Source of the DNA: Herbiconiux sp. A18JL235
GTDB lineage: Bacteria; Actinomycetota; Actinomycetes; Actinomycetales; Microbacteriaceae
NCBI RefSeq assembly: GCF_040939305.1
Contig: NZ_CP162511.1
Location: forward strand, 2,976,001-3,040,000
DNA: 64,000 nucleotides
Reading direction: 5' to 3'
Shown here piece after piece: positions 1 through 64,000 of the stretch. Numbering within the stretch: the stretch's first letter is position 1; each line of letters opens with the position of its first letter. The position numbers and the translations under genes are program-made. The notes beneath the pieces are model-generated. The model saw only the letters and a program-made list of their open reading frames with translations, did not search any database and was not told where the DNA came from.

Positions 1-2
1 AC

Positions 3-299
3 CTCCGACGGATGCTCGGAGCCGGCCCCTCGACGCCCCTCCCGGCCCGCACACCCCAGACCATCACGACCGTGCCGGCCCTCTGGGCCGAGCTGCAGAA
101 GACCAGGGCGCGCGGCTTCGCCGTCGACGACCAGGAGAACGAGCCGGGGGTGAACTGCGTGGCGGTGCCCGTGCATCCGGCCGGCGAGAGCCGGGTCGCC
201 GGGGCGGTGAGCGTGAGCGCGCTCGCCTTCAGGCTGCCGCTCGGCGAGCTCGTCGAGCGGGTGCCCGAGATCGTGGAGATCGTGGGCGCGGCGCGCTGA
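3..299 (+). CDS. IclR-family transcriptional regulator, C-terminal part (5' end outside window)
   Basis: The frame is open from the window edge, so only the last ~98 residues are seen. They contain the typical end of the IclR effector-binding domain: an acidic stretch FAVDDQENEPGVNCVAVPV followed by a VAGAVSVSA strand and a terminal helix. IclR proteins bind small catabolic metabolites through this domain and DNA through an N-terminal winged helix, which would lie upstream of the window. The gene converges on the FAH/SDR operon that follows and is a reasonable candidate for its regulator, given the long palindrome in front of that operon. Family assignment is good; the target is inferred. Confidence 0.8.
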   Translation, partial: LRRMLGAGPSTPLPARTPQTITTVPALWAELQKTRARGFAVDDQENEPGVNCVAVPVHPAGESRVAGAVSVSALAFRLPLGELVERVPEIVEIVGAAR

Positions 300-400
300 G
301 TGCCGCGACCGCGGGCCGCGGCGCGCGGTGCGGGGCACAGGGCGTGCCCGCTCCCCGCCGCCCCCGGCGCCCGCCGCCCGCGGCCGCCGCCCGCCGCGAC

Positions 401-1075
401 TCAGTAGGTCGCGCGCCCGCCGCTGATGTCGTAGACGGCGCCGGTCGAGAAGCTCACGCCGTCGGAGCTCAGCCAGGCGACCAGCTCGGCGACCTCCTCC
501 GGACGGCCCACCCGCTTCATGGGGATGAGGCTGGTGATGTGCGCGAGCACCTCGGGCGCCGTCGTGTCGTTCATCGGCGTGGCGATCACGGCCGGGGCGA
601 TGGCGTTCACGATCACGCCCGTGGTCGCGAGTTCCTTGCCCGACGACTTGGTGAGCGCGATGACCGCGGCCTTCGAGGCCGAGTAGATGGACAAATTCGG
701 GTTGCCGTCCTTGCCGGCCATGCTCGCGAAGTTCACCACGCGCCCCCAGCCGCGCTCCACCATGCCGGGCACGACCGCGCGCATCATCCCCGCCACCCCC
801 ACGACGTTGACGGCGAGCACCGAGTGCCACTGCTCGGGCGTGGTGTCGAGCAGCGGGGCGTTCGGCCCCACGATGCCTGCGGAGTTGATGAGGATGTCGA
901 CGGGGCCCGCATCGGCGACCGCCCGTTCGATCGAGGCGGGGTCGGAGACGTCGAGGTGCACGTCGGCACCCGGGGCGATGTCGCCCGTCACGACCTCGAT
1001 GCCGTCGGCGCGCAACCGCGTCGCCGAGGCCGCGCCGAGGCCGCTCATACCTCCGGTGACCAGTGCTCTTCTCAT
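401..1075 (-). CDS. SDR-family NAD(P)-dependent oxidoreductase
   Basis: A 224-residue classical short-chain dehydrogenase. The cofactor motif TGGMSGLG is at residues 8-15, the structural motif NSAG (a variant of NNAG) near residue 80, and the catalytic Ser and Tyr-x-x-x-Lys (FASMAG..YSASK) near 130-150. The C-terminus RATY is typical of the FabG-like core. The start ATG overlaps the stop of the preceding dehydrogenase-like gene (ATGA), so it is the last gene of a coupled three-gene operon with an FAH-family hydrolase. That pairing resembles 2-keto-3-deoxy-sugar-acid (for example fuconate or rhamnonate) oxidation followed by hydrolysis, but the substrate cannot be read from the sequence. Confidence 0.88.
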   Translation of the reverse strand: MRRALVTGGMSGLGAASATRLRADGIEVVTGDIAPGADVHLDVSDPASIERAVADAGPVDILINSAGIVGPNAPLLDTTPEQWHSVLAVNVVGVAGMMRAVVPGMVERGWGRVVNFASMAGKDGNPNLSIYSASKAAVIALTKSSGKELATTGVIVNAIAPAVIATPMNDTTAPEVLAHITSLIPMKRVGRPEEVAELVAWLSSDGVSFSTGAVYDISGGRATY

Positions 1076-1653
1076 CGGCGGAGTGCTCCTTCTGCGGTGG
1101 TGATGGTGTGAGGGGCGGCGGGTGCGCCCGGGGCGGCGGCGTCCGCGGCGATGGTGCCGTCGAGCCCCGGCGAGCCACCGAGGACGCCGACGGCTGAGAC
1201 GTCGACGAGCGCGCCCGCCGCGTCGTCGACGGCGTCGGGAAGGCGGTGGAGGGCGGTGGCGGGCACGGCGACCTGGTCGGCGAGGGCGCCCGGTCGGCCG
1301 CCGCGCACGCCCAGCTCGGTGCGCGAGGCGCACACCCGCTGGTAGCCGCTCCGGCAGCGACGGCAGGTGCCGCAGCCGAGCATGGTGTCGCCGGTCACGC
1401 GCGCGCCGAGCCACGAAGGGTCGACGCCGTCGCCGATGTCGGTCACCGTGCCCATCCACTCGTGGCCGATGCGGATGGGGTAGCTCGCGTTGCCGTCGTG
1501 CAGGTACTGCATCTCGCCGGTGAAGAACTCGACGTCGGTGCCGCAGATGCCCGCGCGGGCCACGTCGACGACGACCTCGCCGGGAACGGCGACGGGAGGG
1601 GCGACCTCCTGCACCTCGGCCCGACCGGGGCCGGTGATGACGAGGGCCCTCAT
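1072..1653 (-). CDS. Truncated zinc-type alcohol dehydrogenase (GroES-like domain only)
   Basis: 193 residues that begin as a medium-chain dehydrogenase: AGICGTDVEFF (catalytic-zinc Cys), GHEWMGTV (zinc His/Glu), and the structural-zinc cysteines in GCGTCRRCRSGYQRVC. After LPDAVDDAAGALV, where the NAD-binding Rossmann domain should start, the sequence jumps to VGVLGGSPGLDGTIAA, which looks like the far C-terminal part of such enzymes, and then ends. Family members are about 340-360 residues, so roughly half is missing and the cofactor domain is gone. The frame is intact and coupled by ATGA overlaps on both sides. An in-frame deletion that left a non-catalytic remnant is the simplest reading. 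Confidence 0.75.
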   Translation of the reverse strand: MRALVITGPGRAEVQEVAPPVAVPGEVVVDVARAGICGTDVEFFTGEMQYLHDGNASYPIRIGHEWMGTVTDIGDGVDPSWLGARVTGDTMLGCGTCRRCRSGYQRVCASRTELGVRGGRPGALADQVAVPATALHRLPDAVDDAAGALVDVSAVGVLGGSPGLDGTIAADAAAPGAPAAPHTITTAEGALRR

Positions 1654-2513
1654 CGCGCACCGACCACCGTCTGGCGCTGGGTGCCGAGCCCGGCGATGCC
1701 GAGCTCCATCACGTCGCCCTCCTGCAGCCACACGGGAGGGGTCAGCCCCATCCCGACGCCGGGGGGCGTTCCGGTGTTGATGAGGTCGCCCGGCTCGAGC
1801 ACGAGGAACTGACTCACGTAGTGCACGATCGTGAGCGGGTCGAAGATCATGGTCGAGCTCGACCCGTCCTGCCGGCGCACGCCGTTCACGTCGAGCCACA
1901 TCGCGAGGTCCAGCACGTCGTCGATCTCGTCGGGGGTGACGAGCCACGGCCCGGCCGGGTTGAAGGTCTCGGCCGACTTGCCCTTCAGCCACTGGCCGCC
2001 GCGCTCGAGCTGGAAGGCGCGTTCGCTCACGTCGTTCACCAGGGTGTAGCCCGCGATCGCGTTGCGCGCATCCTCGGTGCTGTCGAGGTAGCTCGTGCGA
2101 CGGCCGATGACGATGCCGAGCTCGACCTCCCAGTCGGCCTTCGTCGCCCCGCGCGGCAGGCGCACGTCGTCGAAGGGCCCCACCAGCGTGTTGGGCGACT
2201 TGGTGAAGAGGATGGGCTCCGCCGGCACGGCCTGCCCGGTCTCGGCCGCGTGGTCGGCGTAGTTGAGGCCCACGCAGAGGATCTGGTGGGGGCGCGCGAT
2301 CGGCGCTCCGACGCGGAGACCCTCGAGCGGGAGCCGGCCTTCGCCAGAGGCCAAGCGCCGCTCCACCACGGGACGGATGCGGTCGAGACCGCCCAAACCG
2401 AAGAACTCCTCGTCGAAGTCGCCGACGACGTCGGAGAGATCGACCCAGGAATCGTCTCCGGCGAGCACGCCGGGCTTCTCGGCTCCCGCTCGACCGACCC
2501 GGAGCAGCTTCAT
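1650..2513 (-). CDS. Fumarylacetoacetate hydrolase (FAH) family protein
   Basis: 287 residues with the FAH/HpcE fold: the motif CVGLNYADHAAE, the metal-binding acidic set in DWEVELGIVIG, and GYTLVNDVSERAFQ. The C-terminal part (GDLINTGTPPGVGMG) is standard. Members hydrolyse C-C bonds of 2,4-diketo acids or isomerise oxo-hexenedioates; next to an SDR the likely role is cleavage of a 2,4-diketo-3-deoxy sugar acid. I chose the ATG at 2513 because GGAAGG lies 6-8 bases upstream; an in-frame upstream start exists but lacks a site. It is the first gene of the operon and its stop overlaps the next start (ATGA). Confidence 0.9.
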   Translation of the reverse strand: MKLLRVGRAGAEKPGVLAGDDSWVDLSDVVGDFDEEFFGLGGLDRIRPVVERRLASGEGRLPLEGLRVGAPIARPHQILCVGLNYADHAAETGQAVPAEPILFTKSPNTLVGPFDDVRLPRGATKADWEVELGIVIGRRTSYLDSTEDARNAIAGYTLVNDVSERAFQLERGGQWLKGKSAETFNPAGPWLVTPDEIDDVLDLAMWLDVNGVRRQDGSSSTMIFDPLTIVHYVSQFLVLEPGDLINTGTPPGVGMGLTPPVWLQEGDVMELGIAGLGTQRQTVVGAR

Positions 2514-2586
2514 CGTGTCCTTCCCGGGCGAGACGCACGCCGTCGGCCCTGACACGCACCACCTTAGGGTGGGATTTCATCATTTG

Positions 2587-2617
2587 TCACGCTATTCCTA
2601 TAGTCGGAATAGCGTGA
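2587..2617. promoter_or_regulatory. Perfect 12-7-12 palindrome, probable operator
   Basis: TCACGCTATTCC and GGAATAGCGTGA are exact reverse complements around the 7-base spacer tatagtc. The site lies 74-104 bases upstream of the FAH start and just past the rsmI stop. Long dyads of this type are bound by dimeric regulators such as IclR proteins, and an IclR gene ends at the other side of the operon. The spacer holds a -10-like TATAGT on the + strand. Which protein binds is inferred. Confidence 0.65.
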
Positions 2618-2644
2618 GTAATCGAAAGAGCTCGACGCGGCGCC

Positions 2645-3466
2645 TCAGCGCTGCCGGGCCTCCAGGGCTCCTTCGTAGAGATCGCGACGGCCGAGACCGG
2701 TGGCCTCTGCGATGGCGGCCGCGGCATCCTTCATCCGCTGTCCGTCGGCGACGAGTTCGAGCACCTGCTCGACCCCGGTGGCGAGGTCGATCTCGAGGGC
2801 GGCCGCACCCGCCACCACGAGACAGATCTCCCCCTTCACCCCGGCCGCAGCCCATTCGGCGAGCTCGGATGCGGTGCCCCGCTTCGCCTCCTCGTACAGC
2901 TTCGTGAGCTCGCGCACCACGGCGACCCGGCGGTCGGGGCCGAGCACGGTGGCGAGATCGGCGAGCGCGTCGGCGATGCGGTTGGGGGACTCGAAGAACA
3001 CCATGGTGCGGCGCTCGCGCGCGAGCTCGCGGAACGTCGCCAGCCGCTCCCCCTGCTTCCGCGGCAGAAATCCCTCGAAGGTGAAGCGGTCGGTCGGCAG
3101 TCCCGACAGCGCGAGTGCGGTGACGACGGCGGAGGGCCCGGGCACGACGGTCACGTCGACTCCGGCGTCGATCGCGGCGACGACGAGCTGGTACCCGGGG
3201 TCGGAGACCGCGGGCATCCCGGCGTCGCTCACCAGCACGAGGTCGCCGTCGCGTGCGAGCTCGACGAGCGATGCCGCCTTCTCGCGCTCGTTGTGCTCGT
3301 GCACCGGGATGAGGCGTGGTCGGTTCTCGATGCCGAGAGCGCGCAGCAGCTTGGCCGTGACCCTGGTGTCTTCGGCGGCGACCACCTCCGCCGACTCCAG
3401 CAGTTCGACGAGTCGCTGCGAGGCGTCTTTGAGGTTGCCGATGGGCGTCGCCGCGAGTACTAACAT
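2645..3466 (-). CDS. rsmI: 16S rRNA (cytidine-1402-2'-O)-methyltransferase RsmI
   Basis: About 273 residues of the tetrapyrrole-methylase fold. Visible family motifs are LAATPIGNLKD at the N-terminus, AAEDTRVTAKLL, VSDAGMPAVSDPG and VPGPSAVVTALALSGLP. RsmI uses S-adenosylmethionine to methylate the ribose of C1402 in the decoding centre. I prefer the ATG at 3466, since GGGAG sits 9 bases upstream; the GTG at 3472 would leave only 3 bases. It is divergent from pmt, an arrangement conserved in actinobacteria. Confidence 0.95.
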   Translation of the reverse strand: MLVLAATPIGNLKDASQRLVELLESAEVVAAEDTRVTAKLLRALGIENRPRLIPVHEHNEREKAASLVELARDGDLVLVSDAGMPAVSDPGYQLVVAAIDAGVDVTVVPGPSAVVTALALSGLPTDRFTFEGFLPRKQGERLATFRELARERRTMVFFESPNRIADALADLATVLGPDRRVAVVRELTKLYEEAKRGTASELAEWAAAGVKGEICLVVAGAAALEIDLATGVEQVLELVADGQRMKDAAAAIAEATGLGRRDLYEGALEARQR

Positions 3467-3539
3467 CTCCACAGTCTCCCATCAGCCCGAGACCGTCCAC
3501 AGGATGCCCGGGTGACGGATGCGCACACCCTCTGCCCGT

Positions 3540-3545
3540 TAGCAT
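3540..3545 (+). promoter_or_regulatory. -10 box of a probable leaderless promoter (pmt)
   Basis: TAGCAT is followed by exactly six bases and then the GTG start of pmt. No ribosome site precedes the GTG. In actinobacteria TANNNT at this distance places the transcription start on the first base of the start codon. Confidence 0.6.
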
Positions 3546-3551
3546 GGCCGG

Positions 3552-5177
3552 GTGAGCACAGAGGTGGCGACCGACGCCGATTCGTCGCCCGCACCCGAGG
3601 CGGCCGGCTACACCGGGCCCACCGGGTCGCGGCTCGACGACTGGTGGCTGCGGCTCATGGCCACCCCGGCACGCGAGCGCCTCTGGCGCTGGGGCGGGCC
3701 GATCGCCGTCACGCTGCTCGCCGCCGTGCTGCGGCTGGTCAACCTCGGTCACCCGCACTCCCTGGTCTTCGACGAGACCTTCTACGTCAAAGACGGCTGG
3801 TCGACCTGGAACCTCGGCTACGAGGCGAGCTGGCCCGCCGACGTCGACGCGCAGTTCGCCGCGGGCGGCGCCGACCTGTTCAAGACGGATCCGTCGTTCG
3901 CCGTGCATCCGCCGCTCGGCAAGTGGGTGATCGGCGCCGGCATGGCGCTGTTCGGGCCCGACAACTCCTTCGGCTGGCGGTTCTCGGTCGCGGTCTGCGG
4001 CATCCTGCTCGTGCTCCTCACCGCCCTCATCGGCACGATGCTGCTGCGCTCGACGCTGCTCGGCACCATCGCCGGGTTCCTCCTCGCCATCGACGGGCAC
4101 GCCATCGTCATGAGCCGGGTGGGCATCCTCGACGGCATCTCGGCGCTGTTCCTGCTGCTCGGCTTCGGCGCGGTGCTGCTCGACCGGCAGTGGCACGCCA
4201 CGAGGTTGGCGGCCGCCGTCGCGGCACGGGAGAAGGGCACGGGAGCCGTGCCCGAGTGGGGGCCGGTGCTGTGGAACCGGCCCTGGGTGCTCGCGGCCGC
4301 GGTGGCCTTCGGGCTCGCCTCCTCGGTGAAGTGGTCCGGCCTGTACTTCCTCGCCGCGTTCGGCGTGTACCTCATCGTGGTCGACGCCCTGGCGCGGCGC
4401 CGGCTCGGCATCCCGTTCTGGTTCAGCTCGGCCGTGCTGAAGCAGGGCCCCGTCACGTTCCTGCTGCTCGTGCCGCTCGCGCTGGTGAGCTACCTGATCA
4501 CCTGGGCCGGCTGGTTCGCCACCTCCGGCGGCATGTACCGCACCTGGGCGCAGAGCAACAACGGCGAATGGACGGGTGCGCTGTCGTGGGTGCCGCTCGC
4601 GGTGCAGAACTTCTGGCACCTCGAGACGGCGGTGTACAACTACCACGTCAACGAGCACTCGCCTCACCCGTATCAGGCGAACCCGCTGAGCTGGCTGTTC
4701 CTCGTGCGGCCCACGCAGATGTATGTGAACCAGGTCGACGACAGCGTCTGCGGCGGACAGACTTGTTACGAGAACATCACCTCGATCGCGAATCCCATCA
4801 TCTGGTGGTGCGCCACTGCAGCGCTGTTCTACCTCGTCTACCGCCTCGTCGTGAAGCGGGAGTGGCAGGTCGGGCTCATCCTCATGGGCATGGTCGCCGG
4901 GTACCTGCCGTGGCTGCTCTACATCAACCGCACGGTGTTCCAGTTCTACACGATCGCCTTCGAGCCCTACATGATCCTCGGGCTCGCCTTCGTCATCGGG
5001 CTCGCACTCGGCTCACGGGGCGACCCGAGACCGCAGCGCACCAGGGCCCTGCTCGTCGTCGGCGCGTTCCTCGCCCTCTGCGTGCTCGTGTCGGCCTGGT
5101 TCCTGCCGGTGTGGACGGCGATGCCCATTCCGTCCTGGTTCCTCAGCCTCCACTACTGGTTGCCCACGTGGCGCTGA
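3552..5177 (+). CDS. pmt: Protein O-mannosyltransferase (GT39 / PMT family)
   Basis: 541-residue polytopic membrane protein. After a ~45-residue cytoplasmic segment, TM1 leads into HSLVFDETFYVKDGW (residues ~70-84), whose Asp-Glu pair is the catalytic/metal site of PMT enzymes. Many hydrophobic helices follow, with a large extracytoplasmic loop around residues 320-420 (YHVNEHSPHPYQANP) and a final TM pair. Actinobacterial Pmt transfers mannose from polyprenyl-phosphate-mannose to Ser/Thr of proteins exported by Sec. The length is close to the mycobacterial enzyme (Rv1002c), which is likewise paired with rsmI. Its stop overlaps the start of the next gene by 10 bases. Confidence 0.93.
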   Translation: MSTEVATDADSSPAPEAAGYTGPTGSRLDDWWLRLMATPARERLWRWGGPIAVTLLAAVLRLVNLGHPHSLVFDETFYVKDGWSTWNLGYEASWPADVDAQFAAGGADLFKTDPSFAVHPPLGKWVIGAGMALFGPDNSFGWRFSVAVCGILLVLLTALIGTMLLRSTLLGTIAGFLLAIDGHAIVMSRVGILDGISALFLLLGFGAVLLDRQWHATRLAAAVAAREKGTGAVPEWGPVLWNRPWVLAAAVAFGLASSVKWSGLYFLAAFGVYLIVVDALARRRLGIPFWFSSAVLKQGPVTFLLLVPLALVSYLITWAGWFATSGGMYRTWAQSNNGEWTGALSWVPLAVQNFWHLETAVYNYHVNEHSPHPYQANPLSWLFLVRPTQMYVNQVDDSVCGGQTCYENITSIANPIIWWCATAALFYLVYRLVVKREWQVGLILMGMVAGYLPWLLYINRTVFQFYTIAFEPYMILGLAFVIGLALGSRGDPRPQRTRALLVVGAFLALCVLVSAWFLPVWTAMPIPSWFLSLHYWLPTWR

Positions 5178-6235
5178 GCCGCGGGACGGCGGCTCGGCTC
5201 GCCCTTCCCGGGCTGCTCGTGGCGGGTGGCGCGGCCGCGCTCGCCTTCGGCCTCCATCTGGCGTTCCCCGTGGTGCCGCAGCTCACGGCGGCGGTGGGGC
5301 TCGGCATGGTGGCCGGGCAGGTCCCGGCCGTGCAGCGCCTCCTCGATGGCGCGCTGAAGCCCGGCATCGCAGTGGCGGCGAGACGGCTGCTGCGCATCGG
5401 CATCGTGCTGCTCGGGCTGAAACTCAGCCTCGTCGACATCGCCGGTCTCGGCGGGGAGACCATCGTCGTCATCGTGCTGGTCGTCACCATCACCTTCCTC
5501 GCCACGCTGTGGTTCGGAAAGCTGCTCGGCCTCCCCGGCACCCAGCCGATCCTCGTCGCGGCCGGCTTCTCCATCTGCGGCGCCTCGGCGGTCGGGGCGA
5601 TGAGCGCGGTCACCCGCAGCAAAGACGACGACACCGCCACGCCCATCGCGCTTGTCACCCTCTGCGGCACGCTGGCGATCTTCGTGCTGCCGGTACTGCG
5701 CATCCCGCTCGGGCTCTCGACCGAAGACTTCGGCGTATGGGTGGGCCTCAGCGTGCACGACGTCGGTCAGGTCGTCGCCACCGCGCAGATCGCGGGGCCG
5801 GCGGCGCTGGCCGCGGCGGTCGTGGTGAAACTCACCCGGGTGCTGACCCTCGCACCGATGGTGGCGGTGGTGGGTCTGGTGGAGCGGCGGCGAGACGCCC
5901 GCAACGCGGCGCTGCCCGCGGGCCACCCCGACATCGTCGACCGCCCGGCCACGAAGCGGCCGCCCATCGTGCCCCTGTTCATCGTGGGCTTCATCCTCGC
6001 CATGCTGGCCCGTACCGTCGTCGTGCCCCTCCTCGACGACACCGCCTCCGGCGCCGTGCTCGAGGTCGCCGACGTGGTGCAGACCATCCTGTTCTCGCTG
6101 GCGCTGTTCGCGCTGGGATCGAACATCCGCTTCCGGGCCCTGGCCCGCACCGGGTGGCGGGCTCTCATCGTGGGGCTCGCATCGTGGGCCCTGATCGCCG
6201 CCCTGTCGCTGGGGGCGGTGTATCTGCTCGCGTGA
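5168..6235 (+). CDS. YeiH-family putative sulfate/anion exporter (UPF0324)
   Basis: 355-residue membrane protein with about ten hydrophobic segments. The signatures VAAGFSICGASAVGAMSA and VGLSVHDVGQVVATA are typical of the YeiH/UPF0324 family; IRFRALARTGWRALIVG closes the protein. E. coli YeiH is described only as a putative transporter, and sulfonate/sulfate export is the usual suggestion. The GTG at 5168 is the likely start: it gives the expected family length and lies inside the pmt stop region, so translation is coupled. A much longer open frame through pmt in this reading frame is not real. Confidence 0.87.
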   Translation: MALSRGTAARLALPGLLVAGGAAALAFGLHLAFPVVPQLTAAVGLGMVAGQVPAVQRLLDGALKPGIAVAARRLLRIGIVLLGLKLSLVDIAGLGGETIVVIVLVVTITFLATLWFGKLLGLPGTQPILVAAGFSICGASAVGAMSAVTRSKDDDTATPIALVTLCGTLAIFVLPVLRIPLGLSTEDFGVWVGLSVHDVGQVVATAQIAGPAALAAAVVVKLTRVLTLAPMVAVVGLVERRRDARNAALPAGHPDIVDRPATKRPPIVPLFIVGFILAMLARTVVVPLLDDTASGAVLEVADVVQTILFSLALFALGSNIRFRALARTGWRALIVGLASWALIAALSLGAVYLLA

Positions 6236-6560
6236 GCTGCGGGCGGCGCGCGGCGGCGGCCCGGTGAGCTGCGGGGGCGGCCCGGTGAGCGGCGCGCGGC
6301 GCGCGGCGGCGGCCCGGTGAGCGGCGGGCGACGGCCGCCGCGGGGGCGGCGCGGCGGCGACCACGTGAGCGGCGGGCGACGGCCGCCGCGGGGGCGGCGC
6401 GGCGGCGACCACGTGGGCGGTGGGCGACGGGCGACGGCGACCACGTGGGCGGTGGCCGCCGCGGGGGCGGTGGGTGGCGGGCGGCGGCGACCACGCGGGC
6501 GGCGCGCGGCAGCCACGGTGAGCGGTGGCGGTGGCGGCGGCGTGGGCTGCGACGCGTGAG
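6236..6560. repeat. GC-rich tandem repeat region with a 48-bp unit
   Basis: Between the convergent YeiH and Gdx genes. Bases 6317-6364 and 6365-6412 are two identical 48-bp units (gtgagcggcgggcgacgg...gaccac). Degenerate partial units follow at 6413-6444 and from 6445 on, and shorter ggtgagc-type pieces precede from 6260. It is almost pure G+C with strand-biased G. The open frames across it are low-complexity and not genes. It may serve as a transcription barrier or be a variable-number repeat. Confidence 0.75.
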
Positions 6561-6595
6561 CCGCATCGAGCATCCGCTCGCTGTCGCCCACCGGC

Positions 6596-6910
6596 TCAGT
6601 GCGTGAGCTTCAAGCCGATCACGCAGGCGACGATGCCGAGCACGAGCAGCGCGCGCACGAGCGAGAAGCCCTCGCCGCCGAAGGTCATGCCGTAGATGAC
6701 GGTCAGCGAGGCCCCGATGCCGACCCACACCGCGTAGCCGGTGCCGACGGGGATGGTGCGGAGCGCATAGGCGAGCCCGCCCATCGAAGCGAGCAGTCCC
6801 ACGCCGAAGACGACGGTCGGCCACAGCTTCGTGAAGCCCTGCGACTTGCCGAGCGCGGTGGCCCAGACGGCCTCGAGAACACCGGATGCGATGAGCACGA
6901 TCCATGACAT
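6596..6910 (-). CDS. gdx: Guanidinium exporter, small multidrug resistance family (Gdx/SugE)
   Basis: 104 residues, four transmembrane helices, the standard SMR size. The essential Glu13 is in SGVLEAVWATALGKS, and GTGYAVWVGIG marks the Gdx (SugE) branch rather than the EmrE drug-exporter branch. Gdx proteins are antiparallel dimers that exchange protons for guanidinium. The start ATG has AGGGAG nine bases upstream. A guanidine-III riboswitch lies directly in front, which independently supports guanidinium as substrate. Confidence 0.93.
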   Translation of the reverse strand: MSWIVLIASGVLEAVWATALGKSQGFTKLWPTVVFGVGLLASMGGLAYALRTIPVGTGYAVWVGIGASLTVIYGMTFGGEGFSLVRALLVLGIVACVIGLKLTH

Positions 6911-6930
6911 GACAGTCCACTCCCTGGATG

Positions 6931-6970
6931 GTCAGTCTTGTCGCGTGCCGGGTACTGCGCCCTCGTCCGG
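6931..6970 (-). ncRNA. Guanidine-III riboswitch (ykkC-III)
   Basis: Read on the minus strand the leader contains CCGGACGAGG, then GCGC, then AGTACCCGG, and after a short spacer GACAAGACTG. These are the conserved blocks, in the same order and spacing, of the ~40-nt guanidine-III pseudoknot aptamer. The aptamer ends about 20 bases before the gdx ATG with the ribosome site immediately after it, so guanidine binding probably controls access to the AGGGAG. The identification is from remembered consensus, not a covariance-model hit. Confidence 0.85.
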
Positions 6971-7089
6971 AGGCCGCTCGGCGGCCTTGCCTCCAGTGTC
7001 GCACGGGAGGCTGCTCAGCGCCTGTGCACGGAGGAGCGGACGGGCGGATGCGCGGGGTGCGGGAGCAGATGCGCGTCGGTGGCACCGCC

Positions 7090-7095
7090 TAGGCT
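7090..7095 (+). promoter_or_regulatory. -10 box of a probable leaderless promoter (SARP-type regulator)
   Basis: TAGGCT followed by six bases and GTG at 7102; no ribosome site precedes the start. Same layout as at pmt. Confidence 0.5.
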
Positions 7096-7101
7096 TTGTG
7101 C

Positions 7102-10100
7102 GTGAGCGATGCCAGGCACTCGAGCGCCACCGGGCACACGGGCCCCGTGCGGGTGACCGTGCTCGGGCCCGTCGCGGTGCTCGCCGCCGCCGGCGAACGG
7201 CTGGAGCCGGCCGGCGTGCGAGCGAGAACGCTCGTCGCGGCGCTCGCCCTCGCGGCTCCCCGACCGCTGGCCCCGACCCAGCTCATCGACGAGGTCTGGG
7301 GCGACTCCCCACCGGGAGGCGCGAAGGCAGCGCTGCAGACCCTGGTGTCGCGCCTGCGCGCGGCGGTCGGCGACGAGGTCGTCGAGTCGCTGCCCTCCGG
7401 CTACCGACTCGGCGTCGAGCCCGACGAGATCGACCTCGGTGCCGCCGAGCTCGGCCTCGATCGAGCGCGGGCAGCGCTCGACGACGGCGACGACGCCCGA
7501 GCGCACGCACTCGCACGCGACGCGCTCACACTGTGGAGCGGAGAGCCCGGTGCCGATCTCGGCGAGACCGCGGTGGCCGATGCCCTCCGTCACCGCGCGG
7601 CGGTCGCCTCGCACGGTCTCACGATGGCCCAGGCGACGGCGGCTGTGCGACTCGGGCGAGCCCACGAGGCGGAGGAGCTCGCCGAGCGGCTGACCGTGCT
7701 CGCGCCCTTCGATGACAGCGCCCGGCTGCTGCTGATGCAGGCGCTCGACGCGCTCGGCAGGCCGACCGAGGCGCTCGAGGCGTTCGCCGACTTCCGGGCA
7801 GCTGTGCAGGAGGCTTTCGGGACGAGCCCGTCCCCTGAACTCCAGGCCTTGAACCTCGAGCTGCTCGGGCGGGAGGGCGAGGCGCCGGCGTTCGCATCGT
7901 CGCCGGCCCCGGTGCCTCGCCCGGCGGGAAGATCGGCGACGGCGACGGCGACGGGGCCGGAGGCGCCTGAAGCACCTGCCCTCATCTCCTCTCGTCTCAC
8001 GCTCTCCGCCCCCGCCGCGATCGTGCGGGGCGTGCGGGCGGCACCCAACGAGCTCATCGGCCGCGACGACGACCTCGTCGCGCTCGAACAGCTCCTTCAC
8101 CGCTCCCGCGTCATCACCGTGCTCGGGCCCGGCGGACTCGGCAAGACCCGCATCGTGCACGAGCTCGCCGCGCGTGCGGCGGCGTCCGGAGCGTTCGAGT
8201 CGATCGTCGTCGTCGAACTCGCCGGTGTACGGTCGGGAGACGACGTGGTGTTCGCGCTCGCTGCGGCCCTCGGCATCAGAGAGGTGGCGACGAGCCGACG
8301 CATCGGAGACCAGGTGGTGCGGGCCGATCTGCGCACGCGCATCCTGAACCGGCTCGGCGAACGGCGCACCCTGCTCGTCGTCGACAACTGCGAGCACCTC
8401 GTCGAGGCGGCCGCCGCGTGGTGCGCCGAGCTCACGGGCGAGCTGCCCGAGCTGACCGTGCTCACCACGAGCCGCACACCGCTCGCCATCTCGAGCGAGC
8501 GGGTCTACGCGCTGCCGCCGCTCGGGCGTGCCGCGGGCGGGGCGGGCGGCGCGGGGGCAGCGGGCGGGGCGGGTGCAGCCGCCGCAGCCGCCGCGGGGGC
8601 GACAGCGGGTGCAGCGGGCGGTGCGGATGCGAGAGCGGGCGGTGCGGGTGAAGCGGGGAGTGCGGCGGCAGCAGCATCCGTCACCTCTGTCTCCTCTGTC
8701 TCCTCAGTCGCCCCGCTCGGCTCCCTCCCGCCGGGCTCCCCCGCCCAGCTCGACGACCCCGCCGTACAGCTCTTCGTCGACCGGGCCACGGCCGCCCGCC
8801 CCGACGCGCTCCTCCCCCTCGATACCGTGGCGCGGCTGTGCTCTCGCCTGGACGGCCTGCCGTTGGCCATCGAGCTGGCGGCGGCGCGCATCCGTTCGCT
8901 GTCGATCGACGAGATCGAGCGCAGGCTGTCGAACCGCTTCGTGCTGCTGGCGGGCGGCGATCGTTCCGCGCCCGAGCGGCACCGCACGCTGTTCGCGGTG
9001 ATCGAGTGGAGCTGGAACCTGCTCGGCCGCGACGAGCAGCGCGCCCTCGCGAGTCTCTCCGAGTTCGCCGACGGTTTCGGCCTCGAAGGCGCGGCTGCGG
9101 TGCTGGGCGTCGACGAGCTCGCCGCGCTCGACCTTCTCGACGCGCTGGTATCGCAGTCGCTCGTATCGATGGTCGAGGGGCCGGTCGGCATGCGGTACCG
9201 CATGCTCGAGACGGTGCGCGAGTTCGGACAGCAGCAGCTCGAGCGTGAAGGCCGGCGAGACGCGGTGCGCGACGGCCTGTTCGGCTGGGCCGACGGGCTG
9301 GCGCTCCGCCTGCTGCCCGACACCGACGGTGCTCGGCAGGTCGAGACCTTCGCGGCGATCGCCGTCGAGGAGGACAACCTCATCGACCTCCTTCGCCGCG
9401 CCATCGACGCCGGGCGCGACGAGGTCGTCGCGTCGGTGTTCGCGCTACTCGGCTACTATTGGTCGCTGCGAAGCGCGCACAGTGAGGTGCTGGCGTTCAG
9501 CCGGCCCGTCTACGAGGTGCTGCAGGGGTACAAGCCCGAGGCGTCGCGGCGCGACCTGCTCACGACCGGGCTCGTGGTGGTCGTGGCGACGAACCTGCTG
9601 ATCGATCTGCGCTTCGCGGTTCGGCCGCTGTCGCAGCTGAGGCGTCTGGTACGCGAGCATCCGCCGGCCGACGAGCGCCTGGCGACGATGGCGGGCGTGC
9701 TGCTGGCGTCGGGAGACGAGAACCTGCTGCGCTCGCGCGTCGAGGTGGCCATGGGCTCGTCGCACCGGCCCACCGCGCTGCTCGGCACGATCATGGGCAG
9801 CGTCTGGGCCGAGAACGAGGGGCGCCGGGCGGATGCGGTGGCCTACGCCCGTGCTGCCGCCCGCCTCGCCGAGTCGCTCGACGACACCTGGGGCGGGGCG
9901 ATGGCCGCGCAGATGCTCGGCGCCCTGCACAGCCAGAGCAACGAGCCGACGGATGCGCTGCGCTGGGCCGAGCAGGCCCGTCTCGGTCTCGCACGGCTCG
10001 GCGCCGCCGACGACCTGCGGCAGATCGAGTGGGTGATCGCCAGCAACCAGATCGCCACGGGCGAGTTCGAGGCGGCGCGAGAAGTGTTCGAGCGGCTCGT

Positions 10101-11010
10101 GGTGAGCCCGGGTGAGAGCGACGGCGTCGACATCGCCGCGATAGGCAACTCCGGCCTCGCCGAGCTCGCCCGCGCCGAGGGCCGCTTCGCCGAGGCCCGC
10201 GAGTACTACGCCCGCGCCATCGACACCTTCGCCTCCGCCCCGCGCATGCGCGCCTCCCCCTGGTACCTCATCGTGCTCTCGGCGGCCCTCGTCGCCCAGA
10301 CCCTCGACGCCCCGCACCTGCTCGCCGCGGCGCTCACGGACGCGTGCGCGGGTGGCTTGGGTGGCGCGGCGGGTGGCTTGGGTGGTGCGGCGGCCGGCGC
10401 GGTGGACGCAAGCACCGCCACCGGCCGCGCGGTGGCCGCCGGTGCCGCGGACGGGGCAGTCACGTCCTCCCCGATGGCCATCTCGAACCTCGGGGCGCCC
10501 GCCGCCGAGGCCGACGCCCGCGGCACGGCCGCCGCCCACTTCGCCGCAGAGCGCCTCACGCTGGCTCGCCGTCTGCGTTCGCGCACCCTGGCGACCCTCC
10601 GCCTGGGCGGACGTGTCGACCACCCCGTGCTCGGCGCCTCCGTCATCGGACTCGCCGTCTGGGTGCACCCCCTCCACCCCGAGCTCACCCTCGAGCTCCT
10701 CGCCCTCGCCGAGTCGATGGGCGCCCGCCAGGACTCCCCCGCCCTCCACCTCGACGCCCTCCTCACCCGCTTCGCCCACCCCCATCCCGCCGCCCCCGCC
10801 GACGGCGCATCCGCCCCCGACCCGCTCGCCGCCGACCGCGCATCCGCCGCCCCATCCGGCCCCCACCTGCTCGACTCGGCCCGCGCATCCGCCCCCGACC
10901 CGCTCGCCGCTGCCCGCGCATCCGCCGCAGCTGTGCCCGCCGCCGAGCGGCCCGCCCGCATCGCCGCACTTCTCGCCACCCCCGCCCCGTGGTCGTGGGG
11001 CTGGCACTGA
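7102..11010 (+). CDS. AfsR/SARP-type transcriptional regulator with BTAD, ATPase and TPR-like regions
   Basis: About 1,302 residues. Order: OmpR-like winged helix (~15-90), BTAD helical domain (~100-255), a STAND-type ATPase with Walker A GPGGLGKT (~340) and Walker B LLVVDNCEHL (~430), the usual PPLG..LDDPAVQLFVDRA segment and a winged helix, then TPR-like helices to the end. An Ala/Gly-only insert of about 45 residues (8530-8660) breaks the ATPase region, and the C-terminus repeats ASAPDPLAAxRASA. Such regulators integrate a signal through the TPR part and activate secondary-metabolism or stress genes. The start is GTG 7102 (TTG 7096 is an alternative). It faces an ABC exporter operon, a possible target. 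Confidence 0.85.
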   Translation: MSDARHSSATGHTGPVRVTVLGPVAVLAAAGERLEPAGVRARTLVAALALAAPRPLAPTQLIDEVWGDSPPGGAKAALQTLVSRLRAAVGDEVVESLPSGYRLGVEPDEIDLGAAELGLDRARAALDDGDDARAHALARDALTLWSGEPGADLGETAVADALRHRAAVASHGLTMAQATAAVRLGRAHEAEELAERLTVLAPFDDSARLLLMQALDALGRPTEALEAFADFRAAVQEAFGTSPSPELQALNLELLGREGEAPAFASSPAPVPRPAGRSATATATGPEAPEAPALISSRLTLSAPAAIVRGVRAAPNELIGRDDDLVALEQLLHRSRVITVLGPGGLGKTRIVHELAARAAASGAFESIVVVELAGVRSGDDVVFALAAALGIREVATSRRIGDQVVRADLRTRILNRLGERRTLLVVDNCEHLVEAAAAWCAELTGELPELTVLTTSRTPLAISSERVYALPPLGRAAGGAGGAGAAGGAGAAAAAAAGATAGAAGGADARAGGAGEAGSAAAAASVTSVSSVSSVAPLGSLPPGSPAQLDDPAVQLFVDRATAARPDALLPLDTVARLCSRLDGLPLAIELAAARIRSLSIDEIERRLSNRFVLLAGGDRSAPERHRTLFAVIEWSWNLLGRDEQRALASLSEFADGFGLEGAAAVLGVDELAALDLLDALVSQSLVSMVEGPVGMRYRMLETVREFGQQQLEREGRRDAVRDGLFGWADGLALRLLPDTDGARQVETFAAIAVEEDNLIDLLRRAIDAGRDEVVASVFALLGYYWSLRSAHSEVLAFSRPVYEVLQGYKPEASRRDLLTTGLVVVVATNLLIDLRFAVRPLSQLRRLVREHPPADERLATMAGVLLASGDENLLRSRVEVAMGSSHRPTALLGTIMGSVWAENEGRRADAVAYARAAARLAESLDDTWGGAMAAQMLGALHSQSNEPTDALRWAEQARLGLARLGAADDLRQIEWVIASNQIATGEFEAAREVFERLVVSPGESDGVDIAAIGNSGLAELARAEGRFAEAREYYARAIDTFASAPRMRASPWYLIVLSAALVAQTLDAPHLLAAALTDACAGGLGGAAGGLGGAAAGAVDASTATGRAVAAGAADGAVTSSPMAISNLGAPAAEADARGTAAAHFAAERLTLARRLRSRTLATLRLGGRVDHPVLGASVIGLAVWVHPLHPELTLELLALAESMGARQDSPALHLDALLTRFAHPHPAAPADGASAPDPLAADRASAAPSGPHLLDSARASAPDPLAAARASAAAVPAAERPARIAALLATPAPWSWGWH

Positions 11011-11064
11011 CCCCGCCCGCAGACGACTTCCACCCTCGCCGAACCCCGCACGGAAACAGCGAAA

Positions 11065-11102
11065 CCCCGCGGCAGGCCGGCTCGAAGCCACCCACCGCGG
11101 GG
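11065..11102. terminator. Bidirectional hairpin terminator
   Basis: CCCCGCGG and CCGCGGGG pair around a loop that holds a second small stem (GGCT/AGCC). It lies between the convergent 3' ends of the SARP regulator and the ABC permease. There is no U-tract, as usual in these genomes. Confidence 0.55.
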
Positions 11103-11183
11103 CCCGGACGCCACCGCGCCCGCACGCGCCGCGCACGCGCCACCCACGCCGCGCACGCGCCACCCGCACTGCGCGGCCCGCGC

Positions 11184-12007
11184 TCACGCCTTCTTCATGT
11201 ACGCCCGCACCGTGAGCGGCGCGAAGATCGCGACGATGATCGCGGCGCCGAGCAGCGAGATCCACGCGTCGCTCGTCCACATGCCGTTGTTCGCGAGGTC
11301 GCGCACGGCCGTCACGAGGTGCGACACCGGGTTGATGTTCACGAACCACTGCAGGAACGTCGGCAGCGTGTCGACGGGCACGAACGCGTTCGACAGGAAC
11401 GTCAGCGGGAACAGCACCAGGAACGAGATGCCCTGCACACTCGACGCGCTGCGGGCGATGACGCCGAAGAACGCGAAGATCCAGCTGATCGCCCACGAGC
11501 AGGCGATGACGAGCAGCCCCGCCAGCACCACGAACCCGAAGCCGCCGCCCGGGCGGTATCCCATGATCACGCCCATCGTGAAGGTGAGCGTGGTGGCGAT
11601 GGCGTAGCGCACGGTGTCGGCGAGCAGCGCGCCGGCCAGCGGTGCGATGCGGGCGATGGGCAGCGACTTGAAGCGGTCGAACACGCCCTTGTCCATGTCT
11701 TCGCGCAGCTGGATGCCGGTCACGACCGACGTGGTGATCACGGTCTGCACGAGGATGCCCGGAATGAGCTGCGGCAGGTAGTCGGCGATGCTGCCCGCGA
11801 TCGCCCCACCGAAGATGTACGTGAACATCAGCGTGAAGATGATCGGCTGCAGCGTCACGTCGATGAGCTGCTCGGGCGTGCGCCTGATCTTGATGAGCCC
11901 GCGAGCCGCCATGCTGAACGAGTTCTGCACGGTCTGCGCGATGCTGACGTGGTTCTTGAGGGTGCGGCTGGCCCCGGGGGCGATGGTGGCGGGGGCGATG
12001 GTCGTGG

Positions 12008-12011
<4 letters not shown>
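11184..12011 (-). CDS. ABC-2 type exporter permease (DrrB-like)
   Basis: 275 residues with six predicted membrane helices and the ABC-2 signature region (LRTPEQLIDVTLQPIIFTLMF upstream of TM1; NINPVSHLVTAVRDL before the last helix). Daunorubicin-resistance DrrB proteins look like this. It is the membrane partner of the ATPase encoded just upstream; the start ATG overlaps the ATPase stop (ATGA), so the two are co-translated. Likely role: export of a hydrophobic drug or lipid-like compound. The substrate is unknown. Confidence 0.9.
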
Positions 12012-13084
<1,073 letters not shown>

Positions 13085-13203
13085 GCGGTCTCCTTTCGGG
13101 AGGTTCGAGGTGAGCGTCTCGCTCTGCCACGACTCTCCTCCCGGCCTCTTACCCGGCGCTGACGCGCCGCTTACACGCGGCGCGTGCGCGGCCCCGCCCC
13201 GCG

Positions 13204-13267
13204 CACGTTCTCCCGTACAAAGTCCGTGAAGACTGCGGTTTACACGGACTTTGTCCGTGAGAACGTG
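13204..13267. repeat. Inverted repeat element A of a three-copy family
   Basis: Two 25-base arms (13204-13228 and 13243-13267, two mismatches) flank a 14-base loop aagactgcggttta. The inner part of each arm, acaaagtccgtg / cacggactttgt, is shared with elements B and C. It lies in the ~480-base gap between the DUF255 gene and the ABC exporter, about 120 bases upstream of the exporter start. Confidence 0.85.
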
Positions 13268-13388
13268 GGCGCGAAGCCCCCCCCCCAGACGGGCCCCGCG
13301 CATCCGGCTTCCCGAGCCCCTACCACCGCCCTCTCGGCTCTCGCCACCGCCCGCTGATCCGCCCCGCGCATCCGGGTCCCCTATCCAC

Positions 13389-13456
13389 CCCACTTTCTTG
13401 CGGACAAAGTCCGTCGGGAATGCGGTTTGGACGGACTTTGTCCGCAAGAAAATGGG
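13389..13456. repeat. Inverted repeat element B of a three-copy family
   Basis: The best-preserved copy: 27-base arms (13389-13415 and 13430-13456) with a single mismatch and a 14-base loop gggaatgcggtttg. GGACAAAGTCC in the arm is itself almost self-complementary, so alternative smaller hairpins can form. Confidence 0.88.
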
Positions 13457-13491
13457 CTCGGGGCCCGCCGGCCCGGCCCACCCCATCCCCG

Positions 13492-13553
13492 CCACTTTCT
13501 GCGGAGAAAGTCCGTGAAGAGTGCAGTCTTCACGGACTTTGTCAGTAAGAAAC
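13492..13553. repeat. Inverted repeat element C of a three-copy family (degenerate)
   Basis: Arms around a 14-base loop (13517-13530, aagagtgcagtctt) keep aaagtccgtg / cacggacttt exactly but diverge outside. It starts 16 bases beyond the stop of the DUF255 gene (minus strand), so this copy could end its transcript. Confidence 0.75.
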
Positions 13554-13568
13554 TGCCCGCGGGGTGGG

Positions 13569-15521
13569 TCAGCGGGCGGCCGCGAGGGCCGAGGCGGTGG
13601 TGGCGGGGAGGCGGCAGACCGCGTCGTGGCAGAGGTAGGCGGTGGGCACGCCCGACGGGGCCGTGCGGCCGGCGAAGAGCTCGAAGCCCGCCGAGGCGAG
13701 CATCGCCGCCGCGGACTCGCTCGCGACCGCGACGAGATCACTCGTCGCCATGCGCACCGCCGCGCGGAGGCCCTCGGCCGCCATGCGCGTCTCCTCAGAC
13801 ACCATCGGCGCGCGCTCCTCGCGGGCGCCGTCGCCATCGCCGCCGCTGTCTGGGCCCGCGCCGCCGCCTGCAGGGACGGCGTCGCCGTCGGGCTCGATGA
13901 GCACGAGTTCTTCGAAGGGGGTGGAGAGGCGGGTGAGCAGCTCGAGGGTGGTGCCGAACGAGATGGGGCGGGTGACGGCCAGGGGCGCCACTCGCGAGAC
14001 CGCCGATATCACCGCCGACCGGTACTCGCGCCGACCGGTAAGCGCGTGCAGCAGCAGGGCCGCCGAGCACACGGCGCTCGACCCGGAGGGGTACGCCCCC
14101 TCCGAGGGGTCGAGCTCCACCGCGAGCCCCCGTGCCCCGAGCACCGGGTCGCCCCCGCCCGGCACCGAGAAGCCGGCGTCGAGCACCGCGTCGACGAGCA
14201 TCCGCCCCGCCTCCGCGTACCGCACCGAGCCGGTCGCAGCACCGAGCCGCAGCAGGCCCTCGGCGAGCATTCCGTAGTCTTCGAGGGTGGCGCGCGCCTC
14301 CGACGCCACACCGTCGACCGAGGCACGCACGAGCACCTCGCCCCGCATGTGCTCGGCGAGCAGGAAGTCGGCGGCGTGCCGGGCGGCGGCGATGAGCGCC
14401 GGGTCGTCGAGCGCGAGGCCGGCGCGGGCGAGTGCCGAGATGGCGAGCCCGTTCCAGCCGGTGAGCACCTTCTCGTCGAGCGCCGGCGGGCTCTGCTGCG
14501 CGCGGCCGGCGGCGTCGAGCAGGTAGTACCCGCCCTCCACGCGGCGCCCGTCGACGGTGCTCTCGGAGTCTTGCGCCGACGCGAAACCACCCCCGGGCAA
14601 CTGCATCACCGAGACCAGGAACGAGGCCACCCCCGCGGCGGTGTCGCGGGCCCAGCTGCCCTCGGGCGTGGCGTCCTGCGCCCACGCGATCGTGTACGCG
14701 TCGAGCAGCAGGGCGTTGTCGTAGAGCATCCGTTCGTAGTGCGGGTCGCTCCAGTCGCGGCGGGTGGCGTACCGGAAGAACCCGCCCTCCACCGCGTCGC
14801 GCAGCGGCGACTCCGCCATCGCCCGCAACGTGCGGTGGGCGAGCTCCCGCGCCCCCGGTGCCGGCGACGCGAGCAGGAAGCGCAGCACGGGTGCCACCGG
14901 GAACTTGGGTGCTCCGCCGAACCCGCCGTCTTGCGTGTCTTCGTACTCGAGCAGCTCGCCGACGGCTCCGGCGAGCGCCTCGGCGCCGGGGAGGGCGACG
15001 TCGGGGCCCGTGTCGGCCGCCCCCGCGGCTCCGACCGCTGCCGCCACCTCGCCCGCCAGAGTCTCCACCTCACCGCGCCGAGCCGTCCATGCCTCCCACA
15101 CCGCGTCGAGCACCTGCCGGAACGACGGATGCCCGTCAACGGGCACCGGCGGCGAGTAGGTGCCCCCGTAGAACACCTTCGCGTCGCCCGTCGTGAACAC
15201 GTTGAGCGGCCAGCCCAGGTTCTGCGTGAACGCCCCCGCCGCGGCGAGGTAGGCGGAGTCGACCTCAGGATGCTCCTCCCGGTCGACCTTCACCGCCACG
15301 AACCGCTCGTTCAGCACGGCGGCGAGCGCAGGGTCGCTGAAGCTCTCGCGCGCCATGACGTGGCACCAGTGGCAGGTGGAGTAGCCGATCGACACCAGCA
15401 CCGGGACATCGCGGCGCCGGGCCTCGGCGAACGCCTCCTCGCCCCACGCCCACCAGTCGACCGGATTCTCGGCGTGCGACCTCAGATACGGGCTGATGGC
15501 GGAGGCGAGGCGATTCGTCAT
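13569..15521 (-). CDS. DUF255 thioredoxin-domain protein (YyaL/SSP411 family)
   Basis: 650 residues. The N-terminal thioredoxin-like domain carries [13 protein letters not shown] and the motif CHWCH with Cys50 and Cys53, then [11 protein letters not shown] and GGTYSPP, all hallmarks of the family. The remaining ~450 residues form the helical (alpha/alpha)6-barrel seen in glycosidase-like proteins ([31 protein letters not shown]). The biochemical role is not firmly known; a cellobiose-epimerase-like fold linked to a redox domain is the usual description. Its ATG overlaps the stop of the DUF1684 gene upstream, so the two form an operon. Confidence 0.92.
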
Positions 15522-16258
15522 GCGACGGCGCTCCCCTCAGTACTTCTCACCACGGACTTCTCGCCCGCCCGAACCGGCACGTCGAGCCGGTTCTGGGGCG
15601 GCGGGAAGGGGCAGACGTAGAAGTCGGCGAAGGCGCAGGGCGGAAGGTACGCCCGATTGAAGTCGACCTCGATCTCGCCGCCGCCCGCATCGGCCCGCAG
15701 CTTGAGGAAGCGGAAGCGGTAGGTCTCGTCGCCGTTCGTGGTGTCGCCGAACACCACGAGCATCCCGCTCGCATCGCCCGTGGCCACCAGCTCGACCTCG
15801 CGCCCGTCAACCTCGAGCGCGATGGTGCCGGCCAGCCGCGAGCTCTCGACGTAGCCGTCGACGAGGTGCAGTTCGACGGTGGCGTCGACGGGGGCCGGCG
15901 TGAACCGCCCCTTCAGCACCCACGCCTCGTCGGGAGAGTAGGCGCTGATGCCGTCGACGGATGCGCGGCTCGTCGCTTCGGGGTCGAGCACCCGCACGGC
16001 GACGTCGTCGTCGCGCCGGAAGTGCCGCAGAAGCAGCCGCCCGACGAGGGTCTCACCGCCCTCCTCGATGGTGAAGTCGTCGCCCACGACCGCCCCGTCG
16101 TCGAGGTGCCACGACCCTTCGAGCCCGTGCAGTCGCTGCGGCTCGGCCGTCAGCCAGTGGGTTGCCACCAGCGAAGCCGTGCCGTGCGGGGCGGTGACGG
16201 TGCGCAGCCTGGCCTCGTGCCAGCTCCCCCAGGCCTTCTCGAACTCGCTGTCGCTCAT
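15518..16258 (-). CDS. DUF1684 domain-containing protein
   Basis: 246 residues, no signal peptide. Family features include an N-terminal helix ([21 protein letters not shown]), a [16 protein letters not shown] segment, and the C-terminal metal-site-like run [32 protein letters not shown], the most conserved part of DUF1684. The function is unknown. The ATG at 16258 fits the family N-terminus; a longer frame upstream adds a low-complexity leader. It is divergent from hrpA with ~120 bases between starts. Confidence 0.88.
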
Positions 16259-16380
16259 GGTCAGAGCGTACGCCCGGCCTCCGACAGCGAGCAGGCAGCA
16301 CCCGAGAAGCCTTCCGCCGCGCGCCCCACTACGAGCCACCCGCCGCACCCACGGGCCTCCCGTCGTAGGATGGAAGGCTC

Positions 16381-19300
16381 ATGTCTGCCGACTCCCCCCT
16401 CCGCATCGTCTTTCCTCCCGAGCTGCCGGTCAGCCAGAAGAAGGACGAGATCGCGCGCGCCATCCGTGACCACCAGGTCGTGATCGTGGCGGGCGAGACG
16501 GGGTCGGGCAAGACGACGCAGCTGCCGAAGATCTGCCTCGAGCTCGGCCGAGAGTCGATCGGCCACACGCAGCCGCGGCGGCTCGCCGCACGCACCATCG
16601 CCGAGCGCATCGCCGAGGAGCTCGGTCAGGAGGTCGGCGGGCTCGTCGGCTACCAGGTGCGCTTCACCGACCGCGCCTCGAAGGCGACGCGCATCAAGCT
16701 GATGACCGACGGCATCCTGCTCAATGAGATGAACCACGACCGGATGCTCTCGCGCTACGACACGATCATCATCGACGAGGCGCACGAGCGCAGCCTCAAC
16801 ATCGACTTCCTCCTCGGCTACCTCAAGCAGCTCCTCCCCCGCCGCCCCGACCTCAAGGTCGTCATCACGAGTGCGACCATCGACCCCGAGAGCTTCGCCC
16901 GTCACTTCGCGGATGCGGAGGGTCGCCCCGCTCCCATCGTCGAGGTCTCGGGTCGCACCTTCCCGGTCGAGATCAGGTACCGTCCGCTCGCACCCGAAGC
17001 GCCCACCGACGACCCAGACGACGACGACGCCGACGCCGACGCCATCGACCAGCGCCCCGCCCGCGCACCACGCCCATCCGGCGCACCCGGCGCCTCCGCC
17101 CCCGAGCCCAAAGACCTCGTCGAGGCCATCGGTGACGCCCTCGACGAGCTCGCCCGCGAGGCCCCGGGCGACGTGCTCGTGTTCCTCTCGGGCGAGACCG
17201 AGATCCGGGATGCGGAGGAGGCCCTCCGAGGCCGCCTCGCGTCGAGCGGGCGCATCGCCGACACCGAGGTGCTGCCGCTCTACGGGCGGTTGAGCGCCGC
17301 CGACCAGCACAAAGTCTTCCAGCGCAGCTCGACCCCGGGCGTCCGTCGCCGGGTCGTCCTCGCCACGAACGTCGCCGAGACCAGCCTCACGGTGCCGGGC
17401 ATCAAGTACGTGATCGATGCCGGCACCGCGCGCATCAGCCGGTACTCGGTGCGGTCGAAGGTGCAGCGCCTGCCGATCGAGGCGATCTCGCAGGCGAGCG
17501 CGAACCAGCGCTCGGGCCGCTCTGGGCGCACCAGCGACGGCATCGCGATCCGCCTCTACTCGCAGGAGGACTTCGAGCGGCGGCCCGAGTTCACCGACCC
17601 CGAGATCCTGCGCACGAACCTCGCCGCGGTCATCCTGCAGATGATCTCGCTCGACCTCGGCGACATCGCCTCGTTCCCCTTCCTCCAGCCGCCCGACTCC
17701 CGGGGCATCAAGGATGGTCTCGATCTTCTCGCCGAGCTTGGCGCGACGCGCAGCGTCGCGAAAGGCGGCAGCCCCGCCGGCCGTCAGGCCGACGGCGCCG
17801 CAGCAGCCTCGAAAACGCAACCAGCGACGGCCTCGAACGCACCCCAACTCACCCGCATCGGCCGCGACCTCGCCCGTCTCCCCATCGAACCCCGCTTCGC
17901 CCGCATGGTGGTGGAGTCGAAGCGCACGAACACCAGCCGCGAGGTGCTCGCCATCGTGGCCGGTCTCACCATCCAAGACCCGCGCGAGCGCCCGCTCGAC
18001 AAGCGCGGGCGCGCCGACGAGCTGCACGCCCGCTTCGCCGACCCCACGAGCGACTTCCTCACCCTGCTGAACCTCTGGAACTACCTGGAGGAGAAGCAGC
18101 GCGAGCTGAGTTCGAGCGCCTTCCGCCGCCTGTGCAAGGCCGAGTTCCTCAACTATCTGCGCATCCGCGAGTGGCAAGACGTCTACCGGCAGCTGCGTCA
18201 GCTCGCCAAGCCTCTCGGACTCACCCTCGGCGAGCCGAGCGTGAACCCCGACGGCATCCACCGTTCTCTGCTCTCCGGGCTCCTCTCGCAGATCGGCCTG
18301 CGCGACCAGGCCAAGCGCGACTACCTCGGAGCCCGCCAGACCCGCTTCATGATCTTCCCCGGCTCGACCCTCGCCAAGAAGCAGCCGAGCGCCGTGATGA
18401 GCGCCGAGCTCGTCGAGACCAGCCGTCTGTTCGCCCGCATGAACGCGGCGATCGACCCGGCCTGGGCCGAGTCGCTCGCGGGCGACCTGGTGAAGCGCAA
18501 CTACTCCGAACCGCACTGGGAGAAGAAGCAGGGTGCCGCCGTCGCCTACGAGCGGGTGACGCTGTTCGGGGTGCCGATCGTGGCACGCCGGCGCATCCAG
18601 TTCGCCCGGGTCGACCCGGAGTACGCACGCGAGCTGTTCATCCGTCACGCGCTCGTCGAGGGCGAGTGGGAGTCGCAGCAGGCCTTCGACCGCGCCAACC
18701 GGCAGTTCCGGCGCGAGCTCGAACAGCTCGAGGAGCGCTCGCGGCGCCGCGACATCCTGCTCGACGACGAGGCCGTGTTCGAGTTCTACCAGGCGCGCAT
18801 CCCGCGCGACGTGCTGTCGCAGCGCACCTTCGAGGGGTGGTGGAAGAAGGCTCGGCACGACGACCCCGACCTCCTCAGCATGACCCTCGAGACCCTGCTG
18901 CCCGAGGGCGCTCCCGAGGTCGACGAGACCGAGTTCCCCGCGATGTGGCAGCAGGGCGACCAGCGCCTCGCGCTGAGCTACCGCTTCGAGCCGGGCGCCG
19001 ACGACGACGGCGTGACGGCGACGGTGCCGCTCGCTCTTCTGCCGCGACTCGAGGAGCGCGCCTTCGAGTCGCAGGTGCCCGGGTTCCGGCGCGAGCTCGT
19101 GGTGGCGCTCATCAAGGTGCTGCCGAAGCGGCTGCGCGTGAACTTCGTGCCGGCCACCGACTGGGCCGGTCGTCTGCTCGACGAGATTCCGGATGCGCAG
19201 GGCACGTCGGGCGCAGACTCCCCCGCCTTCCTCGACGCGCTGGCGAAGACGATGACGCGTCTCGCCCACGTGCAGGTGACGGCTGCCGACTTCGAGCGCG

Positions 19301-20460
19301 ACCGTCTGCCCGAGCATCTGCGAGTGACGTTCCGGGTGGTCGACGAGCGGGGGCGCACGGTCGGCGCCGGGAAGGATCTCACGGCCCTGCAGTCGAAGCT
19401 CGCCGACGCCGCCCGGGCGAGCATCGCGCGCGCGTCGGGCGCGGGCGCCGGGCGCGGCGTCGGCGACGACCCAGCCTCGAGGGTCGCCTCCGCCGCGCCC
19501 CGCCGTGGAGGAGGCAGCGCCGGGAGCAGCCGCGGAGGCCCGGGCACCCCGGGTGCCCCCGGCACGCCCGGCACCCCCGCCTCCGGCCCCCGCTTCGCCG
19601 AACGCACCGGCCTCACCGCCTGGACCTTCGGCGACCTCCCCCGTCACGTCGACACCGCCCAGCACGGCGGCGTCATCCGCGCCTACCCCGCCCTCGTCGA
19701 CCAGAAGACCTCCGTCGCGCTGCGCCTGCTCGCCACCGCCGACGAGCAGCAGCGCACCACCCCGGCCGGCGTCCTCCGCCTGCTCGAGCTCGCGGTGCCG
19801 AGCCCCGCGTCGTACGTGCGCGACCACCTCACGCAGAACGAGAAGCTCCTGCTCGCCACGAGCCCGTACCAGAACGTGAACGCCCTCTTCGACGACGCGA
19901 TGCTCGCTTGTGCCGAGGAGGCTCTCCGAGCCCTGCATCCCGACGGGCTCGTCTGGTCCGCAGCCGAGTTCGAGGCCGTGCGCGACCGCCTCTCGAAGGC
20001 GGTTCTCCCGCTGCTCGATCAGACCATCGCGACAGTGGTGCGCATCCTGAGCGGTGTCCGCGACGTCGAACGCGCCATCAAATCGGTGACCAGCATGGCG
20101 CTCGTGCCTGCGGTCACCGACGCACGTGAGCAGCTCGCCGCGCTCGCCTTCCCCGGGTTCGTCTCCCACACGGGTCTCGCCCGCCTCGGCCACCTGCCGC
20201 GGTATCTCGCGGGCATCGTCTACCGGCTCGAGAAGCTACCCGACAACCCTGCGCGCGACCGCGCCTGGATGACCGAGGTGCAGACCGCGACCGCCCGGTA
20301 CACGGATGCGGGCGGCCGCCTTCCCGTCGCCCCGCATTCGCCCGAGAACCTGGTGCGGGCCCGCTGGCTGCTCGAGGAGCTCCGCATCAGCCTGTTCGCC
20401 CAGCCCCTCGGCACCGCCGAACCCGCCTCCCTGCAGCGCATCACGAAGCTCCTCGTCTAG
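16381..20460 (+). CDS. hrpA: ATP-dependent RNA helicase HrpA (DEAH box)
   Basis: 1,359 residues. Motif I GETGSGKTTQ (~38-47), Ia TQPRRLAART, motif II DEAH (~131-134), motif III SAT (~164), motif VI QRSGRSGRT (~378-386), then HA2/OB regions and the HrpA-type C-terminal DUF3418 extension, matching the E. coli protein (~1,300 aa). Family members remodel RNA and help rescue stalled ribosomes. Two linkers are unusually long: an acidic/Pro stretch at ~204-244 and a Gly/Ser/Pro stretch at ~1019-1074. A TAGGAT box lies 10-15 bases before the ATG, suggesting a very short or absent leader. Confidence 0.95.
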   Translation: MSADSPLRIVFPPELPVSQKKDEIARAIRDHQVVIVAGETGSGKTTQLPKICLELGRESIGHTQPRRLAARTIAERIAEELGQEVGGLVGYQVRFTDRASKATRIKLMTDGILLNEMNHDRMLSRYDTIIIDEAHERSLNIDFLLGYLKQLLPRRPDLKVVITSATIDPESFARHFADAEGRPAPIVEVSGRTFPVEIRYRPLAPEAPTDDPDDDDADADAIDQRPARAPRPSGAPGASAPEPKDLVEAIGDALDELAREAPGDVLVFLSGETEIRDAEEALRGRLASSGRIADTEVLPLYGRLSAADQHKVFQRSSTPGVRRRVVLATNVAETSLTVPGIKYVIDAGTARISRYSVRSKVQRLPIEAISQASANQRSGRSGRTSDGIAIRLYSQEDFERRPEFTDPEILRTNLAAVILQMISLDLGDIASFPFLQPPDSRGIKDGLDLLAELGATRSVAKGGSPAGRQADGAAAASKTQPATASNAPQLTRIGRDLARLPIEPRFARMVVESKRTNTSREVLAIVAGLTIQDPRERPLDKRGRADELHARFADPTSDFLTLLNLWNYLEEKQRELSSSAFRRLCKAEFLNYLRIREWQDVYRQLRQLAKPLGLTLGEPSVNPDGIHRSLLSGLLSQIGLRDQAKRDYLGARQTRFMIFPGSTLAKKQPSAVMSAELVETSRLFARMNAAIDPAWAESLAGDLVKRNYSEPHWEKKQGAAVAYERVTLFGVPIVARRRIQFARVDPEYARELFIRHALVEGEWESQQAFDRANRQFRRELEQLEERSRRRDILLDDEAVFEFYQARIPRDVLSQRTFEGWWKKARHDDPDLLSMTLETLLPEGAPEVDETEFPAMWQQGDQRLALSYRFEPGADDDGVTATVPLALLPRLEERAFESQVPGFRRELVVALIKVLPKRLRVNFVPATDWAGRLLDEIPDAQGTSGADSPAFLDALAKTMTRLAHVQVTAADFERDRLPEHLRVTFRVVDERGRTVGAGKDLTALQSKLADAARASIARASGAGAGRGVGDDPASRVASAAPRRGGGSAGSSRGGPGTPGAPGTPGTPASGPRFAERTGLTAWTFGDLPRHVDTAQHGGVIRAYPALVDQKTSVALRLLATADEQQRTTPAGVLRLLELAVPSPASYVRDHLTQNEKLLLATSPYQNVNALFDDAMLACAEEALRALHPDGLVWSAAEFEAVRDRLSKAVLPLLDQTIATVVRILSGVRDVERAIKSVTSMALVPAVTDAREQLAALAFPGFVSHTGLARLGHLPRYLAGIVYRLEKLPDNPARDRAWMTEVQTATARYTDAGGRLPVAPHSPENLVRARWLLEELRISLFAQPLGTAEPASLQRITKLLV

Positions 20461-20602
20461 GGGGTGTCCCCGCGCCGCGCGGTCGTCTCACTCGCCCCGC
20501 GCATCCGTTAGCCGCGCTGACGAGACGGTGAAGCATCCTTCGGGTGTCCAGAGGCGCCGGAGCGGCTTCGACGCCCGAGGCGGCGACTAGACTCGTTCGG
20601 TT

Positions 20603-21808
20603 ATGAGCAGCTACGCCACCCTCCTGAAGACACGCGGAGTCGCGCGTATCATCGCTGCTCAGCTCACCGCGCGTTTCCCGTTCGGCATGCTGTCGTTGGC
20701 GTTCCTGCTGCACATCGAGCACACCTACGAGTCGTACGGTGTGGCGGGTCTCGTGCTCGCGGCGCTCAGCATCGGGCAAGCGATCGCGGGGCCGTTGACG
20801 AGCCGGTTGATGGGCGTCTGGGGGATGCGACCGGTCATCATCACCACGATGATCATCTGCGCCCTCGCCATCACGACCATCGCCCTGTTCCCCATCGGCA
20901 TCGCCGCCGACATGGTCGTGGCGTTCATCGCAGGACTCACGATGCCGCCCATCCAGCCGGCGGTGCGCACCATCTACCCCAAGATGGTCAACTCGCAGCA
21001 GCTCACTCCGCTGTTCTCCCTCGACGCCTCGGCGCAGGAGATCATCTGGATCCTCGGCCCCGTCGTCACCACCTTCGTCTCCCTGCAGATCGGCACCGCC
21101 TGGGGGATCCTGCTCGCGGTGGCGTTCCTCATCGGCGGGGGAATCTGGTTCGTGACGAGCCCCGAGCTCGGCCGGGTGCGCATCCCGAGGTCGAAGCGCA
21201 AGCTCGGTGTGGTGCTGAAGAAGCCGCCCGTGCTGCTCGCGACGATCGTGGGCTTCCTGCTCGTGGCGGCATGCGCGGCCATCGAGGCCGGGGTCGTCTC
21301 GACCTTCGGCGAAGGGGGCGCGGAGGCGGGCTTCGTGCTCGCAGTCTTCGCCATCGGCTCACTGGTCGGCGGCCTCGCGCTCGGTCACAAACCGATCGGG
21401 CCCTGGGCGCTGGCGCGCCGCATGGCGATCGTGTTCATCGGCACCGCCATCGCCGCCGCGTGGCTGAATGTGTGGTGGCTCGCCGTCACGCTCTTCATCG
21501 CGGGAATCGGCATCGCACCCGCCCTCGCGGTGATGTTCGCCATCGTCTCGGCGAGTGTGCGCTTCAGCGACACGGCGGAGGCCTACGGATGGGTCGGCAC
21601 CGGCCAGCTCATCGGCGCGGCCCTCGGGTCGTCGCTCGCCGGCTTCCTCATCGACGGCATCGGGTCGGTGGGCGCGTTCCTGGTGGCGGCGGGGCTGGCG
21701 CTGCTCGGGTTCATCGTGCCGTTCGTCGGCAAGCGGTTCCACCCCGACCTGCGCGGGCGTGACGCGAGCCCCATCCCCGACACCGAGCCCGTGGGCATGG
21801 TCAACTGA
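20603..21808 (+). CDS. Major facilitator superfamily transporter
   Basis: 401 residues with twelve hydrophobic segments. The loop between TM2 and TM3 (SRLMGVWGMRPVI) is a weak version of the MFS motif A. A central basic loop (RIPRSKRKLGVVLKKP) separates two six-helix halves. The substrate cannot be assigned; the overall layout is that of a drug or sugar efflux member. TAGACT ends nine bases before the ATG, consistent with a near-leaderless transcript. Confidence 0.85.
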   Translation: MSSYATLLKTRGVARIIAAQLTARFPFGMLSLAFLLHIEHTYESYGVAGLVLAALSIGQAIAGPLTSRLMGVWGMRPVIITTMIICALAITTIALFPIGIAADMVVAFIAGLTMPPIQPAVRTIYPKMVNSQQLTPLFSLDASAQEIIWILGPVVTTFVSLQIGTAWGILLAVAFLIGGGIWFVTSPELGRVRIPRSKRKLGVVLKKPPVLLATIVGFLLVAACAAIEAGVVSTFGEGGAEAGFVLAVFAIGSLVGGLALGHKPIGPWALARRMAIVFIGTAIAAAWLNVWWLAVTLFIAGIGIAPALAVMFAIVSASVRFSDTAEAYGWVGTGQLIGAALGSSLAGFLIDGIGSVGAFLVAAGLALLGFIVPFVGKRFHPDLRGRDASPIPDTEPVGMVN

Positions 21809-21857
21809 CCTCCGCCGTCCCGGCTCCTCGCGAGCCGGTGTCTGCTTGACTGGGCTC

Positions 21858-22700
21858 ATGGTCGACGCGCTCTCACCGCTGCTCACCCTGAACGACGGCG
21901 CCCGCATGCCGCAGCTCGGTCTCGGCGTGTACAAGACGGGCGACGACGAGGCGGCGGATGCTGTGGCCTTCGCCCTGCAGAACGGCTACCGTCTCGTCGA
22001 CACCGCGTCGATGTATCTCAACGAACGCGGCGTCGGCGAGGGAGTGCGGCGCAGCGGGGTGCCGCGACAGGAGGTGTTCGTCACCACCAAGGTGTGGCAC
22101 ACCGACAACGGCTACGACTCGACGCTGCGCTCCTTCGACGAGTCGCTCGCGGCCCTCGGGCTCGACTACGTCGACGCCTACCTCATCCACTGGCCTGCAC
22201 CGCTGCGCGACCGCTACGTCGACACCTGGCGAGCGCTCACGACGTTGAAGGCGGAGGGGCGGGCGAGGTCGATCGGCGTCGCGAACTTCCACCCGAAGCA
22301 CGTCTCGAGGCTCATCGACGAGACCGGGGTGGTGCCGGCGGTGAACCAGGTGGAGCTGCATCCGTGGCTTCCCCAGCACGCGCTGCGCGCCTTCGACGCC
22401 GAGCTCGACATCGTCACGCAGGCGTGGTCGCCCCTTGCCCGCGGCCACGTGCTCGAGCCCGCGCACGGCGGTTCGGTGCTCGCGCAGTTGGGCGAGAAGC
22501 ACGGGAAGAGTCCCGCGCAGATCGTGCTGCGCTGGCACGTGCAGAGCGGCATCGCGGTGATTCCGAAGTCGGTGACGTCGGCGCGCATCCGGGAGAACAT
22601 CGACGTGTTCGACTTCGTGCTCGACTCCGACGACCTCGGCGCTCTCGCCGCGCTCGAGACGGGAGAGCGTACGGGGGTCGACCCCGACGAGCGCAACTGA
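21858..22700 (+). CDS. Aldo/keto reductase (AKR5-like, 2,5-diketogluconate reductase type)
   Basis: 280 residues with the full catalytic tetrad at canonical positions: Asp48 and Tyr53 (VDTASMYLNE), Lys78 (VTTKVW) and His111 (LIHWP). The NADPH-binding tail IPKSVTSARIRENIDVFDF is present. Such enzymes reduce ketones and aldehydes including 2,5-diketo-D-gluconate and methylglyoxal. TTGACT lies six bases before the ATG, the same spacing as the leaderless promoters elsewhere in the window. It ends convergently with an XRE regulator. Confidence 0.93.
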   Translation: MVDALSPLLTLNDGARMPQLGLGVYKTGDDEAADAVAFALQNGYRLVDTASMYLNERGVGEGVRRSGVPRQEVFVTTKVWHTDNGYDSTLRSFDESLAALGLDYVDAYLIHWPAPLRDRYVDTWRALTTLKAEGRARSIGVANFHPKHVSRLIDETGVVPAVNQVELHPWLPQHALRAFDAELDIVTQAWSPLARGHVLEPAHGGSVLAQLGEKHGKSPAQIVLRWHVQSGIAVIPKSVTSARIRENIDVFDFVLDSDDLGALAALETGERTGVDPDERN

Positions 22701-22762
22701 GGGGCGGGCGTTCGCTCTGGGGTGCGGGCGTTCGATCGCGTGTGCGGCGTTCTATCGCGCCC
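22701..22762. repeat. Three degenerate ~20-bp direct repeats
   Basis: gggcgggcgttcgctct, gggtgcgggcgttcgatcgcg and tgtgcggcgttctatcgcgc follow each other between the convergent aldo/keto reductase and XRE genes. No clear stem; role unknown. Confidence 0.4.
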
Positions 22763-22768
22763 GATGCC

Positions 22769-23614
22769 TCAGCCGCGCAGCGCCTGCGGCCCGATCACCG
22801 AGAGCAGCTGCAGCTTCTCGTAGCTCTCGCTGCCCGGAACAGCGGTGTAGACGAGGAGCATCTGCGAGCTCTCGGCGTCGAGGAGGCTCTGGCAGCTGAG
22901 CTCGAGCTCTCCGAGTTCGGGGTGCACGAAGTGCTTCGTGTCGCGGGGGCGTAACCCCACCTCGTGCAGCGCCCACGTGTCGCGGAACTCGGCGCTCCGC
23001 TCCTGCAGCAGCTCGACGAACTGCGCGGCCCGCGAACCGGAGCCGCGTTTCGTGGCGAGCTCGCGGAGGCCCGCGGCGAACAGGCGGGTGAGGAACTCGT
23101 GCTCCTCCGTCGCGTAGAGCGCGCGGGTCGACGGGTCGGTGAACCAGCGGAACCCGAGGCTGCGTTCGGGCCCGCTGAACCGCGTGAGGTCGCCTGTGAG
23201 TGCGACGCCGAGTCGGGTCTGCCGCAACGTCTCGCCCAGTTCGGTGACGATCTCGGCGGGGGTGTCGTCGAGCCGGTCGAGGATGCGCAGCATACCCGGG
23301 CTGATGTACTCGGCGGCCCCGCCCCTGGCGGGCGGGTTGTGCCCGGCGAGCCGGAACAGGTGGTCGCGCTCGGCGAGCGAGAGGTGGAGGCCCTGGGCGA
23401 TCGCGGTGACCATCTGCTCCGACGGCTGCGGGCCGCGTTCGCGTTCGAGCCTCGAGTAGTAGTCGGCCGACATGTTGCAGAGCACCGCGACCTCCTCGCG
23501 GCGGAGCCCGCTCGTGCGGCGACGCACTCCCTGGGGCAACCCGACGTCGCTCGGCTGCAGCGACTCGCGGCGTCGGCGGAGGAACTCCGCGAGGCCGGCT
23601 CGGTCGATCTCCAT
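22769..23614 (-). CDS. XRE-family regulator with MmyB-like ligand-binding domain
   Basis: 281 residues. The N-terminal helix-turn-helix reads FLRRRRESLQPSDVGL...RRTSGLRREEVAVLCNMSADYYSRLERERG (shown in parts), the standard opening of this family. From ~100 on there is the PAS-like MmyB domain (ERSLGFRWFTDPSTRALY...HPELGELELSCQSLLD), which in MmyB binds a fatty-acyl ligand. The regulator is divergent from an SDR gene, the commonest partner of this family, and probably represses it. AGAGGG lies eight bases before the ATG. Confidence 0.92.
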   Translation of the reverse strand: MEIDRAGLAEFLRRRRESLQPSDVGLPQGVRRRTSGLRREEVAVLCNMSADYYSRLERERGPQPSEQMVTAIAQGLHLSLAERDHLFRLAGHNPPARGGAAEYISPGMLRILDRLDDTPAEIVTELGETLRQTRLGVALTGDLTRFSGPERSLGFRWFTDPSTRALYATEEHEFLTRLFAAGLRELATKRGSGSRAAQFVELLQERSAEFRDTWALHEVGLRPRDTKHFVHPELGELELSCQSLLDAESSQMLLVYTAVPGSESYEKLQLLSVIGPQALRG

Positions 23615-23774
23615 GCGATGCCCTCTCGTCGCCCTCCTTTCTATACGACCGCGCGATGCGCATCCACGGACCAGCGATCCCAGGATGCGGAGGTCCTGAA
23701 CGCGGGCTCGCCGCGACGGGAGCATGGGTTCATCGCACCTCGCCACCGCCGCAACCCCCTCGAAGGAGCCCGAC

Positions 23775-24713
23775 ATGCCTCGCCCCCACCCCGACATCTC
23801 CCTCCCCGACCTCACCGGCCGCCGCGCCCTCGTCACGGGGGCGAGCGACGGCATCGGACTCGTCATCGCCACCCGCCTCGCCGTCGCAGGCGCGTCGCTC
23901 CTCCTGCCGGTGCGCAATCGCGCCAAGGGCGAGCGTGCTGTGGCGACCATCCGCGACTCGGTTCCGGATGCGGCGGTCACCCTGCACGACCTCGATCTGT
24001 CGTCGCTCGGGTCGGTCGCCGCCCTCGGGGAGGCGCTCCGCGCATCCGGAGACCCGATCCATCTGCTCGTCAACAACGCGGGCGTGATGACCCCGCCCGA
24101 CCGCCAGGAGACCGCCGACGGCTTCGAGCTGCAGTTCGGCACCAACCACCTCGGCCACGTCGCGCTCGTCGGCGAACTGCTGCCCCTCCTCAGGGCCGGG
24201 AACGCCCGGGTGACCTCGCAGATCAGCGTCGCCGCCAACTCAGGAGCCGTGAACTGGGACGACCCGAACTGGATGCATGCCTACAACGGCATGCGCGCCT
24301 ACAGCAGCTCGAAGATCGCCTTCGGCCTCTTCGCCCTGGAACTCGATCGGCGCAGTCACGCCGAAGACTGGGGCATCACCAGCAACCTCGCCCACCCGGG
24401 CGTCGCTCCGACGAGCCTGCTCGCGGCGCGCCCCGAGCTCGGGCGGTCTTCCGACACGGCAGGGCGCCGGCTCATCCGCTTCCTGTCGTCGCGGGGCATT
24501 TTGGTGGGTACGGTCGAGTCGGCAGCCCTTCCCGCCCTCTACGCCGCCGCCAGCCCGGATGCGGTGGGCGGCCACCTCTACGGCCCCCGCGGCCCCGGCC
24601 ACGTCGGTGGCGCCCCCGCCGAGCAGCCCCTCTACTCACGCCTCACCTCCCCCGCCGACGCCGCTCGCATCTGGGACCTCTCCCTGCAGCTCACCGGCGT
24701 GCCCATCCGCTGA
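23775..24713 (+). CDS. SDR-family oxidoreductase (retinol dehydrogenase/protochlorophyllide reductase-like)
   Basis: 312 residues. Cofactor motif TGASDGIG (21-28), [19 protein letters not shown], and the catalytic YSSSK. This longer SDR type (with the NWDDPN segment before the active site and a long C-terminal tail) acts on varied lipophilic aldehydes and ketones. GAAGGAG is seven bases before the ATG, so the in-frame ATG 51 bases upstream is not needed. It is divergent from the XRE/MmyB regulator and probably controlled by it. Confidence 0.92.
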
Positions 24714-24730
24714 GGAGGCCGCTCTACGGC

Positions 24731-24765
24731 TTGGACGGGTGATGCTATCACCGCTATCATCGGTG
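24731..24765 (+). promoter_or_regulatory. Promoter and operator of the FitAB-like module
   Basis: TTGGAC and TATCAT are 18 bases apart and form a good promoter. The -10 is overlapped by a dyad CACCG-N7-CGGTG (24749-24765) and by two direct copies of gctatca, the kind of site an RHH antitoxin would use for autorepression. GGGAGG follows as ribosome site. Confidence 0.5.
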
Positions 24766-24778
24766 CTGGGAGGCCAAG

Positions 24779-25030
24779 ATGGCGGCGATCATAGTGAGAA
24801 ACCTCGACGACGATGTGCGGAACCGCCTGCGCGAGCGCGCTGCCAGCCACCAACGCTCGATGGAGTCAGAAGTCCGCGCGATCTTGACCGAGGCGGTCGC
24901 CGAGCCGGGACTCGCGCAGGCGTGGCTGGAGCTCGCGTCCGAGGTCCGCTCCGTCGGCCGCGTGAGCGGCGACGAGGACGAGCTCGTGCTCCCAGCTCGG
25001 TCTCTTCCGCGGAAGATCGACTTCTCGTGA
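24779..25030 (+). CDS. FitA-like ribbon-helix-helix antitoxin
   Basis: 83 residues. The N-terminal IIVRNLDDDVRNRLRERAA is the ribbon-helix-helix of FitA/Arc-type antitoxins, followed by HQRSMESEVRAILTEAV; the C-terminal tail would wrap and block the toxin. The stop overlaps the GTG start of the PIN toxin (GTGA), the expected coupling. Confidence 0.88.
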   Translation: MAAIIVRNLDDDVRNRLRERAASHQRSMESEVRAILTEAVAEPGLAQAWLELASEVRSVGRVSGDEDELVLPARSLPRKIDFS

Positions 25031-25443
25031 TCGTGCTCGACACGAATGTGCTCTCGGAGCCACTTCGGCCGAATCCGTCTCCGGGGGTCGTCGACTGGCT
25101 TGCCGGGCTGCACGAGCCGGTGGCCATCACCTCTGTCTCTTTGGCCGAGCTCTGTCGTGGGGCGGGCGCACTCCCCCGCGGTCGCCGCCGCCAGCGACTC
25201 GAGGAAGGTATCGAGAACGTGGCGCGGGCTTTCCGCCGAGACCTGCTCCCCTTCGAGGGGAATGCTGCGCGAACCTACGCGCGCATGGATGAGGCCCGCA
25301 CTCGTGCCGGCCGACCACTGAGCGTCGAGGACGGCATGATCGCAGCCATCTGCGCCAGCACGGGCGCGACCCTCGCCACGAGAAACGTCTCCGACTTCGA
25401 AGACCTCGACATCGACCTCGTCAATCCCTGGAACCTGGGCTGA
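25027..25443 (+). CDS. PIN-domain ribonuclease toxin (FitB/VapC type)
   Basis: 138 residues with the four acidic PIN residues in place: Asp5 (VLDTNV), Glu41 (LAELCRG), Asp102 (VEDGMIAA) and Asp123 (NVSDFED). PIN toxins cut RNA, often tRNA, with Mg2+. LVNPW at the C-terminus is typical of FitB-like members. Antitoxin is directly upstream with translational coupling. Confidence 0.92.
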   Translation: MIVLDTNVLSEPLRPNPSPGVVDWLAGLHEPVAITSVSLAELCRGAGALPRGRRRQRLEEGIENVARAFRRDLLPFEGNAARTYARMDEARTRAGRPLSVEDGMIAAICASTGATLATRNVSDFEDLDIDLVNPWNLG

Positions 25444-25467
25444 GCAGTCCTGCGTGAGCGCGCGGCC

Positions 25468-26523
25468 TCAGTCGCAGGCGATGCCGTCGCCGTCGCGGTC
25501 GAGGTCGTAGATGTCGGAGCCGATGACCTGCACCGGGCCGCGCACGTAGGAGGGGCCGTTGCCGCTGCCGCCGGCGCAGTCGACGTCGGAGTCGATGGGG
25601 ACGCAGGCGCCGGCGTAGTTCGGGTCGCATCCGCCACCGGGTGCGGCGGCTTCGGGCTGCGGCTCGGGCTCCGGGGCGGGCGGGGGTGGCGGCTGCCGGG
25701 TGCCGATGGCGGTGACCTCGTCGACGGGCGCGACGGTGACGGTCTCCGACACGAGGCGGCGGGCGGTCTCGACGCCGTCGACGACCGTGAGCTCCCAGCG
25801 GGTCACCTTCTGGCCGGCGACTCCGGCGGTCACGACCACGTTCGTTCCGACGTCGACGTTCGGGTCTTCGTAGGTCGATGCCCCGAAGGCGATGGCCTCG
25901 GGCACGTCGACCATGACGAGCGACGGGGCGGGCCTGGGGGTGGAGGTCGGCTTGGAGGTCGCCGTCGGCTTCGGGGTCGCGGTGGGTTCGGATGCGCGGG
26001 TGGGGTCCGCCACCGACTCCTGGCCCGTTCCGCTCTGGGCGCTGATGGCCGCGCCGTCACTCTGCCCGCCGGCGAGCTCGGTGGCGACCGGGCGCGGCGC
26101 CACCAGCGCACCGAGCAGGAGAACGGCGACGGAGATCCCGAGGGCGGCACCGCCGGCTCCCTTCGTGCGCGGCAGGTTCAGCCATCCCGCCCGACGGGTG
26201 GCGAGCGTGTAGACGCCGGCGCCCACGCCGAACAACGCCACGACGATGAGGAAGCCGCCGAAGCCGGTGCGGGTCGCACCGATGAGTGCGAGGAGCACGG
26301 CGATCGCCGCGACGATCCAGGTGGTGAGGCTCGGGCGCCAGCGCTTCGTCGCCTGCCCGCCGCGAGCATCCGGTGTCGGCGTCGGCAGCGGCGGGAAGGG
26401 CGTGTCGGTGGTCTGCGCCCAGGCGGTCGTGAACTCGGTCCATCGGGTGCCGTCCCACCAGCGCTGCTGGCGGGGGTCTTTCGGGTCGGCGTACCAGCCG
26501 GGGGCAGCGGGAGGAGTCGTCAT
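25468..26523 (-). CDS. Membrane-anchored protein with DUF2510, G5-like and excalibur domains
   Basis: 351 residues. DUF2510 at the N-terminus (GWYADPKDPRQQRWWDGTRW), two or three membrane helices (~65-150), a Thr/Pro-rich linker (~175-205), a G5-like domain (VTAGVAGQKVTRWELTVVDG, ~230-280), a Pro-rich spacer and a C-terminal excalibur calcium-binding domain ending in DLDRDGDGIACD. The layout suggests a cell-envelope protein whose outer part interacts with peptidoglycan or calcium. No specific function is known. Confidence 0.88.
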   Translation of the reverse strand: MTTPPAAPGWYADPKDPRQQRWWDGTRWTEFTTAWAQTTDTPFPPLPTPTPDARGGQATKRWRPSLTTWIVAAIAVLLALIGATRTGFGGFLIVVALFGVGAGVYTLATRRAGWLNLPRTKGAGGAALGISVAVLLLGALVAPRPVATELAGGQSDGAAISAQSGTGQESVADPTRASEPTATPKPTATSKPTSTPRPAPSLVMVDVPEAIAFGASTYEDPNVDVGTNVVVTAGVAGQKVTRWELTVVDGVETARRLVSETVTVAPVDEVTAIGTRQPPPPPAPEPEPQPEAAAPGGGCDPNYAGACVPIDSDVDCAGGSGNGPSYVRGPVQVIGSDIYDLDRDGDGIACD

Positions 26524-26594
26524 CGGGTCTTCGCATTCGGGTCGGGGTCGCCACCACGGGCGACCTACCGAAGGCTACGACTGTCGACCAGTGC

Positions 26595-28280
26595 TCAGAC
26601 AGCCCCTTTTTCGGGGGTCTTGCGGCCGCGAGGAGCCGCCTCGACCCCACCGGCGGCACCCGTGGCGGAGCCCCCACCGAGCGACAGCGTGGCGGCGAAG
26701 CCGATCGCGAGGAAGGCGGCGGCGGCGAACGCCGAGTACTTCGTGCCGTCGGAGAACGCGATCTTCGCATCCTCGACGGTGTCGGCCATCGTCGGGTCTT
26801 TCTCGAGCCCCGCGATGGCGGCTCCCGAGCTGTCGACGACCTGCGACACCACTTGCTCCCGCGTCGCATCCGGAACTCCGCGGTCGGACAGGCGCGCGTC
26901 GAGCTGCGCGCCCGCCGTGGTGAACAGCACCGTGCCGAGGATGGCGATGCCGAGCGCCGAACCGATCTGCCGCGCCGTGCTCTGCGTGCCGGAGCCCTGC
27001 CCGCTCTGCTCGAGCGGAACATCCTTCAACACGACGCCGGTGAGCTGCGCTGTGGCGAGACCCACCCCGAAGCCGTAGACGAACAGGAAGGGGATGAGGA
27101 GCCCCCACGCGGTGTCGGGCCCGATCACCACGCCGAGGCCCGCGACGCCCACGATCTCGGCGGCGAGGCCCACCCGCACGATGACGACAGGGCGGATGCG
27201 GTTGCCGAACGCGCCGGCGAAGCCGGAGGCGACGAACGACCCGACGGCGAGGGCCAGCAGGATGAAACCCGTCTGCAGGGCGTCGAAGCCGAGCACGTTC
27301 TGCAGCCACAGCGGCAACGAGAGGATGATGCCGAACTCGCCGAGCGACACGATCATGGCGGCGATGTTGCCGTTGCGAAAGCTCGGGATGCCGAACAGCG
27401 CGAACGGCAGCATCGTGCTCTCGCCGCGGCGCATGCGGCGGCGGCCCCAGAGCACGAAGACGACCCCCGCCACGACGGCGAGCGCGAAGGCGAAGGGGAT
27501 GGGCGAGATGTCGAAGGGCCAGGTCCAGTCGCCGATGGCCGGGGCGGTGTCGGTGAACCACCAGCCGTAGATGCGGCCCTCGATGAGTGCGAACACGAGG
27601 CTCGCGCTGGCCACGACGGAGAGGAGGGCGCCGACGACGTCGATGCGGCTCGGTGCGCCTGGGGCGCCGACGGGCGCGCCGGGGACTGCGCCGGGCGCTG
27701 CGGCACGAGCGTCCGCCTCACGCGACTCGCGCACGAACAGCAGTGCGCCCACCACGATGATCACGCCGAGCGGTATGTTGATGCCGAACGCCCACCGCCA
27801 CGAGAAGTACGTCGTCAGCCAGCCGCCGAGCAGCGGGCCGACGGCAGTCATGCCCCCGATGGTGGAGCCCCAGATGGCGAACGCGAGCGCGCGCTCACGA
27901 CCCCTGAACGTCGCGTTGATGAGCGAGAGCGTGGTGGGCAGCACCATCGCGCCGCCGACACCCTGCACGACCCGGGCGCCGATGAGCAGGTCACCGCTCG
28001 GTGCGGTGGCGGCCAGGATGCTCGCCCCGGCGAACACGATGACACCGAGGATCAGCATGCGGCGTCGCCCGAAGCGGTCGGCGAGCGTACCGAAGACGAG
28101 GAGCAACGCAGCGAAGACGAGGGTGTACGACTCCTGCACCCACTGCACCTGAGTGGAATCGATCCCCAGATCGTCGATGATCGAGGGGATCGCGACATTG
28201 ACGATGGTGGAGTCGACGATGATGAGAGCCACCGCCAAGCTGATGAAGACCAGTCCGAACCACCGGGTGCGTGCTGACAT
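26595..28280 (-). CDS. DHA2-family MFS drug exporter (14 TM)
   Basis: 561 residues, fourteen hydrophobic segments, and the DHA2 motifs TLADRFGRRRML (after TM2) and SWRWAFGINIPLG. LGIDSTQVQWVQESYTL after TM1 is also typical. Probably exports lipophilic antibiotics. ATG 28280 has AGAAGG eight bases upstream; an ATG at 28325 with GGAG is possible, but it lies inside a 17-bp palindrome that looks like an operator. A coiled, hydrophilic C-terminal tail follows a periplasmic-type loop (~480-520). Confidence 0.92.
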   Translation of the reverse strand: MSARTRWFGLVFISLAVALIIVDSTIVNVAIPSIIDDLGIDSTQVQWVQESYTLVFAALLLVFGTLADRFGRRRMLILGVIVFAGASILAATAPSGDLLIGARVVQGVGGAMVLPTTLSLINATFRGRERALAFAIWGSTIGGMTAVGPLLGGWLTTYFSWRWAFGINIPLGVIIVVGALLFVRESREADARAAAPGAVPGAPVGAPGAPSRIDVVGALLSVVASASLVFALIEGRIYGWWFTDTAPAIGDWTWPFDISPIPFAFALAVVAGVVFVLWGRRRMRRGESTMLPFALFGIPSFRNGNIAAMIVSLGEFGIILSLPLWLQNVLGFDALQTGFILLALAVGSFVASGFAGAFGNRIRPVVIVRVGLAAEIVGVAGLGVVIGPDTAWGLLIPFLFVYGFGVGLATAQLTGVVLKDVPLEQSGQGSGTQSTARQIGSALGIAILGTVLFTTAGAQLDARLSDRGVPDATREQVVSQVVDSSGAAIAGLEKDPTMADTVEDAKIAFSDGTKYSAFAAAAFLAIGFAATLSLGGGSATGAAGGVEAAPRGRKTPEKGAV

Positions 28281-28315
28281 GCCGTCGACCTTCTCTCGAT
28301 CGCCCTGTTCGATTT

Positions 28316-28332
28316 CGCTAATCATCTTAGCG
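28316..28332. promoter_or_regulatory. 17-bp palindrome, candidate operator
   Basis: CGCTAA-tcatc-TTAGCG is a perfect 6-5-6 dyad between the divergent DHA2 exporter and lipoprotein genes. TetR- or MarR-type repressors of exporters bind dyads of this size. No such regulator gene is adjacent. Confidence 0.45.
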
Positions 28333-28370
28333 ATCTCCGCCGCGTACCGCTCGGTGGGATTGTGGGTCTC

Positions 28371-29165
28371 ATGGGGAGTCAACAGCAACGCACATCTCTA
28401 TCGACCCGGGCGACCGTCGTGGCCGTCACCGCCTCGGTACTCGTCATCACGGGCTGTACGGGCGCGGGCACACCCACCACCGACGCGACGCCCGCGCCGA
28501 ACGCGTCGGCCTCCCCCGCCGCCGCCTGCGAAACGGAGGCCACTCCGTCCGCCGAGCCGGCTGCGGGCGGGGCCGAGTTCGTCACGCCCGCCTCCCTGTG
28601 CGAGATCGACGGTCGAGCGTGGCGTTCCACGGGCTTCACCTTCATCACCAACTCCACCGACTGGGGCGACGCGCAGACCCCCGAGTGCGACGCAGCGCGC
28701 GTCGATGCGTACTGGTACAACCGCGAACGTGTGCAGGAGACCCTCGCCACGATCGATCTGGAGTCGGATGCGAGCGACGCCGCGACGTCGCTCGGTCTCG
28801 TGGGCGTCGCCGTGATGCCCGTGCCCGACCCCGACGAGATCGACCGGCCGACCGACGCCGCCGACCCCGACGCCATCGTGCCACCGGCGACCCCGGCCGA
28901 CGCCGTCGCCCTCATCGACGCCGAGGTCGCCGCCTGCCTCCCGGGCTCCGAGCAGACCGTCCAGGAGCACGGCCCCTGGCGGGGAGTGCGCGGCCCTGCG
29001 TCGGGCGACGACGGCGAGGTACTGAGCTGGTGGGTCGCCGGCGACACCTCGTGGGCGTGGGTGGAGGCCTACATCTCCAGCAGCCTCACCGCCGACGAGG
29101 CCGCCGAGTTCGAAGAAGCCCTCGACACCGTTCTCGACGCGCAGGCCGACCTCATCGGGGCGTAA
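28371..29165 (+). CDS. Secreted lipoprotein of unknown function
   Basis: 264 residues. A basic N-terminus and hydrophobic stretch end in the lipobox ITGC with Cys29, followed by a Thr/Pro/Ala-rich spacer to ~65. The mature part has several cysteines (CETE, CEID, PECD, CLPG) and an acidic C-terminus; no domain was recognised. It is divergent from the DHA2 exporter. The GTG at 28362 is an alternative start. Confidence 0.8.
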   Translation: MGSQQQRTSLSTRATVVAVTASVLVITGCTGAGTPTTDATPAPNASASPAAACETEATPSAEPAAGGAEFVTPASLCEIDGRAWRSTGFTFITNSTDWGDAQTPECDAARVDAYWYNRERVQETLATIDLESDASDAATSLGLVGVAVMPVPDPDEIDRPTDAADPDAIVPPATPADAVALIDAEVAACLPGSEQTVQEHGPWRGVRGPASGDDGEVLSWWVAGDTSWAWVEAYISSSLTADEAAEFEEALDTVLDAQADLIGA

Positions 29166-29167
29166 CG

Positions 29168-29240
29168 GCCGCGCCGAGGCGGCTACTGCACCGTCGCGGC
29201 GCGGCGCCGCGCCGAGGCGGCTACTGCACCGTCGCGGCGC
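29168..29240. repeat. Two 35-bp direct repeats, period 38, at convergent gene ends
   Basis: 29168-29202 and 29206-29240 are identical copies of gccgcgccgaggcggctact...cggcgc. Each contains a short GC stem, so the pair may act as a double terminator between the lipoprotein and the SDR gene. Confidence 0.65.
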
Positions 29241-29290
29241 ACCCCACCTCCTCGCGTCCCCACCTCCCCGAGGCCAGGCGCGCCGCAGCC

Positions 29291-30106
29291 TTAGAGAGTA
29301 CGTCCGCCGTCCACGGTCAGCACCTGCCCCGTCATGAACGCCGAGCCCGGCGTGAGCAGGAACCGCACGACCTCGACGATCTCGTCGAGCGACGGCCGCC
29401 TGCGCAGCGCTATCTGCTCGACGTCCCGCGCCTCGTCGGCACCCCCGCCACCCGCCTCTGCCCAGAGCTGCCGGATGCGCTCGGTCGGCACCGTTCCCGG
29501 CGCGACGACGTTCGCCCTGATGCCCGCCGGGCCCACGTCGCGTGCCAGGTACTTCGTGTACATGATCACCGCCGCCTTGCTCACGCCGTAGTGCGCGTAC
29601 GCACCGTCGGCCGTGGGTGCGATCCCGTTGATCGACGACATCGTCACGATCGACCCGCCCCCGGCCTCCCGCATGCCGGGCACCGCCGCGGTGCAGGAGT
29701 TCACCGTGGTGACGAGGTTGCGCTCGAGCGCAGTGAGCAACGAGGCCGCCTCGAGAGCACCCGCCTTGTTGTCGTGCAACGCCCCCGATCCACCGCCTGC
29801 GTTGCAGACGAGTCCGCGCACGGGAGCCCCGAAGTCGGCGGCGATCCGCGCGAAGGTTTCCCGCACCGCCTCGGCGTCGGTGAGGTCGACCTCGTACCCG
29901 CGGCTGTCGTGCCCGGCCTGCCGCAGCTCCTCGTCGGTGGTCTCGGCGGTCATCGCCGCCGCCTCGCCGTCGAAGGCCCGGTAGGAGCGCAGATCGAGGT
30001 CGACGACGGCGAGGCGCAGACCGTCGGCGGCGAGCGCGTGCGCGATGTGCCGTCCGAGCCCTCTGCCCGCACCGGTCACCACGACGACGTCGGCCGTCAC
30101 GGTCAC
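29291..30106 (-). CDS. SDR-family oxidoreductase, last gene of the ABC/lactonase operon
   Basis: 271 residues with TGAGRGLG, CNAGGGSG (variant of NNAG), the serine of MSSINGIAPT and YGVSKAA as active site. An insertion at ~45-60 (RSYRAFDGEAAAMTAETTD) is unusual for the family. The GTG start overlaps the SMP-30 stop (GTGA). In context it probably oxidises a sugar or polyol before or after the lactonase step. A longer frame upstream adds an arginine-rich leader and is not supported. Confidence 0.88.
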   Translation of the reverse strand: MTVTADVVVVTGAGRGLGRHIAHALAADGLRLAVVDLDLRSYRAFDGEAAAMTAETTDEELRQAGHDSRGYEVDLTDAEAVRETFARIAADFGAPVRGLVCNAGGGSGALHDNKAGALEAASLLTALERNLVTTVNSCTAAVPGMREAGGGSIVTMSSINGIAPTADGAYAHYGVSKAAVIMYTKYLARDVGPAGIRANVVAPGTVPTERIRQLWAEAGGGGADEARDVEQIALRRRPSLDEIVEVVRFLLTPGSAFMTGQVLTVDGGRTL

Positions 30107-30987
30107 CCCTCCCACGCCCACGACACGAGCGTGCCGGGGTACCCCAGGGTCACCCACACCCGCCCGTGAGCGACGCACACGTTCGTGGGGTCGCTCCCCG
30201 CTCCGAGCGGCACCCGCTCGAGCACCCGCCCGGAGAGATCGAGCACCTGAACCTCGTCACCGCGACTGCCTGTGACGATCAGCCGGTCGCCGGCGAGGAT
30301 CATCCCGTCGGGCGCCATGTGCTCGTCGAGCACCGACCAGTCCTCCGCGGGGTCGAAGCCGCCGTCGGGCCGTCGCGGGAAGCGCACGATCCGGTTCGCG
30401 TAGGAGAGCCCGACGAGCAACGACCCGTCGGGGTGGAAGGCCAGACCGTTGCAGAACCCGTCGACGGTGGCGACGACCCGGGCGCGCCCATCCGGAGTCA
30501 CCGCGTAGAGGCGACCCGTCTCGAACCGCTCGAAGTCGGGGATGACCTCCCAGTTACGAGGGTCGGTGAAGTAGAGCGTCCCGTCGGTGTCGAAGACGAG
30601 GTCGTTCGGCCGCAGCGGCCCGTCGGCGAACTCGGCGAAGTCGGCGAGGTCGAGCTCGACGAGGTACTCCGCCCACTCGCCGGTGACGGGCTCGACACGG
30701 TGCACGGCTCCCGGATGCTGCGGCTCGGCGAACCGCAGCGTTCCGTCGGGCATCGGCCACACGCCCCCGTTGTTGGCGACGTAGAGTGCCCCGTCGGGCC
30801 CGAGCCGCAGCCCGTTGGGCGAGCCGGGGAACTCCGCGACGGTCTCCACTCCCCCGCCGACCGGGTCGTAGTAGCGGAGGGTGCGGTCGCGCAGGTCGAC
30901 GAACGCGATGCGCCCGTCGACCAGCTCGACCGGTCCTTCGGGAAAGCCGAGGCCCTCCAGATGGGTGGTGATCTCGGGCATCGTCAC
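30103..30987 (-). CDS. SMP-30/gluconolactonase/LRE family lactonase
   Basis: 294 residues of six-bladed propeller. Metal-binding Glu in FPEGPVE near the N-terminus, ANNGGVWP, GPLRPNDLVFDTDGTLYFTDPRN (shown in part; holds the Asn and Asp ligands) and CNGLAFHPDGSLL are the expected landmarks. The family hydrolyses sugar lactones. GTG 30987 overlaps the binding-protein stop (GTGA); ATG 30981 is an alternative. The position behind a sugar-type ABC transporter supports a sugar-acid pathway. Confidence 0.9.
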   Translation of the reverse strand: MTMPEITTHLEGLGFPEGPVELVDGRIAFVDLRDRTLRYYDPVGGGVETVAEFPGSPNGLRLGPDGALYVANNGGVWPMPDGTLRFAEPQHPGAVHRVEPVTGEWAEYLVELDLADFAEFADGPLRPNDLVFDTDGTLYFTDPRNWEVIPDFERFETGRLYAVTPDGRARVVATVDGFCNGLAFHPDGSLLVGLSYANRIVRFPRRPDGGFDPAEDWSVLDEHMAPDGMILAGDRLIVTGSRGDEVQVLDLSGRVLERVPLGAGSDPTNVCVAHGRVWVTLGYPGTLVSWAWEG

Positions 30988-32138
30988 TCGGCGCCCGCGA
31001 CGTTGCCGAACTTCTGCAGGATGCCGGTGTCGTAGAGGTAGGTCGAGCTCTCCGGGAGCTCGGGCATCTCGATGAGCGTGTCGGTGCCGGCCTCGAAGAA
31101 GGTGTCGACGTTGTCTTTCTCGAGGATGACCATCGGCGGGCTGGTGAGCTCGGGAATGTCGGCTCCGGCCGCGGTCGCGGCGGCCATCGAGAGCAGGAAC
31201 TCGCCCCAGTAGGCGAAGAAGCCCATCTGCTCGGTCACCCAGACGTCACCCTCGCGGATGTTCTTGAGCGCATCCGTGCTGCCGCCGTAGCCCGAGACCA
31301 TGGCCTGCTCGGTGCGGCCCTGGTTGTCGAGGGCGCGCAGCACCCCGACGGTGGTGTCGTCGCTCACGGTGTAGATGACGACGTTGCGGTCTTTCGGAAT
31401 GGTCTGCAGCGCCTGGAGCGTGGCGTCGTAGCCCGAGTCGATGGTGAGACCGAGGTCGCCCTGCAGGCCTTCGTCGGGGGTGATGACGGTGGTGGTGGGC
31501 TGGATGTCGTCGCTCGACACCTTGGTCATGCCGGGCACGAGCTCCGAGAGCTTCGCGTAGAACGCGGTGGCGGCGATGTTCACCGAGGCACCGAGCTCCG
31601 AGGCCTGGCCGATGACGACAGTCGTGTTCGACGCATCCCAGCCCCGGTCGGCCATCTGCGCGGCCATCGCCTCGGCCCCGAGGCCGGAGAGGTAGGGCTG
31701 GTCGAAGTTGAACAGCGGGCAGCCCTCGACGGGCACGTTCACGGCGATGCACGGGATGCCGGCGTCGGTGAACTTCTGGCCCACGCGGGTGGTGGCGTCG
31801 GCGACCGAGGGGAACTCGATGATGACGTCGGGGTCGGAGGCCACCATGAGGTCGGCGTTGCTCAGCATGGTGGTGGCGTCGCCGGCGTTGTCGTAGACCT
31901 CGACGGTCGCGCCGAGTTCCTCGGCCTGCTTCACGAAGGTGTCGGCCTGGTTGACGTAGACCTCGGCGGCCGAGGTGGGGATGGCGAAGGCGAAGGTGAG
32001 TCCGGTGAGGTCACCGCTCGCGAGTGCCGAGTCGGTGGCTGCGGAGTCTCCTCCGGTGCCGCTGCTGCAGCCTGCCGTGACGAGGCCGGCGACGGCGATG
32101 ACGGAGACGGCGGTGAGACGGAATGCGTGACGTTTCAT
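30984..32138 (-). CDS. Sugar-type ABC transporter substrate-binding lipoprotein
   Basis: 384 residues. Signal peptide with lipobox VTAGC (Cys24), then a periplasmic-binding-protein type 1 fold as in RbsB/XylF: FAFAIPTSAAEVYVNQAD, DPDVIIEFPSVADATTRV and VSGYGGSTDALKNI. Tethered to the outer face of the membrane, it captures the ligand for the permease and ATPase encoded upstream. AAAGG before the ATG gives it its own ribosome site after a 113-base gap, so expression may exceed that of the other components. Confidence 0.92.
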   Translation of the reverse strand: MKRHAFRLTAVSVIAVAGLVTAGCSSGTGGDSAATDSALASGDLTGLTFAFAIPTSAAEVYVNQADTFVKQAEELGATVEVYDNAGDATTMLSNADLMVASDPDVIIEFPSVADATTRVGQKFTDAGIPCIAVNVPVEGCPLFNFDQPYLSGLGAEAMAAQMADRGWDASNTTVVIGQASELGASVNIAATAFYAKLSELVPGMTKVSSDDIQPTTTVITPDEGLQGDLGLTIDSGYDATLQALQTIPKDRNVVIYTVSDDTTVGVLRALDNQGRTEQAMVSGYGGSTDALKNIREGDVWVTEQMGFFAYWGEFLLSMAAATAAGADIPELTSPPMVILEKDNVDTFFEAGTDTLIEMPELPESSTYLYDTGILQKFGNVAGAE

Positions 32139-32251
32139 GGTGCGCCTTTCGGGTGATGAGGGTGATGGGAGTGATGAGGGTGATGCAGGTGAGGAGGGAA
32201 GGGTGGAGTGAGACAGGTGGTGCGGGATGCGATGGTGACGAAAGAGGGAAA
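32139..32251 (-). repeat. Intra-operon gap with a duplicated 15-mer
   Basis: The gap between permease and binding-protein genes contains gtgatgagggtgatg twice (32153-32167, 32171-32185; period 18) in a strongly purine-rich + strand. No hairpin or ORF seen. It holds the ribosome site of the binding protein. Confidence 0.4.
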
Positions 32252-33208
32252 TCAGGCTGCGCGTCGCGCCCGTTCCTGGATGCGGCTCAGCGTCACGGCG
32301 GCGAGCAGCACGAGCCCGGTGACGACCTGCTGGTAGAAGCTCGGCACGTGCAGGATGCTCATGCCGTTCGCGATGACGCCGAGCAGCAGCACACCGATCA
32401 CGGCGCCCGGCACGGAGCCGCGGCCTCCTGTCAGCGCCGCGCCGCCCAGCACGACGGCGGCAAGGCTCTGCATGGTGGTGGTCGCGCCCATCGCACCCGA
32501 GGCGGCGAGCAGCTGGCTGGCCGTGACGATCCCCGCCATCGCCGCGAAGAATCCGGAGAACACGTAGACGCTGCCGCCGATGACGGTCACCCGCACGCCG
32601 GCGAGCCGAGCCGCTTCGGGGTTGCCGCCGACCATGTAGATGCGGCGGCCGAGCACGGTGTGCGAGAGCAGCAGGTGCATGACGATCACCAGGGCGATCA
32701 TGAGGAACACGTGCCACGGCACCGTGCCGATGGCGCGGTCGCCGAGCACGCCGGCCTCGGCGGGAACCGTGAGCGTCTGCCCGTTGGCCAGCGTGAACGC
32801 GAGCCCCGCGGTGATCGACATCGTCGCGAGGGTCGTGATGAGCGGGTTGATCTTCAGATGCACGATGAAGTACGTGTGCACGAGCCCGACCAGGATGCCC
32901 ACCGCGAGACACACGGCCATCGCGGCGATCATGGGCACCCCCGCGGTGGTGAGGTTCGCGAAGGTCACCGCCGACAGCGGCAGCACGCCGCCGATGGAGA
33001 GGTCGAAGCCGCCCGAGATCACGACGAGCAGCTGCCCGAGCGAGGCGAGCATGATGACGCTCGCGGTGATGACGATGGTCGAGGCGTTGTTCAGCGTGAG
33101 GAAGTTCGGCGCGAAGATCGCGAAGCCGACGACGACCACCACGAGGAAGATGCCGACCGTGGCCAGGGCGGGCAGCCGTGACAGGGAGAACGAACGGGTA
33201 TCAGTCAT
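32252..33208 (-). CDS. Sugar ABC transporter permease (RbsC-like)
   Basis: 318 residues with eight to ten membrane helices. GGFDLSIGGVLPLSAV and HLKINPLITTLATMSI are the family signatures, and GRRIYMVGGNPEAARLAGV is the coupling loop that docks on the ATPase. Start ATG 33208 overlaps the ATPase stop by eight bases. Substrate is unknown. Confidence 0.93.
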   Translation of the reverse strand: MTDTRSFSLSRLPALATVGIFLVVVVVGFAIFAPNFLTLNNASTIVITASVIMLASLGQLLVVISGGFDLSIGGVLPLSAVTFANLTTAGVPMIAAMAVCLAVGILVGLVHTYFIVHLKINPLITTLATMSITAGLAFTLANGQTLTVPAEAGVLGDRAIGTVPWHVFLMIALVIVMHLLLSHTVLGRRIYMVGGNPEAARLAGVRVTVIGGSVYVFSGFFAAMAGIVTASQLLAASGAMGATTTMQSLAAVVLGGAALTGGRGSVPGAVIGVLLLGVIANGMSILHVPSFYQQVVTGLVLLAAVTLSRIQERARRAA

Positions 33209-34727
33209 GGGAGACGGCACCTCCAGCGGCCGTTTCGAGTGCGATGCTCTTGGTCTTGCGGTCGTGGGTGAGCTCGTCGACGACACGGCCGTCGCGCATG
33301 ACGACGAGCCGGTCGGTGGCGTCGATGGCCTCCTGCACGTCTGAGGTGACGAGCACCACCGCGGCTCCCTGCCGGGCGAACTCGGCGAGCTGCTGATGGA
33401 TCTGGGTGCGCGAACCGATGTCGACGCCTCGTGTGGGTTCGTGCAGCACGAGCACTCGCGGGGCGGCGGCGAGGCGGCTGGCGAGCAGCACCTTCTGCTG
33501 GTTGCCGCCGCTCAGCTCACCGACCTCCTGCCTCACCGAGGTGCACCGCACATCCGTCTCCGAGGCGAGTCGTCGTGCGCCGTCGAGCTGAGCCTTGCCC
33601 TTCATGACGCCGATCGGGGTGGCGTAGCGCCCGAGCTCCATCACGGTGATGTTCTCGCTGATGGTCTGGTTGAGGGCGAGCCCGTCGGTCTTGCGCTCGG
33701 CGGGAACGTAGGCGATGCCGAGGGCGCGCGACCTGATGGGCGTCGAAGGCACGGGCGTGGTCGTCGAGGCACCCGCGCCGGGAGCCGCGCCGGCCGACAC
33801 CGTGCCGGTCACCCGCCGCTCGTGCCCGCCCAGCGCGCGGGCGACCGTCTCCGCCCCCGAACCCACGAGCCCGAAGATCCCGACGATCTCCCCCGTCCGG
33901 ATCTCGAGCGACACGTCGTCGATGGCGGGCTGCTGCTCCGAGGTCCAGCCGTCGAGCCGCAGCGCGACCTCGTGCGACATCGAGGACGTGGCCTGCTGGG
34001 TCGCGGGCGCCTCGTACTCGGCGCCCAGCATGAGGTTCACCGTGCGCCCGAGGGTGGTGTCCGCGGTGGCCGCGCGGTCCTCCATCCTGCCGTTCCGCAG
34101 CACGACGATCTCGTCGCTGATCTCGAACGACTCGTCGAGGTGGTGGCTGACGTACACCAGCGACACCCCGGCGGCCTTCAGTGCGCGAAGACGCTCGAGC
34201 AGGAACTCGGTCTCGCGGGCGTGCAGCGACGCGGTCGGTTCGTCGAGGATGAGCACGCGCGCGTCGCCGAGCAGTGCCTTCGCGATCTCGACCAGCTGAC
34301 GCTCGGCGAGCGAGAGGTCGATCATGTCGCGCCGCACATCGATCGAGAGGCCGAGCCGATCGACGGCCTCGGCTCCCGCCTTGCGCAGCCAACGCTGCGT
34401 CACACCCCACCGACCGCGCGGCCAGTTCGGCATCATGAGGTTCTCGGCGACCGAGAGGTGGGGCACGTAGGCGAGCTCCTGCGGAATGATCTCGATGCCC
34501 TGGGCGCGCGCCTCGCGGGGGGACTTGAAGGCCACCTCCGTGCCGTCGAGGCACAGGGTTCCGTCGCTCTGCGGTGTCTTGCCCGAGATGATCGACAGCA
34601 GTGTCGACTTGCCGGCTCCATTCTCGCCCACGAGGCCGATGCAGCGCCCGGGCACGAGTTCGAGATCGATGCCCTGCAGCACCTGGTTGCTGCCGTAGCG
34701 CTTGCCGATGTCGCGCAGTTCCATCAT
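33201..34727 (-). CDS. Sugar ABC transporter ATP-binding protein with two NBDs (RbsA/MglA-like)
   Basis: 508 residues, two fused nucleotide-binding domains. The first has Walker A GENGAGKST, signature LSLAERQLVEIAKAL and Walker B LILDEPTASL. The second has the degenerate Walker A GLVGSGAET, a full LSGGNQQKVLLASRL signature, and HEPTRGVD where DEPTRG is usual, so its catalytic site is probably inactive, as is common in the second half of this family. An Ala/Thr insert (~365-380) lies in the second domain. The start ATG overlaps the IclR stop (ATGA). Confidence 0.93.
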   Translation of the reverse strand: MMELRDIGKRYGSNQVLQGIDLELVPGRCIGLVGENGAGKSTLLSIISGKTPQSDGTLCLDGTEVAFKSPREARAQGIEIIPQELAYVPHLSVAENLMMPNWPRGRWGVTQRWLRKAGAEAVDRLGLSIDVRRDMIDLSLAERQLVEIAKALLGDARVLILDEPTASLHARETEFLLERLRALKAAGVSLVYVSHHLDESFEISDEIVVLRNGRMEDRAATADTTLGRTVNLMLGAEYEAPATQQATSSMSHEVALRLDGWTSEQQPAIDDVSLEIRTGEIVGIFGLVGSGAETVARALGGHERRVTGTVSAGAAPGAGASTTTPVPSTPIRSRALGIAYVPAERKTDGLALNQTISENITVMELGRYATPIGVMKGKAQLDGARRLASETDVRCTSVRQEVGELSGGNQQKVLLASRLAAAPRVLVLHEPTRGVDIGSRTQIHQQLAEFARQGAAVVLVTSDVQEAIDATDRLVVMRDGRVVDELTHDRKTKSIALETAAGGAVSHD

Positions 34728-35617
34728 GAGGGGTCCACCAGACGCATCGACGGGGTCTGGCGCGGGCGCCATCCGCGCTCCCGGCTGGCCGGTGTCGCCT
34801 GCTCGTTCACGACCAGCCGGCCGGAGCGCAGCATGGTCGTGGCGAGGGATGCCGCCTCGTGCACCTCGGCGGCCACGCTGGAGAACAGCGACTCGGAGCG
34901 GTTCGAGGGCACCGAGACGGTGAAGGAGCCCACCGGGTTGTTCTGGGCGTCGAAGAAGGCCGACGACACGCAGCACACGCCCTCGTGGAACTCCTCGTCG
35001 TCGATGGCGTAGCCACGGCCGCGCACCTCGACGAGCTGCGCCACGAGTGCCGGGTACGAGGTGGTGGTCTTCGGCGTGAGCGCGGCGAGCTCGACCCCCG
35101 AGAACATGGCGGCGACGATGTCTTCGGGCAGGTGCGCGAGCACGCTCTTGCACGAGGCCCTCGCATGCATGTTGCCGCTGTACCCCACCTCGAGCTGCTT
35201 CACGACGAGCGGATGCGTGCCCCCGATGAACTGCTGCATCACGATGCTGCCGTGGTACCACCCGCAGACGTAGGCGGTCTCGCGGGTCTTGTTGTGCAGG
35301 CGGCTGAGCAGCGCCGAGATCTCGGGCGACGGGCCGAACCGGGTGTCGAGGTGGTGGCCGAGGGCGCCCGCGCGAGGCCCGACGTCGTACGTGCCGCCCT
35401 CGACGCGCACCACGTAGCCCGCCTGCTTGAGCGTGCGCAGCAGGTGGTAGCAGGTGCTCGAGCGCAGCCCGATGGTGCTGGCGATCATCTTCGCCGTGGC
35501 CTGGCCGTTGCTGGTCGCCACCAGTTCGAGCACGTCGAGCCCGCGGGTGAGCGTCTGCAGCAGGGTCGCTTCGGAGCTCTGCGCGCCCCGGGCGGGCATC
35601 CGGTCGTGATCGGTCAT
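34724..35617 (-). CDS. IclR-family transcriptional regulator within the ABC operon
   Basis: 297 residues. Winged helix: LTRGLDVLELVATSNGQATAK.. and STIGLRSSTCYHLLRTL, then the effector domain with YSGNMHARASCKSVLAHLPE and the terminal YAIDDEEFHEGVCCVSSAFFD block. Encoded inside the operon (ATGA overlaps on both sides), so it probably autoregulates the transporter set in response to a metabolite of the transported compound. Confidence 0.92.
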   Translation of the reverse strand: MTDHDRMPARGAQSSEATLLQTLTRGLDVLELVATSNGQATAKMIASTIGLRSSTCYHLLRTLKQAGYVVRVEGGTYDVGPRAGALGHHLDTRFGPSPEISALLSRLHNKTRETAYVCGWYHGSIVMQQFIGGTHPLVVKQLEVGYSGNMHARASCKSVLAHLPEDIVAAMFSGVELAALTPKTTTSYPALVAQLVEVRGRGYAIDDEEFHEGVCCVSSAFFDAQNNPVGSFTVSVPSNRSESLFSSVAAEVHEAASLATTMLRSGRLVVNEQATPASRERGWRPRQTPSMRLVDPS

Positions 35618-36897
35618 GACAGCTCTCCTCGTTCGACGGCAGCCGACAACTCCACGAGCGTGGTCGCGAGCACCGCCGTTGCCCGCTCGACCTCGTCGTC
35701 GAGCACGTACTCGTCGACGCTGTGGGCGCGGCTGAGGTCGCCGGGGCCGAACACCACGGCGGGGATGCCCGCGCCCCTCAGCACGCCCGCGTCGCAGCCC
35801 GCGGTGAGCCCGCGCACGAGCGGTTCCTCCCCCAGCGCCCGCTGGGCTGCGGTGAACGAGCTGACGAGGGCGTTCTCGAGCGGCAGCTCCCACCCGATCG
35901 ATCCGTCGTTGTCCCAGCGCAGGGTGGGCGGATGCTCGACCAGCCAAGGATCGCCGGCGGCGGCCTCCGAGACGGCGGCGGTGAGGGCGTCGCGCACCTC
36001 CTGCAGCGACTCGCCGGGAAGCACCCCGATGCGGCCCGACATGGAGGCGTGAGCCGGGACAGCGGCACGCCATCCGCCGCCGTTGAGCACGCCGATGACG
36101 AGCGGAACGGAAGTGGGCACGTGGTCCATGAGCGGGTGGCGGTGGCTCTCGGCGCGACGGGCGCCGAGGGCGTTCACCGCCTGGTAGAGCGAGACGAGCT
36201 TGGCGAGGGCGTCTTCGCCGCGCCACGGCTGCGAGGTGTGCACATCGCGGCCGGCCACCTCGATGGTGAAGAACAGCACTCCGGAGTTGGCGGGCACGAC
36301 GGCGCCGTCGGTGGGCTCCATCACGATGGTGGCGAGGCGCTCGGGGAGGGCCTCGAGCGAGGCGATCGTGCCGAGACCGGTGGTCTCCTCGCCGGCGATG
36401 AGCTCGACGGCGAGGTCGAAGGCGAGTTCGACGCCGGCGTCGGCGAGTGCCTGGAGCGCGTACATCGCGCTGACGCATCCGCCCTTGTTGTCGACCGAAC
36501 CGCGGCCGAAGACGGCGCCGTCGCGGCGCACGCCACCGAAGGGCGCGTCGCTCCAGTCCTCCTCGTACATCACCGGCACCACGTCGTAGTGGGCGTTGAC
36601 GGTCACGACCGGCTTGCCCGTGCGGGGCCCGAACCAACCCGTGATGTTGGCGCGTTCGGTCATGCGCGGCTCGGCGAGGCCGCGCTCGGTGGCGCCCACC
36701 GCGGTGTGGGCGAGTACCTGCTGCTCGACCGGCCACCCGCGCTGCTCGAACCACGACGTGAACGCCCGGGCTGCGCGGTCTTCGTACCCGCTGACCGTCT
36801 CGAGCTTCACCACGTCGCTCAGGAACTCGAGCGACTCCTCACGACGGGCGGCGACACTCGCCGCGAGTGCGGTGGGGTGGGTGGGTGCGATTGTCAC
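35614..36897 (-). CDS. M20-family metallohydrolase (ArgE/DapE/ACY1-like), first gene of the ABC operon
   Basis: 427 residues. Zinc-site residues are visible: His103 and Asp105 (VNAHYDVVP), Asp136 (GSVDNKGG), Glu170-Glu171 (IAGEETTG), with the dimerisation domain from ~210 (FFTIEVAGRDVHTSQPW). The family cleaves amide bonds of N-acyl amino acids, dipeptides or amino sugars. Start is GTG 36897 with GGAGG eight bases upstream. Its lead position in a sugar-transport operon suggests the imported ligand carries an amide or N-acyl bond. Confidence 0.9.
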   Translation of the reverse strand: MTIAPTHPTALAASVAARREESLEFLSDVVKLETVSGYEDRAARAFTSWFEQRGWPVEQQVLAHTAVGATERGLAEPRMTERANITGWFGPRTGKPVVTVNAHYDVVPVMYEEDWSDAPFGGVRRDGAVFGRGSVDNKGGCVSAMYALQALADAGVELAFDLAVELIAGEETTGLGTIASLEALPERLATIVMEPTDGAVVPANSGVLFFTIEVAGRDVHTSQPWRGEDALAKLVSLYQAVNALGARRAESHRHPLMDHVPTSVPLVIGVLNGGGWRAAVPAHASMSGRIGVLPGESLQEVRDALTAAVSEAAAGDPWLVEHPPTLRWDNDGSIGWELPLENALVSSFTAAQRALGEEPLVRGLTAGCDAGVLRGAGIPAVVFGPGDLSRAHSVDEYVLDDEVERATAVLATTLVELSAAVERGELS

Positions 36898-36965
36898 GAA
36901 GGGGCCTCCAGTTTTGGCGATGACTCAGTAAAGAGCCATGGCGGCACGGAATGCTAGTAAATGAA

Positions 36966-36991
36966 ATCGCTTTTGCAGTATTTGAAGCGAT
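36966..36991. promoter_or_regulatory. Inverted repeat in the divergent promoter region
   Basis: ATCGCTT and AAGCGAT are exact reverse complements 12 bases apart, in an unusually A/T-rich stretch between the M20 operon (start 36897) and the isomerase-like gene (start 37050). It is placed to control both directions; the in-operon IclR protein is the obvious candidate ligand. Confidence 0.5.
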
Positions 36992-37049
36992 GACGCGAGA
37001 ACGTAACAAAGCCCTGCGGAGACGGGGTGCCGGATGGAAGAGTCGCACC

Positions 37050-37358
37050 ATGGAATTCCTCGTACGCATGTCGGTGCACTGGCCCCTCGAACGCGAGCTC
37101 GCCGAGGAGCTTCGCCGGGCCGAGGGAGCCCGCGCTCGCGAACTCGCCGATGAGGGCGTGATCGTGCGGCTCTGGCGCATCCCCGGCACCACGGCGAACT
37201 GGGGTCTGTGGCGCGCCCCCGACGCCACGGAGCTGCACGCGGCACTGATGTCTCTGCCGCTCGCTGCCCATGCCGAGTTCGAGGTGCAGGCGCTCGCCGA
37301 GCATCCGAACGATCCGGCGGCGCGGCAGCAGACGCCCGCCCCGCCCCCGCCTAGCTGA
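37050..37358 (+). CDS. Muconolactone delta-isomerase-family protein
   Basis: 102 residues. MEFLVRMSVHWP at the start, the helix ELAEELRRAEGARARELADEG, then VRLWRIPGTTANWGLWRAPDATELHAAL and LPLAAHAEFEVQALAEHPND (quoted in parts) follow the CatC fold of small decameric isomerases. GGAAG is nine bases before the ATG; the longer frame upstream runs through the promoter. Related small proteins occur as orphans in sugar-acid clusters, so true muconolactone activity is uncertain. It overlaps the next gene convergently by eight bases. Confidence 0.8.
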   Translation: MEFLVRMSVHWPLERELAEELRRAEGARARELADEGVIVRLWRIPGTTANWGLWRAPDATELHAALMSLPLAAHAEFEVQALAEHPNDPAARQQTPAPPPPS

Positions 37359-38538
37359 CCGACCAGCTCGCCGAAGCGTGCCGGGCGACCCGTTCGAAGT
37401 CGAGCGGCAGGTCGATGCCGGTCACCCCCTCTCGGGGCGTCGAGGGCCACACCACACCGTCGACGAGCGGATGCGCGGGGTCGAGCAGCGGCTGGACCGG
37501 CTCGGCTCCGATGCGCGCCGGGATGGTCTCGACGAGCCGCACGGCCGACGAGCGGGCGGCGAGCGGTGCGTGGACAGGCGCGAACACATGCGGCGCGACC
37601 CCCACCCCAGCACTCTCCGCCGCGTCGACGGCGTCGAGGGCGAAGGTGTAGCCACCGCTCGCGGTGGCGTCGACGCGCAACAGGTGCGCGAACGGCAGCA
37701 GGTCGAGGGCGCCACCGAGCCCCACGAGGTCTTCCCCCACGGCGAGCCGCAGCTCGGGTGCCCGCTCGACAAGGTGCTCGAGGGGCCGCCAGTCGGGGCC
37801 GGGGAACGGGTCTTCGATGAACGAGACGCCGAGGTCCCAGAAGCGGCGGGCGGTCTCGACCGCCGCGGGGTCGAAGGGGCGCAGCCCACCGTGCAGGTCG
37901 ACGGCGATCTCGACGTGGCCGTCACCGCCCGAGCCGCGCGCGGCACCCGCAGCCGAGCCCGCCCTGCCACTCAGCGCGAGCTTCCCCACGTGCCGCCCGA
38001 TGCCCGCGACGAGCTCGACGTCGTCGTCGACGTCGAGTCCGGGCACCATCACCTTCACCGTCGTCGCCCCTCCCTCGACCAGTGCGGTCACCTCGTCGAG
38101 CAACTCGCCGCGGGTGCGCGTGTCGGCGAAGTAGCCGGCCACCACGAGGCTTCCGGGCTCGGTCACCGCACGCTCACCGAGCATCCGTTGCACCGGAACG
38201 CCCGCCTCCTGCGCCACGACGTCCCAGAGCGCGATGTCGATGAGCGACGCGGCGCGCACGAACGACGCCCACCCCGGCATGAACCTCGCGCGGAGGTCTC
38301 CCTGCACGGCCCGCGGGTCGACCCCGAGCCCGCGGTCGAGCGCCGTGGCGAGGGTGCGGAGCGCCTCGAGCAGCGGCGTTCCGCGCGAGTACCCGATGGC
38401 CCGCCCGACCCGCCCGCCGTCGGTGCGCACCCGCACGACGACGTAGTCGCGGGTGGTGTAGAGCATCGCGCCGAGGCGCACGGGGCGGGCGAGAGGCAGG
38501 GGACAGAGCCAGGCGTCGATGCCTGTGACGGTCAACAT
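37351..38538 (-). CDS. Enolase-superfamily dehydratase/racemase (mandelate racemase/MLE type)
   Basis: 395 residues. N-terminal capping domain, then the barrel with Lys162 (TVKVMVPG), metal ligands Asp214 (VDLHGG), Glu242 (IEDPFP) and Glu269 (VGEDLV), and His317 (PHVFAP) as general base partner. The usual second Lys of the KxK motif is Met164. Most relatives are acid-sugar dehydratases that form 2-keto-3-deoxy acids. A Gly/Ala/Ser insert at ~190-208 lies in a loop. ATG 38538 matches the family start. Confidence 0.88.
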   Translation of the reverse strand: MLTVTGIDAWLCPLPLARPVRLGAMLYTTRDYVVVRVRTDGGRVGRAIGYSRGTPLLEALRTLATALDRGLGVDPRAVQGDLRARFMPGWASFVRAASLIDIALWDVVAQEAGVPVQRMLGERAVTEPGSLVVAGYFADTRTRGELLDEVTALVEGGATTVKVMVPGLDVDDDVELVAGIGRHVGKLALSGRAGSAAGAARGSGGDGHVEIAVDLHGGLRPFDPAAVETARRFWDLGVSFIEDPFPGPDWRPLEHLVERAPELRLAVGEDLVGLGGALDLLPFAHLLRVDATASGGYTFALDAVDAAESAGVGVAPHVFAPVHAPLAARSSAVRLVETIPARIGAEPVQPLLDPAHPLVDGVVWPSTPREGVTGIDLPLDFERVARHASASWSVS

Positions 38539-38597
38539 CCCAAGAGTATGACGCACGCTTGGAGCGACCCCACCGCTGACCTATCGTTGCGATCATC

Positions 38598-39560
38598 ATG
38601 CAGAACTTCACCGCGCTCGACGCCGACATCTACCCCCTGTGCCTCGGCAGCAACACCTTCGGCTGGACATCGGAGGAGGCCGAGTCGTACGCCGTGATCG
38701 ACGCCTACGTCGAGGGCGGCGGCACCTTCATCGACACCGCCGACAACTACTCGTGGTGGGTCGAGGGCAACAAGGGCGGCGAGTCGGAGACCATCATCGG
38801 GCACTGGATGCGCGACCGCTCGGCCCGCGAGAACGTCGTCATCGCCACCAAGTGCGGCCGCCATCCCGAGTTCGCCGGGCTGTCGCGCTCCAGCATCCAC
38901 CGCGCCGCCGAGGCCTCGCTCGGGCGACTCGGCACCGACTACATCGACATCCTGTACTCGCACCGCGACGACCCCGCGTACCCCCTCGAGGAGACCGTCG
39001 CCGCGTTCGACGAATTGCGCGTGGCCGGCAAGATCAAGGCCGTCGGCCTGTCGAACTACTCCGGCGACCGCATCGCCGAATGGATGCGCATCGCCGACGA
39101 GAACGGATTCGCCCGCCCCGTCGCCCTGCAGCCGCACCTCAACCTCCTGTTCCGCCGCGAGTTCGAGACCGATCTCCGCCCGGCGATCGAACGCTTCGAC
39201 CTCGCCGTCGTCCCCTACTTCGGCCTCGCCAGCGGACTCCTCACCGGCAAGTACCGCACCCGCGACGACATCGACGCCAGCCCGCGCGCATCCATGCTCG
39301 AGGTCTACTTCAGCCCCGAGGCGCTCGAGGTCGTCTCGGCCCTGGTCGAGGTGGCCGACGCGCACTCGGTGTCGCCCGCCACGGCCGCCCTGGCCTGGCT
39401 GCGCGTTCAGCCGGGCGTCGTCGCCCCCGTCGCCAGCGCGAGCCGGGTCGACCAGGTGCAGGGCCTGCTCGATTCGACGACGATGGAGTTGACCCCCGAG
39501 GAGATGAGCCGGCTCGACGCGCTGAGCTCCGAGCTCCCGATCGAGAAGGACGAGGCATGA
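38598..39560 (+). CDS. Aldo/keto reductase family oxidoreductase
   Basis: 320 residues with tetrad Asp46 and Tyr51 (FIDTADNYSWW), Lys85 (IATKCG) and His122 (YSHRDDP), and the late ASRVDQVQGLLD cofactor loop. It resembles the voltage-channel-beta/YajO branch, which includes sugar dehydrogenases and reductases. First gene of a + strand set AKR-SDR-RidA-aminotransferase; its stop overlaps the SDR start (ATGA). Confidence 0.93.
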   Translation: MQNFTALDADIYPLCLGSNTFGWTSEEAESYAVIDAYVEGGGTFIDTADNYSWWVEGNKGGESETIIGHWMRDRSARENVVIATKCGRHPEFAGLSRSSIHRAAEASLGRLGTDYIDILYSHRDDPAYPLEETVAAFDELRVAGKIKAVGLSNYSGDRIAEWMRIADENGFARPVALQPHLNLLFRREFETDLRPAIERFDLAVVPYFGLASGLLTGKYRTRDDIDASPRASMLEVYFSPEALEVVSALVEVADAHSVSPATAALAWLRVQPGVVAPVASASRVDQVQGLLDSTTMELTPEEMSRLDALSSELPIEKDEA

Positions 39561-40300
39561 CCGACCAGCCGAAGACCGCGATCGTCACCGGCGGCGCGAG
39601 CGGCATCGGGGCCGCCGTCGTGCGGGCCCTGCTGGATGCCGGCCACACCGTCGCGGCCCTCGACCTGAGCGCCGACGCCCTCGAGGCGGCCTGGAGCGAC
39701 GAGCCGGGCGTCATCCGTCTCGCCGCCGACGTCACCGATCGCGCCGCCGTCACCGCTGCCGTGGACGAGGCGGTCGCCCGGTTCGGCGTGCCGGGCGTGC
39801 TCGTGAACTGCGCGGGCATCTACCGCGCCTCGAACCTGCTCGACACCACCGACGCCGACTTCGACGCGGTGGTGAACGTGAACCTGAAGGGCACCTTCCT
39901 CCCCTCGCAGATCGTCGCGCGGGCGATGGTCGCGGCGGGCGTGCCGGGCTCGATCGTGAACATCACCTCGGTGGCGGCGAGCGAGGCCACCGAGGAGAAC
40001 GGAGCCTATGCCGCGAGCAAGGGAGGGGTGACCGCGCTGACCCGAGCGCTGGCCGTCTCCTTCGCCGAGCACGGCATCAGGGTGAACGGGGTGCAGCCTG
40101 GCCCGATCGCCACACCCCAGGGTCTCGCGGCCGTCGCCGACCCCGTCTACGCCGAGAGGATGGTGGGCCGGATGCTGCTGAAGCGTCTCGCCGATCCCGC
40201 CGAGATCGCAGCCGCCGTGGTCTTCCTCGCCGGAGACGGGGCCGGCTTCATCACCGGGTCGATCCTCACCGCCGACGGCGGAGTGCTCGCGCACCGCTGA
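39557..40300 (+). CDS. SDR-family oxidoreductase (FabG-like)
   Basis: 247 residues: TGGASGIG cofactor motif, NCAGIY, NITSVAASEA serine, YAASKGG active site and TGSILTADGG C-terminus. AAGGA lies seven bases before the ATG, which overlaps the AKR stop. Together with AKR it would carry out successive oxidations of a sugar or sugar acid; substrate not evident. Confidence 0.93.
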   Translation: MTDQPKTAIVTGGASGIGAAVVRALLDAGHTVAALDLSADALEAAWSDEPGVIRLAADVTDRAAVTAAVDEAVARFGVPGVLVNCAGIYRASNLLDTTDADFDAVVNVNLKGTFLPSQIVARAMVAAGVPGSIVNITSVAASEATEENGAYAASKGGVTALTRALAVSFAEHGIRVNGVQPGPIATPQGLAAVADPVYAERMVGRMLLKRLADPAEIAAAVVFLAGDGAGFITGSILTADGGVLAHR

Positions 40301-40409
40301 GCCGCCGCGGTCCTCCTTCTTTACCTCCGATCCTCCTTTCCCTCCGATCCTCTTCCCCACTCGTTTCCCACTCGCGCGACCCGCGCATCCGACTCCTCAG
40401 GAGAGCGAC
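40301..40409 (+). other. Pyrimidine-rich intergenic stretch with a duplicated 12-mer
   Basis: Between SDR and RidA. cctccgatcctc occurs at 40324-40335 and 40341-40352 within a C/T-rich tract. AGGAG before the RidA start is the only functional signal seen. Confidence 0.35.
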
Positions 40410-40826
40410 ATGACCACTCCCACGCGCTGGAACCCCGACACCGTCGCTCCGCCCATCGGCAAGTACAGTCACCTGACGTCGGTGCCCGAGGGCAAGCAGC
40501 TCGTCTTCATCGCCGGGCAGGTGGGCAACGACACCGACGGCGTGATCGCCGAGTCGGCCGAGGAGCAGACGGTGCTGGCGCTGCGCAACATCGAGCGGCT
40601 GCTCGCCTCGATGGGGGCGACCCCGGCCGATCTCGTGCGGCTGCTCACCTTCGTGTCGGGCACCGAGTCGATTCCCGGATTCGTCGCGGGGCGCGACCGG
40701 GTGTTCGCTGAATGGTTCCCCGAAGGCGACTACCCGGGGCACTCGCTCGCGGTGGTGGCGGCGCTCATCAAGCCCGAGATCCACATCGAACTCGAGGGCT
40801 GGGCGGCCGTGGACGCGCGGCCGTGA
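40410..40826 (+). CDS. RidA-family enamine/imine deaminase
   Basis: 138 residues, slightly longer than canonical RidA (~128). KQLVFIAGQVGNDTDGVIAES, QTVLALRNIERLLASMGA and DLVRLLTFVSG follow the YjgF fold. The conserved Arg of the active site is not obvious in the usual place, so this may belong to a Rid subgroup of unknown activity. It ends in a GTGA overlap with a PLP enzyme, which fits removal of reactive enamines released by that enzyme. Confidence 0.88.
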   Translation: MTTPTRWNPDTVAPPIGKYSHLTSVPEGKQLVFIAGQVGNDTDGVIAESAEEQTVLALRNIERLLASMGATPADLVRLLTFVSGTESIPGFVAGRDRVFAEWFPEGDYPGHSLAVVAALIKPEIHIELEGWAAVDARP

Positions 40827-41992
40827 CGGAGCCCGATTCGCCGCTCGCGCCCTCGGCCGCGCATCCGCTAGACCAGGCGGGCTTCCGCGCACAGTTCGAC
40901 GCCCTCCGCACCTGGGCCTGGCTCGACACCCCGGGTTCCCCTCCCGGTGCGACCCCGGTGCTGCAGGCGCTCACCTCGACCCTCGGCGACTGGCAGCGCG
41001 GCGAGTTCTCGTGGCGCGACTGGGACTGGGCCGCCGAGGATGCCCGCGAGGCCTTCGCAGGCTACGCCGGCGTCGAGAGCAGTCGCGTCGCGGTGCTCGG
41101 CTCGGTCGCCGAGGGCGCGGCGACGGTCGCCGCCTCCCTCCCGCCGGGGCCGGTGGTGGTGGCCGACGACGAGTTCCGCAGCACCCTCTTCCCGTGGCTC
41201 GCGCTCGACCCGGAACGCAACCCCGTCGTGCGGGTGCCGTCGCGCGGCGGATTCACGCCGACCGACGATCTCGTCGCCGCGGTGCGCGAGGGCACGGCTC
41301 TCGTCGCGGTGAGCGACACCCTCACCTCGAACGGCGTGCGCCCCGACTTCGCGGCGCTGCGGGAGGCGACGGATGCTGTCGGCGCGCGCCTGTTCGTCGA
41401 CCTCACGCAGTCGTACGGCGTCTTGCCGTTCGACATCGACGCCATCGCCCCCGACTTCGTCGCGGTGCACGGCTACAAATGGATGCTGTGCCCGCGCGGG
41501 GCCGCCTGGATGATCACGCGCCCCGACCGCCTCGCCGAGCTCACGCCCCTCCTCCCCAGCTGGAAGAGCACCGCGCCGCCGTTCGGCTACTTCGGCGGCG
41601 AGCTCGACCTCCCCTCGGATGCGTCACGCATCGACACCTCCCCCGCCTGGTTCTCCTTCATCGGCGCCCTCGCCGCGATCGACCTCCTCTCCCGCCTCGA
41701 CCGCACCGCCGTCGAGCAGCACGTCACCCGGCTGGCGGCGCGCTGGTGGGAGGGTGCACAGGAGCTCGGCTTCACGCCGGTCACCCCCTTCCAGCGCACG
41801 CACATCGCCGTCGTCGACGCGGGCGCGTTCGACGGAGAGGCGATCGCCCGGCACCTCCTCGAGGCCGGCGTCAAGGCCCAGGTCTCCGGCTCCCGCGTGC
41901 GCGTCGGCGTGCACTACTTCAACGACGACGACGACATCGACCGCACGCTCGCGGCGATGGCCGGCGCGCGCCCGCAGCGGCAGGCCGACTAG
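40823..41992 (+). CDS. Class V aminotransferase-fold PLP enzyme
   Basis: 389 residues. The PLP lysine is Lys219 in VAVHGYKWMLCPRG, with Asp193 (LFVDLTQSYG) contacting the pyridine nitrogen and the small C-terminal domain ending at RVGVHYFNDDDDIDR. Relatives include kynureninase-like, isopenicillin-N-epimerase-like and cysteine-desulfurase-like enzymes. GTG start coupled to RidA. Exact reaction unknown; the RidA partnership suggests an eliminating or deaminating PLP reaction. Confidence 0.88.
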   Translation: MTEPDSPLAPSAAHPLDQAGFRAQFDALRTWAWLDTPGSPPGATPVLQALTSTLGDWQRGEFSWRDWDWAAEDAREAFAGYAGVESSRVAVLGSVAEGAATVAASLPPGPVVVADDEFRSTLFPWLALDPERNPVVRVPSRGGFTPTDDLVAAVREGTALVAVSDTLTSNGVRPDFAALREATDAVGARLFVDLTQSYGVLPFDIDAIAPDFVAVHGYKWMLCPRGAAWMITRPDRLAELTPLLPSWKSTAPPFGYFGGELDLPSDASRIDTSPAWFSFIGALAAIDLLSRLDRTAVEQHVTRLAARWWEGAQELGFTPVTPFQRTHIAVVDAGAFDGEAIARHLLEAGVKAQVSGSRVRVGVHYFNDDDDIDRTLAAMAGARPQRQAD

Positions 41993-42759
41993 TCGAGCGG
42001 ATGCGCAAGGTCGCGGAGCGCACCGGTCGGCAACGCGATCCACCCCTCCCGCTCGGCCTGGGACCTGACCTCGGGCCAGGGCTGCGCGCTCGACCCGATC
42101 GCCGCGCTCCGCGCCGCGAGAGCCGCGACCAGGGCATCGAGCGCGTCACCGGAGGCGACCATCCGCTCCTCGAATCCGCCCAGCTCGATCCACGGCGCGG
42201 CCTGCTTCAGCTCGGCCAGCACGCGCCGGCGCGCATCCGCATCGACCCGATAGTTCCTCGTGTCGATCCCCCACAGCCGCAACGACGCCCCCGGGTACAC
42301 CTCCACCACGAGCCCGCTCCCCGACCGATCGACCTCCACCCCGCTCTCGCCGAGCCGAGCGAGCAGCCCCGCGCACCGCATCGCCGTCAGCCCGAGCCGA
42401 TCGGTCGACACACTCAGCGGCCACCGCCCCGTCACCTCTCGCGCCCGCCGGTCCGTCTCCCGGTAGGCGAGTCTCCGCCGCCACTCCATTCCCCCGTCCA
42501 CCTCCCCTGCGACCGCCCGCCCCGCCGCGTGCGCTGATACGAAGTCGACGAATGCGTCCGGCCAACCCAGCGCACAGTCGATCCCGAGCTTCTCCACCCC
42601 GCCGGCCACCCCCACGATCGCCGTGTCGTCGACCCCCACCGTCACCTCGACCAGCCGCGCGCGAGCCCCAGCGCCATCGGCGCCCCTCCCTGCCCACTCC
42701 ACCACCGCGAGAGCCGTCCCTGCGGCTTCAGCGGCGAGATCCACTCCGGCAGTCAGCAT
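41989..42759 (-). CDS. DUF429 domain-containing protein
   Basis: 256 residues. Starts MLTAGVDLAAEAAGTALA, an RNase-H-like nucleotide-binding opening, with IDCALGWPDAF, RETDRRAREVTG and VVEVYPGASLRLWG further on, all family features. Function unknown, possibly a nuclease. GGGAGG lies only one base from the ATG, which is too close, so the true start or coupling is uncertain. Convergent with the PLP enzyme, overlapping by four bases. Confidence 0.85.
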   Translation of the reverse strand: MLTAGVDLAAEAAGTALAVVEWAGRGADGAGARARLVEVTVGVDDTAIVGVAGGVEKLGIDCALGWPDAFVDFVSAHAAGRAVAGEVDGGMEWRRRLAYRETDRRAREVTGRWPLSVSTDRLGLTAMRCAGLLARLGESGVEVDRSGSGLVVEVYPGASLRLWGIDTRNYRVDADARRRVLAELKQAAPWIELGGFEERMVASGDALDALVAALAARSAAIGSSAQPWPEVRSQAEREGWIALPTGALRDLAHPLD

Positions 42760-42854
42760 GCCTCCCAGTCTGCTCGTCCCACTCCGCACCCGCTCGAGCG
42801 CTCGCCGCGATCCGCTCGGGCCGGAGGAGGTGCGTCCGTGAGAGACTGACCCCG

Positions 42855-43337
42855 ATGACCATCCGCACGGCACGAACGACCCTCGAACCCATCTCCGGGG
42901 CGCTCGCGCAACGCATCATCGATCGCGACGAGCGAGACGGTGACGCGTGGCACCCGGAGTATCCCTTCGCCGACGAGCTCGGTCCACTCCGAGCGCTCGC
43001 CGCGTCGCCCACGACCGATCCCGTCTTCACCCTCTACCTCGTCCGCGACGCACACGGTGTCGCGGTCGGAGGGTTCGGCTTCTTCGGTCCGCCCGATCAC
43101 ACCGGCACCGTCGAGTTCGGCTACGGTCTCGTTCCGTCGGCGCGCGGCAAGGGGCTCGCGACGGAGGCGGTCATCGGAGCCCTCGAGCACGCCGCACAGC
43201 ACGGGGCCTTGCGGGCACGGGCCGACACGGATGTCGCGAACAGCGCGTCGCAGCGCGTGCTCGAGAAGGCGGGCCTCAGCGAAATCGAGCGCACCGGGAC
43301 GACGGTCTCGTTCGCTCGCGAGCTCGAACGCCCCTGA
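42855..43337 (+). CDS. GNAT-family N-acetyltransferase
   Basis: 160 residues of RimJ/RimL type: GVAVGGFGFFGPPDHTGTVEFGYGL (in part), then the acetyl-CoA motif VPSARGKGLATEAV and the ending NSASQRVLEKAGLSE. The type acetylates N-termini of proteins or small amines. Substrate unknown. Divergent from DUF429 with overlapping control regions. Confidence 0.9.
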   Translation: MTIRTARTTLEPISGALAQRIIDRDERDGDAWHPEYPFADELGPLRALAASPTTDPVFTLYLVRDAHGVAVGGFGFFGPPDHTGTVEFGYGLVPSARGKGLATEAVIGALEHAAQHGALRARADTDVANSASQRVLEKAGLSEIERTGTTVSFARELERP

Positions 43338-43533
43338 CGAGCCCGCGCCGCATCGAGCAGGCGGGCGCACCGAATCACGTAACGCAAAGTCATCTCCCAC
43401 CACGACCCCCGCCCGCGTCGTAACCTGCTAGGGCAGTGCGAAACGAAGCCTCGCGTCCGATCTGGACACGCCTGCGACATCCGAATCCGTGGAGTCGCGC
43501 CGTCGTGGCTCTTCCCCGTCAAGGAGCACTGAC
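43338..43533 (+). promoter_or_regulatory. Leader region of the mesXD operon
   Basis: 196 bases with no gene before the leader peptide. TAACCT and TAGGGC around 43420-43435 are possible -10 boxes. I looked for SAM- and SAH-riboswitch blocks and saw none. AAGGAG at 43521-43526 serves the leader peptide. Confidence 0.4.
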
Positions 43534-43632
43534 ATGACCAGCATGATGAGCACCCGCCTCGCCGACGCCCGGAGCACCCGCGCCTCGCGCATGTTCCGCG
43601 CCGCTCGCGACTGTGCGGGGTGCTGTCGATGA
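43534..43632 (+). CDS. Cysteine-rich regulatory leader peptide upstream of mesXD
   Basis: A 32-codon ORF with AAGGAG seven bases before its ATG. The peptide ends RDCAGCCR, that is three Cys codons among the last six, and its TGA overlaps the ATG of mesX (tcgATGAcg). Actinobacteria use upstream ORFs ending in poly-cysteine, overlapping the first gene of sulfur-assimilation operons, to sense cysteine: stalling or completion at the Cys codons changes access to the downstream start. Here the downstream genes make methionine, so the sensor fits. The peptide itself probably has no function. Confidence 0.7.
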   Translation: MTSMMSTRLADARSTRASRMFRAARDCAGCCR

Positions 43633-44708
43633 CGAACCTCGGCTTCTCCCTCGACTTCACCCGCTTCGACGACGGCTACCGCCCCCTCGCCAGCTCCCGC
43701 ATCACCACCAACTTCGCCAACCTCGCCCGCGGCGAGAAGCGCAAGGAGAACCTGCGCAGGGCGTTCGGCATGATCGACGAGCGTTTCGACGACCTCGCCG
43801 CCCGCATCGGCGTCGACGGCACCCGCTACGGGCTCGAGCTCGACATCGTCTCGGTGAGCCTCGATTTCCAGGATGCGGACGGCCGCAGCACCCACGACGC
43901 CGTCCCCCTCATCGAGGTGCTGCAGACCACGATCCTCGACCGCGCCTCCGGCGAGTGCCTCCCCGGCATCGTGGGAAACAACTTCTCGTCGTACGTGCGC
44001 GACTACGACTTCAGCATCCGGCTGCCCCAGCACGCGGCGAGTGCCGCGGCCGGCGAGCCCCTCCCCGCCGACTTCGGCGACCTCCACGGCACCCTCTTCA
44101 AGGCCTTCGTGCGCTCCGACGCGTTCGCCGAGCGCTTCGCGAAGCCCCCCGTCATCTGCCTGAGCGTCTCGAGCAGCAAGACGTACCACCGCACCGACAC
44201 CGAGCATCCGGTTCTGGGGGTCGAGTACCGGCAGAGCGCGTACTCGTCGACCGACGCCTACTTCGCCAAGATGGGGCTCGGCGTGCGATTCTTCATGCCG
44301 CCGGGCAGCCGCGCACCCCTCGCCTTCTACTTCGACGGCGACCTCACGGGCGACTACAGCGACCTCGAACTGATAGCGACCATCAGCACGATGGAGACGT
44401 TCCAGAAGATCTACCGGCCCGAGATCTACAGCGCCACGGATGCCGCGGGGCAGGAGTACCGGCCGAGCCTCTCGAACCCCGACTTCGAGCCGACGGGCAT
44501 CGTCTACGACCGCGAGGAGCGCAGCCGCCTCGCGATCGAGCAGGGGCGGTTCGCCGAGGAGCACTTCATCGATCCGCACAAGGAGGCGTTGGAGGAATGG
44601 TCGGCGGGGTTCGCGGCGCGCGAGCGCAACGTCGATCCCTTCCCCGACGGCTCCCCCGCCCACGACGCCCCCGCCCGCCTTCTCGCCCCGCAGGGAGCCC
44701 GCTCATGA
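43629..44708 (+). CDS. mesX: DUF1852 protein, MesX component of folate-independent methionine synthase
   Basis: 359 residues starting MTNLGFSLDFTRFDDGYRP. Blocks such as KTYHRTDTEHPVLGVEYRQ, FMPPGSRAPLAFYFDGDLTGDY and TMETFQKIYRPEIYS are DUF1852 features. DUF1852 proteins are almost always next to a short MetE and are needed for its activity, in an oxygen-dependent route that does not use methyl-folate. The ATG overlaps the leader peptide stop; the in-frame GTG at 43620 is a weaker choice. The stop overlaps mesD (ATGA). Confidence 0.9.
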   Translation: MTNLGFSLDFTRFDDGYRPLASSRITTNFANLARGEKRKENLRRAFGMIDERFDDLAARIGVDGTRYGLELDIVSVSLDFQDADGRSTHDAVPLIEVLQTTILDRASGECLPGIVGNNFSSYVRDYDFSIRLPQHAASAAAGEPLPADFGDLHGTLFKAFVRSDAFAERFAKPPVICLSVSSSKTYHRTDTEHPVLGVEYRQSAYSSTDAYFAKMGLGVRFFMPPGSRAPLAFYFDGDLTGDYSDLELIATISTMETFQKIYRPEIYSATDAAGQEYRPSLSNPDFEPTGIVYDREERSRLAIEQGRFAEEHFIDPHKEALEEWSAGFAARERNVDPFPDGSPAHDAPARLLAPQGARS

Positions 44709-45733
44709 CCACCCTCCTCCCCACCTCCACCGCCGGCAGCCTACCCAAGCCCGCCTGGCTCGCCGAGCCCGAGAAGCTCTGGTCGCCCTGGAAGCTCGAC
44801 GTCGAGGTGCTCGACGAGGGCCGCCGCGACGCGCTCCGCCTCTCCCTCTCCGACCAGCAGCAGGCCGGCATCGACATCGTGAGCGACGGCGAGCAGACCC
44901 GCCAGCACTTCGTCACCACGTTCATCGAGCACCTCGACGGCGTCGACTTCACCAAGCGGGAGACCGTGCGCATCCGTGACCGGTACGACGCATCCGTTCC
45001 CACCGTGGTCGGGGCCGTCACCCGTGAGAAGCCGGTGTTCGTCGATGATGCGCGTTTTCTCCGGTCGCAGACCGACCAGCCCATCAAGTGGGCGCTCCCC
45101 GGACCGCTCACCATGGTCGACACCCTCTACGACGCCCACTACAGGAGCCGCGAGAAGCTCGCGTGGGAGTTCGCGGGCATCTTGAACGAGGAGGCGAGGG
45201 AGCTGCAGGATGCGGGGGTCGACATCATCCAGTTCGACGAGCCCGCGTTCAACGTCTTCTTCGACGAGGTGAACGACTGGGGCGTCGCGGCGCTCGAGCG
45301 GGCGATCGAAGGGCTGACCGTCGAGACGGCGGTGCACGTCTGCTACGGCTACGGCATCAAGGCCAACACCGACTGGAAGGAGACCCTCGGCTCGGAATGG
45401 CGCCAGTACGAGGCGATCTTCCCGAAGATCCAGGCGTCTGACATCGACATCGTGTCGCTGGAATCGCGCAACTCGCACGTGCCGATCGACCTCATCGAGC
45501 TCATCCGCGGCAAGAAGGTGATGGTCGGGGCCATCGACGTGGCCACGAGCACCGTCGAGACGCCCGAGGAAGTGGCGGAGACCCTCCGCGAGGCCCTGCA
45601 GTTCGTGGATGCCGACAAGCTCTACCCCTCCACGAACTGCGGCATGGCGCCGCTTCCCCGCAGCGTCGCCCGCGGCAAACTCGCCGCCCTCGGCGCGGGC
45701 GCCGCCCTCCTGCGTGCGGAGCTGCAGGCGTAG
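44705..45733 (+). CDS. mesD: Core-type cobalamin-independent methionine synthase (MesD)
   Basis: 342 residues, corresponding only to the C-terminal catalytic half of MetE (~750 aa). Zinc ligands are visible as His211 and Cys213 (AVHVCYGYG) and Cys312 (STNCGMAPLP). STAGSLPKPAWL, DGEQTRQHFV and FDEPAFNVFF are the homocysteine-site segments. Lacking the N-terminal folate-binding half, it depends on its MesX partner, co-translated here, for methyl supply. It transfers a methyl group to homocysteine. Confidence 0.92.
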   Translation: MTTLLPTSTAGSLPKPAWLAEPEKLWSPWKLDVEVLDEGRRDALRLSLSDQQQAGIDIVSDGEQTRQHFVTTFIEHLDGVDFTKRETVRIRDRYDASVPTVVGAVTREKPVFVDDARFLRSQTDQPIKWALPGPLTMVDTLYDAHYRSREKLAWEFAGILNEEARELQDAGVDIIQFDEPAFNVFFDEVNDWGVAALERAIEGLTVETAVHVCYGYGIKANTDWKETLGSEWRQYEAIFPKIQASDIDIVSLESRNSHVPIDLIELIRGKKVMVGAIDVATSTVETPEEVAETLREALQFVDADKLYPSTNCGMAPLPRSVARGKLAALGAGAALLRAELQA

Positions 45734-45756
45734 CATCCGACCGTCCGCGATGACCA

Positions 45757-45789
45757 GGTGCTCGGTGAACTGAGTGGTTACCGAGCACC
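45757..45789. terminator. Hairpin terminator after mesD
   Basis: GGTGCTCGGT and ACCGAGCACC pair perfectly around a 13-base loop, 24 bases after the mesD stop and 11 bases before the convergent GNAT gene end, so it may serve both. Confidence 0.7.
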
Positions 45790-45799
45790 CGCCCTCGCG

Positions 45800-46336
45800 T
45801 CATTCTTCGGATGCGGATGCGGGTCGGCGCTCCAAACAGACGAGGCGGGGTCGATCGTCCCACGACGGGACCTCGACGAAACCTCGCGAGCGGTAGAGCT
45901 GCACGGCGGCCTCGCGCCAGTCCCAGACAGTCAGGCGGGTCGGCAGCGCGTGCCCGTCGAGTGCCGCGTCGAGGAGCGCCGAGCCGACCCGCCGGCCTCG
46001 CGCCGCAGGGTCGACCCAGACGCGCTTGATCTCCCGCGCATCCGGGCTCGGCTGCACGACCGCTACACCCACCGGCTCGCCCGCCAGCTCCGCCAGCAGC
46101 ACGATCGCGTCGGCGTACGCCCGCCGCGGGTCGTCAACCTCACTGCGGTACCGCTCGGGCAGGTCGCGACCGTCGACGGATGCGGATGCGGACGCAGACG
46201 CAGACGCCCCCAGGCGCTCCGCCTTCTCCGCCTCCGTCTGAACGAGGTACGCCTCGACGAGGTGACTCACCGCCCTCGCGTCATCGCCCTCGACATCCGC
46301 CTCACGCACCGTCACCGAGTCCACGTCGCTCTGCAT
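45800..46336 (-). CDS. GNAT-family N-acetyltransferase
   Basis: 178 residues: EADVEGDDARAVSHLVEAYL, VAVVQPSPDAREIKRVWVDP, then the CoA loop ARGRRVGSALLDAAL and YRSRGFVEVP. A run of alternating Ala-Ser residues (~50-58) comes from a hexanucleotide repeat gcggat/gcagac at about 46177-46211. Substrate unknown. ATG 46336 gives the family N-terminus. Confidence 0.87.
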   Translation of the reverse strand: MQSDVDSVTVREADVEGDDARAVSHLVEAYLVQTEAEKAERLGASASASASASVDGRDLPERYRSEVDDPRRAYADAIVLLAELAGEPVGVAVVQPSPDAREIKRVWVDPAARGRRVGSALLDAALDGHALPTRLTVWDWREAAVQLYRSRGFVEVPSWDDRPRLVCLERRPASASEE

Positions 46337-46401
46337 CCCTCGATTCTGACAGCGCACGAGGGCCCGATCCGAATTGCGCCCGCCGGGCCGCGCAGCCGCG
46401 C

Positions 46402-46821
46402 CTACGCCACCGCGCCCAGGATCGCCGACGTGCGCCCCGCCCCATCGCGCACCCGCTCGCACTCCTCCGGGCTCGAATGCTCGGTGATCTCGATCACCTC
46501 GTCAAGCCGCCGCCTGGCCACCTCGAGGTCGGCGATCACCCGCGTGATGCGGTCGCGCTCGCTGTGCAGGCTCTCGAGCATCTCGGGTGGGGCGTGCCCG
46601 GTGTCGACGCACGGCAGGATGAGCGCGATCGTGCGACTCGCGAGACCCGCCGAGAACAGGTGCTGGATGAGCCGCACCCGGTCGACGGCGACCTCGCCGT
46701 AAACCCGCTGGCCGCTCGGCGTGCGCTCGGAGTGCAGGATGCCCTGCTCCTCGTAGTACCGCAGTGCCCGCGTGCTCACGCCGGCCCGTTCGGCGAGCTC
46801 GCCGATCCTCATGTCGCTCAT
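46402..46821 (-). CDS. MerR-family transcriptional regulator
   Basis: 139 residues from ATG 46821 (46839 and 46812 also possible). The winged helix MRIGELAERAGVSTRALRYYEEQGIL is canonical, followed by the dimerisation helix and a C-terminal tail. No conserved metal cysteines cluster, so an organic or redox signal is more likely. It is divergent from an SDR gene with a MerR-type promoter between them. Confidence 0.92.
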   Translation of the reverse strand: MSDMRIGELAERAGVSTRALRYYEEQGILHSERTPSGQRVYGEVAVDRVRLIQHLFSAGLASRTIALILPCVDTGHAPPEMLESLHSERDRITRVIADLEVARRRLDEVIEITEHSSPEECERVRDGAGRTSAILGAVA

Positions 46822-46883
46822 CGCGCATCCGTTCTCCATGTCGCCGACGCCGTGTTCGCCGTGGGCGTGACGCCCGACTTGCC

Positions 46884-46915
46884 CTTGACGTCAACGTGAA
46901 GTCTTAGCGTAGTCG
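46884..46915 (+). promoter_or_regulatory. MerR-type promoter of the SDR gene
   Basis: TTGACG (46885-46890) and TAGTCG (46910-46915) are 19 bases apart, the over-long spacing that MerR proteins correct by twisting DNA. The partial dyad CTTGACGTCAACGTGAAG (46884-46901) lies in the -35/spacer region, where MerR dimers bind. Confidence 0.6.
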
Positions 46916-46961
46916 ACGGATGGCGCCCCCACCCGCGGTCGCCCCACGTGAAAGGAACACC

Positions 46962-47693
46962 ATGAACATCGCAGGATCCGTCGCCCTCGTCACCGGCGCC
47001 AACCGCGGCATCGGCCGCAGCTTCGTCGACGAGCTGCTCGAGCGCGGCGCGGCCAAGGTCTACGCGGCCGTGCGCCGCCCCGACGCCGTGCCATCGGGTG
47101 AGTTCGTCGACCCGCGCGTGGAGGTGCTGCGCCTCGACCTGCTCGACGACGCCTCGGTGACGGATGCTGCGGCTCACGCCACCGACGTCACCCTCCTTGT
47201 GAACAACGCGGGCATCACCACCGCCGCGAACCTGCTCGGACCCGACGACCTCACCGGCGTGCGCCGCGAACTCGACACGCACTTCTGGGGAACGCTCGGG
47301 GTGATCCGCGCCTTCGCCCCCGTGCTGAGGGCGAACGGCGGCGGCGCAATCGTGAACGTGAACTCGGCCCTGTCGTGGTTCTCGACCAACGGCGCCAACG
47401 GCTATGCCGTCGCGAAGGCCGCCGAGTGGGCCATGACCAACGGCGTGCGCCTCGAGCTCGCCGCCCAGGGCACCCTCGTGCAGGCCCTGCACCTCGGCGC
47501 TGCCGACACCGACATGATGGCCCGCTACGACGGCCCGAAGATCGCCCCGCGCGCCGTGGCCGCAGCGTCTCTCGACGGCATCGAGTCGGCCGCGATCGAG
47601 GTGCTCGCCGACGACTGGTCGCGCCTCGTGAAGGCCTCCCTCGCGAACGACCCCTCCGCCTTCTACGCCGAGGCCCTCGCCCCCCGCGCCTGA
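46962..47693 (+). CDS. SDR-family oxidoreductase under MerR control
   Basis: 243 residues: TGANRGIG (~11-18), LLVNNAGI, NSALSWFS serine and YAVAKAA active site; DTDMMARYDG near the C-terminus is typical of the small MerR-linked SDRs. AAAGGA precedes the ATG at 46962 by five to six bases. Substrate unknown; probably a stress-inducible carbonyl reductase. Confidence 0.92.
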   Translation: MNIAGSVALVTGANRGIGRSFVDELLERGAAKVYAAVRRPDAVPSGEFVDPRVEVLRLDLLDDASVTDAAAHATDVTLLVNNAGITTAANLLGPDDLTGVRRELDTHFWGTLGVIRAFAPVLRANGGGAIVNVNSALSWFSTNGANGYAVAKAAEWAMTNGVRLELAAQGTLVQALHLGAADTDMMARYDGPKIAPRAVAAASLDGIESAAIEVLADDWSRLVKASLANDPSAFYAEALAPRA

Positions 47694-47716
47694 CCCGGCG
47701 CGACCGCACGCCGCCG

Positions 47717-47743
47717 GCCGGCCGCCCACCTGGTGCGGCCGGC
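47717..47743 (+). terminator. Hairpin terminator after the SDR gene
   Basis: GCCGGCCGC and GCGGCCGGC pair perfectly around the 9-base loop ccacctggt, 24 bases past the SDR stop and before the convergent RelE-like gene. No T-tract. Confidence 0.6.
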
Positions 47744-47800
47744 CCGCGGTCCCTTGTGAGTCCGCATCCTTCCGCCCACCCCGGGGGCTTCGATGTGCGA

Positions 47801-48064
47801 TCAGTAGACGCTTGACCTATGCCCGAGCCGCACGGCGACGACCACGAGCGTTTCGTCTCGCACTTCGACCAGGAGGCGGAAGTCGCCGATGCGGTAGCGC
47901 CAGAAGTGCGACAGATTGCCGCTCAGCCGCTTGCCTCGCGCACGAGGGTCGTCGAGTTCGGCAAGCCCGTCCAGGTACGTCAGGATGCGAGCAGCGACTA
48001 CCCGATCGAGTTTGCGGACAGCCTTGTCGAACTCGGGGCTCGTCTCAACCGTCCAGCGGGTCAA
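47801..48064 (-). CDS. RelE/ParE-family toxin
   Basis: 87 residues: TVETSPEFDKAVRKLDRVVAARI, then LSGNLSHFWRYRIGDFRLLVEV and VRLGHRSSVY. The Arg-rich strand and the C-terminal Tyr-type ending match RelE ribosome-dependent mRNA interferases. Start ATG overlaps the antitoxin stop (ATGA). Confidence 0.93.
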   Translation of the reverse strand: MTRWTVETSPEFDKAVRKLDRVVAARILTYLDGLAELDDPRARGKRLSGNLSHFWRYRIGDFRLLVEVRDETLVVVAVRLGHRSSVY

Positions 48065-48282
48065 AGTCCCAACTCGCGGCGAAGCTCGCCGAGCGGACGG
48101 GTGGTCTGCTCAGACCCGACCCACTCCGCTGCTGACTCTTCTGCCCACGCGGCATCGTCGACCTCGTCCAGGTGGCTCACGATCGCCTCATGCACGAACT
48201 CCGCGGCTGGTTGGCCGGTGCGCGCGGTCACCGCAGCGATGCGTTGCTGCTCGTCGTCGCTCAGTTCGATCGAAAGTGACAC
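48061..48282 (-). CDS. RHH-type antitoxin partner of the RelE-like toxin
   Basis: 73 residues from GTG 48282, with GGGAG five bases upstream: SLSIELSDDEQQRIAAVTARTG then EFVHEAIVSHLDEVDDAAWAEE, a ribbon-helix-helix opening and an acidic toxin-binding tail. The longer frame (to 48405) covers the promoter; a -10 TATTCT is at 48318-48323 on this strand. Coupled to the toxin by ATGA overlap. Confidence 0.87.
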   Translation of the reverse strand: MSLSIELSDDEQQRIAAVTARTGQPAAEFVHEAIVSHLDEVDDAAWAEESAAEWVGSEQTTRPLGELRRELGL

Positions 48283-48482
48283 ATCATCTCCCTCACGCAG
48301 TCGCAGATGGTGTACCGAGAATATCTGCTCGGCAGCCCGCCCGGCAGTGGTGTTGGGCGTGAGCGCTGGGGATGGCATGGCTCCTACTTCCGCGGTCGTT
48401 GACACAGCATCGGCGTAGGGATGGCAGTCACACTACGCGGTCGATCGCCCACATCGGATTTCTCCACAGGTCAGCATGCACC

Positions 48483-48842
48483 TCACAACCACACCGTCGC
48501 CAACCACACCGCCACCCCCGCGACGATGAGAAGCACCGCGTTCATCCACACCGCTTCGCCCCGCCGGAGGTGCACAACCCCCGCCCCCACCTGCACGAGC
48601 ACGAGCCCGACCGCCGCCGCGAACGCGAGCCACGGGGCGATGCCGACGAGCTGCGGCACGATGAGCCCGACCGCGCCGAGCACCTCGAGCACGCCGATGG
48701 CCCGCACGGCAGCGAGCGGCAGGTCGTCGACCCATCCCATCATCGGCCTGAGCGCATCCTTCGACCGGATGCTCTTCAGAGCGCCCGAGTAGACGTAGAA
48801 CACGGCGAGCAGCCCGGCGACGATCCAGTAGGCGATGAGCAT
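48483..48842 (-). CDS. DoxX-family membrane protein
   Basis: 119 residues, four membrane helices; FYVYSGALKSIRSKDALRPMMGW and AAVRAIGVLEVLGAVGLI are DoxX signatures. The function is poorly defined (redox/quinone-linked). GGAAGAGG precedes the ATG. It is divergent from an HxlR regulator, a frequent pairing. Confidence 0.9.
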   Translation of the reverse strand: MLIAYWIVAGLLAVFYVYSGALKSIRSKDALRPMMGWVDDLPLAAVRAIGVLEVLGAVGLIVPQLVGIAPWLAFAAAVGLVLVQVGAGVVHLRRGEAVWMNAVLLIVAGVAVWLATVWL

Positions 48843-48860
48843 GGCGAACCTCTTCCTTGG

Positions 48861-48927
48861 TTACGATGAGTAAGCATTGCCAGCATGGGCGCTCGGAAGA
48901 GGCCTTACAAAAGGCACACGCGTGTAA
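48861..48927. promoter_or_regulatory. Candidate HxlR operators (TTAC/GTAA dyads)
   Basis: TTAC-N5-GTAA at 48861-48873 and TTAC-N15-GTAA at 48905-48927 lie between the divergent DoxX and HxlR genes. HxlR/YodB regulators bind dyads of this type. Confidence 0.45.
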
Positions 48928-48941
48928 CGAAGGGCGAGCGG

Positions 48942-49316
48942 ATGTCGGACTACGAGAAGGTCTGCCTCATCCGCGGCGACCAGGGCCGCGCCATCCGCAC
49001 GCTGCTCGACCGCATCGCCGACAAGTGGACCCTGCTCGTCATCGCCACCCTCCACGAAACCCGCCTGCGCTTCACCGACCTCCAGCGCAGCGTGCCGGGC
49101 ATCTCCCAACGGATGCTCTCCCGCACCCTCGGACACCTCGCCGAAGACGGCCTCGTCACCCGCACCTCCTACCCCGAGGTTCCTCCCCGCGTCGAATACG
49201 AGCTCACCCCGAAGGCGCACACCCTCCTGCCCCACGCGATCGCCCTCGCCGATTGGGCGGTGAAGAACATCGAGCCCGCCTCCCCCGGCGACGACTCCAC
49301 CTCCCAGCGGCCGTAG
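48942..49316 (+). CDS. HxlR-family transcriptional regulator
   Basis: 124 residues. LLDRIADKWTLLVIATL, RFTDLQRSVPGISQRMLSRTL and RTSYPEVPPRVEYELT are the classic HxlR winged helix. Cys7 (YEKVCLIRG) is at the place used by redox-sensing members. The chosen ATG has GAAGGG about ten bases upstream. Probably represses the divergent doxX-like gene. Confidence 0.92.
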   Translation: MSDYEKVCLIRGDQGRAIRTLLDRIADKWTLLVIATLHETRLRFTDLQRSVPGISQRMLSRTLGHLAEDGLVTRTSYPEVPPRVEYELTPKAHTLLPHAIALADWAVKNIEPASPGDDSTSQRP

Positions 49317-49329
49317 CGGCCGCCCGCGC

Positions 49330-50124
49330 TCACCGCCCCGCCGACAGAAACCCCTCGAGAACCGCGTACGTCTCAGCCGGCGCCTCGAGATGCGGAAGGT
49401 GCCCCGCGCCTTCGATCTGGGCGAACCGCGCATCCGGAATCGCCGCCGCGAGCGCACGCCCGTAGGCGGGAGTCGCGATCCGGTCGCTCGCACCCCACGC
49501 CACGAGGGTGGGCGCGGTGACGGCCGCGAGGCGTGCGAGCAACGTGGGGTCACTCATCGCCGACCCCGCGATCGCCGCCAGCGACCTGGCATTCCCGGCC
49601 TGCACGGCCCGCTCGGCGTCGGAGAGCCCCGCCGGATCGACGAAGCCGCGCTCGGCGTCGTGCCACGCGCGCTTGGCGAGCTGCCGCGGGCTCAGCGAGA
49701 AGAAGTCGGCGATCGGCTCCCCCGCCACCTCCACTCCCACAGAGTCGATGACGACGACGCGGTCGACGAGCCCCTCGAATCGCGGGTCGATGGCGGCCCG
49801 CACGGCCATCTCGAGTGCGATCCATCCGCCGATCGACGACCCCACCAGCGCCACCCCGCCCCGCGCGCGCACCTGCGCATCGTCGGCCGCGAGCAGCTCA
49901 AGGTAGTCGTCAGCGAGCTGCGCGACCGAGGTCAGATCGGCGGGCCGCTCAGTGCAATCCCACCCCGGATGCGTCGGCGCGAACACGTGCCGCGTCGCGC
50001 CGAGCCGCGCCACGAGGGGCGCGACGGTGCGCGGCCCGCCACCGCCGTGGAGCACGAGCGCCGCGGGCAGCGACGGGTCGCCTGCCTCGGTGACGGATGC
50101 GTGGGAGGCAAATTGTCCAATCAT
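49330..50124 (-). CDS. Alpha/beta-fold hydrolase
   Basis: 264 residues. Oxyanion motif LVLHGGGG (~23-30), nucleophile Ser97 in VGSSIGGW, Asp in WGASDRIATP and His in EGAGHLPHLEAP. Probably an esterase or C-C hydrolase. ATG 50124 has GGAG five to six bases before it; GTG 50130 would not. Divergent from a MarR regulator that likely represses it. Confidence 0.9.
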   Translation of the reverse strand: MIGQFASHASVTEAGDPSLPAALVLHGGGGPRTVAPLVARLGATRHVFAPTHPGWDCTERPADLTSVAQLADDYLELLAADDAQVRARGGVALVGSSIGGWIALEMAVRAAIDPRFEGLVDRVVVIDSVGVEVAGEPIADFFSLSPRQLAKRAWHDAERGFVDPAGLSDAERAVQAGNARSLAAIAGSAMSDPTLLARLAAVTAPTLVAWGASDRIATPAYGRALAAAIPDARFAQIEGAGHLPHLEAPAETYAVLEGFLSAGR

Positions 50125-50137
50125 GATCACTCCAAAT

Positions 50138-50168
50138 CAACATACTTATATAAAGTTGCTGATACAGT
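50138..50168. promoter_or_regulatory. MarR-type operator and leaderless promoter of marR
   Basis: CAAC...GTTG (50138-50158) is an imperfect dyad in an A/T-rich gap between the divergent hydrolase and marR genes. TACAGT at 50163-50168 is six bases from the marR ATG, so that mRNA is probably leaderless. Confidence 0.5.
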
Positions 50169-50174
50169 AGCACC

Positions 50175-50627
50175 ATGGCAACCGATCTGGAACTGCTCGG
50201 GCAGGCGTTGAAGCGAGCGCAGTACCGCAACCACCGCACGATGGACGCCGCGCTCCGCACCGCCGGCGTCAGCCTCGTGCAATGGGACGCCCTGCGCGCC
50301 ATCGACAACCTCCCCGGCGCATCCGGTCACGACCTCGCCGTGGCGACGTTCCAGACCGACCAGTCGTTCGGCACCCTGGCGACCCGCCTGATCGCCCGCG
50401 GCTGGGTCGAGCGCACCGCCGGCCGCGGCCGCCGCCTCGAGTACACGCTCACCCCCGTCGGCGCCGACGCCCTCGCCGCCGGGCACCGGGTGGTGTCGGC
50501 AGAACTCCCCACCCTCTTCGCTCCCCTCGACGAGGCGCAGCGCGCGGCTCTCTTCGAGGCGCTGTCGCTCCTGACGGCAGAGGCGGGCACGGAGCCGAAG
50601 GCGGAAGCGAACGCGTCGGTGAAGTAG
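50175..50627 (+). CDS. MarR-family transcriptional regulator
   Basis: 150 residues. VSLVQWDALRAIDNLPGASGHDLA (in part), then TDQSFGTLATRLIARGWVERTAGRGRR is the winged helix. Such regulators respond to phenolic ligands and usually repress the adjacent gene, here the alpha/beta hydrolase. Confidence 0.9.
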   Translation: MATDLELLGQALKRAQYRNHRTMDAALRTAGVSLVQWDALRAIDNLPGASGHDLAVATFQTDQSFGTLATRLIARGWVERTAGRGRRLEYTLTPVGADALAAGHRVVSAELPTLFAPLDEAQRAALFEALSLLTAEAGTEPKAEANASVK

Positions 50628-50702
50628 AAGCGCCGGATACGATCGGAGAGAGCGACGACGACCAAGCCACGACGTCGGCACCGCAGCGTGGAGGAGGCCA
50701 GG

Positions 50703-51152
50703 ATGTTCGGCTCCCGCAAGAGGCAGAGCCTCACCGACATGATGGCGCAGCTCAGGCCCGATCTGAGCCGCGAATCACTCGGCGTCGGCCCCGACTTCCC
50801 GGGTGTCGCCCCGAACCCGATCTTGAGCGGCGCCGCCCGCCGTCGCAACGCGGAGCTGCGCACGGGCGTGCTCGCGCTCGGCGTTCTGGTCGACTGGCGG
50901 GAGGTCAGCAGCGACGGCAGCCCGCGTGTGGTGCTCATGCTCGACGTGGAGACCGCCGAGGGCGTCACGTTCCGTGGCATTGCAGACCAGAGCCTCACGA
51001 TCACGGCGCTCACCCGGCTCGCTCCGGGCCAGATCTTCCCGGTGCGCTACCGGCCCTCCGTCATGGATCACTACGTCGCTCTCGCCCCCGACGCCGACCC
51101 CGCCGACGTGCAACGCCTCACCGACGCCATCGCGAGGCGCAAGCAGGCCTGA
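50703..51152 (+). CDS. Conserved hypothetical protein
   Basis: 149 residues, cytoplasmic. After a basic N-terminus (MFGSRKRQSLTDMM) there is a beta-rich core: LRTGVLALGVLVDWREVS, VVLMLDVETAEGVTFRGIAD and FPVRYRPSVMDHYVALAPD, resembling small actinobacterial proteins that precede membrane or secreted genes. The function is not recognised. GGAGGAGG seven bases before the ATG is a strong ribosome site. Confidence 0.75.
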   Translation: MFGSRKRQSLTDMMAQLRPDLSRESLGVGPDFPGVAPNPILSGAARRRNAELRTGVLALGVLVDWREVSSDGSPRVVLMLDVETAEGVTFRGIADQSLTITALTRLAPGQIFPVRYRPSVMDHYVALAPDADPADVQRLTDAIARRKQA

Positions 51153-51252
51153 TCGACTCCATTCGGCCCTGTACGGGCGACCGGCCCGGGTCTACACTCT
51201 CGGGCATCGCGTCACTCCCCATCCGTGCACCGCCGACATCCCGGAGTCTCCC

Positions 51253-52710
51253 TTGTCCGCAAAGAACCCCACCGCCGATCTCGACGCACCCGAACTGGAG
51301 CGGCGGTTCCCGCGGCGCCTCCTCTTCGCCGGGGCCGCCACTGCAGCCGCCGGCGTCGCTGTCGCCGCCACCTCGGGAGCCGCCGAACCGGCGGCCGCAG
51401 CCGCGGCCAACACCCCCTGGATGCTCGGCGGCAACTCGGGTGTCACGACGAGCAACTTCCTGGGTCCGACCACCTCGGGCATCCCGCTCATCTTCAAGAC
51501 GAAGTCGAACACCTCCTCAGCCTTGTCGGAGAAGATGCGACTCACCGCGCAGGGTCGGCTCGGACTCGGAGTCACCGACCCGGCCGCCCGGGTCGACGCG
51601 GTCAGCAGCAGCATCGGCGTGAAGGGCACCAGCACCTCGACGGGAACCGACGGCCGTGGTGTGCAGGGCTCCGCTCCCGAGGGCTACGGTGTCGAGGGGC
51701 GGTCGACCAACTACATCGGCGTGTACGGCAAGGGTGGCTACACAGGATGCTACGCCGAGGGCGGCAGTATGGGCGTGACAGGCATCGGCACCGGCACCGG
51801 CAGCTACGGCGGGTACTTCTCTGGCAGAAGCTACGGGGCGATCTTGTTCGGCGACAACTACGGCATCTACGCGAGCGGCAACGTCGGCGCCTTCGCTCTC
51901 GGGTCGACGACGGGAGTCTACGGTCAGACGAGCAACCAGAACGGCGCGTCGGTCTTGGGCGACGGCGGCCAGTACGGGGCACAGGGCATCAACGGCCGCA
52001 CGGCCGGCGTGCGCGGCGACTCCGGGTACGTCGGGGTCTGGGGCGAGGCGCCCACCTACGGCGTCTACGGCAAGTCGACCGCTACCAGCGGTCAGGTCTA
52101 CGGTCTCTTCGGCGAGACGGCGAGCCCCGCGGGCTACGCCATCTGGGCTCAGGGCCGGATGCACGTGAACGGCACCCTCTCGAAGAGCGCTGGTTCGTTC
52201 AAGATCGACCACCCGCTCGACCCCCAGAACAAGTGGCTGTCGCACTCCTTCGTGGAGTCGCCCGACATGATGAACATCTACAACGGCAACGTCACGACCG
52301 ACGCGAAGGGCCTCGCCACGGTCACCCTGCCCGCCTACTTCGAGGCCCTGAACCGCGATTTCCGCTACCAGCTCACCGTCATCGGCACGTTCGCCCAAGC
52401 GATCGTCTCCCGCAAGGTGGCGAAGGGCAGCTTCGACATCGCCACCGACAAGCCGGGCATCGAGGTGTCGTGGCAGATCACCGGTATCCGCCAAGACACC
52501 TACGCCACCGAGCATCCGATCGTCGTCGAGGAGCAGAAGACCGACGCCGAGCGCGGCGCCTCCTCCAACGCCCGCAGCGCCACCCCGGGAGCACCGTCGT
52601 TCGCCCCCGTCGCCGACGGCACCCCCGCGGTCCCGGAAGCCCCCGCCGCTCCCACGCCTCCCAAGCTCCGCCCCCAGTCCAAGTCGACCGCCCCATCCAC
52701 GGCCCCCTGA
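51253..52710 (+). CDS. Tat-exported protein with phage tail-fibre-like GVYG repeats
   Basis: 485 residues from TTG 51253 (GGAG six bases upstream; TACACT about 60 bases upstream). Twin-arginine Arg21-Arg22 precedes a hydrophobic Ala-rich signal ending near 50. Residues ~120-310 are short Gly-rich repeats of the GVYG/GVRG type, which build trimeric beta-helical fibres. A conserved C-terminal domain (FKIDHPLDPQNKWLSHSF ... YQLTVIGTFAQAIVSRKV) is shared with tail-fibre-like proteins in many bacteria, followed by a disordered Pro/Ala tail. Possibly a surface fibre. Exact role unknown. Confidence 0.75.
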   Translation: MSAKNPTADLDAPELERRFPRRLLFAGAATAAAGVAVAATSGAAEPAAAAAANTPWMLGGNSGVTTSNFLGPTTSGIPLIFKTKSNTSSALSEKMRLTAQGRLGLGVTDPAARVDAVSSSIGVKGTSTSTGTDGRGVQGSAPEGYGVEGRSTNYIGVYGKGGYTGCYAEGGSMGVTGIGTGTGSYGGYFSGRSYGAILFGDNYGIYASGNVGAFALGSTTGVYGQTSNQNGASVLGDGGQYGAQGINGRTAGVRGDSGYVGVWGEAPTYGVYGKSTATSGQVYGLFGETASPAGYAIWAQGRMHVNGTLSKSAGSFKIDHPLDPQNKWLSHSFVESPDMMNIYNGNVTTDAKGLATVTLPAYFEALNRDFRYQLTVIGTFAQAIVSRKVAKGSFDIATDKPGIEVSWQITGIRQDTYATEHPIVVEEQKTDAERGASSNARSATPGAPSFAPVADGTPAVPEAPAAPTPPKLRPQSKSTAPSTAP

Positions 52711-52761
52711 GTCGCTGCTGCCTCTTGCGGACATGGCCGCTTCAGGGCGTGCCCTCTTCAC

Positions 52762-52767
52762 TACTCT
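52762..52767 (+). promoter_or_regulatory. -10 box of a probable leaderless promoter
   Basis: TACTCT, six bases, then ATG 52774. No ribosome site between. Confidence 0.5.
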
Positions 52768-52773
52768 GCCGAT

Positions 52774-53286
52774 ATGAGCGAGGACGCCCCCCACACCCTC
52801 AGCCGCCGAACCGTGGTCGGAGCCGTCTGGGCCGCGCCCGTCGTGCTCGCGGCGGCCGCTGCTCCTGCGGCCGCCGCGAGTCAAGACACCCGTCGGCTCG
52901 ATCTCTACGTCTCGCCCCCGGAACGGTTCGGGCCTCCGGGAGAGCAGTTCGCGGTGTTCACCCAGTACATCATCCGGGTGACGAACGACAGCGCTACAGA
53001 GATCCCCGCCGGCGGCCTCACCGCAACCGTGCTCCTCGCGCCGGACTTCTTCTTCGCGGGTCACGACGGTGTATCCACTTGGACGGCCGGGCCCCCAGAC
53101 AGCTCCGGCGCCACGAGCACCCTCGTCTACACCGCCACCGTGACGGCGGGCGAGATCGCGGGCCCGCTGGAGATCCTCCTCGGCAAGGCGAGAATCGGCC
53201 AGACTCCGCCACCCGTCGCCACCATCACGCTCAGCGCCACAGGGTTCCCCTCAGCCTCAGCAGGCCTGCCCGTCGTCTACGGATGA
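52774..53286 (+). CDS. Tat-exported hypothetical protein
   Basis: 170 residues. SRRTVVGAVWAAPVVLAAAAAP with Arg11-Arg12 is a clear twin-arginine signal. The mature part is a beta-sandwich-like domain (YIIRVTNDSATEIPAGGLTA ... VTAGEIAGPLEILLG), reminiscent of bacterial DUF11/Ig-like repeats. No enzyme motif. It follows the fibre-like protein and may be a surface partner. Confidence 0.75.
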   Translation: MSEDAPHTLSRRTVVGAVWAAPVVLAAAAAPAAAASQDTRRLDLYVSPPERFGPPGEQFAVFTQYIIRVTNDSATEIPAGGLTATVLLAPDFFFAGHDGVSTWTAGPPDSSGATSTLVYTATVTAGEIAGPLEILLGKARIGQTPPPVATITLSATGFPSASAGLPVVYG

Positions 53287-53588
53287 GGATGCGGCCAGCG
53301 CGGCGTTAAGAAAGTTATGGCTGCGATCAACCGCGTCGACCGGCGCAGCCAAGCGTTCGATCGCCGACCGGCAACGGATTCTGGAACACCGCCCACATCG
53401 ACGCCGAGTACGACCTCATGCTCGCCGTCGCGTTCGACGAGATCGACTCCATCGACGAGATCGCAGCCTGGCTGAGTGCGCGCTTCAGAGCACCGGACCG
53501 TGAGCGACCGAAGCTACACTCGACACACGCAGTGACGAGTGCCCGTGCGCTGCGAGTTCGATCGCCGAGAAGCGCCGGGAGCAGCTCG
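53287..53588 (+). other. 302-base gap with a possible gene remnant
   Basis: In the frame of the helicase gene, before its start, translation gives GNGFWNTAHIDAEYDLMLAV and FDEIDSIDEIAAWLSARF (about 53370-53490), which reads like real protein sequence but has no upstream start or ribosome site. It may be the worn 3' end of a lost gene. No promoter of quality was seen; GGGAG before 53589 is the helicase ribosome site. Confidence 0.4.
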
Positions 53589-56500
53589 ATGGAGTCCGAA
53601 ATCACCCCTGAAGACCTGGCCAGCGCGCCCGCGAGCGCCCCCGAAAGGGTAACTCTCCTCCTCACCACCGCCGGTGTCGTCAGCTACGCCCAGGCGAACG
53701 CCCGCCTCTCCGCCCTCGAGTCCGTCACCATCACGAACCCGGGCCCGATGCTGCGCGCCGCCGCCCTCGCCATCGAGGCGACGGATGCGTTCGGCTCCCT
53801 CGGCACTCCCACCACCACCCTCATCGACCTCGCCGAGCATGCGACAGTCACCCTCTCCGACCTCACCCTCTACCTCGACCCGGCGACCATGCTCGCCGTC
53901 GACGAACAGCGCCCCGGGCGCATCACCGCTCGCCTGACTGACACCGACGGCACCACACGAGCCGAGGCATCCGCCGACGTCGACGTGCTCGCCGCCTCGC
54001 AGTGGCGCACCAACCCGGTGCAGCTCGGCATGGAGCTGCTGCCCGCCTACGTGCAGCCCAACGCCGCCGCCATCCAGCCCCTCCTCCACGAGGCGGGCGA
54101 ACTCCTCGAGCAGCGCACCGGCGACCGCAGCATGACGGGCTACCAGCTCGAAGACCCGAAACGGGTGGATGCGACGGTCGAGGCGATCTACGAGGCCATG
54201 CGTTCCCGACGCATCCGCTACGCCGAACCGCCTGCGAGCTGGTCGAGCACCGGCCAGAAGGTGCGCACCCCCGCCGAAGTGCTCGAGGGCCAGGTCGGCA
54301 CCTGCCTCGACACCACGGTCGTGCTCGCCGCAGCACTCGAACAGGCGGGCATCAACTCGACCCTGTGGATCTTCGACGGCCACGCCTTCCTCGGCTACTG
54401 GCGTCAGAACAGCGAGCTCGGCTCCGTGGTCGAGTTCGAACCCGGCGACCTCGTCAACCGCACGGCGCTCGGTCACATCGTGCTGATCGAGACCACGGCC
54501 GTCACCGACTCCCGCAACGGCGACTTCGACGAAGCGAAGAGGGCAGCACGAGCTCGCATCGAGGGCGCGCCGAGCACGTTCATCGGCGCGATCGACGTCG
54601 GAGCCGCCCGCTCGGCGAGTATCTTCCCGCTGCCGTCGCGGTCGGTGGAGCCCGACGGCACCGTCGTCGTCACCGAGTACCGCGTCGCCGCGCGAGTAGC
54701 CCTGCGCGACGGCCGGGACGCCGCACCGGCCAACCCCGACGGCGCCGGCGCCGGCACGAAACGAACCGCGCCCCCGCGGGTCGCCCAGTGGAAGAACTCC
54801 CTCCTCGACCTCAGCCTCCGCAACCGCCTGATCAACTTCACCGACCGCGCCGGTTACTCCCTCGCCGTGCCGAGCGCCTCCCTCGCCCTCCTCGAAGACC
54901 AGATCAACTCGGGCATCAACCTCTCGCTCCGCCCGTCGAACGCGGTCAGCGCCGTGGATCGCGAGCGCAAGATCCAGTTCGGCCGCGACCTCCCCGACGA
55001 CACGCGCGCCCAGCTGCTCGCCGACCGCAAGGAAGCGTACGTCGACATCAGCGAGGAGTCGTACGCCACCAAACTCCGCTACCTCGCCTACAAGGCGAAG
55101 ACGATCGTGGAGGAGACCGGCGCGAACAACCTCTACCTCGCGTTCGGGATGCTGCACTGGTCGTTCAACGACCGCGAACTCCGCTCGCCCCTGATCCTCA
55201 TCCCCGTCAACCTGACCACGGCGAATCGCGGGTCGCTCTACCGCCTCACCCTCGACGAGTCCGGCGCATCCACCCCCAACTACTGTCTGCTCGAGAAGCT
55301 GTCGCAGGCCTTCGACCTGACGATTCCGGGTCTGGCCGAGCCGGCTCAGGATGGCGCGGGCATCGACCTGCAGGCGGCCTTCACCGCCGTGCGGCAGGCG
55401 ATGCTGGATGCGCATCTCCCGTTCCGGGTCGAGGACTCGGTGAATCTGGGCATCCTGCAGTTCGCGAAGTTCCGGCTCTGGAAAGACCTCGACGAGAACT
55501 GGGAGTCGCTCGCCGGCAACCCGCTCGTGAAGCACCTCATCGAGACGCCGACGCTGCCGTTCGTCGACCCGGTGCCGCCGGCGACGGACGAGAACGCCGT
55601 CGATCTCGACGCGTTGAGCGCCCAGTGCCCGGTGCCCGCCGACTCCTCGCAGCTCGAGGCGGTGGCCGAAGCCGCGCATGGCCGCACCTTCGTGCTCGAG
55701 GGCCCTCCCGGCACGGGCAAGTCGCAGACCATCACGAACCTGCTCGCGAAGGCCCTCGCCGACGGCAAGCGCGTGCTCTTCGTGGCCGAGAAGCGTGCCG
55801 CCCTGTCGGTGGTGCAGCGCCGGCTCGACGAGATCGGCCTCGGCCCGTTCTCGCTCGACCTCCACGACAAGGGTGCGCGCCCCGCCGCGGTGCGCGCGCA
55901 GATCAAGGCGGCTCTCGAACACCGGGTCACGATGGATGGCGCCGCCCTCGCCACCAACCTCGAGATCGCGAACTCCAACCGCCGCACCCTCTCGCGCTAC
56001 GCCGAGCGCCTGCACGAGAAGAACTCGGCCGGCCTCTCCCTCTATTCGGCGCGCACGAGCGAGCTGTCGGCGGATGCGTTCGTGCCCGCGATGCCTGTCC
56101 CCTCGGGCCTCGTGTCGGGCGGCTCGGCCGACGACTTCGAGGCGATCCGGGAGGCGCTCCGCGACCTCCCCGAAACGGCCGACTATGTGCGCCCGCAGCG
56201 GGTGAACCCGTGGGGTTTCGTGATCGACCGACCGGATGCGCCCGTCGACTCGGCCGCCGCCCACACCGCCACGCAGAACCTCGACCGAGCGATCGCCGCA
56301 GCCCTCGACGCCGGCGTGGCCTTCGACACCATCGTCGCCGCCCACGACCCCGAGCAGCTCGCCGACTGGTCGCGCATCGACGGCTACCAGCGTGAGCCGC
56401 TGGCCATCATCGACGCGGCCCGCGACACGACGACACCCAGCGCCTGGAACACGGCGGCGCAAGCGGTCGTCGACCAGCTGACCGCTCTGACGCAGTCACC

Positions 56501-59500
56501 TCCAGCCTGGTTGCAGCAGGCCCAGCCCGAGGCTGTCGCCCTCGACATCGCGGGCATTCACGCCGAGGCGATCGCCGCCGACCAGTCCAGTTTCTTCGGC
56601 CGTAAGAAGCGCCGCCGTGCGGTCGCGGCGCGGCTCGGGCCGGCCTTGCGCTCCCCCGGCGCGGTCGACCTCAAGCAGCTCTCGACCCTCACCGGCCAGA
56701 TCGCCGAGTCGGCCGGTTACCTCCAGTCCCTGCGCACTCACGTGCAGCAACTCGCCGGCGTGCGCATCGGCGCTGACTGGAACCCGTTCCGTCCGGCCGA
56801 CGCGGACTCCGTCACGGCGCAGATCGCCTGGCTCCGCTGGGTCGGCACGACCATCGGCGTCCGCCCCGGTGAGGATCCGGATGCGTTCACGCGCGAGTGC
56901 CGCCGCCTCTACGAGACGACGCCGCCGGACGCATCCAGAGCTGCCGCGATCGCAGCGCTGGCAACAGCATGGTCGGCCCTCATCACGGCGGCCCACACCA
57001 CAGCAAGCGATCTCGGCGCGTGGGCCTCCGGCCCGGCGGACAGGACGGGCCACGTTGCCTTGACCGATCAGACCGCCCCGACCAGCCAGTCTCCTGAGCC
57101 CCAGCGCCAAACCTTCTTCGCCGCTTGGGCCGCCACCCGCGCCGGCCGCAACCTCGACTCCCCCACGCCCGTCGCCCTCGACCGCTGGCTGGCCTTCACG
57201 CGCGCACTCGAGCCGCTCCGCCGCCGAGGTATGGCCGAGGCGGTGAAGGCGCTCGAGTGCGGCGAGCTCAGTGCGGATGACGCGCGTCTGTCGTTCGAAA
57301 AGGGTCTCGCCGCGGCATCCGTCGACGAACGCGAACAGAGCACCGGCCTCGCCGACTTCGACCCGACGGCCCACAACCGCTCGATCGAGCGCTTCACCAC
57401 GAGTGCGCTGGCGATCCGCGCCGAACTGCCGAACGCCATCCCGGCGCACGTACTGGCGCTGCGCCGGTTCGACTCGTCAGCACCGGCCGGCCAGGTGGGC
57501 CTCCTGCGCCGCCAGCTCGAACGGCAGCGGGGCGGGATGAGCGTGCGCACCCTGCTCGACACCTTCGGCGAGCTGATCACGCAGATCCTGCCGATCACGC
57601 TCATGTCGCCCGAGTCGGTGGCGAGGTTCTTCCCCGCGAAGCCGGGCCTGTTCGATGTGGTCGTGTTCGATGAGGCCTCGCAGATCCGGGTGGCGGATGC
57701 GGTGGGTGCGATGGGCCGCGCCGGTTCGGTCGTGGTGGTCGGTGACAGCAAGCAGATGCCGCCCTCCAGTTTCGGCGAGACGGCGCTCGACGCCGACGAC
57801 GAGGTCGAGCTGTCGGCCGAGGTGGTGCAAGACGAGGAGTCGATCCTCTCGGAGTGCGTGCAGTCGCAGGTGCCGAGCAAGTGGTTGTCGTGGCACTACC
57901 GCAGTCAGGATGAGTCGCTCATCTCGTTCAGCAACCACCACTACTACGAGAGCCGGCTGTCGTCGTTCCCGGCGCCGTTGCGTGCGGCCGAGCGGTCGTC
58001 GTTGGATGGCTACGGTGTCTCGCTGGTGCGGGTGAACGGCACCTTCAACCGTGCGGGCAAGGGCAAGGAGCTGCGCACGAACCGCATCGAGGCGGAGGCG
58101 ATCGTGGCCGAGATCCGTCGCCGTTTCGACGCGGCCGTGGCTCTGGCCGGGCCGGATGTTCCCCTCGCCGATTTCGAGGCCCCATCCCTCGGCGTGGTCA
58201 CGTTCAACGCCCAGCAGCGCGACTTCATCGAGAACCTGCTGCGCGACACGGGTGACGAGCGCATCCTGAACGCCCTCGACCACGACAGCGAGGGCTTGTT
58301 CGTGAAGAACCTCGAGAACGTGCAGGGCGACGAGCGCGACGCGATCCTGTTCTCGATCGCCTTCAGCGTGAACGAGAAGGGCTTCCTCCCCCTGAACTTC
58401 GGCCCCCTGCAGCGCGCCGGCGGCGAGCGCCGTCTGAACGTGGCGGTCACTCGAGCCCGCCGCCAGGTCCTGTTGTTCGCAAGTTTCGACCCGTCGGAGC
58501 TGCGTGCCGAGCAGACGAGCTCCATCGGCGTGAAACACCTGAAGTCCTACCTCGAGATGGCGGCCGGCGGCTCCGACGCCCTCGAGGCCGACCCCCGCCG
58601 CACAGCGATCTTCGACCGCCACCGAGACGACATCGCCGCAGAACTCCGGATGCGCGGACTCGCGGTGAAGACGGACGTCGGCCTTTCCGACTTCCGCGTC
58701 GACCTGAGCATCGCCCCCGCGGACGCGCCCGACCGCCCGGTGTTGGCGGTGCTGCTCGACGGCGACTCCTGGAAGTCTCGCCGCACGGTCGCCGACCGCG
58801 ACAGCCTCCCCACCGAGGTCCTGAAGAACCTGATGCGCTGGCCCGCAGTCGAGCGCGTCTGGCTCCCGGAGTGGTTGCACGCCCGTGAGGCGGTCCTCGA
58901 CCGCCTCGAACTGGCGATCGCCGACGTCCAGGCGGCCGCCGCCAACACCGAGCAACTCGCCCGAGTCGACTCGCTGGTCGAGCAGGCCCTCGAAGACGAC
59001 GCGGAGATCGAGAGCCCCACTTCGTCGACCACCGCAGCCGCTGTCGACGTCTACGAAACCGAGGGCGAATCGCCAAGCGACCTCACGCCAACGAACCCGC
59101 CGGGCCTCTTCCTGAAGCTCGGCGCCACGTCTCCCACCTCCCCCTCCACCACCGTCGACCTCATCGAGCCATACACCCCATGGACGCCCCGCCGCGTCGG
59201 CTCGACCGCAGTCCTCGACGCCCTCCCTCGCCAAGACGCCGCCCGAGCAGTCGAGGCAGTCATCCGCGAGATCGTGGCAACCGAGGGCCCCGTCCATCTG
59301 GTGCGTCTCGCGAAGCTCGTGGCAGCCGCGTTCGACCTGAATAAGGTCGCGCAGTCCCGAGCAACGGCCATTCTCCACTTCGTCCCCGCGGAAATGAAGG
59401 CCCGCTCAACCGAGCCCTTCGCTTGGCCAACCGAGCTCGATCCGTCGACCTGGCGGCGGGCTCGCGCGACGCAGCAGGGCGACGTCCGCGCACTGGATCA

Positions 59501-59723
59501 GGTCCCTCTAGTGGAGATCGCGAACGCGATGTCGATCGTCTCCGAGGCGTCGGCAGGTCTGGCAGAGCCCGACCTCAAGCGCGAGGCCCTGTCGATCTTC
59601 GGCGGCAAGCGAATGACCGACGCGATCAGCGCTCGTCTCGATGCGGGCCTCACGTGGGGCCTCGAAAACGCCCGCTTGGAGCGCACAACCCTCGGCATCA
59701 TCCAGCCGATCAACCCGAGCTGA
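53589..59723 (+). CDS. DUF4011-helicase-Vsr-DUF3320 protein (Hhe-like antiphage candidate)
   Basis: 2,044 residues. Order: a transglutaminase/cysteine-protease-like region with Cys ~238 (GTCLDTTVV) and His ~264 (GHAFLGYW); DUF4011 from ~399 (WKNSLLDLSLRNRLINF); an SF1 helicase with Walker A GPPGTGKS ~704, Walker B FDEASQIRVADA ~1360, GDSKQMPPS ~1384, QGDERDAI ~1577 and AVTRAR ~1617; a Vsr/restriction-endonuclease-like domain ~1670-1777 (VLLDGDSWKSRRTVADRD, WPAVERVWLPEWL); and DUF3320 ~1865-1970. Single-gene proteins of this order are reported as the antiphage system Hhe. GGGAG precedes ATG 53589. Codon and hexamer use match the chromosome, so it is not a recent arrival. Confidence 0.88.
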   Translation: MESEITPEDLASAPASAPERVTLLLTTAGVVSYAQANARLSALESVTITNPGPMLRAAALAIEATDAFGSLGTPTTTLIDLAEHATVTLSDLTLYLDPATMLAVDEQRPGRITARLTDTDGTTRAEASADVDVLAASQWRTNPVQLGMELLPAYVQPNAAAIQPLLHEAGELLEQRTGDRSMTGYQLEDPKRVDATVEAIYEAMRSRRIRYAEPPASWSSTGQKVRTPAEVLEGQVGTCLDTTVVLAAALEQAGINSTLWIFDGHAFLGYWRQNSELGSVVEFEPGDLVNRTALGHIVLIETTAVTDSRNGDFDEAKRAARARIEGAPSTFIGAIDVGAARSASIFPLPSRSVEPDGTVVVTEYRVAARVALRDGRDAAPANPDGAGAGTKRTAPPRVAQWKNSLLDLSLRNRLINFTDRAGYSLAVPSASLALLEDQINSGINLSLRPSNAVSAVDRERKIQFGRDLPDDTRAQLLADRKEAYVDISEESYATKLRYLAYKAKTIVEETGANNLYLAFGMLHWSFNDRELRSPLILIPVNLTTANRGSLYRLTLDESGASTPNYCLLEKLSQAFDLTIPGLAEPAQDGAGIDLQAAFTAVRQAMLDAHLPFRVEDSVNLGILQFAKFRLWKDLDENWESLAGNPLVKHLIETPTLPFVDPVPPATDENAVDLDALSAQCPVPADSSQLEAVAEAAHGRTFVLEGPPGTGKSQTITNLLAKALADGKRVLFVAEKRAALSVVQRRLDEIGLGPFSLDLHDKGARPAAVRAQIKAALEHRVTMDGAALATNLEIANSNRRTLSRYAERLHEKNSAGLSLYSARTSELSADAFVPAMPVPSGLVSGGSADDFEAIREALRDLPETADYVRPQRVNPWGFVIDRPDAPVDSAAAHTATQNLDRAIAAALDAGVAFDTIVAAHDPEQLADWSRIDGYQREPLAIIDAARDTTTPSAWNTAAQAVVDQLTALTQSPPAWLQQAQPEAVALDIAGIHAEAIAADQSSFFGRKKRRRAVAARLGPALRSPGAVDLKQLSTLTGQIAESAGYLQSLRTHVQQLAGVRIGADWNPFRPADADSVTAQIAWLRWVGTTIGVRPGEDPDAFTRECRRLYETTPPDASRAAAIAALATAWSALITAAHTTASDLGAWASGPADRTGHVALTDQTAPTSQSPEPQRQTFFAAWAATRAGRNLDSPTPVALDRWLAFTRALEPLRRRGMAEAVKALECGELSADDARLSFEKGLAAASVDEREQSTGLADFDPTAHNRSIERFTTSALAIRAELPNAIPAHVLALRRFDSSAPAGQVGLLRRQLERQRGGMSVRTLLDTFGELITQILPITLMSPESVARFFPAKPGLFDVVVFDEASQIRVADAVGAMGRAGSVVVVGDSKQMPPSSFGETALDADDEVELSAEVVQDEESILSECVQSQVPSKWLSWHYRSQDESLISFSNHHYYESRLSSFPAPLRAAERSSLDGYGVSLVRVNGTFNRAGKGKELRTNRIEAEAIVAEIRRRFDAAVALAGPDVPLADFEAPSLGVVTFNAQQRDFIENLLRDTGDERILNALDHDSEGLFVKNLENVQGDERDAILFSIAFSVNEKGFLPLNFGPLQRAGGERRLNVAVTRARRQVLLFASFDPSELRAEQTSSIGVKHLKSYLEMAAGGSDALEADPRRTAIFDRHRDDIAAELRMRGLAVKTDVGLSDFRVDLSIAPADAPDRPVLAVLLDGDSWKSRRTVADRDSLPTEVLKNLMRWPAVERVWLPEWLHAREAVLDRLELAIADVQAAAANTEQLARVDSLVEQALEDDAEIESPTSSTTAAAVDVYETEGESPSDLTPTNPPGLFLKLGATSPTSPSTTVDLIEPYTPWTPRRVGSTAVLDALPRQDAARAVEAVIREIVATEGPVHLVRLAKLVAAAFDLNKVAQSRATAILHFVPAEMKARSTEPFAWPTELDPSTWRRARATQQGDVRALDQVPLVEIANAMSIVSEASAGLAEPDLKREALSIFGGKRMTDAISARLDAGLTWGLENARLERTTLGIIQPINPS

Positions 59724-59787
59724 GGCCAGTCCTCTACGAACGCGGCGGCGGCCCAATGTGTCCGCTGCCGGGTGAGGACGGAGTCTT

Positions 59788-59862
59788 GTCCGGTTGGAGC
59801 CATAGTCCCCCGCCCGCTGCGCGGGCTCCCGCCAGACCCGATGCCTATGGCTCCAATCGGAC
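59788..59862. repeat. Large nested inverted repeat
   Basis: 18-base arms (59788-59805 and 59845-59862, one mismatch; GTCCGGTTGGAGCCATAG) enclose a second stem GCCCGC-tgc-GCGGGC (59812-59826). It lies between the helicase stop and the convergent broken gene, so it could act as a bidirectional terminator; its size also fits a remnant of a mobile element end. Confidence 0.75.
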
Positions 59863-59919
59863 GAGCCACCATCCCCACCCTCTCGTTCGATCGAGAGCGC
59901 GGCGTCGTCCTGCGGGAGC

Positions 59920-60277
59920 TCAAAGGGTGACCGACATCACGACGTCACCTGATGCGGCGACCACCAACCGCAACTCTCGGGCACCTTCACTCAGCCTTCC
60001 GTCGAAGGCGAGCATCACCTCCTCCGGAAGCACCATCCCGCCCGACGTCGCTGTCCTCCACTCATACGGCCCACCCCGATCGTCGCGAAGCTCCAGCTGC
60101 AAGTCGAGCACCTGACGCACGAACCCCTCGGCCAGCCCGACCATCCGCACCACGATCCCCCCAGTCCCACACCTCGACGAACGACCCGACAAATGGCGAG
60201 CCACCGGGCAGAACCGAGACCTGATTCACGATGATCAGCGTCGGCGGACTGCTACTGACCCCGGACGACGGCCTCAT
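59920..60277 (-). pseudogene. Hypothetical protein gene with frameshift in a G6 run
   Basis: Two overlapping minus-strand frames join into one coherent protein if one G is removed from the run at 60157-60162 (gactGGGGGGatc). The first part gives LIIVNQVSVLPGGSPFVGSF and VEVWDWG, the second IVVRMVGLAEGFVRQVLDL, LELRDDRGGPYEWRTA and ending VVMSVTL, about 118 residues in all. Possible start ATG 60277. No family recognised. Either a decayed gene, a phase-variable gene, or a homopolymer sequencing error. Confidence 0.55.
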
Positions 60278-60339
60278 CGGGTCACCTTGAAGTCGCCGTC
60301 GCTCTCGACGCGCGGCTTATTAAGCACTCATTGGCCCGT

Positions 60340-60368
60340 TTGCTGACAATTGCTCATTCCCCTAGTCT
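60340..60368 (+). promoter_or_regulatory. Promoter of the secreted-protein gene
   Basis: TTGCTG (60340-60345) and TAGTCT (60363-60368) are 17 bases apart; AAGGG precedes the ATG at 60426. Confidence 0.5.
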
Positions 60369-60425
60369 GATCGGAGTTCGGGGGAACGGATATCCATTGA
60401 GTGCTATCCGATCGAAGGGTCAACG

Positions 60426-60962
60426 ATGATCACATTCCCCATCAACCGAACCGCGCAGGGCAGTCTGGGCGTCGCAGCCGCAGTGGCGATCGCCTGCGCC
60501 GCTCTTTTCTTCGCGCCGGGAGCCGCATCAGCGAGCACGCTGACCGACAGCGAGGTCACGCCCCCGGTCCAGGTGGAGCCGATCGATCCGAACGATCCCG
60601 TCATCTACAGCGATGGAACCATCACCGGCGGCGATAGCAACCTGTTCGGCACCGACCGCTGCGGCAGCACAGCTTCCTTCCCGCAATTCGGCGCGTACGG
60701 TCCAGAGTCGCAGGCGACGTGCTCGTTCTTGGGTTCCCCGGGTGCTCAGGTCGGGTACACCTGGTCGATCGCTCCGTTCTCTCGGTCCGAGGCGTGCGTA
60801 TCTGGACTTGGCTACAACGCCGCCAGATCGCCCGTGTACTTCGGTGTTGGATGCGGAAAGAGCGGCGCGAAGAATGTCGCGTGGGGCAACGTGGCCGGCT
60901 ATCAGAAGCTCAAGGCGTATGCGACCGGTCTGCTGGCGGGCGGCATGATCGCTTGGCACTGA
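60426..60962 (+). CDS. Secreted protein of unknown function
   Basis: 178 residues. Sec signal peptide: basic start, hydrophobic SLGVAAAVAIACAALFFAPG, cleavage near ASA-ST (~37). The mature part has four cysteines (DRCGSTAS, ATCSFLG, EACVSG, VGCGKSG) that could form disulfides, and ends WGNVAGYQKLKAYATGLLAGGMIAWH (in part). No family recognised. Its stop overlaps the TTG start of the lipoprotein gene by ten bases. Confidence 0.78.
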   Translation: MITFPINRTAQGSLGVAAAVAIACAALFFAPGAASASTLTDSEVTPPVQVEPIDPNDPVIYSDGTITGGDSNLFGTDRCGSTASFPQFGAYGPESQATCSFLGSPGAQVGYTWSIAPFSRSEACVSGLGYNAARSPVYFGVGCGKSGAKNVAWGNVAGYQKLKAYATGLLAGGMIAWH

Positions 60963-61417
60963 CGCCAGCCGGTCGGCGAGTCGCCGCGGCGGGATTCCTC
61001 TCGCTCGCGGCGCTCGCCTGCTCCTCATGCACGACATCCCAAACACCAATCACCGCTGGAACGTCCCTGACCGATCAGCTTGCGTCATTGACCGAACCGC
61101 TTGAGTGCGCGAGCACGTATCCTCTCGACGACGACGTTTACCACGAGCCTTCGATGCGGGGTCTCATCTGCGTCGACAGCGATGGCGGCATCACGCAAGT
61201 GCGCGCATACGCTTCCACGCTCGCGGCCACCGTCGCGCTCCAGGACTGGGCGCTCGACCCCACCGATCAGTGGCTGCTGTACGACGCCAACTGGTTCGCA
61301 ATCGGCCCTCGTGTTCAGGTCGACGCCGTCGTCGCCAGCTCCCAGACCCGAGCGCTGCCCACGCAAGACCTTCCCTCTCTCCCCTCGGACTATCAGCCGA
61401 ACCCTCTCGACGAGTAG
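60953..61417 (+). CDS. Putative lipoprotein, interrupted by an in-frame amber codon
   Basis: 154 residues from TTG 60953: signal RRVAAAGFLSLAALACSSC, then a small domain with Cys residues (LECASTYPLDDDVYH, GLICVDSDGG) and DPTDQWLLYDANWFAIG. It stops at TAG 61415-61417, but the same frame continues without another stop to 61672 as believable protein. The reading is therefore that of a longer (239-residue) protein split by a nonsense codon. No family recognised. Confidence 0.65.
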   Translation: MALTPAGRRVAAAGFLSLAALACSSCTTSQTPITAGTSLTDQLASLTEPLECASTYPLDDDVYHEPSMRGLICVDSDGGITQVRAYASTLAATVALQDWALDPTDQWLLYDANWFAIGPRVQVDAVVASSQTRALPTQDLPSLPSDYQPNPLDE

Positions 61418-61672
61418 TGCATCCAGTTCGTCAGCAGCACGGCCAACACGTTCCTCACCGAACCGTCCCAGTTCAACGCCGACAGAGCGCCTTTGGACCA
61501 GCTGGTCGCAGGCGTAACCAGCGAAATCGAGTCGCTAGTGCAGCAACCGAAAACGGCTGAACTGCGCAGCCTGTCCCCCGACGACATGTCCTTCGAATCC
61601 GAGTTCTCCCGCCTGGGCCCAGAGTTGAAGGCATTCTGTCGCAATTTCACCCCGACCGACCGGAGCCACTAA
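61418..61672 (+). pseudogene. In-frame continuation of the lipoprotein gene after the amber codon
   Basis: Directly after TAG the frame reads CIQFVSSTANTFLTEPSQF, then LDQLVAGVTSEIESLVQQP and SRLGPELKAFCRNFTPTDRS, ending at TAA 61670-61672, whose last base is the A of the next ATG. There is no start codon with a ribosome site inside. It is the orphaned 3' third of the preceding gene, unless the amber is read through or is a sequencing error. Confidence 0.6.
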
Positions 61673-61914
61673 TGCCCCCACGCCTCACCGCTCGCAAGAT
61701 GTTCATCGCGGGCGTGATCCTCACCGCCATCGGTGCCACCCTCGCGCTAGTCACCGACGGATGGCTGGGTTTGCTCTTCGAGTCGGCCGCCTTCCCCCAT
61801 GCGATCGCCGGCACGATCGCGACGCTGGCGAGAGAGATCGCCATGACGCTCGGGCTCGTGCTCGTCGGTGTATCGCTTCTAGCTCGCGTCCTGGAGCCAT
61901 CCGTACCGAGCTAA
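61672..61914 (+). CDS. Small membrane protein of unknown function
   Basis: 80 residues with two hydrophobic helices: MFIAGVILTAIGATLALVTD (~10-29) and IAMTLGLVLVGVSLLARVL (~56-74). ATG overlaps the stop of the broken lipoprotein gene (TAATG), so it belongs to the same transcript. No family recognised. Confidence 0.65.
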   Translation: MPPRLTARKMFIAGVILTAIGATLALVTDGWLGLLFESAAFPHAIAGTIATLAREIAMTLGLVLVGVSLLARVLEPSVPS

Positions 61915-62057
61915 TTCCTCACCAAACGCTCCCCGAAGCTGGTCCCATCTCACCCATTTGGAGGCCAAGAATCGCTCGGATCCGGTGCGCACAATCTTCA
62001 ACCCGTTACTCTTCATTCCGAAAATGCCACCTTCGTCGAGATGTCGGGCCCGCACCC

Positions 62058-62063
62058 TAGTCT
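62058..62063 (+). promoter_or_regulatory. -10 box candidate of the short-Argonaute operon
   Basis: TAGTCT, also used by the secreted-protein gene at 60363, lies 31 bases before the DREN-APAZ ATG; TTACAT at 62066 is an alternative. GGGGAGG (62081-62087) is the ribosome site. No good -35 seen. Confidence 0.4.
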
Positions 62064-62094
62064 GGTTACATCCAGCATGAGGGGAGGTTCAGCG

Positions 62095-63414
62095 ATGCCG
62101 GGAGGCAAGAAGCTCAGCCGTAGCGAATTGATCGGTGACGCCGGCATAGCTCTCATCCACGGCAGAGTTGCCGAGATGGGACACGCGTGGCGCGCTCAGA
62201 ACCTCGATGCCGGTATCGATGGCAGCATCGAACTGCGTGACCCGGCTACGGGCGAGATGAGTAACCAGCACGTCTTGGTTCAAAGCAAGGCGAGCAACAA
62301 CCCGTTCGCTGGGGAGACCAATGATCGGTTCCATTACATCTGCGACGAGCGCGACCTCGATTACTGGATGAAGGCGTCTCAGCCGGTGCTTCTGGTCTGT
62401 TCACATCCGGAACTCGGTGAGGCCTGGTGGGTGCACATCCAGAGCTACTTTGCCGAACCAGCGCGGCGCGCCGATCGACGTGTTGACTTCACTAAATCCA
62501 CGATGCGACTCGCCGGCGATATTTCGGAACACCTCTTCGCGATCGCCGATCCGGAAGGCCGCGCCCACACTCCGGTGCCCGTGTTAAAGACTGAGAAACT
62601 GACCTCGAACTTGGTCAGCGTGCTTACACCACGCGTTGCGCTCTCGTATGCAACGACAGCGCGAAAGCCCGGTGACGTCTACCGCGCCCAGCGCCCCACG
62701 GAGCTGCCTCGTCGTCACGACTTCGCTGTGGCTAACGGGCGAATTTGGACATGGTCGCAAGCCGACGGCACAGCTCTAGAAGCCGCAACTCAAGGTTCCC
62801 CCGAGGCTCACGACATCGATTTTCTGGCAGGCGACGGCGATTCCGGGGAGAGATTAGTCGTACAGCTACTCAGCGGAGCGCTGCGAGACGATCTCCGGGA
62901 AGACTGCGACATGGACCTCAACCGACGGATTCTGTACTTCCGAGCGCCTGAAGACCTCAGCATGCGAAAGTGGCACACGGGAGGATCACACTCACGGACG
63001 GTTTTTAAGGGGTACCCGAGCAAGAAGGACCCTTCAAGAATGAGCTATTACCGACACGCCGCCCTCAGCTGGCGTTTCCTACGCGCCGACGACTATTGGT
63101 TCTGTGCGCTCTTGCCCGACTACTACTTCAGCTGGGACGGCCGACATGAGTCCAACTTCGCAGCGAGCCTCCTCACCAAGATGAAGCAGATGGATCGTCA
63201 TGCGGCGGTCCGTCAAGAAACGCTGATGTGGGCGTCGATTCTTCGCCGCGAGGGCAACTTGATCGAGACTCCCCGCTCACGCATCCTCGAGTTCGGCGAG
63301 CTTCAGTCCTTCGTCATCGACCGCGGCATCGACGACAGCGCCTGGAAGCGCCCGGTGGAGCCGGCGGTAAACAGTGGAGACACGGAACTCGACCTCTTCG
63401 GTGATTCCGCGTGA
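62095..63414 (+). CDS. DREN(DUF4365)-APAZ nuclease of a short-Argonaute (SPARDA-type) system
   Basis: 439 residues. N-terminal DUF4365/DREN nuclease (~1-150): SRSELIGDAGIALIHGRVAEMG, then the PD-(D/E)xK core with Asp/Glu in DAGIDGSIEL and Gln-x-Lys in HVLVQSKAS, followed by DYWMKASQPVLLV. The remaining ~250 residues, with no other motif, take the place of the APAZ domain that binds short pAgos. In SPARDA the pAgo-guide complex detects invader nucleic acid and unleashes this nuclease to kill or arrest the cell. ATG 62095 has GGGGAGG seven bases upstream. Two TTA codons (62584, 62854) and lower GC suggest transfer. GTGA overlap with the pAgo gene. Confidence 0.82.
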   Translation: MPGGKKLSRSELIGDAGIALIHGRVAEMGHAWRAQNLDAGIDGSIELRDPATGEMSNQHVLVQSKASNNPFAGETNDRFHYICDERDLDYWMKASQPVLLVCSHPELGEAWWVHIQSYFAEPARRADRRVDFTKSTMRLAGDISEHLFAIADPEGRAHTPVPVLKTEKLTSNLVSVLTPRVALSYATTARKPGDVYRAQRPTELPRRHDFAVANGRIWTWSQADGTALEAATQGSPEAHDIDFLAGDGDSGERLVVQLLSGALRDDLREDCDMDLNRRILYFRAPEDLSMRKWHTGGSHSRTVFKGYPSKKDPSRMSYYRHAALSWRFLRADDYWFCALLPDYYFSWDGRHESNFAASLLTKMKQMDRHAAVRQETLMWASILRREGNLIETPRSRILEFGELQSFVIDRGIDDSAWKRPVEPAVNSGDTELDLFGDSA

Positions 63415-64000
63415 AGCTCGCATTCATCGATGAGCCCGATCTTGAGTTCGCGAACGGAAGCCGCCACACGGATCCACGGCACGGTGTCACGTTCTATGGG
63501 CCAGCGGATCTCAACAGTTCTGGATCACGCACGATCCGCGTAGGCATCGTTGGCACCAAGGAAGCGATCGATGGAGTGAAGCGTTGGCTGGACAGCTGCC
63601 GCACCCCGATAGCCGCGAAGCGCAGCCATTTGACAGGACTCTTCGTAGCCTTTCCAGGGTTCGCAACGAACGCCGGGTTTCACTCGACGATCGTATGGGA
63701 CTCGCGGCTCGAGCGCACCATATCCGCCAGCGAACTGCGAAAACTCGACGGCATGAACCCTCTGAGGGCTATCGAACAAGCTGTCGAGCTCTACGATTCC
63801 GAGCTGTCCGCGCTCAACGAGGAGCCGGGCTGCGACGTCGTCATTGTCTGTCGACCTGACTCCCTGCCCGAGCAAGTCTCGACCATCGGCAACTCGGACA
63901 AGCCATGGCAGGACCCGAAGGTTGTTTCCGTCGGAGCTGACTTCCGAGCACTTCTCAAGGCTCGATCACTCAAGACGTCACGCCCAATACAGATCCTGAG
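63411..64000 (+). CDS. Short prokaryotic Argonaute (MID-PIWI), N-terminal part, cut by window end
   Basis: 196 codons seen, frame open at the edge. The start MKLAFIDEPDLEFANG...HTDPRHGVTFYGP follows the conserved opening of short pAgos (xxEPxLxFAxG...DxRxGLxxFGP), then VGIVGTKEAIDGVKRWLD, FPGF, and the MID-type strand CDVVIVCRPDSLPEQV. Length and catalytic state of PIWI cannot be judged here; short pAgos are usually ~450-500 residues and inactive. GTG 63411 overlaps the nuclease stop (GTGA), the expected operon order of nuclease-APAZ then pAgo. Confidence 0.82.
   Translation, partial: MKLAFIDEPDLEFANGSRHTDPRHGVTFYGPADLNSSGSRTIRVGIVGTKEAIDGVKRWLDSCRTPIAAKRSHLTGLFVAFPGFATNAGFHSTIVWDSRLERTISASELRKLDGMNPLRAIEQAVELYDSELSALNEEPGCDVVIVCRPDSLPEQVSTIGNSDKPWQDPKVVSVGADFRALLKARSLKTSRPIQIL

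Follow-up and report, generated by a model that had tools for sequence, protein, structure and literature searches.

A predicted SPARDA-type short Argonaute operon in Herbiconiux sp. A18JL235 and a recurrent effector tail peptide resembling a β-clamp-binding motif

Among the described relatives of the operon analysed here, TmuRE-Ago of Thermocrispum municipale couples RNA-guided DNA recognition to nonspecific DNA degradation (PMC10810196). It is likewise actinobacterial and has the same two-gene layout with nuclease and APAZ domains; its activity has been demonstrated, whereas our operon is known from its genes. The mechanism of NbaSPARDA from Novosphingopyxis baekryungensis, its filament and its anti-phage and anti-plasmid assays have also been described (PMC12205087; PDB 9jsb and others). 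NbaSPARDA has in common with our operon the domains, the catalytic D/Q/K residues and the R/K/K guide pocket, but it differs in most assembly contacts, in the first-base pocket (W159/W201, which are S/R here) and in the effector tail (AQGEGLFS). SPARTA systems (TIR-APAZ plus short pAgo) follow the same APAZ-plus-short-pAgo logic, but they carry a NADase in place of the nuclease. How short Argonautes locate invader DNA and spare the chromosome is, to our knowledge, an open question.

The window, by which we mean the whole 64,000-nucleotide stretch analysed, covers positions 2976001–3040000 of the contig and ends within the operon. Positions past 64000 are given on L002, a continuous stretch of the contig, or as window equivalents. 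The features are as follows.

62095–63414, + strand: DREN(DUF4365)-APAZ effector gene, 439 aa; the longest open reading frame, from 62041, has 457 aa
62140–62502, + strand: DREN PD-(D/E)XK nuclease domain, from the DUF4365 match to residues 34–154 of the 457-aa frame
62521–63345, + strand: APAZ domain, with approximate limits set by eye from alignments; matches to REase-PNTD1-PNTD2 and to PDB 9jsb, 9qbp and 9qbq
63346–63411, + strand: variable C-terminal tail of 22 residues past Trp417, from an alignment of 42 sequences
63385–63399, + strand: terminal peptide ELDLF, residues 431–435, a degenerate β-clamp-binding-like motif, from its position and family-wide motif statistics
63411–64000, + strand: 5' part of the short pAgo gene (MID-PIWI); the whole gene is L002:3411–4844, equivalent to window 63411–64844, 477 aa

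The initial annotation had described an open reading frame at 62095–63414 joined by a GTGA overlap to a second one that leaves the window, and both were present. We favoured the start at 62095 over 62041 because of the lengths of relatives (436–448 aa in 29 of the first 30 effector homologues listed), the starts of the profile matches and the presence of AGGGGAGG upstream of the ATG at 62095. The two genes overlap by the four bases GTGA, with the pAgo start at 63411. The pAgo frame stays open to the end of the window and closes at window-equivalent 64844; it thus neither ends soon after position 64000 nor lacks pAgo similarity, as it matched the pAgo_I profile over residues 1–477. Judged by its sequence, the operon is a complete and intact two-gene SPARDA-type system.

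The effector matched the PADLOC profile Aga_REase-PNTD1-PNTD2 (PDLC02398) with E=1e-127, and Pfam DUF4365 with E=1.5e-22. Among solved structures it matched the DREN-APAZ protein 9jsb_D (E=2.1e-35, residues 23–442 of the 457-aa frame) and, over most of its length, the effectors 9qbp (1.7e-34) and 9qbq (1.5e-29). The catalytic residues of NbaSPARDA are D41, Q60 and K62 (PMC12205087); their aligned counterparts are D60, Q81 and K83 in the 457-aa frame, or D42, Q63 and K65 when numbered on the 439-aa protein. All three were invariant in an alignment of 42 sequences, consisting of 41 homologues chosen from 120 listed and the window's protein, and the segments IDGSIEL and VQSK contain these positions. 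The DUF4365-like PD-(D/E)xK domain that had been proposed from the sequence was therefore borne out, and the C-terminal extension, predicted to be APAZ, did match through both the PADLOC profile and 9jsb. The closest effector relative among the matches listed was 77% identical. SPARTA and SPARSA were excluded as the type of this system, since the nuclease part of the effector is DUF4365 and its best profile is REase-APAZ.

The second protein matched PADLOC pAgo_I with E=4.3e-170. Its best solved relatives were the pAgos of 9qbl (chain B, 3e-94, 319.7 bits), 9qbp (7.1e-93, 315.1 bits) and 9jsb (2.4e-88, 300.2 bits), whose partners are DUF4365/DREN proteins. The next was 9om4 (4.3e-74, 253.2 bits), an entry that also includes an HNH endonuclease, and further solved pAgos scored at most 162.4 bits, the value reached by 8ifk (1.5e-46), which we take to be SPARTA. 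By bit scores, the window's pAgo is thus nearer to SPARDA than to SPARTA pAgos. The closest pAgo relative among the matches listed was 88% identical. The initial annotation had warned that the pAgo gene could be missed; its score against Pfam Piwi was 23.2 bits, below the cut-off of 28.9, so a plain Pfam scan could indeed overlook it. Catalytically active pAgos have a GxD-type motif in PIWI. In the window's pAgo, GVAF occupies that position, as read from the sequence.

We then compared the guide pocket with that of Nba. The residues around the guide 5' end (5'-phosphate/Mg pocket), R183, K187 and K240, are kept here as R179, K183 and K233, and all of the contacts to U2 (R221, Q224, N232 and L233) are kept as R214, Q217, N225 and L226. 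The first-base pocket differs, with W159 replaced by S157, W201 by R197, and N181 falling in a gap. Nba prefers A as the first guide base (PMC12205087), whereas TmuRE-Ago needs a 5'-U and prefers 5'-OH guides (PMC10810196); the pocket difference is in line with a different choice of first nucleotide. The pAgo P0174, named as coming from Thermocrispum municipale and presumably TmuAgo, shares 62% identity with the window's pAgo; on this basis, the likeliest preference of the latter would be for a guide RNA with a 5'-OH and U as its first base.

The assembly contacts of Nba were less well conserved. With an uncertain alignment in the loops concerned, identical residues were found at one of six PIWI-PIWI contacts (two more conservative), none of seven MID-PIWI/MID-MID contacts (one conservative) and one of seven DREN tetramer contacts (one conservative), and residues were kept at one of three contacts of the guide-bound Ago-Ago dimer, none of three on the MID side of the MID-DREN contact and one of the three guide contacts S447/N451/R459. 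As the contact residues are mostly non-identical, an Nba-like assembly of the window's system is assumed by analogy.

Both proteins matched SPARDA over nearly their full length, with catalytic and guide-pocket residues kept, which upholds the proposal of a complete SPARDA operon. The system very probably is a complete SPARDA defence operon, predicted to encode an RNA-guided, collateral DNase with an abortive outcome. By analogy with the described systems, DREN-APAZ and the short pAgo would form a heterodimer with a small guide RNA in the MID pocket of pAgo. Once the guide pairs with a matching strand of invader DNA, the complexes would assemble and bring the DREN domains together, and the resulting collateral DNA cleavage would cause death or dormancy of the infected or plasmid-bearing cell. 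We infer the RNA guide, the DNA target, the assembly, the collateral nuclease and the abortive outcome alike from these relatives.

Past W417, the last conserved Trp, the effector tail is variable, and L434, near the end, is the only column conserved in at least 90% of the alignment of 42. Across homologues, the surrounding peptide often resembles the β-clamp-binding motif, which is defined as Qφx[LM][FL] or Qφx[LM]x[FL], lies at the C-terminus in some proteins and has mostly negatively charged flanks (PMC11139829). Tails of a Rhizobiales-type group terminated in QLELL, QLELF, QHELF, QIEFDL or QRELDL, while in actinobacterial tails QMALDF, QLALDF or QMSLF lay a few residues short of the end; QVGLL was found in Beijerinckia and QDDLMF in a verrucomicrobial homologue. 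In the group P0241–P0283, the last residue of the motif is also the last of the protein in nearly all of the Gln-bearing rows. Among the matches listed, four of the window protein's five nearest homologues (P0002–P0006) had the Gln (QPVLDLF or QPELDLF), and P0005 lacked it. The window's protein itself has Glu431 at motif position 1, without the key Gln; ELDLF fits the remaining positions, with an aliphatic residue at 2, Leu/Met at 4 and Phe/Leu at 5 or 6.

To quantify this pattern, we collected 209 effector sequences (the best 120 of 204, all 73 of a second search and 16 from loci; both searches scored ~8000 candidates). An automatic tail filter removed 11 rows, including L004 and L044, whose tails are long and basic, leaving 198 tails in 55 clusters; 12 more rows, truncated or frameshifted, were removed by hand, leaving 186 tails in 52 clusters. 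Duplicates within the 186 (L053 = P0241, L043 = P0009) were removed by clustering. The strict form was the published definition with φ read as A/V/L/I/M; the relaxed form, which was set after the tails had been viewed, left position 2 unrestricted and additionally admitted Phe at position 4 and a final Ile. When Ile was additionally permitted at motif position 4, the 186 tails comprised 26 strict, 49 relaxed, 18 xLxLF without Gln, 68 with an LF-type end and 25 with none of these.

In the last 30 residues, the strict form occurred in 6 of 55 clusters (65% identity) against 0.42 expected, with a maximum of 3 in 2000 shuffles, and the relaxed form in 22 of 55 against 2.0 expected, with a shuffle maximum of 7. 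Body windows showed the relaxed form in ~3%. When clustered at 45%, the relaxed form remained in excess (7/16, 0.64 expected; 0 of 2000 shuffles reached 7), but the strict form did not (1/16, equalled in 272 of 2000 shuffles). Compared with 350 background ORF tails, from which effector tails had been removed by five end strings so that a few may persist, the relaxed form was found in 21/52 clusters versus 5/350 within the last 12 residues and in 22/52 versus 10/350 within the last 30, and the strict form in 6/52 versus 2/350 within the last 30. The relaxed form was found in none of 120 pAgo tails and in none of 21 tails of other APAZ effectors (10 TIR, 7 SMEK, 1 APAZ half, 2 archaeal and 1 SIR2). 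These 21 controls include L005 and L047 from other collections, labelled SMEK and TIR, respectively, by eye, and the near-alike pairs L062/L063 and L068/L110. Against the same 21, the DREN effectors of the plasmid collection had the motif in 5 of 9 (Fisher p=0.0009), in small sets hand-picked from hit lists. According to these sequence statistics, the terminal peptide is a real feature of the SPARDA effector family.

A scan of genome contigs for named relatives, which used single-sequence patterns, yielded a few useful loci and mostly distant ones; many of the latter had fused ORFs of ~1000 aa and were judged unsuitable as tail controls. A PCNA box in archaeal partners was unsupported in the two archaeal tails (L065 and L070). 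Candidate Y-family polymerase loci of the window's own genome, taken as a positive control for the clamp motif, were uninformative, with clamp-like peptides (QLLLW, QLQLL, QLDLF) in the open frames of two of the three loci.

What the peptide does can be read in several ways. We give a probability of about 0.5 to the reading that it is a β-sliding-clamp-binding motif which holds the pAgo–nuclease complex on the clamps of DNA under replication; surveillance or collateral cutting would then be focused where plasmids and phages replicate. The published definition fits, together with the C-terminal position and acidic flanks described for some clamp binders, and the enrichment over shuffles and background tails, with its absence from the sampled pAgo and other APAZ tails, points the same way. 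Pol II, Pol IV and Pol III α likewise have a C-terminal Q-hydrophobic-x-L-F/L peptide in acidic surroundings, although they are DNA replication and repair proteins (PMC11139829). In a FastTree tree of 83 representatives, penta- and hexapeptide forms changed 4 times, an interchange that would be expected if one clamp pocket accepts both forms, and the exact C-terminal ending of the motif in P0241–P0283 also supports the clamp reading. On the other hand, the Gln form is missing from many tails, as the xLxLF, LF-type and none classes show, and presence and absence of the Gln motif changed 16 times on the tree. The failure of the strict form to be enriched in 45% clusters and the definition of the relaxed form after viewing also count against it. 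Furthermore, Glu in place of Gln greatly lowers clamp affinity in the consensus/model peptide (PMC11139829), and this is the substitution in the window's protein. Compared by eye, none of three solved SPARDA effectors showed the pattern in the visible part of its tail either: 9jsb, visible as far as residue 439 of 442, reads AQGEGLFS; 9qbp, visible as far as residue 466 of 467, reads SRDLFDEGGA; and 9qbq ends in AQDLFEEGGVG.

A search of the full-text literature by titles and term counts, with two SPARDA papers outside its coverage, found no link between Argonaute or APAZ proteins and sliding clamps, and no clamp-binding test of any APAZ effector was found in the literature searched. In the main text of the Cell Research paper on NbaSPARDA, the words 'clamp' and 'tail' are absent.

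Alternatively, the tail might be an intramolecular or pAgo-binding regulatory plug that keeps the nucleic-acid channel closed until target DNA arrives, with the LF end as an anchor; we consider this possible but doubtful. The precedent is helix αN at the C-terminus of SPARTA APAZ, which blocks target DNA and is ousted upon activation (PMC11156904), and many SPARDA tails are acidic by eye. However, the 10 TIR-APAZ control tails are acidic yet lack the peptide, and deletion of 418–452 in Maribacter SPARTA, reported alongside a deletion of 171–200, barely affects NADase activity (PMC10474274). A plug would also have no obvious requirement for a Gln with interchangeable penta- and hexapeptide spacing.

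It is unlikely that the peptide is a degenerate leftover or a chance hydrophobic end without a partner, in which case the operon would simply be SPARDA. The frequent loss of Gln and the degenerate ELDLF of the window's own protein are in keeping with such a leftover, but neither the excess of the motif relative to shuffled tails, body windows, background tails and the other APAZ effectors nor the conservation of L434 after an unconserved linker is what a chance end would give. A decayed or inactive operon, to which its patchy distribution in the family might point, is highly improbable given two full-length open frames, kept catalytic and pocket residues, and relatives as close as those listed above.

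For the family, then, the balance of evidence leaves roughly even odds that SPARDA effectors dock on the replication sliding clamp through their C-terminal peptide, which would couple immunity to invader replication. For the window's own protein, with its weakened form of the motif, the clamp tether is a weaker proposal than for the family. If true, tethering to the sliding clamp would offer a concrete solution to how short Argonautes locate invader DNA and spare the chromosome. It would account for how the system reaches single-stranded target DNA and for its sensitivity to actively replicating plasmids and phages. SPARDA would in this respect also differ from SPARTA and SMEK-type systems, as the tails sampled from those do not have the peptide. 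The type of system is already known, and one more complete SPARDA from an actinobacterium, located at a probable hotspot of defence genes, is ordinary by itself; the clamp-like peptide may be the new, testable lead.

Finally, we examined the genomic setting. The GC content was 0.60 in both the effector and pAgo genes, compared with 0.708 for window positions 1–60000, and it falls from ~0.70 to 0.57–0.64 between window ~60000 and L002 ~12000. TTA accounted for 2 of the 41 Leu codons of the effector gene and for 1 of 48 in the pAgo gene. The pAgo was present in 2 of 398 genomes of the family and 5 of 396 of the phylum, the own genome included in each case, and a match was lacking from each of the 10 further genomes of the genus that the family search listed. 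Its low GC and its rarity in the family and genus support horizontal acquisition of the operon. The initial annotation had called the operon recently acquired: the acquisition stands, while 'recently' is a matter of inference. Its placing of SPARDA in an actinobacterium agrees with close relatives named Microbacterium rhizosphaerae and Gryllotalpicola protaetiae. A phage origin was rejected: searching the phage collection gave no match to the pAgo, and searching viral contigs gave no relative of the effector that could be confirmed.

The upstream neighbour encodes a 2101-aa DUF4011/AAA/MTES_1575 protein, a PADLOC candidate (PDC-S37). This helicase gene was rejected as part of the operon on its GC of 0.694 and GC3 of 0.89, and on the distribution of its DNA, which gave some match in 13 of the 16 genomes of the genus when the own genome is counted, and long matches of 82–94% identity in 7 other same-genus genomes, compared with pAgo in 0 of the 10 listed. 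Downstream lies a split restriction-modification (RM) cluster.

L002:5241–5900 and 5881–7479: MTase pieces of the split cluster, type IIG/Eco57I-like
L002:7472–10039: T5orf172/ResIII helicase of the RM cluster, 3' of the MTase pieces

In G788, one of the seven genomes with long matches to the upstream gene, both flanks of the island find matches on the same contig and strand, ~32 kb apart, the right one covering 480 bases of the window genome's flank at 82%. Among the ORFs scanned in the stretch between them (10 of 22 picked ORFs of at least 180 aa), there were matches to MzaC, MzaD, a C5 methylase and AbiU/AIPR. The spacing of the flank matches and the defence genes between them suggest a site that exchanges defence cargo, and the operon probably sits at a defence hotspot. 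The RM genes past the window, the probable hotspot and the C-terminal peptide are features that had not appeared in the earlier description of this DNA.

The low-GC island that holds the SPARDA operon is flanked on its left by the gene for a long helicase-type protein, and methylase and helicase genes lie downstream of SPARDA on L002, the continuous contig stretch that crosses the right window edge:

Window 53418-59723: 2101-aa protein with DUF4011, AAA_11, AAA_12 and MTES_1575 domain matches
L002:5241-10039 (window-equivalent 65241-70039): type IIG/Eco57I-like methylase divided between two overlapping ORFs, and T5orf172/ResIII helicase

The DUF3320 match of the 2101-aa protein was weak, and PADLOC assigned it to the candidate system PDC-S37 and also to Hhe. 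Long DNA matches to its gene were found in seven other same-genus genomes. In the methylase/helicase cluster, two of the three ORFs matched PADLOC model PDLC03626. To the right of the island, an element of ~110 bp (L002 about 12897-13014) had many matching places in several same-genus genomes, often on both strands, and is probably a dispersed inverted-repeat element.

At the matching site in G788, a sister-species genome, a 1175-aa protein was encoded beside two AAA ATPases of 768 and 455 aa (L103:2739-10429). This protein had no match in Pfam (E<=1e-5) or PADLOC (E<=1e-10), and together with the ATPases it possibly forms an undescribed defence system.

Among relatives elsewhere, two actinobacterial DREN-APAZ proteins (L044:2949-4439 and L004:8511-9998) carried a long basic C-terminal extension in place of the acidic tail. 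Three plasmid-borne short pAgo systems (L050, L052 and L069) had type IV secretion or conjugation genes nearby, a closeness that would suit plasmid-against-plasmid exclusion. In the Phaeobacter plasmid (L069:861-2195), separate ORFs before pAgo encoded DUF4365 and the hypothetical protein next to it; in the Pararoseomonas plasmid (L052:1788-2504), pAgo was preceded by a 238-aa protein of APAZ-like appearance, without an annotated nuclease. Both arrangements may represent split effectors.
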